Notes under the pieces: model-generated
What the model saw: the letters and a program-made list of their open reading frames with translations, nothing else
Database searches by the model: none
Told to the model about the DNA's origin: nothing
In this document: positions 1-64,000 of the stretch, one piece after another
Position numbering within the stretch: position 1 is the stretch's first letter
How the letters are laid out: the number at the start of each line of letters is the position of its first letter
Program-made: the position numbers and the translations under genes
NCBI RefSeq assembly: GCF_037101375.1
Contig: NZ_AP029019.1
Span: 744,001-808,000, forward strand
Direction: 5' to 3'
DNA from: Acidovorax sp. DW039
GTDB lineage: Bacteria > Pseudomonadota > Gammaproteobacteria > Burkholderiales > Burkholderiaceae_C
DNA: 64,000 bases

Positions 1-66
1 CAAGCCTCCAGCGGCGGGTTTGCGGGGGTCGGCAATGCGATTGGAGATGACAACAAGACGGCTCAT
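1..66 (-). CDS. otsA: Trehalose-6-phosphate synthase, N-terminal fragment
   Basis: This is the first 22 codons of a reverse-strand gene that runs off the left edge. It reads MSRLVVISNRIADPRKPAAG and then GL, the GT20 N-terminus with the VSNR-like sugar-nucleotide strand and glycine turn. The enzyme joins UDP-glucose and glucose-6-phosphate into trehalose-6-phosphate in the cytoplasm. In-frame ATGs at 75 and 78 are alternative starts; 66 fits the usual family N-terminus best. It lies just downstream of otsB on the same strand, so the two are probably one operon. Confidence 0.85.
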   Translation of the reverse strand, partial: MSRLVVISNRIADPRKPAAGGL

Positions 67-178
67 GCGCTGCATCATCGGATGAGCTGGCCCTGAGCCA
101 TGTCGGACACCGCCCCGACTGATATTGCGGTAATGGCCCACACAAGCCGGGTTTTGGCCGTGGGTGCTTAACTGGCTC

Positions 179-898
179 TCAGCCTTTCAGCGTTTGCAGC
201 CAGATGCGGACCCCTTCGGGGGATGCGCATCGGTACTGTGCGGTGGTCGTTCCCCCTCCCACCTTGATACCCCAGCCCCCCAGCGCTTGCACCGCAGCAA
301 AGCCCTTTTCGTCGGTCACATCGTCCCCCGCGAAGACGGGGATGCGGCCCGCATAGGGCGCACGCTCCATGAAGTCGGCGATCGCCCGACCTTTGTCCAC
401 CCCTTGGGCTTTGACTTCCAGCACGCATTTGCCCGGCATCAATTCAAGGCCCTGGGTTGACTCCAGGGCTTGTGTCATCACAGCTTCGCACAGGGCCTCC
501 AGCTCAGGTGCGGCGCGGTAGTGCAGGGCCACGCTGGCACGCTTGGCCTCCACCAGCAAGGGCGGGTGGCGTGCTGCCAGCTGCTGCGCCGCCAGCAGCA
601 CCGGGGCCAGATCAGGCGGATGGGAAGTATGCGTAGACCCATCGGGCCAACGGTAGTGCGCGCCGTGCTCAAAAGCGGCAGGCAGTTGCAGTGGGTGAAG
701 AAACCGGTCCACGTCTGCCAGGGGCCGCCCGGTCACCACCGCCAAAGCGCCCTGCAGCCGCTGCTGCAACAGGCCCAACTGGCCAATCAACCCGGGTGCA
801 ACCTGCACGGCATCAGGGTGTGGGGCCAGTTCGGCCAGGGTTCCGTCAAAGTCCAGGAAGAGCGCGTGCGCTGCGGTCAGGGGAGGCGGCTGCTGCAT
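179..898 (-). CDS. otsB: Trehalose-6-phosphate phosphatase (HAD family)
   Basis: It dephosphorylates trehalose-6-phosphate to trehalose, the second step after OtsA. With the start at 898 the protein has 239 residues. HAD motif I is DFDGT at 16-20 (nucleophile D16, acid D18) and the Mg-binding GDDVTDE motif begins near 191; VVTGR in between looks like motif II. The reading frame stays open to 964, but the conserved part begins just after the ATG at 898, so the longer start is unlikely. otsA follows 112 bases downstream on the same strand. The gene is divergent from trxC. Confidence 0.9.
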   Translation of the reverse strand: MQQPPPLTAAHALFLDFDGTLAELAPHPDAVQVAPGLIGQLGLLQQRLQGALAVVTGRPLADVDRFLHPLQLPAAFEHGAHYRWPDGSTHTSHPPDLAPVLLAAQQLAARHPPLLVEAKRASVALHYRAAPELEALCEAVMTQALESTQGLELMPGKCVLEVKAQGVDKGRAIADFMERAPYAGRIPVFAGDDVTDEKGFAAVQALGGWGIKVGGGTTTAQYRCASPEGVRIWLQTLKG

Positions 899-1080
899 GG
901 TGCAGACCATAACAGACGCGTCTGCGGATGGGCGCTGAAAGCCGATGCCGGGGGCGTAACGCATCGCAAAGGCTGCGACCAGATCCCATCAGAGCGCGCT
1001 TCAGATCAGATTCTGGCTGGGCTTGAATTGTCTGCACCGTGTCGCCATGTGAAGGGCAATGCGTTCCTACCTTGAAAGCC

Positions 1081-1515
1081 ATGACTGAAGCTCTGCATGT
1101 TGTTTGCCCCCACTGCCATGTGACCAATCGCGTGCAGGCGCCTCAGCTGGGCAGTGCCCCGGATTGCGGGCAGTGCCACAAGCCTTTGTTTGCAGGGGCT
1201 CCGCTGGAGCTGGATGGGGCGAGCTTTGACAAGCATGTCGCCCGCAACCAGATTCCTGTGGTGGTGGATTTCTGGGCACCCTGGTGTGGCCCATGTCGGC
1301 AGATGGCCCCAGCCTTTGCTCAGGCCGCACGAGAGCTGGAGCCGCGGGTACGCCTGACCAAACTGGATACCGAAGCCCATCCACAAATTGCAGCGCGCTA
1401 CGGTATCCGCAGCATTCCCACCATGATCCTCTTTCGCGGCGGTGCAGAAGTGGCGCGGGTCTCCGGCGCCATGGGGGCGGCCGACATTGCGCGGTGGGTG
1501 CAGGCTGCCAGTTGA
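1081..1515 (+). CDS. trxC: Thioredoxin 2 (TrxC) with N-terminal zinc ribbon
   Basis: A cytoplasmic protein-disulfide reductase of 144 residues. The N-terminus has two CxxC pairs (C9/C12 and C29/C32) that form the zinc-binding ribbon separating TrxC from TrxA. The redox motif WCGPC sits at 68-72, and the cis-proline loop SIPT follows later. The ATG at 1081 starts exactly at the zinc ribbon; the frame is open upstream to 1039 without homology. In other bacteria trxC is often under OxyR control; I see no clear OxyR site in the short gap to otsB. Confidence 0.93.
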   Translation: MTEALHVVCPHCHVTNRVQAPQLGSAPDCGQCHKPLFAGAPLELDGASFDKHVARNQIPVVVDFWAPWCGPCRQMAPAFAQAARELEPRVRLTKLDTEAHPQIAARYGIRSIPTMILFRGGAEVARVSGAMGAADIARWVQAAS

Positions 1516-1686
1516 TGCCACGCCAAAGGTAGGGACTGCCCCTCTGGGCGTATGAGCCTTACGAAAGCTTGCAATTTGCCAGGCGGTGCCTGAGCCATCC
1601 GGGTGTATCGGCCCGTAAGATTCCTCGCCCCCTGTAGCGGCTCTCCAGCGTTGGAGGCTACTGGGGCTTACCCAGGAATCTCCACC

Positions 1687-2145
1687 ATGTCATTTGTCCG
1701 CCACACACTGATTGCCCTGTTCTCTGCCGCTCTGGCAGTCTTTGCCTTCCTCGCGCCTGCCCATGCGCAGGACGAAAAGCCCGTTGTGAACCCTTACGGG
1801 CAATACCTCGCGGGGGACGGTCTCAAAATTGAGATCGCAACCTTTCTGGACAAGAATCAGCACGGGCTGAACGACATGCTCGTGAAAATCACTGGCGCTG
1901 CGGCCTACGAAGCGGGCATTGATGGCAAGACCCTTCGCTACACCGCCGAGCCCGCGGGCACAGGCTACAACCTTCAGCGCGGTGGGCGCAACCTGATGAG
2001 CGTGCGCTCTCCTTACGGACGCTGGCAGCAGATTGAGGTGTACCTTGCCGGGCGTACCTACCTGGTCACTCCCCGTGAAGAGATGGCGGAGCGCGTCATG
2101 CCGCTGCACCTGTTGACCGACTACCGCCAGAACGGCGGCAAGTAA
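1687..2145 (+). CDS. Secreted protein of unknown function
   Basis: A 152-residue protein with a clear Sec signal peptide: a hydrophobic stretch to about residue 25 ending in AHAQ. The mature part has no cysteines, is moderately basic and contains LTDYRQNGGK at its end. I do not recognise a family. The ATG at 1687 is chosen because the signal peptide begins there; the frame is open to 1603. It ends only 5 bases from the convergent DoxX gene of the bufferin operon. I see no copy of the sigma-F-like promoter before it, so a link to that operon is not supported. Confidence 0.7.
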   Translation: MSFVRHTLIALFSAALAVFAFLAPAHAQDEKPVVNPYGQYLAGDGLKIEIATFLDKNQHGLNDMLVKITGAAAYEAGIDGKTLRYTAEPAGTGYNLQRGGRNLMSVRSPYGRWQQIEVYLAGRTYLVTPREEMAERVMPLHLLTDYRQNGGK

Positions 2146-2150
2146 GCGCT

Positions 2151-2618
2151 TCAGCTTGCCTTGAATAGGCCCTGCGCCAGCACATGGTCCAGGGCCAGCA
2201 TTCCCCCACCCCGGCCTGCCAAGTACAGCATCAGCCCCGCCCATGACAGGTGGGTTGCCCAGGCGTCGGGGTACACAAACAGCTGGATCACCAGCGTCAT
2301 GCCCAGCAACCCCAAGGAAGACAGGCGGGTTGCCAACCCCAGCACCAGCATCACGGCCCCGGCGTGCTCACCCACCGTGGCTAGCTGCGCCGCCAGCTCG
2401 GGCGGCAAAACAGGCACCCGGTACTCATCCCGAAAAAGGGCATAGGTGCCTTCGGTGATGGTGAACCACCCTTCCACCTTGGTGCGAGCGGAGGCCCAGA
2501 AGATGCCAGCCAATGCCACGCGTGCCACCAGGGCCAGCAGGCTGTGGGGCGTGAGGGCTTCCATCACGGAAACGAAGCGGCGAGTCCAGGCTGTGGAATG
2601 AAGAGTGGTTGGAGGCAT
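2151..2618 (-). CDS. DoxX-family membrane protein, last gene of the bufferin operon (BufD-like)
   Basis: A 155-residue integral membrane protein of the DoxX/DUF417-like superfamily with about four hydrophobic segments (roughly 28-45, 76-95, 100-118, 124-145) and the FWASARTKVEGW motif after the first. DoxX proteins are commonly the fourth member of DUF2282-MNIO-DUF2063 operons, where a quinone- or thiol-linked redox role has been proposed. It starts 24 bases after bufC on the same strand, so it is almost certainly co-transcribed with it. Function in this operon is inferred from context. Confidence 0.85.
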   Translation of the reverse strand: MPPTTLHSTAWTRRFVSVMEALTPHSLLALVARVALAGIFWASARTKVEGWFTITEGTYALFRDEYRVPVLPPELAAQLATVGEHAGAVMLVLGLATRLSSLGLLGMTLVIQLFVYPDAWATHLSWAGLMLYLAGRGGGMLALDHVLAQGLFKAS

Positions 2619-2642
2619 GGCGATGTCCTGGGATGTGAAAAA

Positions 2643-3431
2643 TCAATAAGCGCCTTCAGGCAGCGCTAGCGCGCCCTGATGCAGCAGCAGCGCAATCAGC
2701 GCAGAGAGGTCGGTTTGCGGGTCTGCCAGCCAAGCCTGCTCGGCTGCGGACTGCAATGGCATGCCACGCTGGCACGCATTGAGAAACGCCACACCCGCTG
2801 GCGGCAGTGCAGCCCACAAGACCGAGTCGCCAGGGCGCGTCAAGAGCGCACCGTCAGGCTGCCAGGGCAAGTCTTCCGGGATCGCCACACCCTCACGGTG
2901 CAATTGCCAAAGCGTGCAGGCCGGGTGTTCTGCGCTCCATAGCCAGCGGGCGGCAGGGTGGGGGCTGACATGCGCTGTGGCCAGGGTCTCAGGGCTTTGT
3001 CGGGCGAGCCAGTTCGCGGGCAGGGGCGGGGCATCCGGTGCCATGTGGCATTCGGTCCAGTACCGGTCCAGACGTGCCAGCAGGGGCAGGTAAGGCATCT
3101 GCGCGGCAGGGGCAAATGCCTCCAGAAAGTGGGCGATGCCTTCTCCGTACAGCATCAGCCTCGCATCGTGCGGCGGGTGCTGTTGCGAATAGTGCTGCGC
3201 GAAGGCGCGGAACCACGCTTCTCCCACCACGGCGCAGACCGTGGGGTAGTTGGCTTGCAGGGCATCCACGCAGGCCTTGCGCACGGTGTTGCGGTACACG
3301 GCAAACGCGGGGTGGTGCACAGGCACCGGGGTTGGCTCCTGCCCGAGTGCGGTAGCGGCGGCCTCGCCATCGCCATGGCCCTGCGCCCACAGTGCGGCGG
3401 CAAAGCAGTCCTGAAACTCTTTCAGTCGCAT
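2643..3431 (-). CDS. bufC: DUF2063 bufferin maturation partner protein (BufC/HvfC-like)
   Basis: A 262-residue protein of the DUF2063 family (named in databases as a putative DNA-binding domain). It begins MRLKEFQDCFAAALWAQ and carries the family's FAVYRNTVRKACVDAL helix and YPTVCAVVGE segment. In bufferin and methanobactin-like systems this protein pairs with the MNIO enzyme and presents the precursor peptide; it is not thought to be a transcription factor there. The ATG at 3431 overlaps the end of bufB by 10 bases, indicating translational coupling. The frame is open to 3578, but that extension lies inside bufB. Confidence 0.88.
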   Translation of the reverse strand: MRLKEFQDCFAAALWAQGHGDGEAAATALGQEPTPVPVHHPAFAVYRNTVRKACVDALQANYPTVCAVVGEAWFRAFAQHYSQQHPPHDARLMLYGEGIAHFLEAFAPAAQMPYLPLLARLDRYWTECHMAPDAPPLPANWLARQSPETLATAHVSPHPAARWLWSAEHPACTLWQLHREGVAIPEDLPWQPDGALLTRPGDSVLWAALPPAGVAFLNACQRGMPLQSAAEQAWLADPQTDLSALIALLLHQGALALPEGAY

Positions 3432-4285
3432 GGCACCAGCTCCGGGCAAGGGCGCAGCAAATGGTGGGCGCGTTGTCGCTCCGCCATCAGCTCTGCAAAG
3501 GGCGGGAGTTGCTCGTCGCGCTCGATCAGCGTGGGCCGGGGCCCGGTGCGCTGCAGCACCTGCCGGTACAGCGCCCACACAGGTTCCGCCACCGGGGTGT
3601 CATGCCCGTCGATCAGCAAGCCCGCACCCAGGTCGGGGTCGGCATGGTGCCCCGCCAGATGGATCTCGCTGACCGCATGCAGGGGGTAGTCGTCCAGCCC
3701 GTGCGCGGGATCGTGCCCCAGGTTGCTTGCGCCCAGGTAGAGGTTGTTCACGTCCAGCAGCAAGGTGCAGCCCGTCTGCTGCACCAGCCGCTGTATGAAT
3801 TCCGGTTCATCCATGGTGTGACCGGGCAGCGGCAGGTAGTGCGCGGGGTTCTCGATGGCAATGGTGTGCTGCAGTGCGTCCTGCGTGCGCAGAACGTTGT
3901 CCACCACGCGTTGCAGCGATTGCTGGGTGCGCGGAAACGGCAGCAGGTCCGGGTGGTAAACCCCTTGCCACTGTGACCACGCAAGATGCTCTGACACCAG
4001 GGCGGGCTGGACCTCGCGAACCAGCCATGCCAGCCGCCGCAGTTGCTCGGCACAGGGGGGCGCGTCGGCGGCCAGGCTCAGTGAAACGCCGTGCAGTGAT
4101 ACCGGGTGGCGTTCGCGCACCGCCAGCAGCCAGGGCAGGCGGGGGCCGCCTTCGGCCATGTAGTTTTCGGGATGCACTTCCCACCACATGCCGGGGGCCT
4201 GGCAGTGCAGCGCATCTTCAAAATACACAGGCTTGAGCGACAGCCCTGCCGTCATGTCAGTCATGTCCGTTACGTCCCCGGTCAT
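3422..4285 (-). CDS. bufB: MNIO-family (DUF692) iron oxidase that modifies the bufferin peptide
   Basis: A 287-residue DUF692 protein with a TIM-barrel fold. Conserved metal-ligand motifs appear in order: EVHPENY, HGVSLSL, SEHLAW, IENPAHY, LLLDVNNLYL, EIHLAGH, LIDGHDTPV and LIERDEQLP. MNIO enzymes use two or three iron atoms and O2 to turn peptide cysteines into heterocycles. The start at 4285 has AAGGGGA about 10 bases upstream. The gap to bufA is 19 bases and the overlap with bufC is 10 bases, so this is one operon. The class assignment is strong; the product chemistry is inferred from the family. Confidence 0.9.
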   Translation of the reverse strand: MTGDVTDMTDMTAGLSLKPVYFEDALHCQAPGMWWEVHPENYMAEGGPRLPWLLAVRERHPVSLHGVSLSLAADAPPCAEQLRRLAWLVREVQPALVSEHLAWSQWQGVYHPDLLPFPRTQQSLQRVVDNVLRTQDALQHTIAIENPAHYLPLPGHTMDEPEFIQRLVQQTGCTLLLDVNNLYLGASNLGHDPAHGLDDYPLHAVSEIHLAGHHADPDLGAGLLIDGHDTPVAEPVWALYRQVLQRTGPRPTLIERDEQLPPFAELMAERQRAHHLLRPCPELVPCD

Positions 4286-4304
4286 TGCACGGTTCCCCTT
4301 CAGA

Positions 4305-4595
4305 TCAGGACTTCATGGGGGTCAGCGAACCCATGCCCTTCGGGGTCTTGATGCTGGTGCAGGTGCCTGCGGGCACCAGCTTCCAGGCGTTGCTCTGGTA
4401 GTCCATCTTGGACGTGCCAGCGCAGGTGGTGCCGGGCCCTGCGGCGCAATCGTTCTTGCCTGCGAGCGATACGCCATAGCATTTCTCCGTAGCGGGCTTC
4501 GCGCCCTCTGCGGGCATGTTCTGCGCCAGGGCTGCGCCTGAGGCCAGGGCGGCCAAGGCCAGTGCGCTGAGGGTGCGGGTGGTGCATGTTGTCAT
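4305..4595 (-). CDS. bufA: DUF2282 bufferin precursor peptide (metal-binding RiPP)
   Basis: A 96-residue precursor with a Sec signal peptide to about residue 24 (ALAQ). The mature part has four cysteines, C39 (EKCYGV), C50 (KNDCAAG), C58 (TTCAGTS) and C79 (AGTCTSI), the arrangement of the DUF2282 family. In bufferins the MNIO partner converts some of these cysteines to thiooxazoles that bind copper in the periplasm. AGGAGA lies just before the ATG. It is the first gene of the operon, about 95 bases downstream of a perfect GTAACC-N16-CGAA promoter. Confidence 0.9.
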
Positions 4596-4690
4596 CTGAT
4601 TTCTCCTGATGGCCTTGAAGCCGTTGGTGATGAAGAGGGTTTCAGACCAGCAAGCCTGTGCACTAGGTGCTGCCAGCCGGTCTGTGCGTT

Positions 4691-4718
4691 AATTCGCAAG
4701 GGGCTGCGTTGCGGTTAC
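4691..4718 (-). promoter_or_regulatory. Sigma-F-like ECF promoter of the bufferin operon
   Basis: On the reverse strand, GTAACC (4718-4713) is followed after exactly 16 bases by CGAATT (4696-4691). This is the same -35/-10 pair and spacing as the promoter before the sigma gene at 4755-4781, facing the other way. It matches the recognition pattern reported for Caulobacter sigma-F targets. It lies about 95 bases before the bufA start. Confidence 0.82.
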
Positions 4719-4754
4719 CGTGGGCAGCAAAAAAAAATTAAAAATATTCCAGCT

Positions 4755-4781
4755 GTAACCGGCAGGGGTATCCATCCGAAT
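4755..4781 (+). promoter_or_regulatory. Autoregulatory sigma-F-like ECF promoter of the sigma/anti-sigma genes
   Basis: GTAACC (4755-4760), exactly 16 bases, then CGAAT (4777-4781). Together with the mirror copy at 4691-4718 it indicates that the sigma factor drives both its own gene and the bufferin operon. An A/T-rich stretch (4730-4748) separates the two. Confidence 0.82.
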
Positions 4782-4872
4782 ACAGGGTGGGCGTGCAGAA
4801 CGGTCTGTGCTCGCGTCTCGGGTCGAGAGGCGGAGCGGGCAGCAGAGGTTGCGCGCCCCCGGAGAGGGGAAC

Positions 4873-5415
4873 ATGGAGATTGAAGAGCAGCTGCGAACCC
4901 TCTGGTTGCGAGGGTTGGAGGCAGATGCAGCGGCATACCAGCAGTTTTTGAAACAGCTCAGTGCCCACCTGCGCAGCTTTTTGCGCAGGCGACTGGCACA
5001 GCGCCCCGACGAAGTGGAGGACCTGGTGCAGGAGACATTGCTTGCGGTGCACAACCAGCGCCACACCTATCGCCGCGAGATGCCGGTGACGGCCTGGGCC
5101 TATGCCATTGCCCGCTACAAGCTCATCGACTGGCTGAGGTCGCACCGCGTCAAGGAGGCGCTGAACGATCCGCTGGACGATGCACAGGAGCTGTTTGCCA
5201 GCACGGATGACGAAGCATCAACCGCTCAAAGGGATCTGGGCCAGCTGCTGCAGACCCTGCCGGAGCGCCAGCGCCTGCCCATCGTGCATGTCAAGCTGGA
5301 AGGCCTTTCTGTTGCAGAGACAGCCCGTTTGACGGGCATGTCCGAGTCAGCCGTCAAAGTAGGCGTGCACCGGGGGCTCAAGGCCCTGGCTGTACGGATC
5401 AGGGGAACCGTATGA
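4873..5415 (+). CDS. sigF: ECF RNA polymerase sigma factor, sigma-F-like, controlling the bufferin operon
   Basis: A 180-residue sigma-70 family protein. Region 2 contains [19 protein letters not shown] and [16 protein letters not shown]; region 4 contains [18 protein letters not shown] and [19 protein letters not shown], the helix-turn-helix that reads the -35 box. The ATG at 4873 has GGAGAGGGGA directly upstream; the frame is open back to 4807 without sigma homology. The stop overlaps the start of the DUF1109 gene as ATGA. The divergent bufferin operon and shared promoter sequence make it the likely regulator of both units. Confidence 0.9.
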
Positions 5416-6053
5416 AAACCGATGAATGGATTGGCGTATTGGCCGCGAGTGCGGCCGAAGACCTGCAACCCCGCGTTGAACCGCGGGTGGTGCGGGCCGC
5501 GGTGGTGGGGCTGGCAGGTGCCGCAGTGTTGATGTTGACGTTTTTCGGCGTCAGACCAGACCTTGTCCAGACCCTGGCGCTGCCCATGTTCTGGGGCAAG
5601 CTGGCCTTTGCTGCGGCCCTGGCGGTGCCCTGCCTGTGGGCTGTGTTGCGACTGGCGCGGCCCGGGGCCAAGGCCTTACCGGCTGCGGGATGGATTGCGA
5701 TGCCCGTGGCCGTGATCTGGGGCCTGGGTGGGTGGGAGCTGTGGCAGCAGCCTGCCAGCCTGCGCATGCCCATGGTGCTGGGAACCACCTGGCGCACTTG
5801 CCCGTTCAACATTGCCTTGCTGGCGGTACCCGCCCTTCTGGCGGGGTTGTGGGCCTTGCGGGGCGGGGCGCCCACGCGCCCAGGGTGGGCAGGTGCTGGC
5901 GCGGGCTTGCTGGCCGGTGCTTTGGCCGCGCTGGTCTACGCCCTGCATTGCCCCGAAATGGCCGCGCCTTTTCTGGCGGTGTGGTACGTGGTGGGCATCG
6001 CCATCCCTACCGCGCTGGGGGCCTTGCTGGGGGCGCGTTGGCTGCGTTGGTAA
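5412..6053 (+). CDS. nrsF: DUF1109 (NrsF-like) membrane anti-sigma factor
   Basis: A 213-residue polytopic membrane protein with about six hydrophobic segments (starting near 28, 62, 92, 130, 160 and 188) and a short cytoplasmic N-terminus. Two cysteines, C130 in TWRTCPF and C180 in LHCPEM, sit where a conserved cysteine pair is reported in Caulobacter NrsF, which holds its sigma factor at the membrane until chromate, cadmium or copper stress. A third cysteine is at 74. It overlaps the sigma gene by 4 bases, so sigma and anti-sigma are made together. Confidence 0.87.
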
Positions 6054-6110
6054 GAGTTGCGCTCTTGGTACTCTGCTGCGCGCCGGCAGGTTCCAGGTAA
6101 ACGTGGGGCG

Positions 6111-6563
6111 TTACTGCACGCGCCGCGTGTAGGCGCGAAACACCGTGTCCAGCTCCCAGCCCATGGATTCATACAACGACTGGGCCGTGCGGTTGGTGTG
6201 TGCTGTGGTCAGGTCCATGCGCACGCGCCCATGGCGGCGGGCATGGTCTTCGGCAGCCAGCAGCAGGAAGCGGCCAGCGCCCTGGCCTCGTGCCGCTGGG
6301 CTCACGAACAGGTCGTACAGCACATAGATGGGGGCGGCTTCCACTGAGCAAAAGCTCGGGTACAGCTGGCAAAAGCCCACGGCTGCCTCCGCGTCATCTT
6401 GCGCCAGCAAAATCACGGACTCTTGCCGTGCAAGTCTTTCGTGGATGAACTGCGCAGCTCGCTGCAGGTCTGCGGGCTGTTCGTAGAACTGGCGATAGGC
6501 ATCGAACAAAGGCGCGATCGCTGGTACGTCATGCAGTGTGGCGGGGCGGATATGCAGGCTCAT
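6111..6563 (-). CDS. GNAT-family N-acetyltransferase
   Basis: A 150-residue single-domain GNAT protein. MSLHIRPATLHDVPAIAPLF forms the first strand and helix. The acetyl-CoA binding motif A is YDLFVSPAARGQGAGRFLL (R/Q-x-x-G-x-G/A), and the C-terminus has AQSLYESMGWE. The substrate cannot be told from sequence. The ATG at 6563 is preferred over the open frame to 6626 because the fold starts there. It lies 8 bases downstream of cca on the same strand, so it is probably co-transcribed. Confidence 0.85.
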   Translation of the reverse strand: MSLHIRPATLHDVPAIAPLFDAYRQFYEQPADLQRAAQFIHERLARQESVILLAQDDAEAAVGFCQLYPSFCSVEAAPIYVLYDLFVSPAARGQGAGRFLLLAAEDHARRHGRVRMDLTTAHTNRTAQSLYESMGWELDTVFRAYTRRVQ

Positions 6564-6571
6564 GGCGGGCG

Positions 6572-7849
6572 TTACGCGGTGGATGGGGTGGATGACGACT
6601 TTGCGGTCTGCGCGGTGCGTAGCCACTGCGCCACGGCCTCCACGCGTGCCTGGTGGATCAGTTCGCCCACCTGCGGCCCCTGTATGCCCTTGGCGGCGGC
6701 CTTGGCTGCAATCTCGCGGGTGACCACGCCTTGCATGGCGGCCAGCACGGCCAGCAGGCGGGGGCGCTGCGGGTAGCTTGCTTCCTCAAAACCCAGTCGG
6801 CCGCGGGCATCGCACTCGCAGGCCAGCAGCACTTCGGCAAAGCGCTCGGGCTTGCGGATGGCGTCGCAGCGCTCCAGCAGGCGCACCAGCGGGCCCGCGC
6901 CCAGGTCACCACTGCGGTGGATGTGGCCGTGCTCGCGCGCCACCACTTCGGCGGTTTCGCGGCAGTCCACGGGCACGCGCAGGCGCTCGGCCACTTCCTG
7001 CAGCAGTGCAGCACTGCGCTCTTCGTGGCCGATGTGGCGGGGCAGGATGTCGGCAGGCGTGGTGCCCTTGCCCAAGTCGTGCGCCAGGCAGGCAAACCGC
7101 ACCGTCAGCGGGGCCTGCAGGCGTGCTGCCATGTCCAGCACCATCATCAGGTGCACGCCCGTGTCCACCTCGGGGTGGTGCAGCGGGGGCTGGGGCACGC
7201 CCCACAGGCGCGTGACCTCGGGCAGCAGCACCTGCAGCGCACCGCACTCGCGCAGCACCTCGAACATGCGCGAAGGCTGGGCTTCCATCAGCCCGCGCGC
7301 CAGCTCTTGCCACACGCGCTCGGGCACCAGGTGGTCCACTTCGCCGTGCGCCACCATCTCGCGCATCAGCGCCATGGTTTCAGGGGCTACGGTGAAGTCG
7401 GTAAACCGCGCCGCAAAACGTGCCAGCCGCAAGATGCGCACCGGGTCTTCGCGGAAGGCGTCCGTCACATGGCGCAGCACACGGGCCTCAAGGTCTTGCA
7501 CGCCACCATAAGGGTCAAAAACGGCTCCAGCGCCCGTCCAATCAGCGCAGGCAGCTATCGCATTGATAGTAAGGTCGCGCCGCGAGAGGTCTTCTTCCAG
7601 CGTCACGTCCGGGGCGGTGTGCACCACAAAGCCGCGGTAGCCCCGCCCGCTCTTGCGCTCGGTGCGGGCCAGGGCATATTCCTCGCGCGTGTCGGGGTGC
7701 AGAAACACCGGAAAATCCCGGCCTACGGGCAGGTAGCCCTGGGCGAGCATCTGCTCGGGCGTGGCGCCCACCACTACCCAGTCGTGGTCGTTGACGGGGC
7801 GGCCCAGCAGCCGGTCGCGTACCGCGCCCCCTACCATGTAAATTTGCAT
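6572..7849 (-). CDS. cca: Multifunctional CCA tRNA nucleotidyltransferase with HD domain
   Basis: It adds or repairs the 3' CCA of tRNAs. The protein has 425 residues. The nucleotidyltransferase core starts at [16 protein letters not shown] and continues through the flexible-loop motif [10 protein letters not shown] and the tRNA/ATP motif [18 protein letters not shown]-terminal HD phosphohydrolase domain follows ([18 protein letters not shown]), as in the E. coli-type enzyme. The frame is open to 7882, but the family starts at 7849. A copy of the dispersed repeat encodes part of the variable loop just after TINAIA (residues about 94-109). Confidence 0.94.
7523..7569 (+). repeat. Dispersed palindromic repeat, copy 1, inside cca
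   Basis: Reads GGCTCCAGCGCCC, a short spacer, then CAGCGCAGGCAGCTAT and CGCATTGATAG. It matches the consensus seen in nine other places: an arm like GGCTCCAGCGCTT, a 5-8 base loop, the partial complement AAGCGCAGGCAGCTAT and an AT-rich tail ending ATAG. It is antisense to cca and translated in frame as a variable loop. Confidence 0.7.
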
Positions 7850-7981
7850 GCGCCTAGTGTAGGGGCCCACCCATGCCGCCACGGCAGGTGATGGCCTTGT
7901 TGCCCCTGTTACCTTGTCGCCTTGTCGGCACCGTTTGCTTTTCTCGTTGATTTCTGTCGTTGTTCTCTGTCAGGCCAGACC

Positions 7982-8443
7982 ATGTCCATCGCATCCTCCC
8001 TCACCATTGCCCAGCCCAACCCCGACGGCAGCCTGCCTGTGCCCACGGCTCCGGATGCGGCCGCCAAAGAGGCCGCAGAGGCCCTGCAGCGCGAAGCCCA
8101 GTTCGAGGCCCTGAAGGCCCAGGTGGAAAGCCTGCAGGAAATCCTTGCCAAGCCGCTGAACGAAATCCTGGCCGAGCACGAAAAATTCAAGGAGATGGCG
8201 GCTGCGTGGGATTCCTTTGGTGCCATGTGGATGCTTTCGCAGCGCGCCATGCGCCGCGTGGCGATGGATTTGGCCGCGCAGCAGGGCGTGAGCGAAGCCG
8301 ACGTGGTCGCCCGCGCCATGGCCTACGCCAACCAGGTGCTCAATGTGGAGGATGAAGACCTGGGCGGCACTGTAGCCCCCGCACAGCTGGCGCACATTGC
8401 GCGGCACAAGGCGTTTTTGCGCAAGCAGTTTCGCCAGGGGTGA
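7982..8443 (+). CDS. Conserved hypothetical protein, coiled-coil
   Basis: A 153-residue soluble protein with no signal peptide. Residues about 20-65 are alanine- and glutamate-rich and heptad-like (AAEALQREAQFEALKAQVES), followed by FGAMWMLSQRAMRRVAMDLA and a basic C-terminus (HIARHKAFLRKQFRQ). I do not recognise a family; it looks like a lineage-restricted conserved protein. The ATG at 7982 begins the ordered part; the open frame to 7922 is low-complexity. It is divergent from cca and convergent with the NIPSNAP gene. Confidence 0.6.
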   Translation: MSIASSLTIAQPNPDGSLPVPTAPDAAAKEAAEALQREAQFEALKAQVESLQEILAKPLNEILAEHEKFKEMAAAWDSFGAMWMLSQRAMRRVAMDLAAQQGVSEADVVARAMAYANQVLNVEDEDLGGTVAPAQLAHIARHKAFLRKQFRQG

Positions 8444-8473
8444 GGGGTTGCGGGGGCTCTTCGTGGTCAGCCG

Positions 8474-8782
8474 TCAGGCAAACACCGGCCTGAAAAAGCT
8501 GCGCTCATAGCTCACGATGCAGCCTGTCTCCTCGGCATAGCGGAATGCGGCTTGGCAGTCCGGGTCCTGCATGGAGCGCTCGCGGTAGACCTCATAAGCC
8601 GCAAGGCTCTCAAACGTGAACAGGGCCAGCGCAACGTTGTTGGCACCCTCGCTGGGCATGAAATAGCCGTGGTGTTGACCACCAAACTTCTCGACCAGCG
8701 GAATCCATAATTTGCCGTAGTGCTCAAACTCCTTGAGCTTGCTGGTGTTGAGCACATAGCGCAGGTAGATGGTGACTGCCAT
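8474..8782 (-). CDS. NIPSNAP-family protein
   Basis: A 102-residue single-domain protein with a dimeric alpha/beta-barrel (ferredoxin-like) pattern: MAVTIYLRYVLNTSKLKEFE at the start, FGGQHHGYFMPSEGANNVAL in the middle, and ESLAAYEVYRERSMQDPD. NIPSNAP proteins in bacteria have no settled function. It starts 3 bases after the GST stop codon on the same strand, so the two form an operon. Confidence 0.8.
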   Translation of the reverse strand: MAVTIYLRYVLNTSKLKEFEHYGKLWIPLVEKFGGQHHGYFMPSEGANNVALALFTFESLAAYEVYRERSMQDPDCQAAFRYAEETGCIVSYERSFFRPVFA

Positions 8783-8785
8783 GAC

Positions 8786-9478
8786 TCACTCCTGGCCGCG
8801 GCTGAGGCGGTAGGGCTCCTCAAAGTCCAGAAAGTCTTTTTCTGCCAGCGCTCCCTCCATCCACGCCTTCACCCCGGGCAGTTCGCGCACGCGCTGCACA
8901 TAGGCGGCGATGTGTGGCGGCACGGGCAGGGCGTAGGTGTGCAGGCGCATGCACACGGGGGCAAAGTAGGCGTCTGCCACGCTGAACTGGCCAAACAGCA
9001 GGGGGCCGCCGTGCTCCTCCAGCAATGCGCTCCACATCTCCACCAGGCGCTTCACGTCGGCGCGCACGCCGGGCTGGTCGCGCCAGATGAGGGCACCGGT
9101 GTCGGGCAGGTGGGCCTCGATGTTCATGGGGCAGTGGCTGCGCAGGGCGGTGAAGCCGCTGTGCATTTCTGCGCACACGCTGCGTGACCGGGCGCGGGCC
9201 TGGGGATGGGCGGGCCAGAGCTGCTTGTCGGGCCAGGTCTCGGCCACGTATTCGGCAATGGCGAGGGTGTCCCACACCACCAAGCCGTCATGGACCAGCA
9301 CGGGCACTTTGCCGGTGGGGCTCACGGGGCCCATGGCGCGCTTGAAATCGGAGTCTGCGTCAAAGCTGTCGAAGCGAACCAGCACTTCGTCAAACGCAAT
9401 GCCTGCCTGGCGCAGCAGCACCCAGGGGCGCATGGACCAGGAAGAGTAGTTCTTGTTGCCAATGTAGAGCTGGAGCAT
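8786..9478 (-). CDS. Glutathione S-transferase family protein
   Basis: A 230-residue protein with an N-terminal thioredoxin-like GST domain (LYIGNKNYSSWSMRPWVLLR, with S12/S13 as candidate catalytic serines) and the glutathione-binding turn TGKVPVL followed by DTLAIAEYV. The C-terminal half is the all-alpha domain with FSVADAYFAPV. The NYSSWSMRPW motif resembles zeta/Gtt-like bacterial GSTs. Substrate unknown. The NIPSNAP gene follows at a 3-base gap. Confidence 0.88.
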   Translation of the reverse strand: MLQLYIGNKNYSSWSMRPWVLLRQAGIAFDEVLVRFDSFDADSDFKRAMGPVSPTGKVPVLVHDGLVVWDTLAIAEYVAETWPDKQLWPAHPQARARSRSVCAEMHSGFTALRSHCPMNIEAHLPDTGALIWRDQPGVRADVKRLVEMWSALLEEHGGPLLFGQFSVADAYFAPVCMRLHTYALPVPPHIAAYVQRVRELPGVKAWMEGALAEKDFLDFEEPYRLSRGQE

Positions 9479-9622
9479 GGGGCACCTCGGTGAGAACAGC
9501 CAAAGAATGCCGCCATGCTAGCCGCAAGCGTGCGGCGCACCGATGCAAAAAAAGCCCTGGATTGATGAGCCCACGGCATCAGCGCCGTACGCCCGGCAGG
9601 GCTGGAGACTTGGAACAGGTTC

Positions 9623-10195
9623 TTACACCGGCCAGACCACCCCGTTGTCGTTCAGGATGGCGTCCAGCGGCATGTCGTGGGACTCCGGCTCAAAGTCGTC
9701 CAGGTACCCCTGGGTAAAGCCCAGGCCCACCGTGAACGGCTGGGGCTGCAGGGTGGCCAGCGTGCGGTCGTAGAAGCCGCCGCCATAGCCCAGGCGGTAG
9801 CCGCCGGGGCCGTAGCCCACGCAGGGCACAAACAGCAGGGTGGGCACGATGACTTCGGTGTCCTTGGGCTTGGGGATGCCGTAGGCGTCTTCCTCCATGG
9901 GGCAGCCGGGGTACCAGGCGTGGAAGGTGAGGGTCTTGTGCTGCTTGTTCACCACGGGCAGGCCGATGCGGCGGCGCAGCGGCTCGTCCAGCAGCTCGCC
10001 GTCTTCTTTCCAGCGGTGCAGCGCGGGCAAGGGGTCAAACTCGCCCTTGATGGGCCAGTAGGCACCAATCACGGTATCGGGCCGGTTGATGAGCCAGATG
10101 CGCATGACCTGTTGTAACGAATCCGCCCGCTGTAGGCGATCGGGCATGTTCAGACGTTCTTCTACCAACGCGCGCCGAAGGGCTGCTTTGTCCAT
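9623..10195 (-). CDS. fau: 5-formyltetrahydrofolate cyclo-ligase
   Basis: It converts 5-formyl-THF to 5,10-methenyl-THF with ATP, recovering a stored folate. The protein has 190 residues and the family's VIGAYWPIKGEFDP segment, with the diagnostic GYRLGYGGGFYDRTL loop near 130-145. Only 14 bases separate its start from the divergent lytic transglycosylase gene, so their promoters must overlap the coding ends or lie further inside. No 6S RNA gene, which often accompanies this gene in other bacteria, fits here. Confidence 0.93.
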   Translation of the reverse strand: MDKAALRRALVEERLNMPDRLQRADSLQQVMRIWLINRPDTVIGAYWPIKGEFDPLPALHRWKEDGELLDEPLRRRIGLPVVNKQHKTLTFHAWYPGCPMEEDAYGIPKPKDTEVIVPTLLFVPCVGYGPGGYRLGYGGGFYDRTLATLQPQPFTVGLGFTQGYLDDFEPESHDMPLDAILNDNGVVWPV

Positions 10196-10209
10196 CAGAT
10201 AATTCCCCC

Positions 10210-12195
10210 ATGCAATTGCTCAGAGCGATTTTGACACCCCTTATGGCCGCCATGGTGCTGGCTACCTCCGCGCCTCTTGTCCAGGCGCAAAACCGTGGCG
10301 ACGATGCCGTGCTGGAGATGCAGCAGGCGTTTCGCAAAGGCGACCGCAGAAAGCTGGAGCAGCTTTTGCCCACGGTGCGTGGGCACGCCCTGGAACCCTG
10401 GGCCGCTTACTGGGAGCTGAAGCTGCGTCTGGGCGAAGCTTCCCCATCAGAGATTCAGGCCTTCTTGCAGCGCTACGCAGGCACCTACCAGGAAGACCGG
10501 CTGCGCAACGACTGGCTTTTGCTGCTAGGCCAGCGCCGCGACTGGGCCCAGTTTGCCGAGCAGCACCCCCAATACCGCATGTCTGACGACAAGGAAGTGC
10601 GTTGCTACGCCCTGTTGATCGACACCCTCAAGGGCACGGCCCCTGCCACGGCACCGGAGGAGGTGCGCCGCAACTGGTATGCCCAGCGCGATGCCGACGA
10701 TGGTTGCACGCACGCAGCGGGCGAGCTGTATGGCTACAAAAAGCTCACGGCGCAGGACATCTGGCGCAAGGCCCGTCTGGCCGTAGAAGGCAACCGCCCT
10801 CGCGCTGCCCGCAGTGCGGTGGAAATCGTCTCGCCCGAGTCGTCCGCCCAGGTCAAGGAGCTGATGGACTCGCCCACCAAATACCTGCACGCCCGCGCTA
10901 CAGCCCGCGGCAAGGTGCGGCAGGAGCTGGTGACCCTGGCCCTGATCCGCATGGCCCAGAGCGATGTGGACAACGCTGCCGCCCAGCTGGACAGCAAGTG
11001 GGGTGTGCACCTTTCGCCAGAAGAGCGCAACTGGGTCTGGGGCGTGATCGGAAAACAAGCAGCTCAGCGCCTGTCGTCTGACGCCATGGGCCACTTTGGC
11101 AACGTCACCAAAGACAGCGACCTGAACGACGACCTGCTGGGCTGGAAGGTGCGCGCTGCCTTGCGCGCCGGGCAGTGGAAGGCAGTGCGCAAGGCCGTGG
11201 AAGCCATGAGCGATGAGGCCCGCAGTGACAGTACCTGGGTGTACTGGCGCGCCAAGGCCGTGCTGGCCGACAAGCCCAGCGAGGCCGAGCGTGCCGAAGC
11301 CCGCCAGTGGCTGCAGGGCATTGCCAGCACCAAGGGCTTTTACGAACAGCTGGCCCTGGAAGAACTGGGCCAGCGCGTGGTGGTGCCACCCGCACCCGCG
11401 CCCCTGACGGCGGAGGAGAAGGCTGCCGCCCGTGCCAACCCCGCGCTGAACCGCGCGCTCTACGCCATCATGCTGGGCCTGCGGGGGGAAGGCGTGCGTG
11501 AATGGAACTACGCCACCAACCTGCACACGCCCGGTGGGATGGGTGAGCGCGAACTGCTGGCCGCTGCCGACTTTGCCTGTCAGCGCGAGGTGTGGGACCG
11601 CTGCATCAATACCAGCGAGCGCACCAAGACCTTGATCGATATGAACCAGCGCTTCCCTACGCCGTTTCGCGGCGCCGTGGTGGAGCGTGCGCAAGGCATC
11701 GGCCTGGACCCCGCTTACGTCTACGGGCTGATCCGGCAGGAAAGCCGCTTCATCATGGACGCACGTTCGGGTGTGGGGGCATCGGGCCTCATGCAGGTCA
11801 TGCCCGCAACAGCCCGCTGGACGGCCAAGAAGATTGGCCTTGCCAACTTCACCCCGGACCAGATCACCGACCGCGACACCAACATCACCATCGGCACGGC
11901 CTACCTCAAGCTGGCGCTGGACGATTTTGCGGGTTCCATGCCGCTGGCCGCTGCGGCGTACAACGCAGGCCCTGGGCGCCCGCGCAACTGGCGCAATGGC
12001 CCGGTGCTGGACGCCGCCATCTGGGCCGAGAACGTGCCCTTTGCCGAGACCCGCGACTACGTGAAGAAGGTGCTGGCCAACACCACCAACTACGCCGCAC
12101 TGCTCACCGGCCAGCCCCAGTCGCTGCGCAGCCGCCTGGGCACGGTGGGACCGCGTGATGCGTCAGCACCAGCGATCAATGCAGAGTTGCCTTAA
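10210..12195 (+). CDS. slt: Soluble lytic murein transglycosylase, Slt70-like
   Basis: It cleaves the MurNAc-GlcNAc bond of peptidoglycan in the periplasm, leaving 1,6-anhydro ends. The protein has 661 residues and a Sec signal peptide (to about residue 26, LVQAQ). A long alpha-helical superhelix follows, and the C-terminal SLT domain contains GLDPAYVYGLIRQESRF (catalytic Glu in RQES), SGLMQVMPATA and AAAYNAGPGRPRNW. It is divergent from fau. A perfect 12-bp hairpin followed by T residues lies just after the stop. Confidence 0.93.
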   Translation: MQLLRAILTPLMAAMVLATSAPLVQAQNRGDDAVLEMQQAFRKGDRRKLEQLLPTVRGHALEPWAAYWELKLRLGEASPSEIQAFLQRYAGTYQEDRLRNDWLLLLGQRRDWAQFAEQHPQYRMSDDKEVRCYALLIDTLKGTAPATAPEEVRRNWYAQRDADDGCTHAAGELYGYKKLTAQDIWRKARLAVEGNRPRAARSAVEIVSPESSAQVKELMDSPTKYLHARATARGKVRQELVTLALIRMAQSDVDNAAAQLDSKWGVHLSPEERNWVWGVIGKQAAQRLSSDAMGHFGNVTKDSDLNDDLLGWKVRAALRAGQWKAVRKAVEAMSDEARSDSTWVYWRAKAVLADKPSEAERAEARQWLQGIASTKGFYEQLALEELGQRVVVPPAPAPLTAEEKAAARANPALNRALYAIMLGLRGEGVREWNYATNLHTPGGMGERELLAAADFACQREVWDRCINTSERTKTLIDMNQRFPTPFRGAVVERAQGIGLDPAYVYGLIRQESRFIMDARSGVGASGLMQVMPATARWTAKKIGLANFTPDQITDRDTNITIGTAYLKLALDDFAGSMPLAAAAYNAGPGRPRNWRNGPVLDAAIWAENVPFAETRDYVKKVLANTTNYAALLTGQPQSLRSRLGTVGPRDASAPAINAELP

Positions 12196-12210
12196 GGCGC
12201 AAGGCTGCAG

Positions 12211-12265
12211 TGCTATAAAAAGAGAAGCTGCCAGCGCTTTTTGTATAAGCGCTGGCAGTGTTTTT
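12211..12265 (-). repeat. Dispersed palindromic repeat, copy 2, doubling as a terminator after slt
   Basis: The core is CTGCCAGCGCTT (12228-12239), a 7-base loop and AAGCGCTGGCAG (12247-12258), a perfect 12-bp stem. TGTTTTT follows on the + strand and an AT-rich tail (CTATAAAAA) lies on the other side. It belongs to the same family as the other repeat copies, in reverse orientation. The position, 16 bases after the slt stop, suggests it acts as an intrinsic terminator. Confidence 0.75.
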
Positions 12266-12280
12266 GATGGAGGGAGACCA

Positions 12281-12907
12281 ATGATGAATGCATGGAAGGC
12301 AGCTTTCGCGCTGAGCGCCCTGGCTTGGGGCGTCGCTGCGATTTCCCAGCCTGTCTACAAATGGGTGGATGCCAACGGCAAGACCCACTATAGCTCCCAA
12401 CCCCCTGCCAGTCAGGACGAAATGGAGCCCCTGAAACTGCAGAGCACCAACGGCACTACCACGGGCTCTGGTGGGAGCGCATCGGGCGCGGGCAGCAAAG
12501 GGGGATCTGGTGCAGCGGGTGCCAAGAAGGCGGAGCCCAAGGGCGGTACTGAATACAACGCAGACGGTACCAAGAAAGTACCCCAGGGCGTGCAGGAGAT
12601 GGCTGATGGGCTGCGCAAATCCCTTCAAACGGTGGATGGCAAGCAGGTGCCCATGAACTGCGCCGTCGCCGTCAGCAACATCCAGTACCAGGCCGATCAG
12701 ATGCTTGAGGTGGGCCAGAAGAACGTGCGTGATGGCTACATGACCCAAGCCGCTTTCGATGAGACTGCCCCCAAGATCCGCGAGGCCAAGGGCAAGTACA
12801 GCGTGGGTGACTGCCAGTCGTCCGCGGGTGAAAAGCGCTCGTTCTACCAGTGCATGTCCAGCAGCTACAACCACGTCACCGGGTGCGCCAAGCAGTTCAA
12901 GCACTGA
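12281..12907 (+). CDS. DUF4124 domain secreted protein
   Basis: A 208-residue exported protein. A signal peptide covers about the first 24 residues. The DUF4124 motif PVYKWVDANGKTHYSSQPP follows, then a Gly/Ser/Ala/Lys-rich low-complexity linker (about 60-95) and a C-terminal helical part with three cysteines (GDCQSS, YQCMSS, TGCAKQ) plus one in MNCAVAV. DUF4124 proteins are periplasmic and poorly characterised. GGAGGGAG precedes the ATG at 12281; a second ATG follows at once. The frame extends upstream through the repeat but without homology. Confidence 0.82.
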   Translation: MMNAWKAAFALSALAWGVAAISQPVYKWVDANGKTHYSSQPPASQDEMEPLKLQSTNGTTTGSGGSASGAGSKGGSGAAGAKKAEPKGGTEYNADGTKKVPQGVQEMADGLRKSLQTVDGKQVPMNCAVAVSNIQYQADQMLEVGQKNVRDGYMTQAAFDETAPKIREAKGKYSVGDCQSSAGEKRSFYQCMSSSYNHVTGCAKQFKH

Positions 12908-13005
12908 GTGCCAGTTACTACGCGTACCCACCAGGCAGGTCACTGCACCTCCTGACCTGTTGAGAACCGGAGTTCTGTAGCTTGCGCACAGGTACGCCAT
13001 GCGGC

Positions 13006-13036
13006 GTATTTAAGAAAAGTTTCCTGTTCTTCATAC
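13006..13036 (+). promoter_or_regulatory. Putative NikR operator upstream of nikR
   Basis: An imperfect inverted repeat with half-sites GTATTTAAGAA and TTCTTCATAC (complement GTATGAAGAA). The right 25 bases agree at 21 positions with the motif at 13641-13669 before the TonB-dependent receptor. GTATGA half-sites are typical of NikR, though the spacing (31 bases overall) differs from the 28-base E. coli site. It ends 60 bases before the nikR ATG. Confidence 0.6.
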
Positions 13037-13095
13037 TGCGCAAGCCTTGGGTCGGCTTGTTGCGCCATGGCACCTTTGAAAAGGTATTCAAGACC

Positions 13096-13578
13096 ATGGA
13101 ACGCTTCACCATCTCCCTTGACGAAGACCTCGCGCACGAGTTTGACCACCTGATTGCCGAGCGCGGCTACAGCAATCGCAGCGAGGCGGTGCGCGACATC
13201 CTGCGCGTGCATCTGGCGCGGCTGCGCGAGTCGCATGATGGGGACGGCCCGTGTGTGGCCAACCTGTCCTACGTCTACAACCACCATGAGCGGGAACTGT
13301 CCGAGCGGCTGGCCAGCCATCAACACGACCACCACGAGCTGACCATTGCCAGCACCCACGCCCATCTGGACCACGATCACTGCATTGAGACCGTGCTGCT
13401 CAAGGGCCCGGCCAGCGCTGTGCGCCACTTTGCCGACAGCCTGATGGCCGAGCGCGGCGTGCACCACGGGCAGCTGAACCTGGTCATGGCTGACGCTCCT
13501 GCCCCCGACGGCAAGCCTGCAGATCGTGCGCGCCAGCGGGGCAAGATGGCTGCGCGTCCGTCTGCCCACCGGCACTGA
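13096..13578 (+). CDS. nikR: Nickel-responsive transcriptional regulator NikR
   Basis: A 160-residue ribbon-helix-helix repressor with a C-terminal ACT-like nickel-binding domain. The RHH part is MERFTISLDEDLAHEFDHLI plus YSNRSEAVRDILR. The metal part contains the family ligands HQHDHHELTIASTHAHLDHDHC (a high-affinity site built from His and Cys). The last 25 residues, ending in KMAARPSAHRH, extend past the usual end. The ATG at 13096 starts the RHH domain; the upstream open frame is not conserved. It precedes a TonB-dependent receptor and a DUF4198 gene and probably regulates them and itself. Confidence 0.93.
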   Translation: MERFTISLDEDLAHEFDHLIAERGYSNRSEAVRDILRVHLARLRESHDGDGPCVANLSYVYNHHERELSERLASHQHDHHELTIASTHAHLDHDHCIETVLLKGPASAVRHFADSLMAERGVHHGQLNLVMADAPAPDGKPADRARQRGKMAARPSAHRH

Positions 13579-13640
13579 CCGGTTCACCCGAACAAGCCCC
13601 GTCCCTGCGACAGCACTCCTTGCCGATGTGTGTCGTGGTC

Positions 13641-13669
13641 GGATAAGAAAAATTTTCTGTACTTCATAC
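13641..13669 (+). promoter_or_regulatory. Putative NikR operator upstream of the TonB-dependent receptor
   Basis: Contains AAGAAAA, TTTTCTGT and CTTCATAC at the same spacing as the site before nikR (21 of 25 bases identical), with a weaker left half GGATAAGAA. It ends 62 bases before the ATG at 13731, almost the same distance as at nikR (60), which supports that ATG as the receptor start. Confidence 0.6.
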
Positions 13670-13730
13670 CGGGAGAAATTCTGTGAAATGCCATCCGTTC
13701 CCGCCCGGCACCCGCCGCACGCTGGGGGCC

Positions 13731-15737
13731 ATGCGCAGGCACCCGCTCTGCGCGGCCATCGTGCTGGCCCTTGCCGCCCCCTGCGCAGTAGCGCAGGAAG
13801 CCACGCCCACGTTGCAGGCCATAGAGATCAAAGGCCAGGCATTGCAGGGCGCTGCATCCGCCTATTCGAGCACCGGGTTTGAACGCGATGAAATCGCCGA
13901 GAAGCACCTGAGCCAGCCCACAGAGCTGCTGCGCTACGTGCCCGGCATGAATGTGCAGAACTACCAGCTCTCGGGCGTGGCGGACACCATCGTGATGCGC
14001 GGCTTTGGCGGCGGCGGGCATGGCGGCGATGTGGGCGTGGTGCTGGATGGCATCCCCCTCAATGAGGCCATGTCGCATGCCGACGGGTATGTGGACTTCA
14101 ACGTCATCGTGCCGCTGGAGATCGACCGCTTCACGGTCTACAAAGGCCCCGTGTCTGCGTTGTACGGCAACTTCAACCGTGCCGGGCTGATGGCGGTGGA
14201 GACCCGCAAGCGCGGTGAATACCGGCAGGTGGATGCCAGTCTGGCATCGCACGGTACGGCAGACCTGCAGGGGGCTTGGGGGCTCAAGCTGGCAGAGGAC
14301 GAATACCTGAACCTGGCCGCGCAGCACTACCGCACCGAAGGGTTTCGCACGCAATCCGACTTCAGCCGCAGCACGTTGGCCGGTCGCTGGACGAAGCGCC
14401 TGAGCGCAGACCTGGACATTGCCTTGTCGGGCCGCTGGCACGAGGCCGACGGCGACTCCCCCGGCTACGTCACCGGTGCGCAGTTTGCACAGGACCCCTA
14501 TGGAAAAGACCCGCGCGCCATGAACGACGGGGCCAGCAAGCACTTTGCCACGCTGCGTGCAGACGTGAACTACGCGCTTGCGCCAGACGTGAAACTGCTG
14601 ACCTTTGCCTACACCACGCAGCAGGATTTCACCCGCTGGTTCAGCCGCCCGGTCAATGCCTCCACCTGGCGGCAGCGTGAGGAAACCTATGACCGCAAGG
14701 TGTACGGCGCAGGTACCAGTCTGAACGGGCGTACACCTATGGGCAACACGCCCCTGAACTGGGTGGCGGGCATTGAGACCTTCCGGGAGTCCACGCAGTA
14801 CCAGTACTACGACGGACTGAACCAGCGCGTGCGTGTGGCACCGGCCATCAATGACCGGACTTCCCGCCTCAACAGTGTGTCGGCCTTTGGCGAGGTGGAG
14901 GCCCCGCTGCATGCCCTGTTCAAACCCTCGGCAGGCCTGCGCTGGGATCGCTTCACGGGCGACTGCACGCGCGACGGGGTTGAGAGCGGAACCGATCCTT
15001 GCGGCCCCCTGGCGAAGATGTCCCATGCCAGCCCCAAACTGGGGGTGCGCTCGGACGTAGCGCCGGGCGTGCAGCTGCGCACCAGCTGGGCTGAAGGCTT
15101 TGCCTTGCCCAGCACGTTTGCCAAATACGCGCTGGGTGCCGCCGTGCTGGACCCCAATGTCTTTCGCCAGACCGAGGTGGGTGCGCAGTTCAAGCCCGTG
15201 CAGGGTCTGATGCTTGATGTGGCTGCCTACCGTCTCACCTCCAGTGACGAAATCCGCACGGTGGCCCCGGGTGTGTATGAGAACTATGGCAGCACCCGCC
15301 GCACGGGGGTGGAGATCAGTGCGTTGTGGGCTGTGCACCGGGATGTGGACCTGGCGCTGACCTACGGCAGCGCCCGCTCGCGCGTGACCGAGAACGGCAA
15401 CGCCGCCCTGGTGGGCAAGCAGGTGGCAGGCGTGCCGCGCTATACAGGCACGCTGAGCGCGACATGGCGGCCTGTGGCTCACTGGTCCACCACAGCCACC
15501 TGGCGTTGGGTGGGGGCCTATGCCGTGAATGCCGACAACAGCGTGGCCTATGGCGGCTACGCCACCGTGGATTGGGGCGTGGTCTACCGGCCAACCGAAC
15601 GCTACGAGGTCTACGCCACCGTGTCCAACCTCACGGACAAAGCCTATGCCACCTCGGCATCGGTGATTGGCGGCACGCAGGTGTTTGCTCCCGGCACGCC
15701 TCGTACTTTCAAGATCGGGACCCAGCTGTCATTCTGA
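13731..15737 (+). CDS. TonB-dependent outer-membrane receptor, probably for nickel
   Basis: A 668-residue receptor with a signal peptide (MRRHPLCAAIVLALAAPCAV, then AQ), a plug domain (ELLRYVPGMNV, IVMRGFGGGG, VVLDGIPLNEAM, YKGPVSALYGN) and a 22-strand barrel ending in aromatic F (TQLSF). No TonB box is obvious by eye near the mature N-terminus. A GTG at 13683 with GGGAGAAA upstream is an alternative start adding 16 residues; 13731 is preferred from operator spacing. Position after nikR and before DUF4198 suggests nickel-chelate uptake; the substrate is inferred from context only. Confidence 0.88.
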   Translation: MRRHPLCAAIVLALAAPCAVAQEATPTLQAIEIKGQALQGAASAYSSTGFERDEIAEKHLSQPTELLRYVPGMNVQNYQLSGVADTIVMRGFGGGGHGGDVGVVLDGIPLNEAMSHADGYVDFNVIVPLEIDRFTVYKGPVSALYGNFNRAGLMAVETRKRGEYRQVDASLASHGTADLQGAWGLKLAEDEYLNLAAQHYRTEGFRTQSDFSRSTLAGRWTKRLSADLDIALSGRWHEADGDSPGYVTGAQFAQDPYGKDPRAMNDGASKHFATLRADVNYALAPDVKLLTFAYTTQQDFTRWFSRPVNASTWRQREETYDRKVYGAGTSLNGRTPMGNTPLNWVAGIETFRESTQYQYYDGLNQRVRVAPAINDRTSRLNSVSAFGEVEAPLHALFKPSAGLRWDRFTGDCTRDGVESGTDPCGPLAKMSHASPKLGVRSDVAPGVQLRTSWAEGFALPSTFAKYALGAAVLDPNVFRQTEVGAQFKPVQGLMLDVAAYRLTSSDEIRTVAPGVYENYGSTRRTGVEISALWAVHRDVDLALTYGSARSRVTENGNAALVGKQVAGVPRYTGTLSATWRPVAHWSTTATWRWVGAYAVNADNSVAYGGYATVDWGVVYRPTERYEVYATVSNLTDKAYATSASVIGGTQVFAPGTPRTFKIGTQLSF

Positions 15738-15757
15738 AACGCCTTTAGGAACACCTC

Positions 15758-16480
15758 ATGACCACCATTTCCTTCAGAGTCTTTGTCTTTCAGTGCGTGT
15801 GGGCCCTGGCAGCACTCACCCTGTCTGCGGGCACGGCCCATGCCCATAACGTCTGGCTGGAGCCGGACGCCAGGGGGGGCTACCTGGTCCAGTTTGGCGG
15901 GCACGAAGGCAAGCTGGAAGCCTACGGTGCAGACAAGCTCAAGAGCGTGCAGGCCTTTGACCGCCGAGGCCGCAAGATCGACGTGGCCCTGGAGCCCACT
16001 TCTGACGGTGTGCGTGCGAAGCCCGCGCGGCAGGCTGCGCTGCTGGCCGCCCACTTCGATAACGGCTTCTTCAGCAAAGTCGAGGGCGGCCCGATGGTCA
16101 ACAAACCCATGAACGAAAACCCGGGTGCCACCAGCGGTGTCCATGCGCTCAAGTACCACAAGACCATCATCCAGTGGGGTGCCATCGCCAAGCAGGAGCT
16201 GGGACAGGCGTTCGAGATCGTGGCACTCTCGGCCGAAACGCCGCACGCAGGCCAGCCCATGCGGGTGCGGGTACTGTTTGATGGCAAGCCTATTGCGGGC
16301 ATCCGGCTGTCACTGGGGGAGAAGGGCGCTGCGGTGACAACGGCAGCTGACGGAACGGCCACCATCACGCCTGCGGCGGGTATCAACCAGCTATTGGCGA
16401 TTCGCCGCATGCCTGTGGCCAACGACCCGCGCACCACCAGCATGAGCTGGGAATATCTGCTGGCCTTCCCCGCGCATTGA
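15758..16480 (+). CDS. DUF4198 periplasmic protein, probable nickel uptake accessory
   Basis: A 240-residue exported protein. A signal peptide ends near AHAHNVW, and the mature N-terminal His (HN) is typical of DUF4198/NikM-like families. It has a GGHEGKLEAY motif, a central LKYHKTIIQWG segment and a C-terminal Ig-like part (GQPMRVRVLFDGKPIAGIR, GTATITPAAG). It lies 20 bases after the receptor gene, so it is in the same operon. DUF4198 proteins are often found with nickel or cobalt transport genes; a metal-binding periplasmic role is inferred. Confidence 0.82.
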   Translation: MTTISFRVFVFQCVWALAALTLSAGTAHAHNVWLEPDARGGYLVQFGGHEGKLEAYGADKLKSVQAFDRRGRKIDVALEPTSDGVRAKPARQAALLAAHFDNGFFSKVEGGPMVNKPMNENPGATSGVHALKYHKTIIQWGAIAKQELGQAFEIVALSAETPHAGQPMRVRVLFDGKPIAGIRLSLGEKGAAVTTAADGTATITPAAGINQLLAIRRMPVANDPRTTSMSWEYLLAFPAH

Positions 16481-16518
16481 TGGCGTACTGGCCCTTGTGA
16501 AGGGGCGGTAGTACGCTA

Positions 16519-17460
16519 CTACGCGTTGTGCAACGTGTCCACCTGCCGAATTACGGCGCCAGATCGCACCAGATCGTCCAGCAGACTGTGCAGCCATGCT
16601 TCTTGTGGCTGCTCTGCAAAGTGCGCTTGGTGCAGCAGGCCAAAGTACGGTGTGGCTAGAGCCCACTGCTGCAGGGCTGTCACGGTGGTGTGCTGCAGTT
16701 CCAGCAGCTTGTACTTGAGCAAAACCTTGCCTGCATACAGGGCGTGTTTGCGGGGCTGGCGCACAAACCCTTCCAGCCGCTTGCGCGCTGTTGCCAGGGC
16801 CGCAGGCGCATCCGTGAACACGGGGCCGTGGCCGGGGATGACGGTGCGTGGTGCCAAGCGCTCGATGACGTCGAGCGTGGCGGCCACTTCGTCGAATGCA
16901 GCCGTGCCTTCCAGTTCCGGAAAGACGACACCAAAACCGTTTTCCCACAGCGCGTCGGCCGAGATGAGCGTGACGCTTTGCGGCTCGAACAGCACGACCG
17001 AGTGCGGGTCGTGCCCCGGTGCGGCGTGCACCTGCCAGTCTCGCCCAGCCAGCCGCACGGTGGTGCCGGGCTGCAATGCGGCATCTACCTTGAACCGTGG
17101 GCAGTCCTGCCCGGTGGGGGTGTAGCTCAGGGCATAGGCGTCCCACTGCGTGACCAGATCCATCTGACCGGGGGGGATGAGTGTCTCTGCCTCGGGCCAG
17201 TGGGCCTGCAATGCGGCGTTGCCCCCGCAATGGTCGCTGTGCAAATGGGTGTTGAGGATGCGCTGGAGCGGCTGCTCTCCCAGGCTGGCCTGCAGCAGTG
17301 CCACGGTCTGCTCGCTGTGGGTGCAGTAGCCGGTGTCCACCACAGCGGCACCTTCGGGCCCGATGCACACCACGTTGTTGGCCGAGAGCCATCCGCGCTC
17401 CAGCACGTTGATGCCGGGTGGAAGCTGTGCGCTCAGTGAAGCGGTCGATGGTGCGGGCAT
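16519..17460 (-). CDS. MBL-fold metallo-hydrolase
   Basis: A 313-residue metallo-beta-lactamase-fold protein with the zinc motif THLHSDHCGG near 72-81, AAPGHDPHS for the next ligand, SADALWENGFG and a final IPGHGPVF. An extra C-terminal helical domain (about 240-313) resembles glyoxalase-II/hydrolase-type relatives, but the substrate cannot be told. It is convergent with the DUF4198 gene; no functional tie to the nickel genes is evident. Confidence 0.85.
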   Translation of the reverse strand: MPAPSTASLSAQLPPGINVLERGWLSANNVVCIGPEGAAVVDTGYCTHSEQTVALLQASLGEQPLQRILNTHLHSDHCGGNAALQAHWPEAETLIPPGQMDLVTQWDAYALSYTPTGQDCPRFKVDAALQPGTTVRLAGRDWQVHAAPGHDPHSVVLFEPQSVTLISADALWENGFGVVFPELEGTAAFDEVAATLDVIERLAPRTVIPGHGPVFTDAPAALATARKRLEGFVRQPRKHALYAGKVLLKYKLLELQHTTVTALQQWALATPYFGLLHQAHFAEQPQEAWLHSLLDDLVRSGAVIRQVDTLHNA

Positions 17461-17542
17461 GGAGGGCGTGGGGCTGCTGCAGACGCTGCAGCGTAGCGCA
17501 CCACGCGGGTGGGCGGGTTCTCCATAACCCGCAGGGACGTTG

Positions 17543-17932
17543 TCAGAACGTGACGCCCGCCACCAGGATCACATTGGCATAGGGCGTGCACTCGCCTGTG
17601 CGCACAACCACGCGTGCGCGCTCGGTCAGGCGTTTGAACTCTTCATGGCTCACGGTCTGGGGCGCCACGGGCAACTGGCACCAATCGGGCAGGCGGCCCT
17701 GGGCGCGTTCTACGGCTTCGCTGGCGATCACGGCTTTTTCCACCTGCAGCTCGGTCAGCACCACGCGCAGCACATCGGCCACGGCGGGAATGCCAGGGGT
17801 CAGTGCCAGGTCAATGCGGCGCGGGCCGGTGGGAATGGGCAGGCCCACATCGCCAATGACCAGCATGTCGCCATGGCCCAGGGTGGCAATGGCGTGGGAG
17901 AGTTCGGCGTTCAGCAGCGCGGTGCGTTTCAC
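17543..17932 (-). CDS. rbsD: D-ribose pyranase
   Basis: It interconverts pyranose and furanose forms of ribose so that RbsK can use it. The protein has 129 residues: [21 protein letters not shown] with the catalytic His in GHGD, DVGLPIP, and [16 protein letters not shown] at the C-terminus. The start is a GTG at 17932 that overlaps the rbsK stop as GTGA, so the two are translationally coupled. The upstream frame is open to 18019 but lies within rbsK. It is the last gene of the ribose operon. Confidence 0.92.
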
Positions 17933-18882
17933 AAGTGACTCCAGTCGGGGGGCAGAGGGCTTTGCGCCACGGCGGCGCGGGTGGGGATGGAAGGTTGGGC
18001 GCCCGCCTGTATCACGCACAGGGCCGAGGCGCGGATGCCTTCGCGCACGGCCAGGTCGAGGGCCTGCCCCTCAGCCAGCGCCACGGTGAGAGCGCCCAGA
18101 AAGGTGTCGCCCGCCGCCGTGGTGTCTACCGCCTGCACCTTGCGGCCGGGGTGGTAGCGGCTGCCCGCACTGTCGGCCGCCACGGCACCGGCAGCGCCCA
18201 GGGTGACCACCACCTGGGCCGGGCCTTGCGCCCGCAGGGCATGCGCAGCCTGTGCTGCCTGGGCAGGCGTTTCCACCGCAGTGCCTGCCAGCGCGGCGGC
18301 TTCCACTTCGTTGACCACCAGCACATCGACCAGCGGCAGCAGCGCCTCGGGCAGGGGCTGGATGGGGGAGGGGTTGAACACCACGCGCCGCCCGGCGCTG
18401 TGGGCGCATTGGGCGGCTGCTAGCACCTGGGGCATGGGGGTTTCCAGCTGCATGACCAGGGCGCTGGCGCGGGTCAGCAGGGTTTGCAGGGCGGGGGTAT
18501 CGAGCGTGAAGCGTGCGTTGGCCCCAGCCACCACCACGATGCGGTTCTGGCCCGATGCCTCTACGGTGATGGCTGCCAGCCCGGTGGGGGCTTCAGGGTC
18601 GGTGAGTACCCCGCTGTGGTCGATGCCATCCCGCTCCAGTTCAGCACGCAGGGTGGCACCGTTGGCGTCGTTGCCCACGCGGCCCAGCAGGTGCACTTCG
18701 GCACCCTGGCGAGCGCAGGCCACGGCCTGGTTGCCGCCCTTGCCGCCGGGCACGTAGTGCAGGCCCTGGGCCAGTACGGTTTCGCCCGCGCCGGGGGCGT
18801 GCTGCACTTGCAGCACCAGATCCATGTTCAGGCTGCCCAGCACGGCAATGCAGGGGCGAGTGGGTTGCGAAGGCGTCGTCAT
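17929..18882 (-). CDS. rbsK: Ribokinase
   Basis: It phosphorylates ribose to ribose-5-phosphate with ATP. The protein has 317 residues and the PfkB-family marks: [12 protein letters not shown] at the N-terminus, [16 protein letters not shown] (substrate and GG signature) and the C-terminal [14 protein letters not shown] with the catalytic Asp of AGD. It lies downstream of rbsR and upstream of rbsD on the reverse strand. Confidence 0.93.
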
Positions 18883-18963
18883 GCGGGTCTTGTGGCGTAG
18901 GTCGGTACGGGTACAGGTTTCGGTGGTGTGTTCAGTGCATCGGTCAGCAGCGCTGCAGTGGGG

Positions 18964-19974
18964 TCACACCGGCGCCGGTGCGGTAGAGGCGCGCACGCGC
19001 AACTCCGGCTGCAGCATGACCTTGCGGGCATCCTGCCGCCTGCCATCGATGCGTTCGAGCAGCATGTCCACCGCCAGCGCGCCAATGCGCTGCTTGGGCT
19101 GGGCCACGGTGGTAAGGGGCGGGCTGGTAAAGGCGGTGAGTTCAATGTCGTCAAAGCCCACCATCGACAACGATTCGGGCAGACGCAGCCCGCGTTCGTG
19201 CGCAGCGCACAGCGCACCCATGGCCATCAGATCGTTGCAGACGAAAACGGCAGTGGGCGGCTCTTGCGCACGCAGCAGCTTCTGCATGGCCTCGTACCCG
19301 CCCTGGCTGGTGAAGTTGCCGTGCCATAGCAGGCCCTCTCCCTCCCCCAGCCCGGCAGTCGCCAGCGCGCAGCGCCAGCCCGCAATGCGCTGCTCGCTCG
19401 GTGCCAGGCCCGCGGGGCCGCCAATGCACGCAATGCGCTGGTGGCCCAGTTGCAGCAGGTGCTGCGTGGCCAGCAGGCCCCCCTGCATGTGCGCGGTTTC
19501 CACCAGGTCGCAGGGCTGCTCGGCGATTTCAATTTCGCGGTCCACCAGCACGGTAGGCACGCTCAGCCCAGCCAGTTGCGTGGGCAGGGTGGCGTCGTGC
19601 CCAGTCGATACCACGATCAGTCCATCAATGCGCCGCTCTGCCAGCACCTGCAGGTAGGTGCCCTGGCGGTGGGCCTCGTCGTTGGTGTTGCACAGGATGA
19701 GGTTGTAGCCCGCACCAAAGCAGCGGTCTTCCACCGCATGCACGATCTCGGCAAAGTACGGATTGGAGCTGTTGGGGATCAACATGCCCAGCGTGCGCGT
19801 GTTGTTGCTCTTGAGGCTGCGCGCAATGGCGCTGGGCACGTAGCCCAGGGCGCGGATGGCCGCCTCCACACGCTCGCGGCTCTCGGCGCTGACGTGGCGC
19901 GTGCCGTTGACCACGTGCGAGACCGTGGTCACCGATACGTCAGCGTGGCGGGCAACGTCCTTGATGGTGGGCAT
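18964..19974 (-). CDS. rbsR: LacI-family ribose operon repressor
   Basis: A 336-residue LacI/GalR regulator. The N-terminal helix-turn-helix is TIKDVARHADVSVTTVSHVV, with the hinge helix YVPSAIARSLKS, followed by a periplasmic-binding-protein-like sugar domain (GMLIPNSSNPYFAEIVHAVE, CNDLMAMGAL, MVGFDDIELTAFTSPPLTTV). It lies inside the rbs operon between rbsC and rbsK, so it should autoregulate with the operon through the paired palindromes at 23904-23927. Confidence 0.9.
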   Translation of the reverse strand: MPTIKDVARHADVSVTTVSHVVNGTRHVSAESRERVEAAIRALGYVPSAIARSLKSNNTRTLGMLIPNSSNPYFAEIVHAVEDRCFGAGYNLILCNTNDEAHRQGTYLQVLAERRIDGLIVVSTGHDATLPTQLAGLSVPTVLVDREIEIAEQPCDLVETAHMQGGLLATQHLLQLGHQRIACIGGPAGLAPSEQRIAGWRCALATAGLGEGEGLLWHGNFTSQGGYEAMQKLLRAQEPPTAVFVCNDLMAMGALCAAHERGLRLPESLSMVGFDDIELTAFTSPPLTTVAQPKQRIGALAVDMLLERIDGRRQDARKVMLQPELRVRASTAPAPV

Positions 19975-20021
19975 GGGGTGATCTGAGGGCTATAGGGGGG
20001 ATGGCTTGCTTGTGAGGCGCG

Positions 20022-21020
20022 TCAAACCTTGGCGGCACGGCGCTGGCGCAGGGTGTCCACAATCACGGCAGCCACGATCACAAAGCCGGTGATGATGCGC
20101 TTGCTGGGCTCGCTGGCACCGACCTGGGCGAGGCCCGCCTCCAGCACGGCGATGATGAGCACGCCAAACGCAGTGTTCACCACCGAACCGCGCCCGCCCA
20201 TCAGGCTGGTGCCGCCAATCACCACGGCAGCAATTACTTGCAGTTCCATGCCAGTGCCTGCGTTGGGGTCGGCGGCTTCGAGTCGGGCCGACTGCATCAG
20301 CCCTGCAAGCCCTGCCAGCAGACCGGTGACTGCGAACACGATGATGCGGATGGGGCGGGGGTCCACGCCCGCCAGGCGCATGGCTTCTTCATTGGTGCCA
20401 ATGCCCACCACGCAGCGGCCAAACACGGTGCGCGACAGCACCAGTTGCGCCACCACCACCAGCAGCAGCGCCAGCATGAAGGCCATCGATACACCGCCCA
20501 CCAGCGGGGCCGACAGCCAGGAGATCGCGTCGCCTACATACTGCGTGCGGGAATCCGTCACCACATAGGCGCTGCCACGCACGGCTTCGAGCATGCCCAG
20601 CGACACAATGAACGAGGGCAGCCGCCACGCCACCGAGATGGTGCCGGTGATGGTGCCGCATACCAGGCCCGTGGCCAGTGCCAGCGCGGCGGCGGCGGGC
20701 ACCGTCCAGCCCCACTGCAGGATGGCGGCGGCCGAGGTGGCGGCGGCCAGCGCCATCACCGAGCCCACCGACAGGTCAATGCCCGCAATGATGAGCACAA
20801 AAGTCATGCCCACGGCCATCACGGCCAGGGCCGGGATTTCGTTGGCAATGGTGATGAAGGTTTCCTTGCTCCAGAAGTAATCCGACAGCGAGGAAAAAAG
20901 CACCACCATGCCCACCAGAACCCCGATGAGGCCCAGGTAGGTGCCGATTTGGCCACGCCAGACGGACGAAGTGCTGGCCACGGATGTGGCGGGAGAGTTG
21001 TGCTGTGCAGGAGCGTTCAT
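20022..21020 (-). CDS. rbsC: Ribose ABC transporter permease
   Basis: A 332-residue inner-membrane permease with about eight to ten hydrophobic segments. Family motifs include MAVGMTFVLIIAGIDLSVGS, the GRCVVGIGTNEEAMRLAGV loop that contacts the ATPase, and AAVVIGGTSLMGGRGSV. The first 25 residues are a Ser/Thr/Ala-rich cytoplasmic tail. It lies 60 bases downstream of rbsA in the operon. Confidence 0.92.
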   Translation of the reverse strand: MNAPAQHNSPATSVASTSSVWRGQIGTYLGLIGVLVGMVVLFSSLSDYFWSKETFITIANEIPALAVMAVGMTFVLIIAGIDLSVGSVMALAAATSAAAILQWGWTVPAAAALALATGLVCGTITGTISVAWRLPSFIVSLGMLEAVRGSAYVVTDSRTQYVGDAISWLSAPLVGGVSMAFMLALLLVVVAQLVLSRTVFGRCVVGIGTNEEAMRLAGVDPRPIRIIVFAVTGLLAGLAGLMQSARLEAADPNAGTGMELQVIAAVVIGGTSLMGGRGSVVNTAFGVLIIAVLEAGLAQVGASEPSKRIITGFVIVAAVIVDTLRQRRAAKV

Positions 21021-21080
21021 GGGAGGCTCTTGGTTTCGATGTCTGTGTTTTTGGAAAAAGATGCGCGCCGCAGGCAGCGA

Positions 21081-22772
21081 TCAGGCCGCAGCCTGAGCTG
21101 AGGTGGCCGCGGGCGTGTTCGGCGTAGTGGATGCGTGGCTGGCCGCGCCGCTGGCTTCGGAGAAGGCCGCTGCCAGCAGCGATTGCTCGCTCCACTCGCC
21201 GCGTTCAAACACCGCCACCATGCGCCCGCCGCTCATCACGCCAATGCGGTCGGCCATGGCCATCAGCTCGCGCAGGTCGGACGACACCATCAGCAGCGCC
21301 CGGCCTTGCTCGGCCATGCGATCCAGTTCGCCATAGATTTCGGCGCGTGCGCCCACGTCCACGCCACGGGTGGGCTCGTCCAGCAGCAGCACCTTGCAGG
21401 GGCGGTGCAGCCAGCGGGCGAACACCACCTTTTGCTGGTTGCCGCCCGAGAGCTGGCCCACGGGCTGCTCGCCGCCACGGCAGCGGATGCGCAGGGTCTG
21501 GATGAAACCCTGCACTTTTTCGTTTTCCAGCCCGCGCTGCAGCCAACCGCCGCGCGAGATGGCACCCAGGTCCGACAGCGTGGCGTTGATGCGGATGGGC
21601 TGGGCCAGCAGCAGGCCTTGCGATTTACGGTCTTCCGTCACCAGGCCGATGCCCGCAGCAATGGCCTGCAGAGGATTCGCAAAGCCACGCGCCAGCGTGC
21701 GCACCAGGGAGTTTGCGCGGGACGGAGTTGTAGAAGAATTTGCTACTGAATTGGTAGCTGCCTGCGCTTGTTTCGTAAGCGCTGCAGGCATATTTTGCTC
21801 AGAGCCTGTATGCAGTGTGATGCTGCCCCGGTCTGCCCGGTCAGCACCAAACAGCAGGCGCAGCAGCTCGGTGCGGCCTGAGCCCACCAGCCCGGCAATG
21901 CCGAACACTTCGCCTGCGCGCAGCTCCAGGCTCACGTCCTGCACCACGGTGCTGCGGCCTATGCCTTGTACGCTCATCACCACCGGCCCGGCAGTGCGGC
22001 GGGGGCGGTGCTCCAGGTCGTTGACCGAGCGGCCCACCATGCGCTGCACCAGCGCGTCTTCGCTCAGGCCCGCCATGGGCAGCACATCTACCAGGCGGCC
22101 ATCGCGCAGCACGGCGGCGCGGTCGGCAATGCGGCGCAGCTCTTCGAGGCGGTGCGACACATAGATGATGGCCACGCCGCGCGCGGTGAGGTGGGCGATC
22201 TGGTCAAACAGGTAATTCGTCTCGCGCGGCGTGAGCATCGCGGTGGGCTCGTCCAGCACCAGGATGCGCGTGTCGTCGTGCAGGTTGCGGGCAATCTCCA
22301 CCATCTGCTGCTGGCCAATGCCCAGGGCAGAAACCGGCGTGGCCGGGTCGATGTGGGTCAGGCCAATCTTGGCCAGCTGCTGGCTGGCAGCGGCGTGCAG
22401 CGCGTCGCGGCGCAGCCAGCCGGCGCGGTGGGGCAGGCGGCCCATCAGCAGGTTCTCTGCCACCGTCAGGGTAGGAATCAGCCCCAGCTCTTGCATCACC
22501 ATGCGCACGCCGTGCTGCTCGGCATCGCGCCGCGAGCTGGGGGCATAGGTCTGCCCGCCCAGGCGCATACCGCCCCGGGTGGCAGATTCCAGCCCGCAGA
22601 TGATTTTGGACAGCGTGCTCTTGCCCGCACCGTTTTCGCCCGTGAGGGCCAGCACCTCGCCCGCGTTCAGGGCCAGCGTGACGTTGTCGAGCACTGTGGC
22701 GGTGTAGTCCTTGCCCACCGCGTCGATGGACAGCAGCGGCGAAGGGGGTGTGGCAGGGGTGGGAGGCGTCAT
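21081..22772 (-). CDS. rbsA: Ribose ABC transporter ATP-binding protein, two NBDs, with repeat-derived insertion
   Basis: A 563-residue double ATPase. NBD1 has Walker A GENGAGKSTLSK and signature ALGIGQQQMVEIAR with LVLDEPTAML; NBD2 has a degenerate Walker A (GLVGSGRTELLR) and signature QLSGGNQQKVVFARWL with LLLDEPTRGVD. The family is usually about 500 residues. The excess comes from a low-complexity insertion near 320-365 (NMPAALTKQAQAATNSVANS), partly encoded by the dispersed repeat at 21739-21790, and an Ala/Ser/Thr-rich C-terminal tail. Core motifs are intact, so it should work. Confidence 0.92.
   Translation of the reverse strand: MTPPTPATPPSPLLSIDAVGKDYTATVLDNVTLALNAGEVLALTGENGAGKSTLSKIICGLESATRGGMRLGGQTYAPSSRRDAEQHGVRMVMQELGLIPTLTVAENLLMGRLPHRAGWLRRDALHAAASQQLAKIGLTHIDPATPVSALGIGQQQMVEIARNLHDDTRILVLDEPTAMLTPRETNYLFDQIAHLTARGVAIIYVSHRLEELRRIADRAAVLRDGRLVDVLPMAGLSEDALVQRMVGRSVNDLEHRPRRTAGPVVMSVQGIGRSTVVQDVSLELRAGEVFGIAGLVGSGRTELLRLLFGADRADRGSITLHTGSEQNMPAALTKQAQAATNSVANSSTTPSRANSLVRTLARGFANPLQAIAAGIGLVTEDRKSQGLLLAQPIRINATLSDLGAISRGGWLQRGLENEKVQGFIQTLRIRCRGGEQPVGQLSGGNQQKVVFARWLHRPCKVLLLDEPTRGVDVGARAEIYGELDRMAEQGRALLMVSSDLRELMAMADRIGVMSGGRMVAVFERGEWSEQSLLAAAFSEASGAASHASTTPNTPAATSAQAAA
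21739..21790 (-). repeat. Dispersed palindromic repeat, copy 3, inside rbsA
   Basis: On the reverse strand it reads TGCCTGCAGCGCTT, a short loop, AAGCGCAGGCAGCTAC and an AT-rich tail ending AGTAG. It is translated in frame as residues about 328-345, within a segment that other sugar-transport ATPases lack. This is the clearest case in the window of the repeat having been inserted into a gene. Confidence 0.75.
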
Positions 22773-22842
22773 GGCAGAGGCAATGCCTTCAAAAACAAAA
22801 AAGGCGCGCAGCTGTTACGCCACGCGCCTGGGGTCGCATGGC

Positions 22843-23796
22843 TTACTTGCTGTCTTTGGTCACCAGCACCACGTCGGTCTTCACTGTGGCAGGCAGTTGG
22901 GCCTGGGGCGTCTTGGCTGCCAGGGCCTTCTGGGCCAGCTCAATGCCGAACACAGCCTGCTTGGCGGCGAACTGGTCAGCGGTGGCCAGCACGCGGCCAT
23001 CGGCCAGCATGGGCTTGATGGCGGCGATGTTGTCGTAGCCCACCACCTGCACCTTGCCGGTCTTGCCTGCAGCCTTCACGGCGGCCACGGCACCCAGGGC
23101 CATGCTGTCATTGCCGGCCAGCAGGGCCACCAGGTCGGGGTGCTCGCGCATCATGCCTGCGGCCACGGTGTTGCCCTTTTCAATTTCCCAGTTGCCCGAT
23201 TGAACGCCCACCACGGTGATGTTGGCGGCCTTCATGGCGTCCTGGTAGCCCAGGGTGCGCTGCTGCGCATTGAAGGTGGTGGACACGCCTTCGATGATGC
23301 CGACCTTGTCGCCCGCCTTCAGTGTCTTGGCCAGGTGGTCGCCTACCAGCTTGGCGCCCAGGCGGTTGTCAGGGCCCACGAAAGGCACGGTGATGTTCTT
23401 TTCTTTCAGAGCGTCGGCATCGAGCTGGTTGTCGATGTTCACCACGATGATGCCCTTGTCGATGGCGTTCTTTACCACGGGCACCAGCGCCTTGGAGTCA
23501 GCGGGGGCCAGCACGATGGCGCTGACCTTCTGGGCCACGGCTTGCTCGATCATCTTGATCTGGGCGGCGGTGTCGGTTTCGTTCTTGATGCCGTTGGCGA
23601 TCAGCGTGTATTCGCTGGCGTGGGCTTTTTGGTGGGCCTTGGCACCGTCTTCCATGGTGCGGAAGAACTCATTGGCCAGCGACTTCATCACCAGGGCGAT
23701 CTTGGGCTTGTCCTGCGCCAGGGCGGGGCTGGCCAGGAAGCCGCCCAGCACGGCAATGGCGGCAGCGGTCTGGATGGAACGGCGGGTGAACTGCAT
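22843..23796 (-). CDS. rbsB: Ribose ABC transporter periplasmic binding protein
   Basis: A 317-residue substrate-binding protein with a signal peptide of about 27 residues (GGFLASPALAQ). Family features: KIALVMKSLANEFFRTMEDG, NGIKNETDTAAQIKMIEQAV, LAPADSKALVPV, NIDNQLDADAL, GNDSMALGAV and VVGYDNIAAIKPM. It is the first gene of the rbs operon, with LacI-type operators about 110 bases upstream. Confidence 0.92.
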   Translation of the reverse strand: MQFTRRSIQTAAAIAVLGGFLASPALAQDKPKIALVMKSLANEFFRTMEDGAKAHQKAHASEYTLIANGIKNETDTAAQIKMIEQAVAQKVSAIVLAPADSKALVPVVKNAIDKGIIVVNIDNQLDADALKEKNITVPFVGPDNRLGAKLVGDHLAKTLKAGDKVGIIEGVSTTFNAQQRTLGYQDAMKAANITVVGVQSGNWEIEKGNTVAAGMMREHPDLVALLAGNDSMALGAVAAVKAAGKTGKVQVVGYDNIAAIKPMLADGRVLATADQFAAKQAVFGIELAQKALAAKTPQAQLPATVKTDVVLVTKDSK

Positions 23797-23903
23797 GGTG
23801 TCTCCTGTGGTCCTGATAAGGATGGGATTCAGGCGCGCAAGGCGCCCACAAAACGCTTTGGGCGACCCGCCAAAGCGATGCCGCGGGCAGGATCATAGCG
23901 AAA

Positions 23904-23927
23904 GCAAACGTTTGCGCAAACGTTTGC
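23904..23927. promoter_or_regulatory. Tandem RbsR operators
   Basis: Two perfect 12-bp palindromes GCAAACGTTTGC lie end to end (23904-23915 and 23916-23927). This is the canonical half-site arrangement of LacI-family ribose repressors, here doubled with no gap. They lie about 110 bases upstream of rbsB and should be bound by the RbsR encoded in the same operon. Confidence 0.85.
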
Positions 23928-24000
23928 TATTGCGGGATTTCCCTATGTTCCAGTCGGATTAGCGACAGCCATCCAAGGTGATTGGCTGGGTGTAATGCGC

Positions 24001-24038
24001 AAAAAAATAACGGCAGCGGTTGGGTGAACCGCTGCCGT
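24001..24038 (-). terminator. Intrinsic terminator downstream of fadD
   Basis: A perfect 12-bp stem (ACGGCAGCGGTT at 24010-24021 with AACCGCTGCCGT at 24027-24038) and a 5-base loop. On the reverse strand it is followed by TTATTTTTTT. It lies about 150 bases after the fadD stop and insulates the rbs promoter. Confidence 0.85.
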
Positions 24039-24184
24039 TGTGGTCCTGCGCAGTGCAGGCGTGACTAGGGTTAGTGTTGCCAACACGACCCAGCGAAGCG
24101 GCCCTGGCTAGGCGTTCCGTCGCAGGCAGTACAGAGGTGGTACGACAAGACGGAACAACAACGCCAAGGGGGTGTTGGCAGCTC

Positions 24185-25873
24185 TTATGCCGAGGGCTTG
24201 CGCAATTCGCGACGCAGGATCTTGCCCACGTTGGTCTTGGGCAGATCGTCGCGGAACTCGATGTACTTGGGGCGCTTGTAGCCGGTCAGGTTCTCGTGGC
24301 AGTAGGCGGCCACGTCGTCCTCGGTCAGGGCGGGGTCGTTCTTGATGATGAACACCTTGATGGCTTCGCCCTGCTTTTCGTCGGGCACACCGATGGCTGC
24401 GCACTCCACCACGCCGGGGCACAGGCTGATGACCTGCTCCAGCTCGTTGGGGAACACGTTGAAGCCACTCACCAGAATCATGTCCTTCTTGCGGTCGATG
24501 ATGCGGGTGTAACCGTGCTCGTCCATGATGCCGATGTCGCCCGTGCGCATGAACCCGTCGGCCGTGAAAGCTTTGGCGTTTTCTTCGGGCTGGTTGTAGT
24601 AGCCTGTCATCACGTTGGGGCCGCGAATGCAGATTTCGCCCGAAGCGCCCTGGGGCAGGCTGTTGCCCGCATCGTCCTTGATGGCGATGTCAATGCCCGG
24701 CAGAGGCAGGCCGATGGAGCCGGTGAACTCGGTATTGGTGACCGGGTTGTTGGTGCCGATGGCGCAGGTCTCGCTCATGCCCCAGCCTTCGATCATGGTG
24801 CTGCCCGTCACCTTCTGCCACTGTTTGGCCGTACCCTCTGATGCCGCCATGCCCCCGGCCTGCGACACGCACAGGTGCGAGAAATCGAGCGCGCGGAATT
24901 GCGGGTTCTGCAGCAGTGCGTTGAACAACGTGTTCACGGCGGGCAGCATGTGGAAAGGACGCTTTTTCAGCTCGGCTACAAATTTGGGGATGTCGCGCGG
25001 GTTGGGAATCAGCGTGAGGCTGGAGCCCTGGCGGATGGCCAGTAGGCACAGCGTGAGCGCGAAGATGTGGTACAGCGGCAGCGCCGCAATGCTGTTGGCC
25101 TTGGTCACATCGCCAATCTTGGCCAGCGCAGGGGTGAACCATGCTTCGGCCTGCAGGGTGGCCGCCACGATGTTGCGGTGGGTGAGCACCGCACCTTTGG
25201 ACAGACCTGTGGTGCCCCCGGTGTATTGCAGAAAGGCGATGGAATCGAGTGTGGCGGGGCTGGGGCTCAAGCTGCGTTGTTCGCCCAGAGCCAAGGCCTT
25301 TTTGAAGGGAACCACCTTGCGCCCGTTGGTCAGGGGCAGGTCGTACGCAGGCACCATCTTGGCCAGGTGGCGCACGGCAAAGGTGATCCACTTGCCAAAC
25401 CAGAAGCCGAGCAGGTCGCCCATGGATGCCATCACCACATGCTGGATGCCGGTGTGGTCCACCACTTCGGCCAGGGTGTGGGCAAAGTTTTCCAGGATGA
25501 CGATGGTGGTGGCACCCGAGTCCTTGAGCTGGTGCTCCAGCTCGCGCGCCGTGTAGAGCGGGTTGACGTTGACGCAGGTATAGCCTGCACGCAGCACGGC
25601 CGCCATGGTCACGCCGAACTGCGGAATGTTGGGCAGCATGATGGCCACGCGCGAGCCTGGCGGCAGCCCCAGGCCTTGCAGGTAGGCTCCCAGCGCTGCA
25701 GAGAGCTTGTCCAGATCACCGTAGGTCATCCAGCGGTCCATGCACACCGAGAAGGGGCTTCTTGCATGCTTGCGGAACGACTCTTCCAGCAAGTGGGCCA
25801 CGGAGCGGTATTGCTCGGGGTTGACGTCATGCGGTACGCCCGGGGGGTAGCTCTTGAGCCAGATTTTTTCCAT
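24185..25873 (-). CDS. fadD: Long-chain fatty-acid-CoA ligase
   Basis: It activates fatty acids to acyl-CoA for beta-oxidation. The protein has 562 residues and the adenylate-forming motifs: FLQYTGGTTGLSKGAVLTH (P-loop), GWGMSETCA, TGDIGIMDEHGYTRIIDRKKDMI and the C-terminal catalytic Lys region (LPKTNVGKILRRELR). The ATG at 25873 has AAGGAAC upstream; the open frame to 25954 lacks homology. It is divergent from a lipase gene, which suggests a shared role in lipid use. Confidence 0.93.
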   Translation of the reverse strand: MEKIWLKSYPPGVPHDVNPEQYRSVAHLLEESFRKHARSPFSVCMDRWMTYGDLDKLSAALGAYLQGLGLPPGSRVAIMLPNIPQFGVTMAAVLRAGYTCVNVNPLYTARELEHQLKDSGATTIVILENFAHTLAEVVDHTGIQHVVMASMGDLLGFWFGKWITFAVRHLAKMVPAYDLPLTNGRKVVPFKKALALGEQRSLSPSPATLDSIAFLQYTGGTTGLSKGAVLTHRNIVAATLQAEAWFTPALAKIGDVTKANSIAALPLYHIFALTLCLLAIRQGSSLTLIPNPRDIPKFVAELKKRPFHMLPAVNTLFNALLQNPQFRALDFSHLCVSQAGGMAASEGTAKQWQKVTGSTMIEGWGMSETCAIGTNNPVTNTEFTGSIGLPLPGIDIAIKDDAGNSLPQGASGEICIRGPNVMTGYYNQPEENAKAFTADGFMRTGDIGIMDEHGYTRIIDRKKDMILVSGFNVFPNELEQVISLCPGVVECAAIGVPDEKQGEAIKVFIIKNDPALTEDDVAAYCHENLTGYKRPKYIEFRDDLPKTNVGKILRRELRKPSA

Positions 25874-26155
25874 GCGCTTGTTCCTTGTACCCGCCATGGA
25901 GGCGGGGAGAGAGATGACCAATGATGAAAGCCGTACAACGGTGTCGCCGGGCATTCTGGGAGCAGGTGGCCGCGTGGGGGTATCGGGCTTGTCCTAGGGT
26001 GAAGGGGTATTCCGTCTCAAAGGCGACAGAGCGCGATCAAAAGCACGAGGCGCACGTTGACCGCATTGATCGCATTGATCGAATGCGGGGGCGTGATCAG
26101 GCAAACTGGTTGCCGCCAGCCATCTTGCTGGTGTCATCACCCATTCTCTGAGCCC

Positions 26156-27070
26156 ATGCTTGCCCGTTACCAGAAAGCGTTTCTAGCATCGCAGCTGCTG
26201 TATGCCCTCATCTGTCTGGTCTGGCTGTGGTCCTATTCCCCTGGGGTGGCTCTGTTGTGCGCTCTGGTGCCATGGCTCCTGTTTGCGGCAGTGCTGGGGC
26301 TGGAATTTGCGCTGATGCAAAGGCTGAACCGACGGCGGGCAGATGCGCCGGTGGCGAGCCCCCTGCAAGTGCTGTGGGCCTGGTGCACCGAGATGCGTAC
26401 CGCGCTGCTGATTTTTTGCTGGCGTCAGCCTTTTCGTGCGCATGCGGAGCCGGACTGGTTGCCCGCACAACCGACCGGGAAACGCGGCGTGGTGCTGGTG
26501 CATGGTTTTGTGTGCAACCGGGGCGTGTGGCTGCCCTGGATACCGCGCCTCAAGGCCGCAGGCCATGCCTGTGTGGCCGTGAGTCTCGAGCCTGTCATTG
26601 GCTCCATAGATGCTTACGCGGCAGCGGTGGAGGCTGCTGTGCAGCGCGTCACCGCTGTCACCGGAATGCCGCCGGTGTTGGTATGCCACAGCATGGGTGG
26701 CCTAGTGGCCCGCGCCTGGCTGCGGGCCTATGCAGGCACCGGCGTAGATCAGCGCGTGCACCATGTGATGACCTTGGGGACACCCCATGCCGGAACCTGG
26801 CTGGGCCAGTTCAGCCATGCAGAAAATGGTCAGCAGATGCGGCTGGAAAGCCCCTGGCTGCAGAGGCTGCGTGCGGATGAACCTGCAGAGCGCGCAGGCT
26901 TGTTCACATGCTGGTATTCCAACTGCGACAACATCGTGTTCCCTGCGACGGTGGCCGCGCTACCGGGAGCGCGGCACCGGTTCTTGTCTGGAGTGCCCCA
27001 CCTGCACATGGTGTTGAACGAGCAGGTGGTGCAAAGCTGTCTGGAGGAGCTGGCTGCGTCTACCCGTTAA
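26156..27070 (+). CDS. Alpha/beta-hydrolase, lipase-like, membrane-anchored
   Basis: A 304-residue protein. The first 60 residues hold two hydrophobic segments, so it is probably anchored in the inner membrane. The hydrolase domain has the oxyanion motif VLVHGFVCNRG near 120, the nucleophile elbow VCHSMGGLV with Ser near 179, MTLGTPHAG and the likely catalytic His in VPHLHMV. These resemble bacterial triacylglycerol lipases and PGAP1-like esterases. The ATG at 26156 is chosen because the first hydrophobic segment begins there. It is divergent from fadD across 282 bases in which I see no other feature. Confidence 0.83.
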   Translation: MLARYQKAFLASQLLYALICLVWLWSYSPGVALLCALVPWLLFAAVLGLEFALMQRLNRRRADAPVASPLQVLWAWCTEMRTALLIFCWRQPFRAHAEPDWLPAQPTGKRGVVLVHGFVCNRGVWLPWIPRLKAAGHACVAVSLEPVIGSIDAYAAAVEAAVQRVTAVTGMPPVLVCHSMGGLVARAWLRAYAGTGVDQRVHHVMTLGTPHAGTWLGQFSHAENGQQMRLESPWLQRLRADEPAERAGLFTCWYSNCDNIVFPATVAALPGARHRFLSGVPHLHMVLNEQVVQSCLEELAASTR

Positions 27071-27136
27071 GGATGTCCCGCATAACCCTTGCGAGGCCTG
27101 CTATCCCCGTCCGCAGGGAGTGATGCGTGGACCTCC

Positions 27137-27979
27137 TCAAGCTGTGACCGCTTCCTCACGTTCGTTGGCTGCGAACTCGGGCATTCCGCGCAGGCGCTCG
27201 TAGATCGGGGCAAAGTCTGCCGCAGTCATGTCAAACAGCTGCTCGAAGCTGTCGATCACGAAGTAGGTCTGCTGGTAGGTGTCAATCTTGTAGCGTGTGC
27301 GCATGGTGCGCTCCAGCTGCAGCGGAATGCGCTGGGGTTCGGGGCTTTGCACCGAGTAGGCCAGTTCACCGGACGAGCTGAGGATGCCCGCGCCGTAGGC
27401 ACGCAGACCACCCGCTTCGCGGATCAGGCCGAACTCGATGGTGTACCAGTACAGGCGGCTGAGCATCTCGCATGCGCCCAGGCTGTGCGCCTTGAGGCCA
27501 CCTTGCCCGTAGCGCTGAACGTAGTCCGCGAAGACGGGGTTGAACAGCAGCGGCACATGCCCAAACAGGTCGTGAAAGATGTCGGGCTCGACGATGTAGT
27601 CAAACTCTTGCGGCTTGCGGATCCAGTCGGTGACCGGGAACTTGCGGTTGGCCAGCAAGCTGAAAAAGGGCACTTCCGGGATCAGGCCCGGTACCGCCAC
27701 GATTTCCCAGCCGGTGGCGCGGTGCAGTCGCTCGTTGATTTCCTCAAACCGGGGGATGCGGTCCTTCGCGCCCAGCGAGGGCAGGGCGCGGATGAACGCC
27801 TCGCTGGCCAGGCCCGGCAACAGGGCCGACTGGCGTTCGTAGAGCCGCCGGTAGGTGTCGTGGTCTGCCTCGGTGTAGCTTGCGAAGTCCTGGGCGCAGG
27901 TGTAGCTCTCGTCTGCGCGGGAGTAATCGCCACGAGGAGGGCGGGTGGATTGGCCATAGACGACAGGGGCTTGTCCCAT
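27137..27979 (-). CDS. phhA: Phenylalanine 4-monooxygenase
   Basis: It hydroxylates phenylalanine to tyrosine using tetrahydrobiopterin, O2 and iron. The protein has 280 residues, the bacterial single-domain form. Iron ligands are visible in HDLFGHVPLL (two His) and YWYTIEFGL (Glu); the pterin-binding GLIPEVPFF segment precedes them. With hpd, 1.1 kb away on the same strand, it forms a phenylalanine-to-homogentisate route. Confidence 0.95.
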   Translation of the reverse strand: MGQAPVVYGQSTRPPRGDYSRADESYTCAQDFASYTEADHDTYRRLYERQSALLPGLASEAFIRALPSLGAKDRIPRFEEINERLHRATGWEIVAVPGLIPEVPFFSLLANRKFPVTDWIRKPQEFDYIVEPDIFHDLFGHVPLLFNPVFADYVQRYGQGGLKAHSLGACEMLSRLYWYTIEFGLIREAGGLRAYGAGILSSSGELAYSVQSPEPQRIPLQLERTMRTRYKIDTYQQTYFVIDSFEQLFDMTAADFAPIYERLRGMPEFAANEREEAVTA

Positions 27980-28053
27980 TGTGTGCTCCTTTGCCGCCTC
28001 AGCCTGCCCAACCGGGTGCGCAAGAGTGCGCCCCCCGTGCCAGCCCTTGGCGG

Positions 28054-29022
28054 CTAATTGATTTTGATTTTTGCGGCCTTGATCAGGAACTCGTACTTGC
28101 TGTACTCAGAACGCACAAACTGGCCGAAGCCTTCCAGGCTCAGCTCCTCGGGGCCAATACCCATCTTTTGCAGCCCTGCTTTGCCCTCTGGCGAGCGCAT
28201 CACCGCCGAGAACGCATTGGCGTAGCGGCGGGCGTCCGCATCGGGCAGCGAAGCGGGGGCAAACAGGCCGAACCAGGTGGACACGTTGAAGCCTTGCACC
28301 GAGTCGTTGATGCTGGGCACATCGGGCAACGCATCGTTGCGGCTGAGGGTGGTCACACCCAGGGCCTTGAACTTGCCTGACTTGATGTGAGGCAGCGCAG
28401 AAGCCAGGTTGTCAAACACCAGCGCCACTTCCCCGGAGGTCAGGGCTGCCAGTGCGGGGGCCGAGCCTTGAAAGGGCGTATGCCCGATCTTGGTGTTGGT
28501 CAGCGACTTGAACATCTCTGCCGCAATATGGCCAATGCTGCCGTTGCCCCCCGAGCCGTACTTGAGCTGGTCGGGGTTCTTTTTGAGGTACTGAACGAGG
28601 TCTGTGGTGGTCTTGATGTTGAGCTTGTTGGCCTGCTCTGCGTTCATGACCAGCACATTGGGTGTGCGGGCCACCAGTACCAGCGGCTTGAAGTCCTTGA
28701 TCGGGTTGTACGGGAAGTTCTTGTACAGCCAGGGGTTGACTGCATGCGTTGCGACGGCCCCCATCAACAGCTGGTTGCTGGTTTTGGGCGACTTGGCGAC
28801 CAGATCGGCGCCGGTGTTGCCCCCAGCCCCCGGCTTGTTGTCTACCGTGATGGCGCCCAGCTGGGCCTTGGCTCCGTCTGCCAGCAGACGGGCGGAGGTA
28901 TCCAGTGGCCCCCCTGCGGGATAGGGCACCACGATGGTCAGCGGCGCAGAAGGGTTTTGCGCCAAAGCCAGGGCGGTGACACCGCATAGCAGAGCACCGA
29001 TCAGGTAGTTACGAAGCAGCAT
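28054..29022 (-). CDS. Bug-family tripartite tricarboxylate transporter substrate-binding protein
   Basis: A 322-residue periplasmic binding protein with a signal peptide (ending ALAQNPS) and the Bug-family motifs ITIVVPYPAGGPLDTSARL-like N-terminus, VDNKPGAGGNTGADLVAKSP and LFAPASLPDADARRYANAF. Bug proteins are very numerous in Burkholderiales and often lack nearby membrane partners, as here. It lies between phhA and hpd on the same strand, so an aromatic acid ligand is possible but not shown by sequence. Confidence 0.88.
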   Translation of the reverse strand: MLLRNYLIGALLCGVTALALAQNPSAPLTIVVPYPAGGPLDTSARLLADGAKAQLGAITVDNKPGAGGNTGADLVAKSPKTSNQLLMGAVATHAVNPWLYKNFPYNPIKDFKPLVLVARTPNVLVMNAEQANKLNIKTTTDLVQYLKKNPDQLKYGSGGNGSIGHIAAEMFKSLTNTKIGHTPFQGSAPALAALTSGEVALVFDNLASALPHIKSGKFKALGVTTLSRNDALPDVPSINDSVQGFNVSTWFGLFAPASLPDADARRYANAFSAVMRSPEGKAGLQKMGIGPEELSLEGFGQFVRSEYSKYEFLIKAAKIKIN

Positions 29023-29082
29023 TGATGTTTCCTCCGGATTCGAATGCTGCCCAGTATAGGTAACCGTCCGTTGACGTTGTGT

Positions 29083-30216
29083 TTATTTGCTCAACACACC
29101 GCGGCGCATCTGGTCGAGTTCGATGGACTCGAACAGCGCCTTGAAGTTACCGTTGCCAAAGCCGTCATCTCCCTTGCGCTGAATGAATTCAAAGAAGATG
29201 GGGCCGAGCTGGTTTTCGCTGAAGATCTGCAACAGCAGCTTGCCCGCCACGCCGTCGATCAGGATCTTGCGCTCCTGAAGCGCCTGCAGGGGCTCCCCGT
29301 GGCCGGGAATGCGCTTGTCCACCAGTTCGTAGTAGGTGTCGATGGTGTCGAGCAAGCGCACGCCACTGCTGCGAAGGGCATCCACGGTGCTGTACAGGTC
29401 GTCCGAGCCCATGGCGATGTGCTGGATACCCTCGCCCTTGTACATGTCCAGGTATTCCTGGATCTGGCCGGCTTTTTCCTTGCCTTCTTCATTGATGGGG
29501 ATGCGGATCTTGCCGCAGGGGCTGGTCATGGCCTTGCTCTTGACGCCTGTGACCTGGCCTTCAATGTCGAAGTACTTGATCTCGCGGAAGTTGAAGATGC
29601 GCTCGTAAAAGTCTGCCCACTCGGTCATGCGACCCCGGTGCACGTTGTGTGTGAGGTGGTCGATGTAGGTCAGGCCATGGCCCTTGGGGTTCAATGCCTC
29701 GTCGGCGGACACGCCGGGCAGGGGCTCGAAGTCCACGTCAAAGAAGCCGATGTTGCCAATGTCGCCGGGTTGGGCACCGTTCTTGCCGCGCCAGCGGTCC
29801 ACCAGATAGATCAGGCTGTCGCCCACGCCCTTGATGGCGGGGATATTCAACTCCCCAGGCCCGGCCGTACCGGCATAACCCCAGGCACCCAGACCCAGTG
29901 CGCGTTCGTAGGCCGCTTTGGCATCGTGCACGCGGAATGCAATGGCGCACACGCTGGGGCCATGCAGGCGGGCGAAGCGCTGGGCAAAGCTGTCAGGTTC
30001 GGCGTTGATGATGAAGTTGATCTCGCCCTGGCGGTACAAGGTCACCGCCTTGTGGCGATGGCGGGCCACAGGCCGGAAGCCCATGCTTTCAAACACCTTG
30101 CCCATGGCTTGCGGGTCAGGGGCTGCAAACTCGATGAATTCGAATCCGTCCGTACCCATGGGGTTCTCCCAGGCGGTGGTGGCCTGGGCGGCTTGTTGGG
30201 GCAATGCTGCGTTCAT
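29083..30216 (-). CDS. hpd: 4-hydroxyphenylpyruvate dioxygenase
   Basis: It converts 4-hydroxyphenylpyruvate to homogentisate with Fe(II) and O2. The protein has 377 residues, with two vicinal-oxygen-chelate halves. The C-terminal half carries the iron ligands: His in DHLTHNVHRG, His in GIQHIAM and Glu in GPIFFEFIQRKGD. The product-gating GFGNGNFKALFESIE helix follows. It is divergent from an Lrp-family regulator that may control it. Confidence 0.95.
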   Translation of the reverse strand: MNAALPQQAAQATTAWENPMGTDGFEFIEFAAPDPQAMGKVFESMGFRPVARHRHKAVTLYRQGEINFIINAEPDSFAQRFARLHGPSVCAIAFRVHDAKAAYERALGLGAWGYAGTAGPGELNIPAIKGVGDSLIYLVDRWRGKNGAQPGDIGNIGFFDVDFEPLPGVSADEALNPKGHGLTYIDHLTHNVHRGRMTEWADFYERIFNFREIKYFDIEGQVTGVKSKAMTSPCGKIRIPINEEGKEKAGQIQEYLDMYKGEGIQHIAMGSDDLYSTVDALRSSGVRLLDTIDTYYELVDKRIPGHGEPLQALQERKILIDGVAGKLLLQIFSENQLGPIFFEFIQRKGDDGFGNGNFKALFESIELDQMRRGVLSK

Positions 30217-30441
30217 GGATGGGGCTCCGTTGTGAAATGGGTGGCTGTCGCCACGGTGTGTTCACTTTAGAAGTGACCCAGATCAACAAAACGGCTTTTG
30301 GCGCCGATGCAGAATTCTCAACGCAGGAAAAAATCGCAAATTCACTTCGTACGCATTTTTGTTGCGCTTTAGGGGTTAACCATGATGCTTGCGTGCTGCA
30401 AAGGGCGAGAGGGCGGATAAGAGGAATCCCATAATTCCCGC

Positions 30442-30924
30442 ATGACTGCACCCCAAACCCTGGACCGCCTTGACGCCGCCATCCTCCGCATTCTTCAGGT
30501 CAATGGACGCGCCACGTATGACGATATCGGTGCGCAGATCGGACTCTCCCCCAGCGCAGTGCTGCGCCGCGTCAAGCGCCTGGAAGAAGCTGCGGTGATC
30601 GACCGCTATGTGGCGCTGGTCAAGCCGGAGGCGGTGGGGCTGGGGCTGATTGCCTACCTGAATGTGCGCCTGGAAAAGCACACCGAAAGCCACAAGCGCA
30701 ACCCCATGGACCTGTTCCGGGCCAGTGTGCAGACGTGGCCGGAGGTGGTGGAGTGTTCTTCCCTGACGGGGGAGATGGACTACCTGCTGCGTGTGGTGGT
30801 GCAGGACATGGCCCATTACAGCCGCTTCATCATGGATACCCTGCTCAAGCACCCCAGCGTGCAGGACTGCAAAACCAGCTTTGTGCTCGACAGCGTGAAG
30901 GCCACCACCGCGTTGCCTGTGTAG
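30442..30924 (+). CDS. Lrp/AsnC-family transcriptional regulator
   Basis: A 160-residue regulator: N-terminal helix-turn-helix (LDAAILRILQVNGRATYDDI, LSPSAVLRRVKRLEE) and a C-terminal RAM ligand-binding domain (VQTWPEVVECSSLTGEMDYL). Family members respond to amino acids. Its divergence from hpd across 225 bases makes it the likely regulator of tyrosine breakdown here. A compact hairpin terminator overlaps its stop codon. Confidence 0.88.
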   Translation: MTAPQTLDRLDAAILRILQVNGRATYDDIGAQIGLSPSAVLRRVKRLEEAAVIDRYVALVKPEAVGLGLIAYLNVRLEKHTESHKRNPMDLFRASVQTWPEVVECSSLTGEMDYLLRVVVQDMAHYSRFIMDTLLKHPSVQDCKTSFVLDSVKATTALPV

Positions 30925-30945
30925 CTGCATGAGAGCAGCTTTTTG
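30923..30945 (+). terminator. Intrinsic terminator overlapping the Lrp stop codon
   Basis: AGCTGC (30923-30928), a 6-base loop and GCAGCT (30935-30940), followed by TTTTG. The stem begins inside the TAG stop codon (30922-30924). Confidence 0.6.
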
Positions 30946-31202
30946 CCGTACATGAAGGTCTTGTAGTGTTGTTGGAATGTGAACAAATCGTCAGAGAAAT
31001 CCGGGAAAGCAACGATCTCCCATAGGCTTGCTGCGTTGTATCAACAGGTCGTGCTGCATTGCAGCAATTGCCGCTGCAAAGATTAGGGAAAACCCCTAAA
31101 ATCTCGGCCATGATCGCAACCAAGGCCCTTCTCAAGGCATCATGGCACGCCAGCACTGGCCTGCTGCGCACCCGTAACAGCCACACGTCCAAGGAGGCGG
31201 GT

Positions 31203-31841
31203 ATGTCTTCGACACCGCTGATGGTTCCCATCCGTTCCCTGGGGCCTTCGTACCGAGAGCGCATTGCAGCCCACCTGCTCAAGCTGGACCCAGCCGACCG
31301 CTATCTGCGCTTTGGTTATTCGGCCAATGACGAGCAGATCCGTCGCTACGCGGAGCAGCTCGATTTCAGCCGCGACGAGATTTTTGGCATCTACAACCGC
31401 CGCCTGGAACTGGTGGCCATGGCCCACCTCGCGTTCTCTGAGCACCCTCAGCACAAGCACTGCGCCGAGTTTGGCGTGTCCGTGCTCAAGCAGGCCCGTG
31501 GCCGCGGCTTTGGTGCGCGCCTGTTTGAGCGTGCGGTGATGCACGCCCGCAACGCCGGGGTGAACATGGTGTTCATCCACGCCCTGTCTGAAAACACGGC
31601 CATGCTCAAGATTGCCCGCAACGCCGGTGCCACGGTGCAGCGCGATGGGTCGGAGTCTGAGGCTTATCTGCAGATTCCTCCTGCCAGCTTTGACACCCGC
31701 GTGGCCGAGATGGTGGAGCAGCAGTTTGCCGAAGTGGATTACCAGTTCAAGAAGCAGGCCAAGCAGTTCTGGGACTTTCTGGCGGGCGTTCAGGAAGTGC
31801 GCCGCGGCGTTCAGGAAGCGCGCCACCAGTCTGCCGAGTGA
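31203..31841 (+). CDS. GNAT-family N-acetyltransferase
   Basis: A 212-residue GNAT protein. The acetyl-CoA motif is GVSVLKQARGRGFGARLFER (Q-x-x-G-x-G/A) near 97-116, followed by IHALSENTAMLKIARNAGA. A C-terminal extension of about 50 residues is helical and charged (FKKQAKQFWDFLAGVQE). The ATG at 31203 has AAGGAGG five bases upstream, the strongest ribosome site nearby; in-frame ATGs at 31059 and 31110 are less likely. Substrate unknown. Confidence 0.85.
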   Translation: MSSTPLMVPIRSLGPSYRERIAAHLLKLDPADRYLRFGYSANDEQIRRYAEQLDFSRDEIFGIYNRRLELVAMAHLAFSEHPQHKHCAEFGVSVLKQARGRGFGARLFERAVMHARNAGVNMVFIHALSENTAMLKIARNAGATVQRDGSESEAYLQIPPASFDTRVAEMVEQQFAEVDYQFKKQAKQFWDFLAGVQEVRRGVQEARHQSAE

Positions 31842-31954
31842 GCGTGCGCTGAACGGCGCACGCTGGACTTTGTGCTGCGGATATTGCCGGGTCATGGCAA
31901 TCCGCTATCCTTGGGCGCTGTACACCACAACAGCAAGTCCTGCATCCCACGACA

Positions 31955-32833
31955 GTGTCTGACCCCTACCCTGGGCGCTTGCCCGAAAAGGAAGACAAGC
32001 GCACGTTTCTGCAAAAAGTGGCCGAGTTCATCCACCCCGGCCCCGATTCCGCAGAAGAACTCATAGAAACCGTGGCGGAGGCCGAAGACAACCAGGTCAT
32101 CGGTGCTGAGTCACGGGTCATGATCGAGCGTGTGATCCGCATGGCCGACATGACGGCTGGTGACGTGATGGTGGCAGCCCCCCGCATGGACATGGTGGAC
32201 ATCAACGAGCCGCCCGATGTGCTGCTGCGCTCGGTCATCGATACCGGGCACTCGCGTTTTCCGGTTTTTCAGGGGGAGCGCGAAAACATCATCGGCATCC
32301 TTCTGGCCAAAGACCTGCTCAAGCTGCAGCGCGCGCCAGAGCTGAGCATCCGTGCCCTGCTGCGTCCCGCAGTCTTTGTGCCCGAGAGCAAGGGCCTGAA
32401 CGACCTGCTGCGCGAGTTCCGCGGCAACCGCAATCACCTCGCCATCGTCATCGATGAGTTTGGTCGTGTGGCCGGGCTGGTGACTATTGAGGACGTGCTG
32501 GAGCAGATCGTGGGGGAGATCGAGGACGAATTCGATATTGCCGAAGATTCCGGCGATATCTTTGGCCTGGCAGACAAGACCTACCGCGTCAGCGGTGACA
32601 CACCCATTGAGCGCGTCTCTGAAGCCTTCAGTGTCCACATCCAGGGCAGCGATCCGGAAGAAACCTTCGACACCATTGGCGGGCTGATTGCCCACGAGAT
32701 GGGGCGCGTGCCCAAGCGGGGCGAACATCTGCAGCTGTGTGGCCTGCACTTTGTGGTGCTGCACACCAAGGGCGGTGCGGTGCGCTGGTTCAAGGTGTCG
32801 CGCGTGGAAAGTATCAGCGAGGCTGATCGCTGA
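31955..32833 (+). CDS. corC: CorC/HlyC-family CBS-domain protein
   Basis: A 292-residue cytoplasmic protein with a paired CBS module (MTAGDVMVAAPRMDMVDI and LLRPAVFVPESKGLNDLLRE) and a C-terminal CorC_HlyC domain (YRVSGDTPIERVSEAF, GGLIAHEMGRVPKRGE). The family is tied to magnesium/cobalt handling. The start is a GTG at 31955. Its stop overlaps the lnt start by one base (TGATG), the corC-lnt pairing common in proteobacteria. Confidence 0.9.
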   Translation: MSDPYPGRLPEKEDKRTFLQKVAEFIHPGPDSAEELIETVAEAEDNQVIGAESRVMIERVIRMADMTAGDVMVAAPRMDMVDINEPPDVLLRSVIDTGHSRFPVFQGERENIIGILLAKDLLKLQRAPELSIRALLRPAVFVPESKGLNDLLREFRGNRNHLAIVIDEFGRVAGLVTIEDVLEQIVGEIEDEFDIAEDSGDIFGLADKTYRVSGDTPIERVSEAFSVHIQGSDPEETFDTIGGLIAHEMGRVPKRGEHLQLCGLHFVVLHTKGGAVRWFKVSRVESISEADR

Positions 32834-34488
32834 TGGCGGGGCGCCGACACCCGGACCGCGGCTTGGTTGCGGTCTCTGACCTGCTTTGGTCTGCGCTGGC
32901 GGGCGGGGCGCAAGCGGCTTCGCTGGCACTGCCTGGCTCGGGTCAGCCCGTTTGGTGGCTGCAGTGCCTTTCGATGGTCATGCTGGCGGCCTTGCTGCAG
33001 CGCCCGCAAGGCGGCTGGCACCGCGCTGCGCTGCTGGGCTTTGTATTCGCCTGGGCCTGGCTGGGGGGCACGTTCTGGTGGCTTTTCATCTCGCTGCATA
33101 CCTACGGTGGGCTGGCAGCGGTGCTGGCGGTGGCTGCGGTGGCCGGTCTCGCCGCATTTTTGGCGCTGTATTACGCCGCTGCTTCTGCTGTTTTTTGCCG
33201 TTTAGTGCCCATGAATAAAGCGCTGGCAGCTATTATTTTTGCAGCACTGTGGATGCTGGCCGATCTGGCGCGGGGCACCTGGTTCACCGGCTTTCCGTGG
33301 GGGGCTGGGGGGTATGCCCATGTGGAAGGGCCCTTGTCGGCGCTGCCTCGCTACATCGGCGTGTACGGCACCGGGGCGGTTTCTGCGGGCCTTGCCATGG
33401 CCCTTGTCCAACTGCAGTGGCGCGATGCCCGGCGTGCAGGCCCCTGGCTGGCGGCGCTGCTGCTAGCGGCGCTGGGTGTGGGCGCAACGCTGGACCGTCA
33501 CTGCGCCGTGCAGCTTTGCCACACGCCCTCGCAGGCTCCTGCGCCCCCTTTGGGGATGGCTTTGTTGCAGGGCAATATTCCCCAGGACGAGAAATTTGAG
33601 CAGGGCAGTGGCGTACCGCTGGCCCTGCGCTGGTATGCCGAACAACTCAAGGCAGAAACGGCCTCTTTGGTCGTGGCTCCGGAAACCGCCATTCCGCTGC
33701 TGCCCCAGCAACTGATTCCGGGCTATCTGGAAGGACTGCAAGCCCGTTACACCCAGGGGCCGCAGGCGGCGCTGGTGGGTATTCCGCTGGGCAGTGAACG
33801 GCAGGGCTATACCAATTCCGTGGTCGGCTGGCGTCCTTCCGAGGTGCCTGCGGCGGCAGCGCCCCAGTACGTCTACAACAAGCATCATCTGGTGCCTTTT
33901 GGTGAGTTCATCCCGCCGCTGTTCAAGTGGTTCACCGAGATGCTGAACATCCCCCTGGGCGACTTCAACCGTGGCACCGTGGGGCAGCCGTCGTTTGCGT
34001 GGGCGGGGCAGCGCATTGCCCCCAACATCTGCTACGAAGACTTGTTTGGCGAGGAGTTGGCCGCCCGGTTTGTGAACCCCGCCGAGGCACCGACGATTCT
34101 GGTGAACTTCAGCAACATTGGCTGGTTTGGCAACACGCTGGCCATTGACCAGCACCTCAACATCAGCCGCATGCGCGCTCTGGAGCTGGAGCGACCCATG
34201 GTACGCGCTACCAATACGGGGGCCACCGCCATCATCGACCACCGGGGTGTGGTCACGCACCTGCTCGAGCGCCACACCCGGGGTGTGCTGCGCGGCGAGG
34301 TGCATGGGCGGGGTGCAGGTGTCTCTGTGGGCCCGGCGATCACACCGTTTGCCTGGTGGGCGTCCCGCTGGGGCTTGGCACCGCTGTGGGGGCTGGCTCT
34401 GGTGGTGGTGCTGGGTGCCTGGCTGGCCCGGGCGCGCAGTGCGCAGTCGTCCAAAAGGCGGTCGCCGCTGCCCTTTGGGATGGAGTGA
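32833..34488 (+). CDS. lnt: Apolipoprotein N-acyltransferase
   Basis: It adds the third acyl chain to lipoproteins at the inner membrane. The protein has 551 residues. Several membrane helices occupy the N-terminal 220 residues, followed by a nitrilase-type domain with the triad Glu in VVAPETAIP, Lys in YNKHHLVPFGE and Cys in PNICYEDLFG, and a final membrane helix near the C-terminus. The dispersed repeat at 33197-33243 encodes residues about 122-137, between two membrane segments. Overlaps corC by one base. Confidence 0.94.
   Translation: MAGRRHPDRGLVAVSDLLWSALAGGAQAASLALPGSGQPVWWLQCLSMVMLAALLQRPQGGWHRAALLGFVFAWAWLGGTFWWLFISLHTYGGLAAVLAVAAVAGLAAFLALYYAAASAVFCRLVPMNKALAAIIFAALWMLADLARGTWFTGFPWGAGGYAHVEGPLSALPRYIGVYGTGAVSAGLAMALVQLQWRDARRAGPWLAALLLAALGVGATLDRHCAVQLCHTPSQAPAPPLGMALLQGNIPQDEKFEQGSGVPLALRWYAEQLKAETASLVVAPETAIPLLPQQLIPGYLEGLQARYTQGPQAALVGIPLGSERQGYTNSVVGWRPSEVPAAAAPQYVYNKHHLVPFGEFIPPLFKWFTEMLNIPLGDFNRGTVGQPSFAWAGQRIAPNICYEDLFGEELAARFVNPAEAPTILVNFSNIGWFGNTLAIDQHLNISRMRALELERPMVRATNTGATAIIDHRGVVTHLLERHTRGVLRGEVHGRGAGVSVGPAITPFAWWASRWGLAPLWGLALVVVLGAWLARARSAQSSKRRSPLPFGME
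33197..33243 (+). repeat. Dispersed palindromic repeat, copy 4, inside lnt
   Basis: Reads AGTGCCCATGAAT, then AAAGCGCTGGCAGCTATT and ATTTTTGCAG. The right arm matches the family well and the left arm is degenerate. It is translated in frame in a loop and membrane segment of Lnt. Confidence 0.6.
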
Positions 34489-34701
34489 GGACGGGTTGGG
34501 AGTCGGGCTTGGGTGGCCGATGGCGCTTCCTGATTCTTGATCCAGGTCACCTTGCGGAGGGGTGTCCTGCAGGCATTGAGGGTGTATAGGTTCCGGTCCA
34601 CATGCCAACCCTTGATAATAGAGCCCCCGCAACCGGGCGATGAAGGTTGCACGAACAAAGATTTGATGCGGCGATACCGCCGTTCTGGAGCACGACTGAA
34701 A

Positions 34702-35223
34702 ATGGCAGATTCCTTTTCCTATGAACAACTGATCGCCTCGGGCGAGGGACGGCTGTTCAACGCCGACAGCGGGCGTCTGCCGCTGCCACCCATGCTGATG
34801 TTTGACCGCATCACGCACATCGACAGCGATGGGGGGGCGCACGGCTTGGGAAAGATCCGCGCTGAGCTGGACGTCAAGCCAGACCTCTGGTTCTTTGCCT
34901 GCCATTTCCAGGGCGATCCCGTGATGCCCGGTTGCCTGGGCCTGGATGCCATGTGGCAACTGATCGGTTTTTACCTGACCTGGCTGCAACTGCCTGGCCG
35001 TGGCCGCGCATTGGGCGCGGGTGAGGTCAAGTTCACCGGCGAGGTGGGGCCTGATGTCAAGCTCGTCACGTACGAAATCGACATCAAGCGCGTGATCAAG
35101 CGCAAGCTGGTCATGGCGATTGGCGATGCCCGCCTGCTGGCCGATGGCAAAGAAATCTATGTGGCCAATGACCTGCGCGTGGGCCTGTTCATGCGCGAGG
35201 GCGAGGGCAAGGACGCAGCATGA
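34702..35223 (+). CDS. fabA: 3-hydroxydecanoyl-ACP dehydratase/isomerase
   Basis: It dehydrates 3-hydroxydecanoyl-ACP and isomerises the product, opening the anaerobic route to unsaturated fatty acids. The protein has 173 residues. The catalytic His lies in [21 protein letters not shown] with the partner Asp in GLDAMWQ. The ATG at 34702 starts at [10 protein letters not shown]; the upstream frame is open to 34537 but not conserved. The stop overlaps fabB as ATGA. The 213 bases before it hold no feature I can name. Confidence 0.95.
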
Positions 35224-36440
35224 CCAAAAAGCGCGTAGTCATCACCGGTGCGGGCATCGTCTCGTGCATTGGTAACGACCTGGCCACAGTAGAAGCCTCG
35301 CTGCGTGCGGGCAAGAGCGGCATCAAGGCCGTAGAAAAGTTCAAGGAACTGGGCCTGCGCAGCCAGGTGGGCGGCGCGCCCGAGATCGACATCGAAGCGC
35401 GCATCGACCGCAAGCAGCTGCGCTTCATGGGCGACGCGGCAGCCTACGCGCAAATCGCGCTGGAAGACGCGATCCAGCAAGCGGGCCTCACCCCCGAGCA
35501 GGTCAGCCATCCACGTACCGGCCTCATCATGGGTTCGGGCGGCGGCTCACCTGCCAACCAGATCGAGGCAGCCGACACACTGCGCGAAAAGGGCATCCGC
35601 CGCGTGGGGCCGTACCAGGTCACGCGCTGCATGAGCTCTACGGTGTCTGCCTGCCTGGCCACCAACTTCAAAGTCAAGGGCATCAACTACTCCATCACCT
35701 CGGCCTGCTCCACATCGGCGCACTGCATTGGCGCGGCAGCCCAGCAAATTGCCTGGGGCATGCAGGACGTGATGTTTGCGGGTGGTGGCGAAGAGCTGTC
35801 CTGGGGCATGTCGCTGCTGTTTGACGGCATGGGTGCCATGTCCAGCAAGTACAACGAAACGCCCGAGAAAGCCTCGCGCGCCTACGACGCGAACCGCGAT
35901 GGCTTCGTGATCGCCGGTGGCGGCGGTGCCGTGGTGCTCGAAAGTCTGGAGCATGCCCTGGCCCGTGGTGCCAACATCTTGGCCGAAGTGGTGGGCTTTG
36001 GTGCCACCAGCGACGGCGAAGACATGGTGGCCCCTTCGGGCGACGGTGCCATTGCCTGCATGCAGCAAGCCATGGACGGGCTCGATGCCCCCATCGACTA
36101 CATCAACACCCATGGCACTTCCACCCCGGTGGGCGACATGCAGGAAGTGCGCGCCATGCGGGCCCTGTTTGGCGACAAGGTACCGCCGTTTTCGTCCACC
36201 AAGTCGCTCACCGGCCACTCGCTGGGTGCGACGGGTGTGCAAGAGGCGATCTATTGCGTGATCATGCTGAACAAGGGCTTTATCGCAGGTTCGGCCAATG
36301 TGGAAACGCCTGACCCAGCGCTGGGCGATATGCCCCTCGTTACGCAGACGCGCGATGCCCAGCTGACCACCGTGCTGTCCAACAGCTTCGGTTTTGGCGG
36401 CACCAACGCCAGCCTGGTGCTGAGCCGCTGGCAGGGCTGA
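35220..36440 (+). CDS. fabB: 3-oxoacyl-ACP synthase I
   Basis: It elongates cis-unsaturated acyl-ACPs and works with FabA. The protein has 406 residues. The catalytic triad is Cys in [12 protein letters not shown], His in [12 protein letters not shown] and His in [10 protein letters not shown]; the C-terminal GFGGTNAS loop is present. Overlap with fabA by 4 bases indicates one operon, closed by a terminator at 36476. Confidence 0.95.
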
Positions 36441-36475
36441 GGCTCTCCATACCGCTCCACGCGGTAGATCAACCC

Positions 36476-36520
36476 ACCCGCAGCCGTTCCTACCCCAGGA
36501 GCCTGCGGGTTTTCTGTTTT
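36476..36520 (+). terminator. Terminator after fabB
   Basis: ACCCGCAG (36476-36483) pairs with CTGCGGGT (36503-36510), followed by TTTCTGTTTT. Confidence 0.75.
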
Positions 36521-36551
36521 GACGCAAGCCCGATCTGCGTGCCGCCCAGGC

Positions 36552-37469
36552 TCATCGTTTGCCCGGTTTGGTGTGGGGTTGCAGCGCCTCGTGCAGCAGG
36601 CGTGGCAGCATGGCGAGCATACGGGTGGCCTGCAGGCTGGGCGCAAAAGCCCGGGCCTGGTAGCTGTACAGCGACATGGGTGCCAGCTCGTGCAGCTCCA
36701 GCGTCACCATCTGCGCAGGGTCCAGCCCGCGCGCCGTCAAAAAATCCACCACCGTCCAGCCCATGCCCAGGCGCACCAAGTCCAGCGCCAGGCGCGAGGT
36801 CTGCACCTGAATGCCTGGCCCCGCGGGGGACCCGAGCCGTTGGGCAATCTCGTCAATCGACTGGCGCATGGGATCGTCGCCCACCAGCCGTATTACGGGC
36901 ACCTGCGCCAGGCGTGCACCAGGGCTTGCTGTGCGGGGTGCCTGCCCCCACACCGATGCCGCCACGGCCAGAAAAAGCTGGCCGCTCACCAGCAGGTCGC
37001 TGGCGACTTGCGGGTGCGGGTGCTTGTAAAAGCCCAGCCCAAAGTCCACGCTGCGGGTGAGCAAGGCTTGCGTCATCTGGTCCTGGTGAATGGTGCGCAC
37101 TTCCACGCCGACTTGCGGGTGCTGCGCCGCGTGGTGGTGCAGCAGGCGCGGCAAGAACTCGTGGGTGATAGACGGAATCGCCGCCAGGCGCACATCCCCT
37201 GAATCACTGGCCGCCAGATTGCGCGCTGTGCGCTTGAGGGCATCGAGCTGGCGGTAGATGCCCGTGGACTCGGTCGCCAGCACCTGGGCTTCCGGGGTGG
37301 GCGTCAACCCCGAAGGGGTGCGCAGAAACAGGCGATAGCCCAGTTGCAGTTCGGTGTGCGCAATGGCCTTGCTGACCGCAGACGGGGTGATGCACAGCAG
37401 GCGGGCAGCGGCACTCATGTTGCCCGTCTGAAGCACGGCCTGAAAGACTTCCAGTTGGCGCAGATTCAT
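36552..37469 (-). CDS. LysR-family transcriptional regulator
   Basis: A 305-residue regulator. The N-terminal winged helix-turn-helix is MNLRQLEVFQAVLQTGNMSA with ITPSAVSKAIAHTE; the remainder is a periplasmic-binding-like effector domain. It is divergent from the L-asparaginase gene across 183 bases, so it may control asparaginase expression; the inducer is unknown. Confidence 0.88.
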   Translation of the reverse strand: MNLRQLEVFQAVLQTGNMSAAARLLCITPSAVSKAIAHTELQLGYRLFLRTPSGLTPTPEAQVLATESTGIYRQLDALKRTARNLAASDSGDVRLAAIPSITHEFLPRLLHHHAAQHPQVGVEVRTIHQDQMTQALLTRSVDFGLGFYKHPHPQVASDLLVSGQLFLAVAASVWGQAPRTASPGARLAQVPVIRLVGDDPMRQSIDEIAQRLGSPAGPGIQVQTSRLALDLVRLGMGWTVVDFLTARGLDPAQMVTLELHELAPMSLYSYQARAFAPSLQATRMLAMLPRLLHEALQPHTKPGKR

Positions 37470-37541
37470 GGGAGGTCGGCTTCAGTCTCAGGCTGTACGG
37501 GTAAACGAGAAGTATGAGTGCAGTTCACAAGGGTGGGTTAA

Positions 37542-38735
<1,194 letters not shown>

Positions 38736-39061
38736 TCTCCTGATCCCGGTGCACAGGTGCTACCTGTGTGCTCGGGCGGAAGCGGTGTGACGTACGCATC
38801 CTCACGCAACTTCCCATTCCAGGCCGGAGCTTCACAAGGGCTCCGGCTTTTTGCTTTTTGTCGATTCAAGACGGTATTGGGTCGCAGTGCGCGGGCCCCA
38901 TCTTCCGCACACCGGGCGCGGCGCATCGGCTGCGCCGTAAAATCAAGGGTTACACCTGCGTCGGCCCCGCGCGCCCAGCAACGGCACGTGGCCCCGCATG
39001 GCCTTTTCACTCTTTCCAATTGCCCTCGGCCCTGGCTTGTGCCAGCGGGCCACTCCAAGCC
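38736..39061. other. Intergenic region between ansB and glyQ
   Basis: 326 bases. The only structure I can name is the ansB terminator (38823-38860). The reading frame of glyQ is open across most of it, but without conserved sequence. No leader RNA is recognisable by eye. Confidence 0.6.
38823..38860 (+). terminator. Terminator after ansB
   Basis: GCCGGAGC (38823-38830) pairs with GCTCCGGC (38840-38847), followed by TTTTTGCTTTTTG. Confidence 0.88.
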
Positions 39062-39967
39062 ATGTTGACATTCCAGCAAATCATTTTGAAGCTGCAGTCC
39101 TATTGGGACGCGCAGGGCTGCGCCCTCTTGCAACCGTATGACATGGAAGTGGGTGCAGGCACCTCGCACACCGCCACCTTCCTGCGCGCCATCGGCCCCG
39201 AGCCCTGGAAGGCTGCCTACGTGCAGCCTAGCCGCCGTCCCAAGGACGGCCGCTACGGCGAGAACCCCAACCGTCTGCAGCACTACTACCAGTACCAGGT
39301 GGTGCTCAAGCCCGCACCAGCCAACATCTTGGAGCTGTACTTGGGCTCGCTCGAAGCCCTGGGTTTTGACCTGAAGAAGAACGACATCCGCTTTGTGGAA
39401 GACGACTGGGAAAACCCCACGCTCGGTGCCTGGGGCCTGGGCTGGGAGGTCTGGCTCAACGGCATGGAAGTGACGCAGTTCACCTACTTCCAGCAAGTGG
39501 GCGGCATCGACTGCAAGCCAGCCACCGGCGAGATCACCTATGGCCTGGAGCGCCTGGCCATGTACCTGCAAGGCGTGGACAACGTCTACAACCTGCAGTG
39601 GACCGATACCCTGAAGTACGGCGACGTGTACCACCAGAACGAGGTGGAGCAGTCCACCTACAACTTCGAGCACAGCGACGCTGACTTCCTGTTCACCGCG
39701 TTCAACGCGCACGAAAAGCAGGCCAAGTACCTGATGGAGCAGCAGCTCGCGTTGCCCGCCTACGAGCAGGTGCTCAAGGCCGCGCACAGCTTCAACCTGC
39801 TGGACGCACGCGGTGCCATCAGCGTGACCGAACGCGCTGCCTACATCGGCCGCATCCGCAACCTGGCCCGTAGCGTGGCCCAAAGCTACTACGACAGCCG
39901 CGAACGCCTGGGCTTCCCCATGGCTCCGCGCGAGTGGGTAGAGCAAATGCCTAAAAAGGCTGCCTGA
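39062..39967 (+). CDS. glyQ: Glycyl-tRNA synthetase alpha subunit
   Basis: The catalytic subunit of the alpha2-beta2 bacterial GlyRS. The protein has 301 residues, starting [20 protein letters not shown]. Class II motifs are present: [40 protein letters not shown], and [11 protein letters not shown] at the end of the core. The ATG at 39062 is the family start. Its stop overlaps the ABM gene (TGATG). Confidence 0.96.
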
Positions 39968-40269
39968 TGATTCTGGAAGTGGCCACCCTGCAGATCAAGC
40001 CCGGCCAGACGGCCGCGTTTGAGCAGGCCTTTGCCCAGGCGCAGCGCATCATTGCGTCCATGCCTGGATACGAAGGGCACGAGCTGCAGCACTGCCTGGA
40101 AGACGACCACCAGTACGTGCTGCTGGTGCGTTGGGCCACCCTGCAAGACCACACCGAGGGCTTTCGTGGCTCTCCCCAATACCAGGAATGGCGCGCGCTG
40201 CTGCACCATTTCTACGACCCCTTTCCCACCGTGCTGCACTACCGCACGGTCACGCCGTCTTTGAGCTGA
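39967..40269 (+). CDS. Antibiotic biosynthesis monooxygenase (ABM) domain protein
   Basis: A 100-residue ferredoxin-like ABM-domain protein ([60 protein letters not shown]). Such proteins act as small monooxygenases or heme-degrading enzymes, but many are of unknown role. It is wedged between glyQ (1-base overlap) and glyS (8-base gap), so it must be translated with the GlyRS subunits; why is not known. Confidence 0.85.
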   Translation: MILEVATLQIKPGQTAAFEQAFAQAQRIIASMPGYEGHELQHCLEDDHQYVLLVRWATLQDHTEGFRGSPQYQEWRALLHHFYDPFPTVLHYRTVTPSLS

Positions 40270-40277
40270 TCGATTCC

Positions 40278-42419
40278 ATGACTACCCAAAACCTCCTCGT
40301 TGAACTGTTTGTGGAAGAGCTGCCCCCCAAGGCACTCCAGAAACTGGGCGATGCCTTCGCCACCGTGCTGGGCGACCAGCTCAAGGCCCAGGGGCTGGCC
40401 AGCGCCGCCTCGGTGGTCACGCCTTTTGCTTCGCCCCGCCGCCTGGCTGCGCACGTTAGCGCTGTGGCTGACAAGGCCGCCGACAAGGCCGTGCAGCAAA
40501 AGCTGATGCCCGTGACCGTGGGCCTGGACGCCAGCGGCAACGCCACCCCCGCGCTGCTCAAAAAGCTGCAGGCGCTGGGTGCCGATGTGTCCAACCCCGC
40601 AGCCGCCGTAGCCGCGCTCAAGCGTGCCCAGGACGGCAAGGCCGAAGCCCTGTTTTACGACAGCGTAGTGCCCGGTGCCACGCTGCAAGCCGGTCTGCAA
40701 AAGGCCTTGGACGAAGCGATTGCCAAGCTGCCGATTCCCAAGGTGATGAGCTATCAGCTCGAAACCGATTGCGAGCTGCCCGGCTGGACCAGCGTGAACT
40801 TTGTGCGCCCCGCACACGGCCTCGTGGCGCTGCATGGCAGCACCGTGGTGCCCGTGAAGGCGCTGGGCCTCACGGCTGGCAATAGCACCCAAGGCCACCG
40901 CTTTGAAGCCGCTGTGTCCCCCGTGGTATTGGCAGATGCCGATAGCTATGCCGCTACGCTGCAAAAAGACGGCGCGGTGATTGCCTCTTTTGCCGAGCGC
41001 AAGGCTGAGATTGCCCGCCAGCTGGCCGCTGCCGCCGCCAAGGTCGGCAACGGTGCCCGCCCCATCGAAGACGAAGCCCTGCTGGACGAAGTGACCGCGC
41101 TGGTCGAGCGCCCCAATGTCGTCATCTGCCAGTTTGAAGAGCAGTTCCTGGGTGTGCCGCAGGAGTGCCTGATCCTCACGATGAAGGCCAACCAGAAGTA
41201 CTTTCCGCTGCTGGACGCAGCAGGCAAGCTGACCAACAAGTTCCTGGTGGTCAGCAACATCAGCCCCGAAGACACCAGCTTTGTGACCGGCGGCAACGAG
41301 CGCGTGGTGCGCCCGCGTCTGGCCGATGCCAAGTTCTTTTTTGATCAGGACCGCAAGAAGACACTGGCCTCGCGCGTCGAGGGCCTCTCCAAGGTCGTGT
41401 ACCACAACAAGCTGGGCACGCAGGGCGAGCGTGTGGAGCGCGTGCGCGCCATCGCCAAGGCCATTGCCACACAACTCGGTGACGCCGCTTTGGTGGCCGA
41501 TGCCGACCAAGCCGCTTTGCTGGCCAAGACCGACCTCGTGACCGACATGGTGGGCGAGTTCCCCGAGCTGCAGGGCATCATGGGTGGCTACTACGCCCTG
41601 AACGATGGCCTGGGCGAGACTGTGGCAAACGCCATTGAAGACCACTACAAGCCCCGCTTTGCGGGCGACGCGCTGCCGCGCAACACGGCAGGTGTGGTGG
41701 TGGCCCTGGCCGACAAGCTCGAAACCCTGGTGGGCATGTTCGGCATTGGCAACCTGCCCACGGGCGACCGCGACCCGTTCGCACTGCGCCGTCATGCGCT
41801 GGGCGTGATCCGCATGCTGGTCGAGAAAGACCTGCCACTGGATTTGAACGCGCTGCTGGCCGGTGCCGTGCCCGCCTTTGGCGACAAGATCACCGACGCA
41901 TCGGCGCAGCTTGCCGACTTCATCTACGACCGCCTCGCAGGCAGCCTGCGCGAGCAGGGCTACAGCGCGCAAGAAGTGGACGCCGTGCTGGCCCTGCGCC
42001 CACAGCGTCTGGCCCTGGTCGAGAAGCAACTGGCGGCAGTGCGCGCCTTTGCCGCCTTGCCCGAAGCCCCTGCACTGGCAGCCGCCAACAAGCGCGTGGG
42101 CAACATCCTGAAAAAGGCCGAGGTCGAAGGCCCCGTGGATGCGCATGTGAACCCCGCGCTGCTTCAGGAACAGGCCGAGAAGGACTTGTTTACCGCGCTG
42201 CAGCGCTTTGTGCCTGAGGCCAATGCACAGTTTGACGCGGGCGACTACACCGCCAGCCTGCAGACCCTGGCTGTGCTGCGCGCACCGGTGGATGCGTTCT
42301 TTGACGATGTGATGGTGAACGCCGAGCAGATGGACCTGCGCCTGAACCGCCAAGGCCTGCTCAAGACGCTGCACGAAGCCATGAACCGCGTGGCCGACCT
42401 GTCGCGTCTGGCGGCCTGA
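40278..42419 (+). CDS. glyS: Glycyl-tRNA synthetase beta subunit
   Basis: A 713-residue subunit that supplies tRNA recognition. It starts MTTQNLLVELFVEELPPKAL, the conserved beta-subunit N-terminus, and has TPFASPRRLAAHVSAVADKA and LPTGDRDPFALRRHALGVIR, with a C-terminal anticodon-binding-like helical region. The longer frame from 40131 overlaps the ABM gene and is not used. Confidence 0.96.
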   Translation: MTTQNLLVELFVEELPPKALQKLGDAFATVLGDQLKAQGLASAASVVTPFASPRRLAAHVSAVADKAADKAVQQKLMPVTVGLDASGNATPALLKKLQALGADVSNPAAAVAALKRAQDGKAEALFYDSVVPGATLQAGLQKALDEAIAKLPIPKVMSYQLETDCELPGWTSVNFVRPAHGLVALHGSTVVPVKALGLTAGNSTQGHRFEAAVSPVVLADADSYAATLQKDGAVIASFAERKAEIARQLAAAAAKVGNGARPIEDEALLDEVTALVERPNVVICQFEEQFLGVPQECLILTMKANQKYFPLLDAAGKLTNKFLVVSNISPEDTSFVTGGNERVVRPRLADAKFFFDQDRKKTLASRVEGLSKVVYHNKLGTQGERVERVRAIAKAIATQLGDAALVADADQAALLAKTDLVTDMVGEFPELQGIMGGYYALNDGLGETVANAIEDHYKPRFAGDALPRNTAGVVVALADKLETLVGMFGIGNLPTGDRDPFALRRHALGVIRMLVEKDLPLDLNALLAGAVPAFGDKITDASAQLADFIYDRLAGSLREQGYSAQEVDAVLALRPQRLALVEKQLAAVRAFAALPEAPALAAANKRVGNILKKAEVEGPVDAHVNPALLQEQAEKDLFTALQRFVPEANAQFDAGDYTASLQTLAVLRAPVDAFFDDVMVNAEQMDLRLNRQGLLKTLHEAMNRVADLSRLAA

Positions 42420-42467
42420 TTCCCGGGTCTGCTAGGCTGGAGACCCACCATGCCCGGAGGTTCCACC

Positions 42468-43061
42468 ATGAAGCTCGTCATCCTTGATCGCGACGGCACG
42501 CTGAACACGGCGCTGGAAGACTACGTCACCAGCGCAGCCGAATGGGTGGCCGTGCCGGGCGCGCTGGAAGCCGTGGCCCGCCTCAACCATGCGGGCTGGC
42601 ATGTGGTGGTGGCCACCAACCAGCCGGGCCTCGGCCGGGGGTTGCTGGATGTGGTGGCGCTCAACGCCATCCACGCCAAGATGCACCGCCTGATGGCCGC
42701 CGCCGGGGGGCGCATCGACGCAGTGTTCTACTGCCCCCACACCGCTGAAGAGGAATGCACCTGCCGTAAGCCCGCTCCGGGCCTGCTGGAGCAGATTTGC
42801 GAGCGCTATGGCGTGGAAGCGCAGGATGTGGTGGTGGTGGGCAATTGCCTGTCGCACCTGCAGGCCGGTGCTGCGCTGGGGGCCCAGCTGCATGTGGTGT
42901 GCACCGGGCAGGCCGCGGGTTTAACGCCAGGCCAGCCGCTGCCTGCAGGCTGGCCGCAGGGTTGCACCGTGCATGCCAGCCTGGCGCAGTGCGTGGAGCT
43001 CCTGCTGCCTGCGCTGCCCACATCGCCGCAGCCCGCGCCCACACCGAACGCGGTGGCTTGA
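42468..43061 (+). CDS. gmhB: D-glycero-beta-D-manno-heptose-1,7-bisphosphate 7-phosphatase
   Basis: A 197-residue HAD-superfamily phosphatase for the ADP-heptose of the LPS inner core. The nucleophile motif is ILDRDGTLNTALEDYVTSAA, with TNQPGLGRG as motif II. The zinc loop with Cys and His is YCPHTAEEECTCRKPAPGLL, followed by DVVVVGNCLSHLQAG, where the usual GD[SK] acidic residues are replaced by GNCLSHL, a notable deviation. GGAGG lies 7 bases before the ATG at 42468. Confidence 0.88.
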   Translation: MKLVILDRDGTLNTALEDYVTSAAEWVAVPGALEAVARLNHAGWHVVVATNQPGLGRGLLDVVALNAIHAKMHRLMAAAGGRIDAVFYCPHTAEEECTCRKPAPGLLEQICERYGVEAQDVVVVGNCLSHLQAGAALGAQLHVVCTGQAAGLTPGQPLPAGWPQGCTVHASLAQCVELLLPALPTSPQPAPTPNAVA

Positions 43062-43062
43062 T

Positions 43063-43112
43063 ACTATAAAAATAATAGCTTCCTGCGCTTGATTCATGGG
43101 CGCTGGAGGCCG
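43063..43112 (-). repeat. Dispersed palindromic repeat, copy 5, between gmhB and plsC
   Basis: On the reverse strand it reads GCCTCCAGCGCCC, a loop, CAAGCGCAGGAAGCTATT and an AT-rich tail (ATTTTTATAG). It starts right after the gmhB stop and ends about 15 bases before plsC. Confidence 0.75.
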
Positions 43113-43127
43113 GAAAGACTGAAAACT

Positions 43128-43937
43128 ATGGCGCTAATCCGATCCATCATCCACATGCTGTGGATGGCCGTTACTGTGGTGCCCTACACGCTGGCCATCC
43201 TGCTGGGCTCCTTGTTCGGGGCGCGGGGCACGACGCTGTACCGCATTGCCCGTGCGTGGCTGTCGCTGTGCATCAGCGGGGCGCAGGTGTTGCTGGGCAT
43301 CCGCTACCGCGTCTCGGGCATGGAAAACCTGCCCCAGGACAAGCTCGGCGGCGCGGTGCTGCTGGTCAAGCACCAGTCCACCTACGAGACCTTTCTGATG
43401 CCCGCGATCATGCCGCACCCGCTGGCCTATGTGTTCAAGAAAGAACTGCTGTACGTGCCGTTTTTCGGCTGGTCCATCGGGCGGCTGGACATGATCCACA
43501 TCGACCGCCAGGCCCGCGCCAAAGCCTTCCACAAGGTGGTGCAGCAGGGCAAGGCGCTGCTGGCCAAGGGCGTGTGGATCATCATGTTTCCTGAGGGCAC
43601 GCGCGTGGAGCGCGGACAAAAGGGCCAGTACAAGAGCGGCGGCACCCGTCTGGCGATTGACACCGGTGCGCCCGTGATCCCGATCGCCGTGACCTCGGCC
43701 AAGGTCTGGCCGCGCAAGGCTTTCATCAAGCGCCCGGGGGTGGTGGATGTGTCCATCGGCAAGCCCATTGCCTCGCAAGGTCGGCAGGCAGACGAGCTGA
43801 TGCGCGAGGTGGAGGATTGGATTGAGGCAGAAATGCGCCGCCTCGACCCCGAAGCCTACCCCGCAGCCCCAGCGGCACCATCCGGCACTACCAATCCTGC
43901 CTCGGCCCCCGCGTCCGGCGGCCCGGCGGCAGACTGA
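43128..43937 (+). CDS. plsC: 1-acyl-sn-glycerol-3-phosphate acyltransferase
   Basis: It makes phosphatidic acid at the inner membrane. The protein has 269 residues with two N-terminal hydrophobic segments. The catalytic motif is KHQSTYETFL, an HX4E form rather than the usual HX4D; FPEGTRVERGQKGQYKSG is motif III. The C-terminal 30 residues are Ala/Pro-rich. The gene sits in the glyS-gmhB-plsC order usual in Burkholderiales. Confidence 0.92.
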   Translation: MALIRSIIHMLWMAVTVVPYTLAILLGSLFGARGTTLYRIARAWLSLCISGAQVLLGIRYRVSGMENLPQDKLGGAVLLVKHQSTYETFLMPAIMPHPLAYVFKKELLYVPFFGWSIGRLDMIHIDRQARAKAFHKVVQQGKALLAKGVWIIMFPEGTRVERGQKGQYKSGGTRLAIDTGAPVIPIAVTSAKVWPRKAFIKRPGVVDVSIGKPIASQGRQADELMREVEDWIEAEMRRLDPEAYPAAPAAPSGTTNPASAPASGGPAAD

Positions 43938-43953
43938 AGGCAGGCACGGCGCA

Positions 43954-45021
43954 ATGAACCGCCTGGTGCAACTGGCCCTGGACCTGTTTGACCCCCAAGG
44001 CGGGGCGCGTGGGGCTGCGGCTGCGCCGGGGGCTGAGCCCACGGAAACGCCTTTTGTTGCGCCCGCAGGCTCTTTGGAAGCAGGTAACAAGGCACCTGAT
44101 ACAAAGCCCAAACGGCCTCCAACGCCCGGCAAGAAAGCGCGGCCAGCTCCTGAAAAGATAGCGGCACCTGCAGTCCCTTTGTCTTCCTTGCTGGCCCCGG
44201 CGGAGTTTCGTCACCCCCAGGCCAACCGCGAAGTCTTGCTGGGCGATGCGCTGGTGGCGTACGCGCTGCACCGCTCGCGCAGGCGCACCATTGGCTTTTC
44301 GGTGGCGGCGGATGGCCTGTCGGTGCGTGCGCCCACCTGGGTGAGTCTGTCTGCCGTGGACACAGTGCTGCGTGAGCGCAGCGCCTGGGTGATGACCAAG
44401 CTGGTGCAGGCCCGCGACCGCCAGCAACGCCTGGAAAGTGGCCGCATCTGCTGGGCGGATGGTGCCACGCTGCCCTACCTGGGCCAGCCGCTCCAGGTGG
44501 TGCTGGACCCAACCCAGAGCCGCAGTGGCAAGGGCGGAGTGCTGGTGGCTGCAGCCCCTTGCGCTGGTGTGAATGGAGCGGATGCCCCTGCAAGCCCCGC
44601 AAACGCCGTAAACCCTGCCACCCCTGCAGCCCCCGCACGCCTTTTCATCGGCCTACCCGCCGATGCCACGCCCGCGCAAATCCGCGACGCGGTGCTGGCA
44701 TGGCTGATGCGCGACGCGCGCCGCCACTTCATCGAGCGGCTGGACCACTTTGCCCCGCTGCTGGGTGTGCAGTGGACCAGCCTGCGCCTGTCCAGCGCCG
44801 AAACCCGCTGGGGCAGCGCCAAGGCCGATGGCTCCATCCGCCTGAATTGGCGGCTGCTGCATTACCGCCCGGCCGTGATTGACTACGTGGTGGCCCACGA
44901 ACTGGCCCACCTGCGCGTAATGGACCACAGCCCCCGCTTCTGGAGCACCGTGGCCACCGTGGTGCCCGACTACCCCGCGCTGCGCGACCACCTGCGCGAG
45001 GAGCCTGCCCCGCTGTGGTGA
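43954..45021 (+). CDS. YgjP-like (DUF45/M48-type) zinc metallopeptidase
   Basis: A 355-residue protein. The C-terminal third is the YgjP domain with VVAHELAHLRVMDHSPRFWS (HExxH and the third ligand His) and SSAETRWGSAKADGSIRLNW. The first 85 residues are a Pro/Ala/Lys-rich linker, and a second Ala/Pro-rich insertion (GADAPASPANAVNPATPAAP) interrupts the domain near 208-227. Both are longer than in E. coli YgjP. The first linker contains a copy of the dispersed repeat (44113-44163). The start at 43954 is 16 bases after plsC. Confidence 0.87.
   Translation: MNRLVQLALDLFDPQGGARGAAAAPGAEPTETPFVAPAGSLEAGNKAPDTKPKRPPTPGKKARPAPEKIAAPAVPLSSLLAPAEFRHPQANREVLLGDALVAYALHRSRRRTIGFSVAADGLSVRAPTWVSLSAVDTVLRERSAWVMTKLVQARDRQQRLESGRICWADGATLPYLGQPLQVVLDPTQSRSGKGGVLVAAAPCAGVNGADAPASPANAVNPATPAAPARLFIGLPADATPAQIRDAVLAWLMRDARRHFIERLDHFAPLLGVQWTSLRLSSAETRWGSAKADGSIRLNWRLLHYRPAVIDYVVAHELAHLRVMDHSPRFWSTVATVVPDYPALRDHLREEPAPLW
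44113..44163 (+). repeat. Dispersed palindromic repeat, copy 6, inside the ygjP-like gene
   Basis: Reads GGCCTCCAACGCCC, GGCAAG, AAAGCGCGGCCAGCTCCT and GAAAAGATAGC, a diverged but full-length copy. It is translated in frame as residues about 54-70 (KRPPTPGKKARPAPEKIAA), within a linker other family members lack. Confidence 0.65.
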
Positions 45022-45057
45022 GCCGGTTTTTTTGACCCCCTTGAAAGGACTGAACGG

Positions 45058-45477
45058 ATGACCACACCTGCTTCCCCCATCCCCGCTGACGGCTACGCCG
45101 GAGACGTGACCCCCGTACTGGCCTGGCAGTGGGTGCAAGACGGCAAGGCCGTGCTGGTGGACGTGCGCAGTTCTGCCGAACTGGAATGGGTGGGCCGCGT
45201 GCCCGGTGCTGCCGCCGTGCCCTGGAAGCAGTGGCCCGGCATGGCCATGAACCCCGACTTTGACGCCCAGCTGCGCGCTGCCGTGCCCCAGGGCCAGAGC
45301 GCAGTGCTGCTGTGCCGCAGCGGCGTGCGCTCCATCGCCGCCGCCAAGCGCGCCACCGAACTGGGGCTCGTGGCCTACAACATCCTGGAAGGCTTTGAAG
45401 GCGACCCGGACGAGAACGGCCAGCGTGGCAAGAAGGGCGGCTGGCGCTTTCATGGCCTGCCATGGCGGCAGGGTTGA
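45058..45477 (+). CDS. Rhodanese-domain protein
   Basis: A 139-residue single rhodanese domain. VLVDVRSSAELEWVGRVPGA is the CH2A region and the active-site loop is LLCRSGVRS with C86 as the sulfur-carrying nucleophile. The C-terminus ends HGLPWRQG. Sulfurtransferase activity is likely; the acceptor is unknown. Confidence 0.9.
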   Translation: MTTPASPIPADGYAGDVTPVLAWQWVQDGKAVLVDVRSSAELEWVGRVPGAAAVPWKQWPGMAMNPDFDAQLRAAVPQGQSAVLLCRSGVRSIAAAKRATELGLVAYNILEGFEGDPDENGQRGKKGGWRFHGLPWRQG

Positions 45478-45510
45478 AGGGCCGCCGCCCCGTAGCCCCG
45501 TAGACATCAG

Positions 45511-45565
45511 TTGCTCCTTAAACGATAGCTGCTTGCGCTTGTTTTATAAGCGCTGGAGCCTGATT
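45511..45565 (-). repeat. Dispersed palindromic repeat, copy 7, between the rhodanese gene and coaX
   Basis: On the reverse strand it reads GGCTCCAGCGCTTATAAAA, then CAAGCGCAAGCAGCTATC and a tail GTTTAAGGAGC. Both arms match the consensus closely. Confidence 0.78.
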
Positions 45566-45710
45566 CGGCACTTTATCCAGCGCTGCTTCGTGCATCTGTG
45601 TGCAGTCTTTGTGCGGCCTGTGTGTGCTGCGTCATGCACGCGACACGCAAATGTGTCTTGGTGTATCCGGTGTTTCAGAGCCGTTTCCAAAACTCGGGAT
45701 AATCCGCGCC

Positions 45711-46478
45711 ATGACATTTCTGGCCATCGACGTCGGCAACACCCGCCTCAAATGGGCGCTGTACGACGCTCACCGCCCCGGTGCCGCACTGATTGCGCAC
45801 GGCGCCGAGTTCCTCGACAACATTGACCGCCTGGCCGAAAGCAGCTGGGCCCAGTTGCCCGCCCCTGATCGCATGCTGGGCTGTGTGGTGGCCGGAGACG
45901 CCGCCAAGCGCCGCGTGCAGGAACAGATGGAGCTGTGGGATGTGACGCCCCAGTGGGTCGTTTCATCCAACGAAGAAGCCGGGCTGGTCAACGGCTACGA
46001 CCATCCCTCGCGCCTAGGCTCTGACCGCTGGGTGGCCATGATTGGTGCGCGCCACCATGTGCTCCAGCAGGGTGCGGCCCGCCCCGCGGTGCTGGTGATG
46101 GTGGGAACGGCGGTGACGGTGGAATGCATCGACGCAGAGGGCAAGTTCCTCGGCGGCCTGATCCTGCCGGGCCACGGCATCATGCTGCGGGCGCTGGAGA
46201 CAGGCACTGCCGGCCTGCATGTGCCCACGGGCGAGGTGCGGCAGTTTCCGACCAACACCAGCGACGCATTGACCAGTGGCGGTACCTACGCCATTGCCGG
46301 TGCGGTGGAGCGCATGTACCAGCACCTGCTGCAGCACACGGGCGCGGAGCCCGCCTGCATCATGACCGGCGGCGCAGGCTGGAAGATGGCCCCCAGCATG
46401 ACCCGTCCTTTTGAGTTGGTGGACAACCTGATTTTTGACGGCCTGCTGCAGATCGCGTCGCGTCGGTTTGGGGGCTGA
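45711..46478 (+). CDS. coaX: Type III pantothenate kinase
   Basis: It phosphorylates pantothenate, the first step of CoA synthesis, with no feedback inhibition and a need for monovalent cations. The protein has 255 residues. Motifs: [15 protein letters not shown] (phosphate loop with D7), [12 protein letters not shown] (catalytic Asp) and [12 protein letters not shown], followed by [15 protein letters not shown]. The ATG at 45711 starts the first motif; the longer frame from 45600 is unsupported. Confidence 0.95.
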
Positions 46479-46556
46479 TTCTGTTTTGGGCCAACGAAGG
46501 CTGAGAAGGTGCTTCCCGGAGATTCACCTAGAACCAGTCGTGGCATCGATGTGCAG

Positions 46557-47012
46557 CTAGCTCTCGCTGGATTCAGGGTTGGCTTCGTATCTGAGCCACC
46601 CTGCAGTCGTAGAGCCTCTTCCAATTCGGTCTTTCGGATGTGTTCTGCCTTCGTTGACGGGCACTTCCGCGAAGTCAAAAGGACTCATCCCTTCAATGCA
46701 TGCCACATTGACTCCGTATTGGCCTGGCGATGAGCGACGCTGGTGGAAGGTGTAAATACCGCACTTCGAGCAGAAATAGTGCTTGGCCTCTCCCGTATTG
46801 AACGTGTACAGGGTGAGTGCTTCATTCCCGTGAGTCACCTGAATGTCGTCTAGGTTGGCTGATACCGCTACTGCACCTCGCATCCGACAGTAAGAGCAGT
46901 TGCATCTGCGGGCTGTTCTCAGGCCATCTGTTAAACGCAAAGAAAACCGCACAGTCCCGCAATGACATGCGGCTTCATACAGGGGCCGTTCTGGGATAGT
47001 GGTATCGGTCAT
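46557..47012 (-). CDS. GFA-family (glutathione-dependent formaldehyde-activating-like) zinc protein
   Basis: A 151-residue protein with the GFA/CENP-V zinc-binding pattern: AACHCGTVRFSL (two Cys), RRCNCSYCRMRGAV (three Cys) and KHYFCSKCGIYTFHQRR (CxxC). Most GFA proteins have unknown substrates. The gene is oriented against coaX and its base composition is lower in G+C than the surroundings, like its neighbour at 47257, so it may be part of an acquired patch. Confidence 0.88.
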   Translation of the reverse strand: MTDTTIPERPLYEAACHCGTVRFSLRLTDGLRTARRCNCSYCRMRGAVAVSANLDDIQVTHGNEALTLYTFNTGEAKHYFCSKCGIYTFHQRRSSPGQYGVNVACIEGMSPFDFAEVPVNEGRTHPKDRIGRGSTTAGWLRYEANPESSES

Positions 47013-47144
47013 TTGCCATTTTTCCTGATGAAGGAATATGTTGGACTGACTGCAGTGGGCCCTGAGCAGTCCTCCATGTCAACGCCCCAGAGTTGCCATT
47101 CAAGGCGATGTTGGCAGACGCTGTAACATTTCCTTCACTGGACT

Positions 47145-47195
47145 AATTTGGACCGAAACCGTTAGCTAAAGCCAGCGGGTTGGGTAGTCCAAATT
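47145..47195. repeat. Short inverted repeat between the GFA gene and the next gene
   Basis: AATTTGGAC (47145-47153) and GTCCAAATT (47187-47195) are perfect inverted repeats. The heptamer GTTAGCT appears at 47161-47167 and again at 47198-47204. The function is unknown; it might be a regulatory site or the trace of an insertion. Confidence 0.4.
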
Positions 47196-47256
47196 GCGTT
47201 AGCTGCCACCGTGCCTGCTAATGGGCGTTTGCATTTTCTAAATAATCACCTAATGC

Positions 47257-48087
47257 ATGAAATACACGATCTACCTGTCAGAGGAAGACAAAAAGCAGCT
47301 TGAATTCGAGGTGGTTTCGCAGGAATTGCGCGTTCACCTTACCCGACTCATCGAGAGGAACGACAGCTTTTCTCGGGACTGCTTTTTCAATCAAAACTGG
47401 ATAGTGAATCGATCGCGCACGCTGCTTGGGAAGTCGATCTACGTGCTTGAGGCGGACGACTGGGGCGCTTATGAAAACGTGGAATACGCTTGGCACAACG
47501 GTGAATACGAGTTGTGCTTGCGGCGGCTTGATACGCTCAGGCTAATCGAACTGTTGTGCGAGGTGATTGAGAGGAAATGGCTGGATGTGTCGATGCTGAA
47601 TCGTCTTCTTGAACGCGAGCGCTCCTCGTTTCGGTTTCGCGAAGAGTTCGGGAGCGTGAACGTGGAAGTCTTCCCGATCGAACAGCTCGAAGAAGATGAA
47701 ACCTCTCAGACCGAGCATCCAAACATCCGACTCCTCGTGAGGAGAATGTCCACTGCTTTAGAGAGTTGTGACTATTCCGCCGTTTTACACGCTAGCGCGA
47801 GTATTTTTGAGACGTTGGCTAAAGACGTGGTAGCCACACCGGGCGTCCAGAATCAGACCCTTGGCTCGTTTTTTGCGCGATACCAGAAAGACTCGCAGCT
47901 CCCAGCAGAACTGCAGACAAAGATTCTTGCTGTATACGAGGCCCGAAACAAAACGCCTCTCGCAGGTCACGGCAGCACTCAATATCCTTCCGTCACAGCT
48001 CAAGATGCTGTGACCCTGACGGAGCTTACGAAGGCCTTTGTTCGGATCGAGTATGCGCTTCAAAGCCAGTCGGCGGCGAAGCCGTAG
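47257..48087 (+). CDS. Unrecognised protein with HEPN/Abi-like C-terminal domain
   Basis: A 276-residue soluble protein. The N-terminal 100 residues (MKYTIYLSEEDKKQLEFEVV) match no family I know. The C-terminal part (about 165-270) resembles Abi_C/HEPN-type domains: SAVLHASASIFETLAKDVVA, then a helix, then YEARNKTPLAGHGSTQYPSV, where RN...GHG is the typical motif of such domains, followed by a final helix. Samples of 60 bases give about 48-53% G+C, well below the neighbouring genes. It may be a phage-defence or stress gene gained by transfer. Confidence 0.65.
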   Translation: MKYTIYLSEEDKKQLEFEVVSQELRVHLTRLIERNDSFSRDCFFNQNWIVNRSRTLLGKSIYVLEADDWGAYENVEYAWHNGEYELCLRRLDTLRLIELLCEVIERKWLDVSMLNRLLERERSSFRFREEFGSVNVEVFPIEQLEEDETSQTEHPNIRLLVRRMSTALESCDYSAVLHASASIFETLAKDVVATPGVQNQTLGSFFARYQKDSQLPAELQTKILAVYEARNKTPLAGHGSTQYPSVTAQDAVTLTELTKAFVRIEYALQSQSAAKP

Positions 48088-48385
48088 TCGCCGACGTGTG
48101 TATGCGGTGCCAGCTACTAGGTCGTTCCACTCGGACACGCTGCGGCATTGCGCCAGTCAACTCAAAAGAGTGACCGCTTCGTCTCGTCCCCACTGGCAGT
48201 TACTGGCCGATAGTACGCGTTCGCCGTAGATTCCTGGATGAGAACGCCGCTGCCTAGTGATCGCTATCACTGGGCGACGTGTCGCAGACACTATTGCCTG
48301 TTAACAGATCCCGACTTGGTGCGTTCGGTGCGTTTTGCGGAGGTGAAAGCCTCACACCCGCCAGCCGCCAAGGCAGGGTGCTCAT
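48088..48385. other. Intergenic region after the Abi-like gene
   Basis: 298 bases with no supported gene. Short frames exist but show no homology or ribosome sites. The G+C content remains lower than in flanking operons, so it probably belongs to the same acquired patch. Confidence 0.5.
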
Positions 48386-49165
48386 TCAGCTTTCTTCGTG
48401 CAGCTCTGCGCGCGCCATCTCCACATGCAGCTCTTCCATGGCGTCCAGTGGCTCGCACGCAGCAGCCCGTTCGTACAGGGCCGTGGCCTCGTCCATGCGC
48501 TCTTCCCCTTCCAGCATCACCAGCGCATTGGCGTAGTCCACCATGCCGATGGCTGAGCGTGGATGAAGCGCCAGCGCCTGCTCGAACATCTGCAGCCCGA
48601 CCTCCTTCTTGGCTCCGTAGGTCATGCCGCCAATCAGTGCGCCCACCTTGTCGATGACCTCGGCGTGGAAAGTGCCCAGGGCGATGCGCGCTTCTACATG
48701 CTGGGGGCAGAGTTCAATGGCCTTTTCCAGCGATTCCTTGATTTGCTGGCCCAGCCCCTGGGCCAGTGCCTTGGCTACGCTGATGCCTTGGCAGTAGCGG
48801 CCCAGGGCGTAGGCGTTCCAGTACCACGCATTGGCGTACTGCGGGTTGGCTGCCACTTGGGCGCGTGCCCGCTCGGCCATTTGCAGAAACAGGTCCAGCC
48901 GCGTCTGCTCGCGGGGCTCCAGATAGGTGGCATACACCCCCGTAGCCTTGTTGGCCACGGTGATGCCAGCGCCGCCTGCGGCCAGGCCTGCGGCGGCCGC
49001 CTGCTCAAACTCACCATTGTGAAAATGCACCCAGGCCTGCAGCGCGGCTGGGTCGTCGGGCAGGGGCTCCGCATCACCCAGGTGCAGCGCGCTCCACTGC
49101 TGTTGCACACGCAGCGCGTCCCAGCCATAGCGGTCGGTGTGGGGGAAGGGTGTCCAGTGGGCCAT
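48386..49165 (-). CDS. Tetratricopeptide-repeat-like protein of unknown function
   Basis: A 259-residue alpha-helical protein with TPR-like repeats (FNHG-type EFEQAAAAGLAAG, NPQYANAWYWNAYALGRYC, ESLEKAIELCPQHVEARIAL, MFEQALALHPRSAIGMVDYA, ATALYERAAACEPLDAMEE). No signal peptide, so cytoplasmic. The ATG at 49165 begins MAHWTPFPHTDRYGWD. It is probably a scaffold protein; I cannot assign a partner. Confidence 0.78.
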   Translation of the reverse strand: MAHWTPFPHTDRYGWDALRVQQQWSALHLGDAEPLPDDPAALQAWVHFHNGEFEQAAAAGLAAGGAGITVANKATGVYATYLEPREQTRLDLFLQMAERARAQVAANPQYANAWYWNAYALGRYCQGISVAKALAQGLGQQIKESLEKAIELCPQHVEARIALGTFHAEVIDKVGALIGGMTYGAKKEVGLQMFEQALALHPRSAIGMVDYANALVMLEGEERMDEATALYERAAACEPLDAMEELHVEMARAELHEES

Positions 49166-49235
49166 GGTGTGTCTCCGGGATAGTGGCTCGCGATGGGAGA
49201 AGGATAGTGGAGTGATAGCGCTCTGGCGGCACCTG

Positions 49236-49898
49236 TCAATCGGCGGGCACCGCATAGGCGGTGACCAGGGCCTGCAGGTGGGCGCGCTGGGTCGGCTCCA
49301 GAAAAGGCATGACCAGCATCAGCACATGCCGAGCACCGCGCAGCAGGGCTTGCTGCGCGTTGTCAGGCTCCAGGGCATGGCGCGGGTCGCGCACGTATTC
49401 GTAGCTCAGCCAGTAGGTCAGCACCACCACCATGCTGGTGGCAGTCGCGTCGCGGGAGTCCGCATCCATCTGCAGCGCCTGGGCCCGTTCCATGCCTGTC
49501 AGCAGTTTGCGCAGTGCGGCTTCCTTGCGGCTCAGCAGGGCCTGCAGATGGGTTTCGAGCCGCCGGTTTTTGGAGAGCAGGTCATTGAGATCGCGGTACA
49601 GAAACCGGTATTGCCAGATCAGCTCGAACAGCGTGTGCAAAAAGAACCATGCATCCTCCACATCGCCCACGCCTTCGCTGGCCTGCAGCAGTTCGTTCAG
49701 CGCGGCCTCGTAGCGGTCAAACAGCGTGTTGACCAGGACATCCTTGGCGGGGTAGTGGTAGTAGAGGTTGCCGGGGCTGATGCGCAGCTCGGCAGAGATG
49801 AGGGTGGTGGACACATTGGGCTCGCCGAACCGGTTGAACAGGTCCAGCGTCACTTCCAGAATGCGTTCCGCTGTGCGGCGCGGAGCCTTCTTTGCCAT
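49236..49898 (-). CDS. TetR-family regulator, PhaD-like
   Basis: A 220-residue TetR/AcrR protein. The N-terminal DNA-binding domain TAERILEVTLDLFNRFGEPN and ISPGNLYYHYPAKDVLVNTL is very like PhaD of polyhydroxyalkanoate gene clusters. The phasin gene lies just upstream on the same strand, which supports a role in PHA metabolism. The ATG at 49898 has AGAGGGG upstream; the longer frame to 50027 is low-complexity and unlikely. Confidence 0.83.
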   Translation of the reverse strand: MAKKAPRRTAERILEVTLDLFNRFGEPNVSTTLISAELRISPGNLYYHYPAKDVLVNTLFDRYEAALNELLQASEGVGDVEDAWFFLHTLFELIWQYRFLYRDLNDLLSKNRRLETHLQALLSRKEAALRKLLTGMERAQALQMDADSRDATATSMVVVLTYWLSYEYVRDPRHALEPDNAQQALLRGARHVLMLVMPFLEPTQRAHLQALVTAYAVPAD

Positions 49899-50165
49899 GG
49901 ATGTGCCCCTCTTGTTGTGCTTGGTGGCTCGGGTGTCTCCATGGGGTTGGGCCAGCCAGCGCTGGCATGCCTTGCTACCGCAACGCTTGGGCGCAGCACG
50001 CCGCTGGCCTGCGGGGCGCAACCCCATGGGCCTACTCTAACCCAGCCCAGATTGCTGCAGTGCGGCATACCCCAGAAGGCTGCTGAGGGATTTCCCAGGG
50101 GCGTCCCGTGCCATCGCTGGGCATGCCTTGCACGGGCTCGCCTTTCTGGCCCACCTTGGCGGGTG

Positions 50166-50702
50166 TCAGCTGCTGCTGGGCTTGCGCGCGCGTGCGCTGG
50201 GCTTTTTGACGGGCGTGGCGTGGACCGCTTTGCCTGCAGTTTTGCCGGGCGCCTTGGTCGTAGCCTGGGTGCTTCGCGGTCCTGCGGCCTTTCGGGCCTG
50301 TGCCAGTTCCGCGGTCAGTGCGTCAATGCGGTCGTGCAGCGCCTGCAGATCCCGCGCGGTGGGTATGCCCAGGCGCCCCAGGGCTTTGGCCACGCGGTCC
50401 TCAAAAATCGTCTCCAGCTTGTCCCACTGGCCCGCGGCGCGTGAGCCGATCTCGTTGGCGGCGCTGGTCATGCGCTGCGTGGCCTCGCTGATTTTTTCCT
50501 CGGCCACGGTCTGGGTTTTGCGCTGCATGTGCATGCCTTCCTTGACCAGCGCCTCAAACACCTTGCCCCCCTCTGCCTGGGCCTTGGCAAAAGCCCCCAG
50601 GCCAGCTAGCCAGATTTGCTGGGCCGAATCTTTGACGGCATCGGCCAGAGGAATGTCGGAAGGGTTGTCGCTGCCGAACGGGAACGTCTTTTTGGTTGCC
50701 AT
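50166..50702 (-). CDS. Phasin / PHA granule-associated protein
   Basis: A 178-residue PhaI/PhaF-type protein. The N-terminal granule-binding part has VKDSAQQIWLAGLGAFAKAQ and EGGKVFEALVKEGMHMQ, followed by an amphipathic coiled coil. The C-terminus is rich in Lys, Ala and Pro (AKTAGKAV-type repeats), which binds DNA in PhaF. It coats polyhydroxyalkanoate granules. Its stop lies 267 bases before the PhaD-like gene on the same strand. Confidence 0.88.
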   Translation of the reverse strand: MATKKTFPFGSDNPSDIPLADAVKDSAQQIWLAGLGAFAKAQAEGGKVFEALVKEGMHMQRKTQTVAEEKISEATQRMTSAANEIGSRAAGQWDKLETIFEDRVAKALGRLGIPTARDLQALHDRIDALTAELAQARKAAGPRSTQATTKAPGKTAGKAVHATPVKKPSARARKPSSS

Positions 50703-50907
50703 GAAAAGCCTCCTCGGAGATGGGGAATGAGCATGCCCACTGTAAAACCGTTGCGGCAGATGGACCTAGAGGTTCCGGTCTAGATAGGGCCGCGTACGTC
50801 TCAACCTACCCAAGTAGGCAGGGCAGCCAAACTTCCGTTACAAGCCTGCGGGCAGGGGTGGGATAATCCTCCGCTTCGCCAGCAGGCGTATCACCACAGC
50901 CCTTCCT

Positions 50908-51999
50908 ATGATTTTGGTAACTGGCGGCGCCGGCTTCATCGGCGCCAACTTCGTGCTCGACTGGATTGCCCACACCGACGAGCCCGTGGTCAACCTCGAC
51001 AAACTCACCTACGCAGGCAACCTGCACAACCTAGCCAGCGTGCAAGGCAACCCCCGCCACATCTTTGTGCAGGGCGACATTGGCGACTCGGCCTTGCTCG
51101 CCCGCCTGCTGGCCGAGCACCGGCCCCGTGCCATCGTCAACTTCGCGGCCGAATCGCATGTGGACCGATCCATTCACGGCCCCGAAGACTTCATCCAGAC
51201 CAATGTGGTCGGCACCTTCAGGCTTTTGGAGGCCGCAAGGCAATACTGGCAAGCGCTACCAGCTATCAAAAAAGAAGCGTTCCGCTTCCTGCATGTCTCC
51301 ACCGACGAGGTTTACGGCACCCTGTCGGCCACCGACCCTGCCTTTACCGAAGAAAACTCCTACGAGCCCAACAGCCCGTACTCGGCCAGCAAGGCTGCCA
51401 GCGACCACCTGGTGCGCGCCTGGCACCACACCTACGGCCTGCCGGTGCTCACCACCAACTGCAGCAACAACTACGGCCCGCTGCACTTCCCGGAAAAGCT
51501 CATCCCCCTCATGATCGTCAACGCCCTGGCAGGCAAGAACCTGCCCGTGTACGGCGACGGCATGCAGGTGCGCGACTGGCTGTACGTGCGCGACCACTGC
51601 AGCGCCATCCGCCGCGTGCTCGAAGCCGGCCGCCTGGGCGAGACCTACAACGTGGGCGGCTGGAACGAAAAGCCCAACATTGAAATCGTCAACACCGTGT
51701 GTGCGCTGCTGGACGAACTGCGCCCCCGCGCTGATGGCCAGAGCTACCGCACCCAGATCACCTACGTGACGGACCGCCCCGGCCACGACCGCCGCTACGC
51801 CATCGATGCCCGCAAGATCGAGCGCGAGCTGGGCTGGAAGCCTGCAGAAACCTTTGACACCGGCATCCGCAAGACCGTGCAGTGGTACCTGGACAACCCC
51901 GAGTGGGTGGCGCAGGTGCAATCGGGCGCTTACCGCGAATGGGTGCAAAAGCAGTACCAGGGTGCTGAATCTGCTGCATCTGCAAAGGCATCTGCATGA
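50908..51999 (+). CDS. rfbB: dTDP-glucose 4,6-dehydratase
   Basis: Second step of dTDP-L-rhamnose synthesis. The protein has 363 residues, an extended SDR: NAD-binding [15 protein letters not shown], active site STDEVYGTL and YSASKAASD (YxxxK). The window 51248-51275, which resembles the dispersed repeat, encodes ALPAIKKEA in a loop of normal length. The stop overlaps rfbD by 4 bases. Confidence 0.95.
51248..51275 (+). repeat. Dispersed palindromic repeat, copy 8 (partial), inside rfbB
   Basis: Reads GGCAAGCGCTACCAGCTATC followed by AAAAAAGAAG, the right half of the repeat. The loop it encodes is the length expected from other RfbB proteins, so here the resemblance may reflect replacement rather than insertion, or chance. 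Confidence 0.45.
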
Positions 52000-52895
52000 A
52001 CATCCTGCTGTTTGGCAAAGGCGGACAAGTCGGCTGGGAGCTGCAGCGCAGCCTGAGCGTGCTGGGCACCGTGACCGCGCTGGACCACGACAGCGCAGAC
52101 CACTGCGGTGATTTCTCCCACCCTGAAGGCGTTGCCGCCACGGTGCGGGCGCTCAAGCCCGACGTCATCGTCAACGCCGCCGCCCACACCGCGGTGGACA
52201 AGGCCGAGAGCGAACCCGAACTGGCCCGCCTGATCAATGCCACCACGCCCGGTGCCATCGCGCGCGAGGCCGCGCAGCTGGGCGCATGGATGGTGCACTA
52301 CAGCACCGACTACGTGTTTGACGGCAGCGGCACAACGCCGTGGGTGGAGACCGATGCCACCGGCCCGCTCAGCGTGTATGGCCGCACCAAGCTCGAAGGC
52401 GAGCAGCTCATCCAGCAAGCCACGCCACGCCACCTCATCCTGCGCACCAGCTGGGTGTATGCCGCGCGCGGCGGCAACTTTGCCAAGACCATGCTGCGCC
52501 TGGCGCAAGAGCGCGAACGCCTCACGGTCATTGACGACCAGTGGGGCGCACCCACCGGTGCCGATTTGCTGGCCGACATCACCGCCCACGCCATCCGCCA
52601 TCTGGCGCAGCACCCCGAGGATGCGGGCCTGTACCACGCCGTCGCTGCGGGCGAGACCACCTGGAATGGATACGCAAAATACGTGATAGCGCAAGCGCAG
52701 AAAGCGCAGGCAGCTCTCAAAATCGTAGCAAATGAAGTCGCCCCGGTGCCGACCAGCGCCTTCCCCACGCCCGCCGCGCGCCCCCACAATTCGCGCCTGA
52801 ACACAAGCAAGCTGCAAACCACCTTCGGCATCACGCTGCCGCACTGGCAGACCGGCGTGGCGCGCATGCTCACTGAAATTCTGGGAACACCATGA
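51996..52895 (+). CDS. rfbD: dTDP-4-dehydrorhamnose reductase
   Basis: Last step of dTDP-L-rhamnose synthesis. The protein has 299 residues, an SDR with [41 protein letters not shown] and [18 protein letters not shown] stretch near the C-terminus (residues about 230-247, [18 protein letters not shown]) coincides with a copy of the dispersed repeat. ATGA overlaps link it to rfbB and rfbA. Confidence 0.95.
52684..52738 (+). repeat. Dispersed palindromic repeat, copy 9, inside rfbD
   Basis: Reads TGATAGCGCAAGCGCAG, then AAAGCGCAGGCAGCTCTC and AAAATCGTAGC. The right arm and AT-rich tail fit the family; the left arm is altered. It is translated in frame. Confidence 0.55.
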
Positions 52896-53776
52896 CCGCA
52901 CGCAAAGGCATCGTCCTCGCCGGGGGCTCCGGCACCCGTCTGCACCCGGCCACGCTGGCCATCAGCAAGCAACTGCTGCCGGTGTACGACAAGCCCATGA
53001 TCTACTACCCGCTCAGCACCCTCATGCTGGCGGGTATCCGCGACATCCTCATCATCAGCACCCCGCAGGACACCCCGCGCTTTGAGCAACTGCTGGGCGA
53101 CGGCAGCCAGTGGGGCATCCGCCTGCAATACGCAGTGCAGGCCAGCCCTGACGGCCTGGCCCAGGCCTTCGTGATTGGCGAGCGCTTTCTGGACGGTGCC
53201 CCCAGCGCGCTGGTGCTGGGCGACAACATCTTCTACGGCCACGACTTCCACGAACTGCTGGGCAACGCCATGCAACGTGAGCAGGGTGCCAGCGTGTTCG
53301 CCTACCACGTTCACGACCCCGAACGCTACGGCGTGGCCGAGTTCGACGCACAGGGCAAGGTGCTCTCCATCGAAGAGAAACCCAAGGCCCCCAAATCCAG
53401 CTACGCCGTTACCGGCCTGTACTTCTACGATAGCCAGGTGGTAGAGCTCGCCAAGAGCCTCAAACCCTCCGCCCGCGGCGAATACGAGATCACCGACCTC
53501 AACCGCCTGTATCTGGAGCAAGGCCAACTCAACGTCGAAATCATGGGCCGGGGCTACGCCTGGCTGGACACCGGCACCCACGAAAGCCTGCTGGAGGCGG
53601 GGCAGTTCATCGCGACCCTGGAGCACCGCCAGGGGTTGAAGATTGCCTGCCCGGAAGAGATTGCGTGGCGCTATCAGTGGATTGACAGTGCCCAGCTGGA
53701 GAGCTTGGCCAAGCCGCTTACAAAAAGTGGGTATGGGCAGTATTTGATGCGGATTTTGCGTGAAACGATCTATTGA
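52892..53776 (+). CDS. rfbA: Glucose-1-phosphate thymidylyltransferase
   Basis: First step of dTDP-L-rhamnose synthesis. The protein has 294 residues with the nucleotidyltransferase signature [38 protein letters not shown], and the [12 protein letters not shown] and [17 protein letters not shown] motifs. It overlaps rfbD by 4 bases. The next gene starts 21 bases later. Confidence 0.95.
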
Positions 53777-53797
53777 CCCCGTGCGTTTTGACAGCTC

Positions 53798-55678
53798 ATG
53801 CAAAATTTGAGTGAAATCTTAGCGTTGCGGGTTCGCGGCGGTTTGACGTTTCAGAAACAGGGTCTATTGGAAGAGGCTGAGGCTGCCTATCGTGAAGCCC
53901 TGTCTCAGGCTCCTTGCCACCCGCTCGTACTCCATTTGCTGGGCACTGTCCTTGGTCAAAGGGGGCAATGGTTTGAAGCGATTGAATTACTGCAGCAGAG
54001 CCTCCGAATTCAGCCCGCAGACCCTAAAGCCTGGAACAATTTGGCCACTGCTTTTCTGGATGCGGGTGAGTGTCTGAGCGCTCGCGAAGCGGCGGAGCGC
54101 GCCTTGACTCTTGCGCCCGACTACCCTGCTGCTCGGCTCTCTTGGGCAAGCGCTTGCTACGGTTCAGAAAGATATGCCGAAGCGTTGACGGCTTTCGGTG
54201 CGTTGGCAACCAGCAGCTCGCAGCATGAGCCACTTGCTTGGCCTGGAATGTGGCGCTCAGCTGCAGCCGTGTGTGATTGGTCTTCTTGGGAAAAAGCACA
54301 GGCGGCCATTAAGTCAATGCTTTCCCAGGGAAAAATGGTGCTCTCGCCGTTCGACTCTCTGTTGTTTGCGGATGACTCGTTTCTACACCGGCAATGCGCT
54401 GAGGCTGTGGTTGAGCAAACACTCAAGCGCGAGGTGTTTGCTTCCTTGTCAGAGGTGACGTGTTCCGACAAAGGAGTCAAAGCATCCAGGATAAAGCTGG
54501 CGTACCTCTCGGCAGACTTCCACGAGCACGCAACTGCGTACCTGATGGCAGAATTGTTTGAGCGTCACGACAAGAGCAGATTTGAGACCATTGCTGTGTC
54601 ATTTGGTCCGGATGACGATTCCCCTATGCGGCATCGTTTGCTTAAAGCGTTTGACCAGTTTTGGGATGTGCGCTTGAACACCCCTCAAGAGGTAGCTCGT
54701 CGCATGCGTGAGGCTGAGATAGATATTGCTGTAGACCTCAAAGGCTTTACCCGAGACGCGCGTCCGTCCATTCTTTTGCACAAGCCCGCACCTGTGGTTG
54801 TTAGCTACCTGGGATATCCCGGGAGCATGGGTTCTGGGGCTTACGACTATCTCGTGAGTGACCCGGCTGTCACCCCCGTGCAGCATGCTCCGCTTTACGC
54901 AGAGCAGCTGGTGCAAATGCCTTGGTCCTACCAAGTCAATGACACTCAGCGACCTATTTCGTCCGAAATTTCACTAAAGACCCAAGAGGGATTACCTGAA
55001 GAAGGTTTTGTGTTTGCAGCGTTCAATAACGTAGCCAAGATCACTCCTGTGTTTTTTGCGTCTTGGATGCGTTTGTTGCATGAGGTGCCTCGCAGTGTGC
55101 TTTGGATGATCTGCAATCACGAAGAAGCTCGCACCAATCTTCGCCGCGAGGCGTTAAAGCATGGGGTCGATACGACCCGGTTGGTTTTTGCGCGACGTGT
55201 TTCTCTGGCTCAGCACCTCGCCCGCCACGCCCACGCCGACCTGCTGCTCGATAACCTGCCCTACAACGCCCACACCACCACCAGCGACGCCCTCTGGGCC
55301 GGTGTCCCCGTGGTCACCTGCATGGGCCAGGCCTTTGCGGGCCGCGTGGCTGCCAGTCTGCTTCACGCTGTGGGTTTGCCTGAACTGGTGACCCACTCAC
55401 TGCCCGAGTACGAAGCGCTGGCCTTGCGTCTGGCCACGCAGCCGCAAGAACTGCAGCGCTTGCGTGCCCACCTGAAGGCCGTGCGTTCCACTGCACCACT
55501 GTTTGACACGGAGCGCTTTACGCGGCAGCTTGAATCAGCCTATGTGCACATGCATGAGCGCCGCCTGCAGGGCTTGCCGCCCGAAGGCTTTGCCGTGCCC
55601 GAAACGCCCGGTGCTGCCATGCTGCCTTTGCGCTCTGTGCCTCCTTCACTCCAACCTGTTCCACAGCCCTCCTCATGA
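53798..55678 (+). CDS. TPR-GT41 O-linked glycosyltransferase (OGT/SPINDLY-like), mosaic composition
   Basis: A 626-residue protein with an N-terminal TPR array (about 10-130) and a GT41 catalytic region: YLSADFHEHATAYLMAELFE, DLKGFTRDARPSILLHKPAP, VSYLGYPGSMGSGAYDYLVS, FNNVAKITPVFFASWMRLL and LDNLPYNAHTTTSDALWAGV, VPVVTCMGQAFAGRVAAS. Sample G+C is 43-58% before about 55205 and near 68% after it, so the last 155 residues match the host and the rest does not. It lies between rfbA and rfbC; rhamnose-linked protein glycosylation (for example flagellin) is a guess. Confidence 0.85.
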   Translation: MQNLSEILALRVRGGLTFQKQGLLEEAEAAYREALSQAPCHPLVLHLLGTVLGQRGQWFEAIELLQQSLRIQPADPKAWNNLATAFLDAGECLSAREAAERALTLAPDYPAARLSWASACYGSERYAEALTAFGALATSSSQHEPLAWPGMWRSAAAVCDWSSWEKAQAAIKSMLSQGKMVLSPFDSLLFADDSFLHRQCAEAVVEQTLKREVFASLSEVTCSDKGVKASRIKLAYLSADFHEHATAYLMAELFERHDKSRFETIAVSFGPDDDSPMRHRLLKAFDQFWDVRLNTPQEVARRMREAEIDIAVDLKGFTRDARPSILLHKPAPVVVSYLGYPGSMGSGAYDYLVSDPAVTPVQHAPLYAEQLVQMPWSYQVNDTQRPISSEISLKTQEGLPEEGFVFAAFNNVAKITPVFFASWMRLLHEVPRSVLWMICNHEEARTNLRREALKHGVDTTRLVFARRVSLAQHLARHAHADLLLDNLPYNAHTTTSDALWAGVPVVTCMGQAFAGRVAASLLHAVGLPELVTHSLPEYEALALRLATQPQELQRLRAHLKAVRSTAPLFDTERFTRQLESAYVHMHERRLQGLPPEGFAVPETPGAAMLPLRSVPPSLQPVPQPSS

Positions 55679-56223
55679 ACGTCATTCGCACAGCCATTCC
55701 AGAAGTCGTCATCATCGAACCCAAGGTGTTCGGAGACGCCCGAGGCTTTTTCTTTGAAAGCTTCAACCAGAAAGCCTTCAACGAAGCCACTGGCACCAGC
55801 CACCCATTTGTGCAGGACAACCACAGCCGCAGCGCACAGGGCGTGCTGCGTGGGCTGCACTATCAAATCCAGCAACCCCAGGGCAAGCTGGTGCGGGTGG
55901 TGCGTGGCGCGGTGATCGACGTGGCGGTGGACATTCGCAAGAGTTCACCGACCTTTGGCCAGTGGGTGGCCGAAGAGCTGAGCGAAGACAACCACCGCCA
56001 GCTGTGGGTGCCACCGGGCTTTGCGCACGGGTTTGTGGTGTTGTCCGAGATGGCGGAGTTTCTCTACAAGACGACTGACTACTACGCACCCGCTCACGAG
56101 CGCTGCATTGCCTGGAACGATCCGACGCTGGCCATTGACTGGAGGCTGGACGGTCGCCAGCCTCTGTTGTCCGCCAAGGATGCGCAGGGTCTGCCTCTTG
56201 CGCAGGCCGAGTTGTTCGCCTGA
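55675..56223 (+). CDS. rfbC: dTDP-4-dehydrorhamnose 3,5-epimerase
   Basis: Third step of dTDP-L-rhamnose synthesis. The protein has 182 residues, a cupin fold with FVQDNHSRSAQGVLRGLHYQ (catalytic His), GAVIDVAVDIRKSSPTFGQW and PPGFAHGFVVLSEMAEFLYK. It overlaps the GT41 gene by 4 bases, so the insertion kept the operon's coupling. Confidence 0.95.
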   Translation: MNVIRTAIPEVVIIEPKVFGDARGFFFESFNQKAFNEATGTSHPFVQDNHSRSAQGVLRGLHYQIQQPQGKLVRVVRGAVIDVAVDIRKSSPTFGQWVAEELSEDNHRQLWVPPGFAHGFVVLSEMAEFLYKTTDYYAPAHERCIAWNDPTLAIDWRLDGRQPLLSAKDAQGLPLAQAELFA

Positions 56224-56292
56224 GGGTGTGCGGCTTCTGCGGCTAGTGCCTGGGGCTTGGACGGGAATCGGCGTGAACCCCCTGAACCTTTC

Positions 56293-56352
56293 ATGCTGAG
56301 CCTGTGAAGCGCAGCGTGAGGCTTTGATGAACTTCCCCTGAGCCGGTCGAAG
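56293..56352. repeat. Two partial copies of a common proteobacterial dispersed sequence
   Basis: CTGAGCCTGTGAAGC (about 56296-56310) and CCCCTGAGCCGGTCGAAGG (56335-56353) resemble the widespread CCTGAGCCTGTCGAAGG element. Both are degenerate. They lie in the 218-base gap between rfbC and the convergent GH-like gene. Confidence 0.55.
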
Positions 56353-56441
56353 GACTCAGTCCCAAGGGGTATTCGCATTTCAAAGAGGCCCGCTTTTTTA
56401 CAGGCCTTCCATCCCAGCGCTACGTTTGTCTTCCTGGCAAA

Positions 56442-58358
56442 TCACTGCCCTAGGGTCTGCTGGGCAGCCCGGTACAACGCATCCGAGCTGAACTGGCGGT
56501 TCTGCGGGTCGAGCGAGAAGATGTTGTGACCGCGCTCCACCCGCTGCCCCTCCCAGCGCGGCTCCATGAAGAAGGACAGAAATGCAGCGCCCCGCCGCTC
56601 GTGGGCCTGCAGCGTCTTGCGCCATTCGCTCGCATCCATGGACTTGAGAGGGTGGAACTCGGTCACGCCATAGGGTTGCGGCCCGGTCCGGGTGGTGTGC
56701 AGGCGCTGCCGTTGTGCATACCAGGTGCCGAACGAGTCGCCATAACTGGCCTCTCCGTACAGACTGACTCCCATGCGGATGTCCTTCAATCCAGCCAGCG
56801 ATGTCTCTACCGCAAACTTTTGCGCGTCCCATCCGGGGTTGGCAAATGGCACGATCTGGTGGGTGTAGGTGGGCGTATCGCGCAGACATGATGGCTGCAC
56901 CACAGCTTCGCCAAATTCCTGGATGTACTGCGCCACCTGCTGGGCGCGGAAGGCATGCCACAGGGGCACCAGGGGGTTGTAGTAATAGGAGCTGAGCGGG
57001 GCAGGGCTGTCAATATGCACTTGCCAAGGGGCAGCGGCGGGCAGCGGCACTGCTGCTGGCAGCAGGCCGCGCATGGGCTGCTCCAGCGGTGTGGTCTGTT
57101 GCCGGTCCATCACGGCGATATGGCGGGAGCCCAGGGACACCAGGGGCTGCAGGTCTTCCTCCAGATAAAAATCCAGTCGATGCAAGCCGGTGGGCCATGA
57201 GCGGAAATCCAGGTCCACCCGCCAGCCCGTGTTGGCATCGCCAAATTCGGGCTTGGCCTGCAGCACGTCCTGGCGGCTCAGGTGGATGGGGGCACGCCCG
57301 GCGAGTTCTCCGTTGCGGTACACCAGCACCTGGGCACGGCTGCCCGGTGCGCGGTGGGCGCGAAAGGCCCAGCCCGATACCGGCAGCACGCCTTGTGCAT
57401 ACGAATCGATGTGCTCATTGAAGTGCGCCAGCGGTTCGGTGCGGATGTCTTTGGAAGGGGGAACAATGGCATCCCAGGCTACAAAGTGGCCGCCCACGGC
57501 CTGATTCAGTGCCTCCAGGGTGTTGAAACGGGTGCGCAAAAAGTCCCGGAAGCCTGCGCGGGACGCCGGGCTGTAGTCGGTGACACGGTAGGGGCTGCCA
57601 AAGCCCATGCCCTGTTCAAAGTCTGGAAAGTAGTGGTGCACCTCACCCAGCAGGGTGACTGCCCTGATCTTGCTGCGGTGGTGGGGCTCCAGCGCGCACA
57701 GGGCGTTGACCATGGCCGAAGCGGCTTGTCTGCGCCGCAGGTTGACTGGGGCCTCGCGGTCTGCAATGTTCCAGTAATACACCGGCTCGCCGTAATACGT
57801 GCCAGCGGCCATGGGGCCTTCCCGGGTCTGGGCCAGGTTGCGCGGGTCTGCCGCCAGGGCCTGCTCCAGGGGCGCGTGGGAGGCGAAATGGGTGGCAAAC
57901 AGGTACACCACCACGGGCCGCTCGCTGTCACGCACGGTGCGGGCCAGCTGGTTGACCCGTGCGGTGTCAATCTGCCAAGCACCGTTTTGCTCCTGGAAGA
58001 GCTGCAGCAAAGGCACAGGCAGGGTGTAGCCCAGTTCCCAGTTCTCTGGTGTTTTTGCGTTGGTGGGGGCCAGCTCCTTCAACGTGGATTCCACCAGCGC
58101 CGCCGCTGAGCCTGCTGCCGGATTGCACTGCTTTTGCAGCGATGCGGGCTGCTGTGCGCTGGCTGAGGGAAGGATGCAGGGCTCAATCACACCGATCATC
58201 GGTGCCAGCAAAAGGGGGCGTTGCGATGGCAGTGGGCCCCCCGGTCGCGTCAGATAGGCATGCAGTTTCCACCCCCCGGCGCCCAGTCCTCCCAGCAAGC
58301 CAGCGGCTACGGCATGAAGCCACCAGCCTGAACGCAAAAAAGTGGGGGTAAGAGTCAT
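56442..58358 (-). CDS. Membrane-anchored protein resembling GH42-type glycoside hydrolases
   Basis: A 638-residue protein with one N-terminal hydrophobic segment (about 12-32), so anchored with the bulk in the periplasm. A region near 280-320 reads SRAGFRDFLRTRFNTLEALN followed by QAVGGHFVAWDAIVPP, like the F..WL...Y.tldaLN..Wgt segment of GH42 beta-galactosidases. There is a preceding YYWNIADRE and a following beta-rich part (PVSGWAFRAHRAPGSRAQ). No precise family or substrate. It lies convergent to the rhamnose operon, which may hint at a role in polysaccharide handling. Confidence 0.7.
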   Translation of the reverse strand: MTLTPTFLRSGWWLHAVAAGLLGGLGAGGWKLHAYLTRPGGPLPSQRPLLLAPMIGVIEPCILPSASAQQPASLQKQCNPAAGSAAALVESTLKELAPTNAKTPENWELGYTLPVPLLQLFQEQNGAWQIDTARVNQLARTVRDSERPVVVYLFATHFASHAPLEQALAADPRNLAQTREGPMAAGTYYGEPVYYWNIADREAPVNLRRRQAASAMVNALCALEPHHRSKIRAVTLLGEVHHYFPDFEQGMGFGSPYRVTDYSPASRAGFRDFLRTRFNTLEALNQAVGGHFVAWDAIVPPSKDIRTEPLAHFNEHIDSYAQGVLPVSGWAFRAHRAPGSRAQVLVYRNGELAGRAPIHLSRQDVLQAKPEFGDANTGWRVDLDFRSWPTGLHRLDFYLEEDLQPLVSLGSRHIAVMDRQQTTPLEQPMRGLLPAAVPLPAAAPWQVHIDSPAPLSSYYYNPLVPLWHAFRAQQVAQYIQEFGEAVVQPSCLRDTPTYTHQIVPFANPGWDAQKFAVETSLAGLKDIRMGVSLYGEASYGDSFGTWYAQRQRLHTTRTGPQPYGVTEFHPLKSMDASEWRKTLQAHERRGAAFLSFFMEPRWEGQRVERGHNIFSLDPQNRQFSSDALYRAAQQTLGQ

Positions 58359-58406
58359 GGGACGCAGGGTCAGAAGGTAAAGTTTTGAAATTATGCCTAA
58401 ATTGCG

Positions 58407-58453
58407 GTCTGGCGCTTTATCTATAAGCGCAAGCAGCTATCAAATTTATAGTA
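58407..58453 (+). repeat. Dispersed palindromic repeat, copy 10, upstream of gspE
   Basis: Reads GTCTGGCGCTTTATCTAT, AAGCGCAAGCAGCTATC and AAATTTATAG. The right arm and tail are the best match to the consensus in the window. It lies in the 296-base gap between the GH-like gene and gspE, which otherwise shows only a short run of three TGATCC repeats near 58631-58652. Confidence 0.75.
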
Positions 58454-58654
58454 ACTGGGGTGAGGCGCGGGAATCTGCTCCTCGTCAGGCGCTCACCTTT
58501 CGCGGGCGCCTTGGGTGGGCATGTCACGCTGGATCAGCGGGCGCGGCTACACTCTGGCCCTTCCGGGCTGCTGGTGCTTGCCTGATTTCTTCACGGTTGG
58601 GAAGACTCAGTGCCGAAATACCACGCCCGGTGATCCAGTGATCCATTGATCCGC

Positions 58655-60382
58655 ATGACCCTCACAGAACCCACCTTTGCAAACCCCTCGTCCCAGCCCG
58701 CGCCTGAGCGCGAACGGCTGGGCGAAATGCTGGTCAAGGCCGGCAAGCTGTCGGCCCGTGATCTGGAGCGGGCGCTTTCTGCGCAGCAGGAACTGGGCAA
58801 TCTGCTGGGGCAGGTGCTGATCCAGCTGGGGGTGGTGTCAGAGCTGGATGTGGCGCACACCCTGGCGCGCCAGCTCAACATTCCTTTTTTGACGGCAGAC
58901 GCATTCCCGGCCGAATCGCCCGAAGTGCCGGGCTTGTTGCCAGAGTTCTTGCACACCAATTCGGTGTATCCCCTCTCGGTGGAGAACGGCGAGCTGGCCG
59001 TGGCCATGGCGCGGCCCCAGGATGCCTTTGTGCTCAAGGCCTTGCGCCTGTCCACCGGGCTGACCATACGGCCCCATCTGGCGTTGGAGGCAGACATTGA
59101 AAAAGCCCTGTCCGAGCCAGTGAGCGAGGAGGTCGAGGAGGAGTCCGACGACTTCGACACCGGCAGCGATGCGGGTGATTTTGTGGAGCACCTCAAGGAC
59201 TTGGCCAGCGAAGCGCCGGTGATCCGCTTGGTCAATGCCATCGTCAGCCGCGTGATTGACATGCGCGCCTCCGATATCCACCTGGAGCCCTTTGACGACG
59301 GCCTGCATGTGCGCTACCGAGTGGACGGCGTCATCCACAACGCCGAGGTGGTGCCGCCCCGCCTGAGCGCCGCGGTCAATTCACGGGTCAAGCTGCTGGC
59401 GCACCTGGACATTGCCGAGCGCCGCCTGCCGCAAGACGGCCGCATCAAGATGCGGGTGAAGGGGCGCGAGCTGGACTTGCGTGTTTCCACCGTGCCCACC
59501 GTGCATGGCGAAAGCGTGGTGATGCGGGTGCTGGACCGGGCCAGTGTGCGCCTGAACCTGGAAAAAATGGGTTTCGAGGCCGACACGCTGGAGCGCTTCA
59601 ACACCTTGCTGGCCAAGCCCCACGGCATTCTGCTCGTGACAGGGCCTACCGGTTCCGGTAAGACCACCACGCTGTATGCGGCGCTGGCCAAGCTGGACTC
59701 GACCAGCCAGAAAATCATCACCGTGGAAGACCCGGTGGAATACCAGCTTGAGGGCATCAACCAGATTCAGGTGCATGCCCAGATCAACCTGACCTTTGCC
59801 AATGCCCTGCGCTCCATCCTGCGGCAAGACCCGGACATCATCATGATCGGTGAAATGCGGGACGGCGAAACCGCGCAGATTGCGGTGCAGTCTGCCCTCA
59901 CGGGCCACCTGGTGCTTTCAACCCTGCACACCAACACTGCAGCCGGGGCCATCATCCGGATGCAGGACATGGGGGTGGAGCGATACCTGATCACCTCCGC
60001 CGTCAATGGCGTACTGGCCCAGCGGCTGGTGCGCACGCTGTGCGAACACTGTAAAGAGCCCTACACCATGGAGCCTGCCTTGATGCAGGGCTCGGGCTTG
60101 GCGCGCTTTTGTAAGCCAGGCGCACAGGTCTATCGCCCCGTGGGGTGCGACCAGTGCCGCGGCTCTGGCTACAAGGGGCGTACAGGCATCCATGAGTTGC
60201 TGGTGCTGGACGAAGCCATGCGCCGTGCGGTGCTGGAAGGGCGCGACGCCAGCGTGCTGCACGGCATTGCCCTGCAATCGGGCATGCTCAGCCTGCATGA
60301 GGACGGCTTGCGCAAGGTGGCGGCGGGCATGACCACTCTGGACGAGTTGGCCCGGGTGACGCAGGACCAGTCCGATGCCTGA
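58655..60382 (+). CDS. gspE: Type II secretion ATPase GspE
   Basis: The cytoplasmic motor of the type II secretion system. The protein has 575 residues from the ATG at 58655 (a TTG at 58646 is the other option). The N-terminal MshEN-type domain (LGEMLVKAGKLSARDLERAL) is followed by the ATPase core with Walker A GPTGSGKTTT, Asp box ITVEDPVEYQLEG, Walker B IIMIGEMRDGETAQIA and a four-cysteine zinc knuckle (CEHCKEPY and CDQCRGSGYK). No gspD lies upstream. The stop overlaps gspF by 8 bases. Confidence 0.93.
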   Translation: MTLTEPTFANPSSQPAPERERLGEMLVKAGKLSARDLERALSAQQELGNLLGQVLIQLGVVSELDVAHTLARQLNIPFLTADAFPAESPEVPGLLPEFLHTNSVYPLSVENGELAVAMARPQDAFVLKALRLSTGLTIRPHLALEADIEKALSEPVSEEVEEESDDFDTGSDAGDFVEHLKDLASEAPVIRLVNAIVSRVIDMRASDIHLEPFDDGLHVRYRVDGVIHNAEVVPPRLSAAVNSRVKLLAHLDIAERRLPQDGRIKMRVKGRELDLRVSTVPTVHGESVVMRVLDRASVRLNLEKMGFEADTLERFNTLLAKPHGILLVTGPTGSGKTTTLYAALAKLDSTSQKIITVEDPVEYQLEGINQIQVHAQINLTFANALRSILRQDPDIIMIGEMRDGETAQIAVQSALTGHLVLSTLHTNTAAGAIIRMQDMGVERYLITSAVNGVLAQRLVRTLCEHCKEPYTMEPALMQGSGLARFCKPGAQVYRPVGCDQCRGSGYKGRTGIHELLVLDEAMRRAVLEGRDASVLHGIALQSGMLSLHEDGLRKVAAGMTTLDELARVTQDQSDA

Positions 60383-61646
60383 TTTCTTCTGGCGCGCCGC
60401 CGCCGCAGACGGCAACGTGGTCACTGGGCGGCTGAGTGCCGTCAATGAAGTGGCCGCCATCCGCCAACTGCGTAGCCAGGGACTGACCCCGCTGGCCGTG
60501 CAGGATGCCGAGCAGGCCGCCCGCACGGGCATGGCCCAGGCCGTACAGACGGCGGCACCAGCCTCTGCAGGCGCGGGTTTTCGCCCTGCCAAGGTGCGGG
60601 TGGACAAAAGCCCCGTCAAATCCAAAGACGTGCTGGCATTCACTTCAGAGCTGGCCATCATGCTGCGGGCCGGGCTGGCACTGGACAACGCCCTGCGCGT
60701 GCTCATTGAGATGAGCTACAAGCCTGCGGTGGGCGAGTTGCTGCAGGGCATTCTGGAGGCCGTCAAAGGCGGCACGCCTCTGAGCCGCGCTTTGCAGGCG
60801 CATGCCGACCTGTTTGGTGATTTCTATATCAACATGGTTCGCTCCGGCGAGGCCAGCGGGCAGATGTCCGGTGTGCTGGACCGGTTGGTGGAACACCTGG
60901 AGCGCCAGCGCGCGCTGCGCGAGAGTGTGATCTCCGCCACCATCTACCCCGCCATTCTGGTCACCGTAGCCCTCATCTCGCTGGTGGTCATGCTGGGCTT
61001 TGTGGTGCCGCAGTTTGAAAAGCTGTTTGCCGAGATGGGCGACGCCCTGCCTGCGCCCACCCGCATCGTGATGGGGCTCGGCAAGGCTTTCACGCAATAC
61101 GGGCTAGTCATCGGTATTGCTTCGGTGGGGCTGGGCTGGCTGGTGGCCCGCTGGTTGCGCTCTCCCTCGGGGCGTAGCTGGTGGCAGGCGCGCCTGTTGC
61201 GGCTTCCGCTGGTGGGAAGCATTGCGCTGAAATACCAGCTCACACTTTTCTCCCGCTCGCTGGGAACCCTGCTCGGCAATGGTGTTCCCATGCTCACGGC
61301 GTTGCACATCGCAACCGATACGGTGGGCAACGTTGTGCTGCAACAATCACTGGTGCGGGTCGCACCGATCGTCAAGGAGGGGGGAAGGGTTGTGCAAGCC
61401 ATCCAGTCCACCGGAATTTTTGAGCCCCTGGCCATCAACCTGGTCCGTGTGGGCGAGGAAACGGGCCGCGTCGGGCCCATGATGCTGGAGCTGGCCGCCA
61501 TTTTGAACCGTGAGGTTGAAACCGGCATCAAACGCCTGCTCACGCTGGTGGAGCCTGTGCTGATTCTGGTGCTGGGGGTGTTGATTGCCGCCATCATCGT
61601 GTCCATCCTGATGGGAATCCTCTCGGTCAACGACCTGGCTGTGTAG
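60375..61646 (+). CDS. gspF: Type II secretion inner-membrane platform protein GspF
   Basis: A 423-residue polytopic protein with two T2SSF domains: the first around FTSELAIMLRAGLALDNALR, with FYINMVRSGEASGQMSGVLD, the second around LFSRSLGTLLGNGVPMLTAL with NLVRVGEETGRVGPMMLELA. Three membrane segments are visible (about 200, 255 and 395). It recruits GspE and starts inside its coding end. Confidence 0.93.
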   Translation: MPDFFWRAAAADGNVVTGRLSAVNEVAAIRQLRSQGLTPLAVQDAEQAARTGMAQAVQTAAPASAGAGFRPAKVRVDKSPVKSKDVLAFTSELAIMLRAGLALDNALRVLIEMSYKPAVGELLQGILEAVKGGTPLSRALQAHADLFGDFYINMVRSGEASGQMSGVLDRLVEHLERQRALRESVISATIYPAILVTVALISLVVMLGFVVPQFEKLFAEMGDALPAPTRIVMGLGKAFTQYGLVIGIASVGLGWLVARWLRSPSGRSWWQARLLRLPLVGSIALKYQLTLFSRSLGTLLGNGVPMLTALHIATDTVGNVVLQQSLVRVAPIVKEGGRVVQAIQSTGIFEPLAINLVRVGEETGRVGPMMLELAAILNREVETGIKRLLTLVEPVLILVLGVLIAAIIVSILMGILSVNDLAV

Positions 61647-61723
61647 CCGGTGACGTTTTCTGCCGGAGCACTCCCGTTTTCCGTCTTTCATCTGTTTCAC
61701 CTTTTCGTGCAAGGAGCCTTCTG

Positions 61724-62182
61724 ATGGCAAACAAACTCGTTCAACGCATCCTGGGCCAAGCGCCACGCACCAGCATGCGCCGCTCCAAGGGCTTTACCCT
61801 GATTGAATTGCTGGTGGTGCTGGCCATCCTCACCATGCTGGCGGGCCTGGTGGGCCCCAAGGTGCTGAACCAGCTGGGTGGTGCCAAATCCAAAACGGCC
61901 AGCGTGCAGATTGCTGACCTGGACAAATCCCTCGAACTCTTCAAGCTGGATGTGGGCCGCTACCCCACCACCGAAGAAGGTCTGGACGCGCTGATGAAGC
62001 GCCCAGGCTCCGTCAACGGCTGGAACGGCCCCTACCTCAAAGGCGAACTGCCCAAAGACCCTTGGGGTAACGCCTATCGCTACGCTAATCTAGGCAATGG
62101 CAGCTTTGAAATTGTCTCGCTGGGCTCTGACGGTGCACCCGGCGGTGAAGGCGAGGCGGCGGATATCCGCAACAAGCCCTGA
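61724..62182 (+). CDS. gspG: Type II secretion major pseudopilin GspG
   Basis: A 152-residue prepilin-like protein. The leader ends MRRSKG, and the mature part begins FTLIELLVVLAILTMLAGLV, with Glu at +5. The C-terminus has DVGRYPTTEEGLDALMKRPG, the calcium-site region of GspG, and the IRNKP end. AAGGAGCC precedes the ATG. Confidence 0.95.
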   Translation: MANKLVQRILGQAPRTSMRRSKGFTLIELLVVLAILTMLAGLVGPKVLNQLGGAKSKTASVQIADLDKSLELFKLDVGRYPTTEEGLDALMKRPGSVNGWNGPYLKGELPKDPWGNAYRYANLGNGSFEIVSLGSDGAPGGEGEAADIRNKP

Positions 62183-62231
62183 TATCTGAATTGTTGGCGC
62201 TGGGCGGTTAGCCCCTGCCATCGGAACAGCC

Positions 62232-62714
62232 TTGTACGCGATCACCAGCTTTTCAGCCCCACACAAGGGCAGGCAAGGCGGCTTCACCTTGGTGGAGCTG
62301 CTGGTGGTGTTCGCCATCATGGCCCTGCTGGCTGCGCTGACGCCTCTGGCCTACGACCGCTTCAAATCGTCATCTGAGTACCGCGACACCGTCCGGACCA
62401 TGATGGGGCAGATGCGCGCGGCGAGATTCAAGGCTATGACTGAGGGGCGGGAGATTCGGTTTGCGCTGGATCTGCAGCAGCGCTGGTATGGTATGGAGGG
62501 GACTGCGCCAAAGCCTCTGCCCGAGTCGCTGCAAGTGAAGGCCACCGTTGCGAGTGTGGAACTGGCTCCACAGGGGCAAGCATCTATCCGCTTTCTTCCT
62601 CAGGGTGGCGCTACAGGCGGAAGTATTGAAATCCTCCGTTCCACAGGAAATGGGACGAGGTTGCGTGTGGACTGGCTGTCAGGTCGCGTAACTCAAGAGG
62701 CTCTTCTTCCGTGA
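62232..62714 (+). CDS. gspH: Type II secretion minor pseudopilin GspH
   Basis: A 160-residue prepilin-like protein with the motif KGRQGGFTLVELLVVFAIMA. The only usable start is a TTG at 62232; upstream codons to the stop at 62187 include no ATG or GTG. A weak start would keep this minor pseudopilin at low level. The stop overlaps gspI as GTGA. Confidence 0.85.
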   Translation: MYAITSFSAPHKGRQGGFTLVELLVVFAIMALLAALTPLAYDRFKSSSEYRDTVRTMMGQMRAARFKAMTEGREIRFALDLQQRWYGMEGTAPKPLPESLQVKATVASVELAPQGQASIRFLPQGGATGGSIEILRSTGNGTRLRVDWLSGRVTQEALLP

Positions 62715-63130
62715 CCGCAGGTAACTTGGCTCGTGTTGGGCAGCGTGGATTCACGGTGCTGGAGTTGCTGGTGGCTTTTGCCATCATGGCGATCTCTCTA
62801 GGCATGTTGTACCGCGCTGCTGGGGGCAGTGTGCGAGCAGTAGGGGGTATGGAAGCCTCCCAGCGAGCAACGATGCTGGCTGAGTCTTTGCTCGCTTCCC
62901 GTGATGCTGTGCCCGAAGGCGGGTGGAATGCCTCTGGCCAATCTGCTGGCTTTGACTGGCAGGTCAATTCAGCGCCTTTCCCCACCTCTGTCAATGGTCC
63001 TAATACAGTTCCGCTGCATGAAATCCGCGTGGTGGTGGCTTGGTCTGACGGCGTCAGGAATCAACAATTGGTTTTGACCACGATACGTCCCCAAAAGAAA
63101 CCAGCCCCCGTAGCGGGAGGTCGGTTATGA
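62711..63130 (+). CDS. gspI: Type II secretion minor pseudopilin GspI
   Basis: A 139-residue prepilin-like protein: RVGQRGFTVLELLVAFAIMA with Glu at +5 and a short C-terminal domain. It starts with GTG at 62711, overlapping the gspH stop, and overlaps gspJ by 4 bases. Confidence 0.88.
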   Translation: MTAGNLARVGQRGFTVLELLVAFAIMAISLGMLYRAAGGSVRAVGGMEASQRATMLAESLLASRDAVPEGGWNASGQSAGFDWQVNSAPFPTSVNGPNTVPLHEIRVVVAWSDGVRNQQLVLTTIRPQKKPAPVAGGRL

Positions 63131-63813
63131 ACGGCTTGAGTCGTCGGAGCCATCCCTTGCTGATTACTCTGGGTGGGTTCACGCTGGTGGAAATGCTGGT
63201 CGTCATGACCCTTCTGTCGTTGCTTGTCCTTGCTTTGGGTTCTGCTCTACGTACGTCCGCACAGACGGAAGAGCGTGTTGATCTGAGGCTTGCTCGTAAT
63301 GATGAACTGCGTATAGCCGCTGGTTTTCTTCAGTCGGTGCTGGGGCGTGTCTCTCTAGAGCGTCGGCGAGATCTTTCTTCTGTGGAAGAGAGTCCATTTC
63401 TCCTGCGTGCAACCGAGCAGGAGCTTGTCTGGGGCGGTGTCATGCCGCCTCGCTATGGCGTAGGCGGGCGCTATTTTTTTCGTCTGGCCCTTGTTGATGC
63501 AGGTGCAAATAAGGTGATCGCCCTTCAATTTGTGCCCTACGATCAGCCTGTATTACCTGTTTCATGGGCAAACGTGCCCGCTGAAGCGTTGGTAAACGAT
63601 GTCACAGCCTTTAGCTTGCATTACCAGGACGCGGGCCAGGATGAGCCTATATGGATGCCTGTGTGGAGCTCCAAAGATCGTATGCCCACGCATGTGCAAA
63701 TCAGCTGGGCTACGCCTAGTGGTGGGCTTCCTCCTTTAGTCATCGCTATGCGAGGGCTCATCGCTAGTGACCCATTCTCGGCAGGCCCTTCCTTCGGAGG
63801 AGGGGGGCGATGA
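63127..63813 (+). CDS. gspJ: Type II secretion minor pseudopilin GspJ
   Basis: A 228-residue prepilin-like protein with ITLGGFTLVEMLVVMTLLSL and a larger beta-rich C-terminal part ending in a Gly-rich tail (AGPSFGGGGR). Overlaps gspI and gspK by 4 bases each. It forms the tip complex with GspI and GspK. Confidence 0.88.
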   Translation: MNGLSRRSHPLLITLGGFTLVEMLVVMTLLSLLVLALGSALRTSAQTEERVDLRLARNDELRIAAGFLQSVLGRVSLERRRDLSSVEESPFLLRATEQELVWGGVMPPRYGVGGRYFFRLALVDAGANKVIALQFVPYDQPVLPVSWANVPAEALVNDVTAFSLHYQDAGQDEPIWMPVWSSKDRMPTHVQISWATPSGGLPPLVIAMRGLIASDPFSAGPSFGGGGR

Positions 63814-64000
63814 TGATCGGTACTGTAAGACGTCCGCGGTGTTTCCCAGTTGCTTTAAAGCTGCGGACGTCAAGGCGCGGCGTTATCCTGATTGCTGTGT
63901 TGTGGATCGTGATGGCCTTGTCCATCATTGTGACGGGCGTCACGCGCAGCGTGCGGGACGAAGCTCGCATGCTGGGCGCCGCGCGGCAGAGCGTTCAAGC
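63810..64000 (+). CDS. gspK: Type II secretion minor pseudopilin GspK, N-terminal part
   Basis: The gene runs off the right edge; 63 codons are present. It starts with ATG at 63810 (a second ATG follows at once) and reads RRGVILIAVLWIVMALSIIV after a basic leader. GspK lacks Glu at +5, as expected. DEARMLGAARQSVQ follows. The ATGA overlap with gspJ continues the operon's coupling. Confidence 0.85.
   Translation, partial: MMIGTVRRPRCFPVALKLRTSRRGVILIAVLWIVMALSIIVTGVTRSVRDEARMLGAARQSVQ

Follow-up and report, generated by a model that had tools for sequence, protein, structure and literature searches.

A type-1 bufferin operon with its own sigma-F/NrsF pair in Acidovorax sp. DW039 and the sigma-F-type promoter motifs on both flanks of its intergenic region

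Within the stretch of Acidovorax sp. DW039 DNA that was analyzed (the window, 64 kb), all six genes of the original prediction were found inside positions 2151-6053, where four reverse-strand genes (2151-4595) are divergent from the genes of a sigma factor and an NrsF protein. The features are given below, with bit scores followed by the cut-off of each model (for Pfam the gathering cut-off; NF models are from NCBIfam):

4305..4595, reverse strand: bufA, DUF2282 (Buf1) bufferin precursor, 96 aa (PF10048, 90.2 bits; cut-off 22.4)
3422..4285, reverse strand: bufB, MNIO-type enzyme (BufB maturase), 287 aa (PF05114, MbnB_TglH_ChrH, 306.2; cut-off 25; NF050167, MNIO_BufB, 335.6; cut-off 310)
2643..3431, reverse strand: bufC, DUF2063 partner protein, 262 aa (PF09836, 72.2 bits; cut-off 27.2)
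2151..2618, reverse strand: DoxX-family membrane protein, 155 aa (PF07681, 63.1 bits; cut-off 23.6)
4873..5415, forward strand: sigF, ECF sigma factor, 180 aa (Sigma70_r4_2, 53.7; cut-off 25.7; Sigma70_r2, 49.4; cut-off 24; NF009188, 302 bits; cut-off 250)
5412..6053, forward strand: nrsF, NrsF/DUF1109-type membrane anti-sigma factor, 213 aa, with C130 and C180 (PF06532, 225.1 bits; cut-off 26.8)
4693..4718, reverse strand: sigma-F-type promoter GTAACC-N16-CGAA toward bufA (exact match)
4755..4780, forward strand: sigma-F-type promoter GTAACC-N16-CGAA toward sigF-nrsF (exact match)

The spacings of the operon are as predicted, with a gap of 19 bases between bufA and bufB, an overlap of 10 between bufB and bufC and a gap of 24 between bufC and the DoxX gene; sigF and nrsF share a 4-base overlap, and the start of sigF is ambiguous, being either the ATG at 4873, which has a purine-rich stretch upstream, or the GTG at 4807. 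All four operon proteins scored above their Pfam cut-offs, as did the anti-sigma factor, for whose family NrsF is the present Pfam name in place of DUF1109, and BufB also scored above the cut-off of the equivalog for bufferin maturases. By these family assignments the locus is a type-1 bufferin (Buf1) operon, in agreement with the bufferin-type reading put forward originally. BufB fell below the other NCBIfam MNIO equivalogs (HvfB, 202.5 against 360, and likewise ApyH, ChrH and MbnB), and the HvfC, HvfX and AntiSigF_NrsF equivalogs of the same collection were not reached by BufC (22 against 142), the DoxX protein (43 against 80) and NrsF (140.3 against 300), respectively; none of the C-terminal RRE models matched BufC. 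The whole DW039 genome holds a single MNIO gene and a single DUF2282 gene, whereas in Caulobacter sigma-F controls a second operon, CC2905-2907.

The precursor had been described as having a signal peptide and four cysteines. The four cysteines are present in its mature part (C39, C50, C58 and C79), and the signal peptide stands as a signal-like segment read by eye, which runs to A24 (R7, a hydrophobic run, and ALA before Q25) and contains C4 as an additional cysteine. The roles of central and outer bufferin cysteines are described in a survey of MNIO clusters (PMC12452194); in BufA, C50 and C58 are expected to be the modified cysteines and C39 and C79 to form a disulfide pair. The calculated monoisotopic mass of Q25-S96 is 7293.45 when unmodified, and 7283.37 with one disulfide and two heterocycles at a loss of 4 H each, for a total of 10 H lost. 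In BufB, residues H100, E145, D178, H209, D226, H228 and E255 align with identical residues of 3bww and MbnB 7dz9, its relatives of solved structure. The search of solved structures returned no match for BufC (E up to 0.1) or for BufA (E up to 1). From its homologues, BufA would be modified at cysteine and would bind copper.

What is new at this locus is that the Caulobacter sigma-F promoter is present in exact form on both flanks of the intergenic region, GTAACC-N16-CGAA occurring twice in the window against an expectation of 0.04. Among 30 NrsF loci, taken from the 37 NrsF-bearing genomes of the family, 23 have an exact forward motif no more than 420 nt from the aligned start of sigF, and in 17 the same interval contains an exact reverse motif. 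The back-to-back composite motif was detected in 13 of the 200 family genomes, against none for the control, and all 13 belong to the 37 NrsF-bearing genomes among the 200 and, by coordinates, carry it adjoining sigF-nrsF. At nine NrsF loci from more distant parts of the class (L022-L030) the exact forward motif was found in none and the exact reverse motif in four. Seven relatives were obtained by a protein-query scan of genome contigs, and the one in which the motif was examined, a Rhodoferax MAG (L009), shares all six genes and carries the motif pair in exact form, back to back.

The motif also accompanies BufA in other arrangements, being present (with CGAA or CGTA) before BufA where the operon is codirectional with sigF-nrsF (L145, L146 and L148) and where it is convergent to it (L147). 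For the best 30 DUF2282 loci from 117 DUF2282-bearing genomes, the exact motif was located within 500 nt upstream of BufA at 10 of 15 loci from NrsF-bearing genomes, and was absent at the other five, versus 0 of 15 loci from NrsF-lacking genomes (Fisher p = 2e-4; all p values given here ignore the relatedness of the genomes), a comparison that is confounded by precursor subtype: with precursors of the DW039 type the motif was present in 9 of 11 NrsF-bearing and 0 of 2 NrsF-lacking genomes, whereas for the second subtype the corresponding counts were 1 of 4 and 0 of 13.

Supporting the prediction of sigma/anti-sigma control was that, in addition to the exact promoter on both flanks, both signal-relevant cysteines of NrsF are present. 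C130 was identified in 46 of 46 aligned proteins and C180 in 43 of 46, and both occurred in 36 of 36 proteins of a closer set; this first alignment of 36 and the tree omit seven family genomes (G362, G462, G346, G451, G276, G396 and G411) as well as ten class loci (L022-L031), which are included in the count of 46. The two residues are the presumed counterparts of Caulobacter C131 and C181.

A Caulobacter-like gene set had been proposed, and this holds: the Caulobacter crescentus sigma-F/NrsF locus CC3252-CC3257 has the same gene families and promoter consensus (PMC3511200). Caulobacter is, however, not the only counterpart, and the closest studied one by gene order is gigPABT-rpoQ-rsqA of Cupriavidus metallidurans CH34, which sits on a chromid and matches the DW039 locus in all six genes and in their divergent arrangement, with identities over the aligned parts of 64% (BufA), 58% (BufB), 45% (BufC), 59% (DoxX), 65% (sigma factor) and 46% (NrsF). 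CH34 also shares the exact paired GTAACC-N16-CGAA, which lies between gigP and rpoQ. In the MNIO survey, the core of the Buf1 clusters consists of precursor, MNIO, DUF2063 and DoxX genes, and sigma factor and NrsF genes accompany some of them (PMC12452194). Since such sigma/NrsF genes are already in print, the DW039 locus adds a member to a known kind; neither the promoter motif nor a remote msrP target appears in the sections and passages of the survey that were covered (PMC12452194).

Across the genome, the motif is meaningful by its placement only, given that the exact form is not enriched: the DW039 genome has 5 exact sites versus 12 for the reversed control, and with one mismatch allowed the numbers were 128 versus 387, so that its use as a genome-wide finder of the regulon was rejected and conserved placement was used instead. 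DW039 and nine relatives together have 43 exact sites versus 48 for the control, in a sample that is biased because the nine were drawn from the 36 other NrsF-bearing genomes for having bufferin divergons, and four further genomes with such divergons (G317, G399, G463 and G346) were not included. The third of the five exact DW039 sites is upstream of msrP, the product of which scored 488.8 bits against a cut-off of 207. Two other exact sites, one inside a long open frame (L003) and one just upstream of an open frame that we take to encode polyphosphate kinase (L004), were counted as possible chance occurrences.

When the best 30 msrP loci per side were compared, the exact motif was found upstream in 12 of 30 loci of NrsF-bearing genomes, and was absent at the other 18, versus 0 of 30 loci of NrsF-lacking genomes (p = 1.2e-4). 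MsrP matches were obtained in 35 of 37 NrsF-bearing genomes and in 36 of 37 NrsF-lacking genomes, the latter 37 being those searched out of 163 NrsF-lacking genomes; for locus L178, 255 of the 360 nt upstream were covered, and a motif served to approximate the start of MsrP. Split by cargo, a division made after seeing the data, the motif was present in 10 of 12 versus 2 of 18 msrP loci. On this sequence evidence, the sigF/NrsF regulator may also switch on msrP, which codes for a repair enzyme for oxidised proteins. In Caulobacter, sigma-F controls two bufferin-type operons and, in part, a YedY/MsrP gene (PMC3511200).

On the basis of what was computed here (the identities of the genes, where the cysteines lie, and which promoter motifs occur and are conserved), we consider it highly probable that a dedicated sigma-F/NrsF switch governs this type-1 bufferin operon, with a distant msrP(Q) promoter, peptide modification and copper binding as parts of the same system. 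NrsF would keep sigma-F at the inner membrane until soft metals or oxidants hit its two cysteines, which, like those of Caulobacter, are assumed to lie on the periplasmic side. The sigma-F thereby freed would fire the back-to-back promoters of bufABC-doxX and sigF-nrsF, the latter as feedback, and also the distant msrP(Q) promoter, for which the motif upstream of msrP is the candidate. BufB and BufC would oxidise C50 and C58 of BufA, probably to thiooxazoles, and BufA would be exported by Sec, close its C39-C79 disulfide and bind copper in the periplasm, with MsrPQ mending the methionines oxidised by the same stress. The motif on the sigF side need not mean strong feedback, since Caulobacter sigF is not strongly autoregulated (PMC3511200).

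The original prediction of metal-stress control stands as regards the sigma/anti-sigma pair; metal is only one reading of the signal, given that the Brucella type answers HOCl and that the motif precedes msrP, and it may be oxidation, and not the metal itself, that acts as the inducer. A stronger version, possible but on the unlikely side, makes the system first of all a response to oxidants (HOCl/thiol oxidation), with copper as just one trigger among others and with the bufferin acting as a sulfur peptide that is sacrificed or that silences metal. BcrS/AbcS-BcrXQP (ECF16) of Brucella melitensis has the same type of sigma and anti-sigma factor, the same promoter consensus and the NrsF cysteines, and it responds to HOCl by driving an MXKDX-MsrQ-MsrP operon for HOCl resistance, no bufferin operon being mentioned in the passages covered (PMC8315932). 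The msrP motif of DW039 fits this explanation, as do the relatives in which the divergent motif pair faces a cytochrome-b/MsrP-like set (L133, L135, L151, L017, L018 and L246), the link of C. metallidurans RpoQ to thiol homeostasis (PMC11022561) and the oxidored_molybd and ferric-reductase-family genes found inside a few EGKCG-type MNIO clusters (PMC12452194). Conversely, copper and gold are reported among the inducers of gig (PMC10304878), and growth under copper stress is reported to be better with bufferins (PMC12452194).

It is improbable that transcription of the operon depends on a housekeeping or another sigma factor, with the conserved motif used weakly or never in this lineage. The case for this comes from C. 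metallidurans, for which the literature describes RpoQ control of gig as undemonstrated (PMC11022561, 2024; PMC10304878) and the question as still unexplained in 2026 (PMC13192273): gig expression survives deletion of rpoQ, which in metal-treated cells raised rather than abolished it, and rpoQ-rsqA is assigned to RpoD (PMC10304878). Against it are the exact motifs on both sides in 13 family genomes with no control match, and a sigma-70-type scan of 1500-6200, whose single site (1829) does not fall in the intergenic region. We likewise give little credence to the MNIO making another modification or to the peptide mainly binding gold, silver, mercury or cadmium: chromium and cadmium induce the Caulobacter operon CC3254-3257 (PMC3511200) and a relative on a Stenotrophomonas conjugative plasmid lies near merR/merT/merP, but BufB scores above the bufferin-maturase cut-off and installation of 5-thiooxazoles is reported to be broad among MNIO-DUF2063 clusters, although the authors leave open whether this is the sole modification (PMC13097082).

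With the exact promoter pair present in both CH34 and DW039, the question of whether RpoQ drives gig can be put to the test by mutating two sites. The recurrence of the motif upstream of msrP predicts a single response that combines production of the copper peptide with the repair of methionines; this would indicate what it is that bufferins protect against. More tentatively, and with somewhat less than even confidence, we speculate that sigma-F/NrsF and its back-to-back promoters constitute a portable switch for periplasmic sulfur damage in the family and its neighbours, in which the regulator stays the same and the cargo is swapped. On this reading the switch with bufferin cargo would usually own msrP as well, and bufferins would form part of a defence against oxidation that sequesters copper and at the same time repairs oxidised methionines. 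Among the relatives, the regulator also adjoins cargos other than Buf1; in addition to Buf1 bufferin, the cargos include Buf2-like or EGKCG-like MNIO peptides, MsrP-like/MXKDX sets and a radical-SAM gene.

The six genes that the original prediction had claimed in 2151..6053 were confirmed both in position and in spacing: bufA (DUF2282 precursor), bufB (MNIO), bufC (DUF2063) and doxX form a reverse-strand operon divergent from sigF and nrsF. The locus is best read as a Buf1 bufferin operon that sigma-F/NrsF controls, with feedback and with msrP as a distant target; the operon itself is ordinary in kind, and the genome has one MNIO gene and one DUF2282 gene. Three NCBIfam equivalogs were not reached, AntiSigF NrsF by the window's NrsF (140.3 versus 300), HvfC (22 versus 142) and HvfX (43 versus 80), and BufA had no NCBIfam match. 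The MNIO residues H100, E145, D178, H209, D226, H228 and E255, which we take to be metal ligands, are identical in the aligned DUF692 structure 3bww and in MbnB 7dz9. Beside the operon, a 152-aa secreted-looking protein (1687-2145, plus strand; no Pfam or NCBIfam match) is convergent with doxX, and 0.6 kb past the DoxX end lies a frame that is thioredoxin-like by eye (1039-1515, plus strand), with a CGPC motif and N-terminal CxxC pairs.

BufA has 96 residues, a signal-like segment that by eye ends at ALA/Q25, and thereafter cysteines at positions 39, 50, 58 and 79 (C39, C50, C58, C79). According to the MNIO survey, modification of Buf1 peptides falls on the central cysteines and a disulfide joins the outer pair; for bufferins the modification is given as thiooxazole (PMC12452194). 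Two precursor subtypes could be told apart by eye among the best 30 family DUF2282 loci (L014, L079-L107): the window type at 13 loci, the window included, 11 of them in NrsF-bearing genomes, and another with the pattern AGQNDCANLSGTHSCAGQSK..D at 17 loci, four of them in NrsF-bearing genomes.

The Caulobacter sigma-F recognition sequence is reported as GTAACC-N16-CGAA (PMC3511200) and the ECF16 consensus of a Brucella paper as (T/C)GTAAC-N17-CGAA (PMC8315932), which differ in notation and are equal in spacing. The exact motif occurs at two sites in the window, one per strand, against 0.04 expected. Both lie in the 277-base bufA-sigF intergenic region, with an AT-rich stretch between the two -35 boxes:

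4693-4718, minus strand, sigma-F-type motif, exact string, intergenic
4755-4780, plus strand, sigma-F-type motif, exact string, intergenic

When 200 family genomes were scanned for a composite pattern of both boxes 20-50 bases apart, it was found in 13, and the reversed control in none. All 13 were among the 37 genomes that bear NrsF, and by coordinates the motif pair adjoined sigF-nrsF in every one of them and had a DUF2282 gene on its other side in 11; a cytochrome-b/MsrP-like set took that side in one (L133, genome G287) and a radical-SAM gene in another (L134, genome G470).

Among the best 30 loci from 117 DUF2282-positive genomes, the exact motif lay within 500 nt upstream of DUF2282 in 10 of 15 NrsF-bearing and 0 of 15 NrsF-lacking cases (Fisher p 2e-4), a test that is confounded by precursor subtype. 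Split by subtype as assigned by eye, the motif accompanied 9/11 window-type precursors in NrsF-bearing and 0/2 in NrsF-lacking genomes, and 1/4 and 0/13, respectively, of the other subtype. Of the five NrsF-bearing loci without the motif, three (G411, G466 and G451) have an unlinked precursor that belongs to a different subtype and two have a linked one, G344 showing a spacing of 17 in a looser scan and G448 none. At sigF, counted in 30 NrsF loci out of the 37 NrsF-bearing family genomes, the exact forward motif lay within 420 nt of the aligned start in 23 and the exact reverse motif in the same 420 nt in 17. Few genomes of the class have NrsF (17 of 274, 12 above the cut-off), and nine distant class loci (L022-L030) had the exact forward motif in none and the exact reverse motif in four. 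A motif ending in CGAA or CGTA also precedes BufA where the operon is codirectional with sigF-nrsF (L145, L146, L148) or convergent on it (L147).

In NrsF, C130 was present in 46 of 46 aligned proteins and C180 in 43. Every one of the closer 36 has both, and the three proteins that lack C180 (L025, L027, L028) are from distant class loci. Substitution of C131 or C181 in Caulobacter NrsF reportedly raises the regulon without stress, and chromate frees sigma-F (PMC3511200). Reported inducers are chromate and cadmium in Caulobacter (PMC3511200), copper and gold for gig (PMC10304878) and HOCl in Brucella (PMC8315932).

Across the 5.2 Mb genome the exact motif had only five sites against 12 for the reversed control. 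The window's pair accounts for two of the five, and a third begins 136 nt upstream of an MsrP gene (NCBIfam 488.8 bits versus a cut-off of 207), which is followed by an MsrQ-like frame whose scanned fragment scores 86.4, below the MsrQ cut-off of 130. The Caulobacter sigma-F regulon likewise includes YedY (MsrP), whose gene sigma-F is reported to control in part (PMC3511200). Close MsrP relatives (E < 1e-99) occur in 32/37 NrsF-bearing and 34/37 of the NrsF-lacking genomes compared, and among the best 30 loci per group the exact motif was upstream of msrP in 12 versus 0 (p 1.2e-4). NrsF and the msrP motif are both present in G413 and both absent from G277, a genome of the same genus. In a post hoc split by cargo, the genes beside sigF-nrsF, the msrP motif was found in 10/12 bufferin-divergon genomes and 2/18 other NrsF-bearing ones. 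In the window's genome and nine relatives picked for bufferin divergons, control sites (48 in total) outnumbered exact sites (43), yet 28 of the 43, tallied by gene from coordinates, were at bufA, sigF or msrP, and the motif is therefore informative by place, not number. Of interest here is a recurrent tie between bufferins and methionine-sulfoxide repair; in the literature searched, a link of bufferin, Msr and NrsF/ECF surfaced only via the Caulobacter and Brucella papers. The MNIO survey reports a few EGKCG-type clusters with oxidored_molybd and ferric-reductase-family genes (PMC12452194), an earlier hint at a tie with MsrPQ-like genes. Another exact site in the genome (L004, G000:C1:3410909-3410934), possibly a chance one, is ~20 nt upstream of a polyphosphate-kinase-looking frame.

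Cargo was traced on a tree of 36 NrsF proteins with six labels that we assigned, four rows being 'other' and all but one of the four radical-SAM/VTT labels coming from by-eye reading or one gene. The divergent-bufferin label, which also covers L016 (a precursor gene on its own), L019 (a split arrangement) and L050 (a distant precursor), requires nine changes, at least seven forced by well-supported branches, and 28 of 500 shuffles were as low; the MsrP-like label requires four. All six labels together require 14 changes, whereas 200 shuffles averaged 19.7 and every one of them needed more than 14; cargo is thus swapped yet partly inherited too. At L139 (G300) a six-cysteine precursor, Buf2-like by eye (3983-4276, minus strand), and a fused MNIO-DUF2063 protein (2125-3861, minus strand) are divergent from sigF-nrsF, and this locus may be an exception to the survey's report of sigma/NrsF at Buf1 clusters only (PMC12452194). 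An EGKCG-like precursor, a Pfam-confirmed MNIO and DUF2063-like and DoxX-like genes adjoin sigF-nrsF at L142 (G455), as do similar putative genes at L149 (G360); these precursors were assigned to their classes by eye, since Pfam gave no match for them. The neighbor is a radical-SAM/DUF3641 gene at L134 and a VTT/DUF547 protein gene at L144. By eye, L140 and L141 also have one or the other of these beside sigF-nrsF.

In C. metallidurans CH34 (L015) the exact motif pair lies between gigP, the precursor gene, and rpoQ, the sigma gene, as between the window's bufA and sigF, and it offers a testable promoter for the question whether RpoQ drives gig. According to the report on gig, no promoter was identified upstream of it, rpoQ-rsqA is RpoD-dependent and gig expression rose when rpoQ was deleted (PMC10304878); a 2024 table has rpoQ ~twofold up under metal mix (PMC11647585). 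As a whole word, GTAACC was absent from the seven C. metallidurans papers searched. The motif also precedes bufA on two Variovorax paradoxus replicons (L243, L244), with no sigF or NrsF match in the 8.8 kb covered there. A conjugative plasmid of Stenotrophomonas rhizophila (CP031732; L247) carries two DUF2282 genes, NrsF twice by translated search, and motifs; one of the two NrsF matches is without an annotated gene, and a mer operon is nearby. An Asticcacaulis plasmid (L245) has a near-motif ending in CGTA on both sides.
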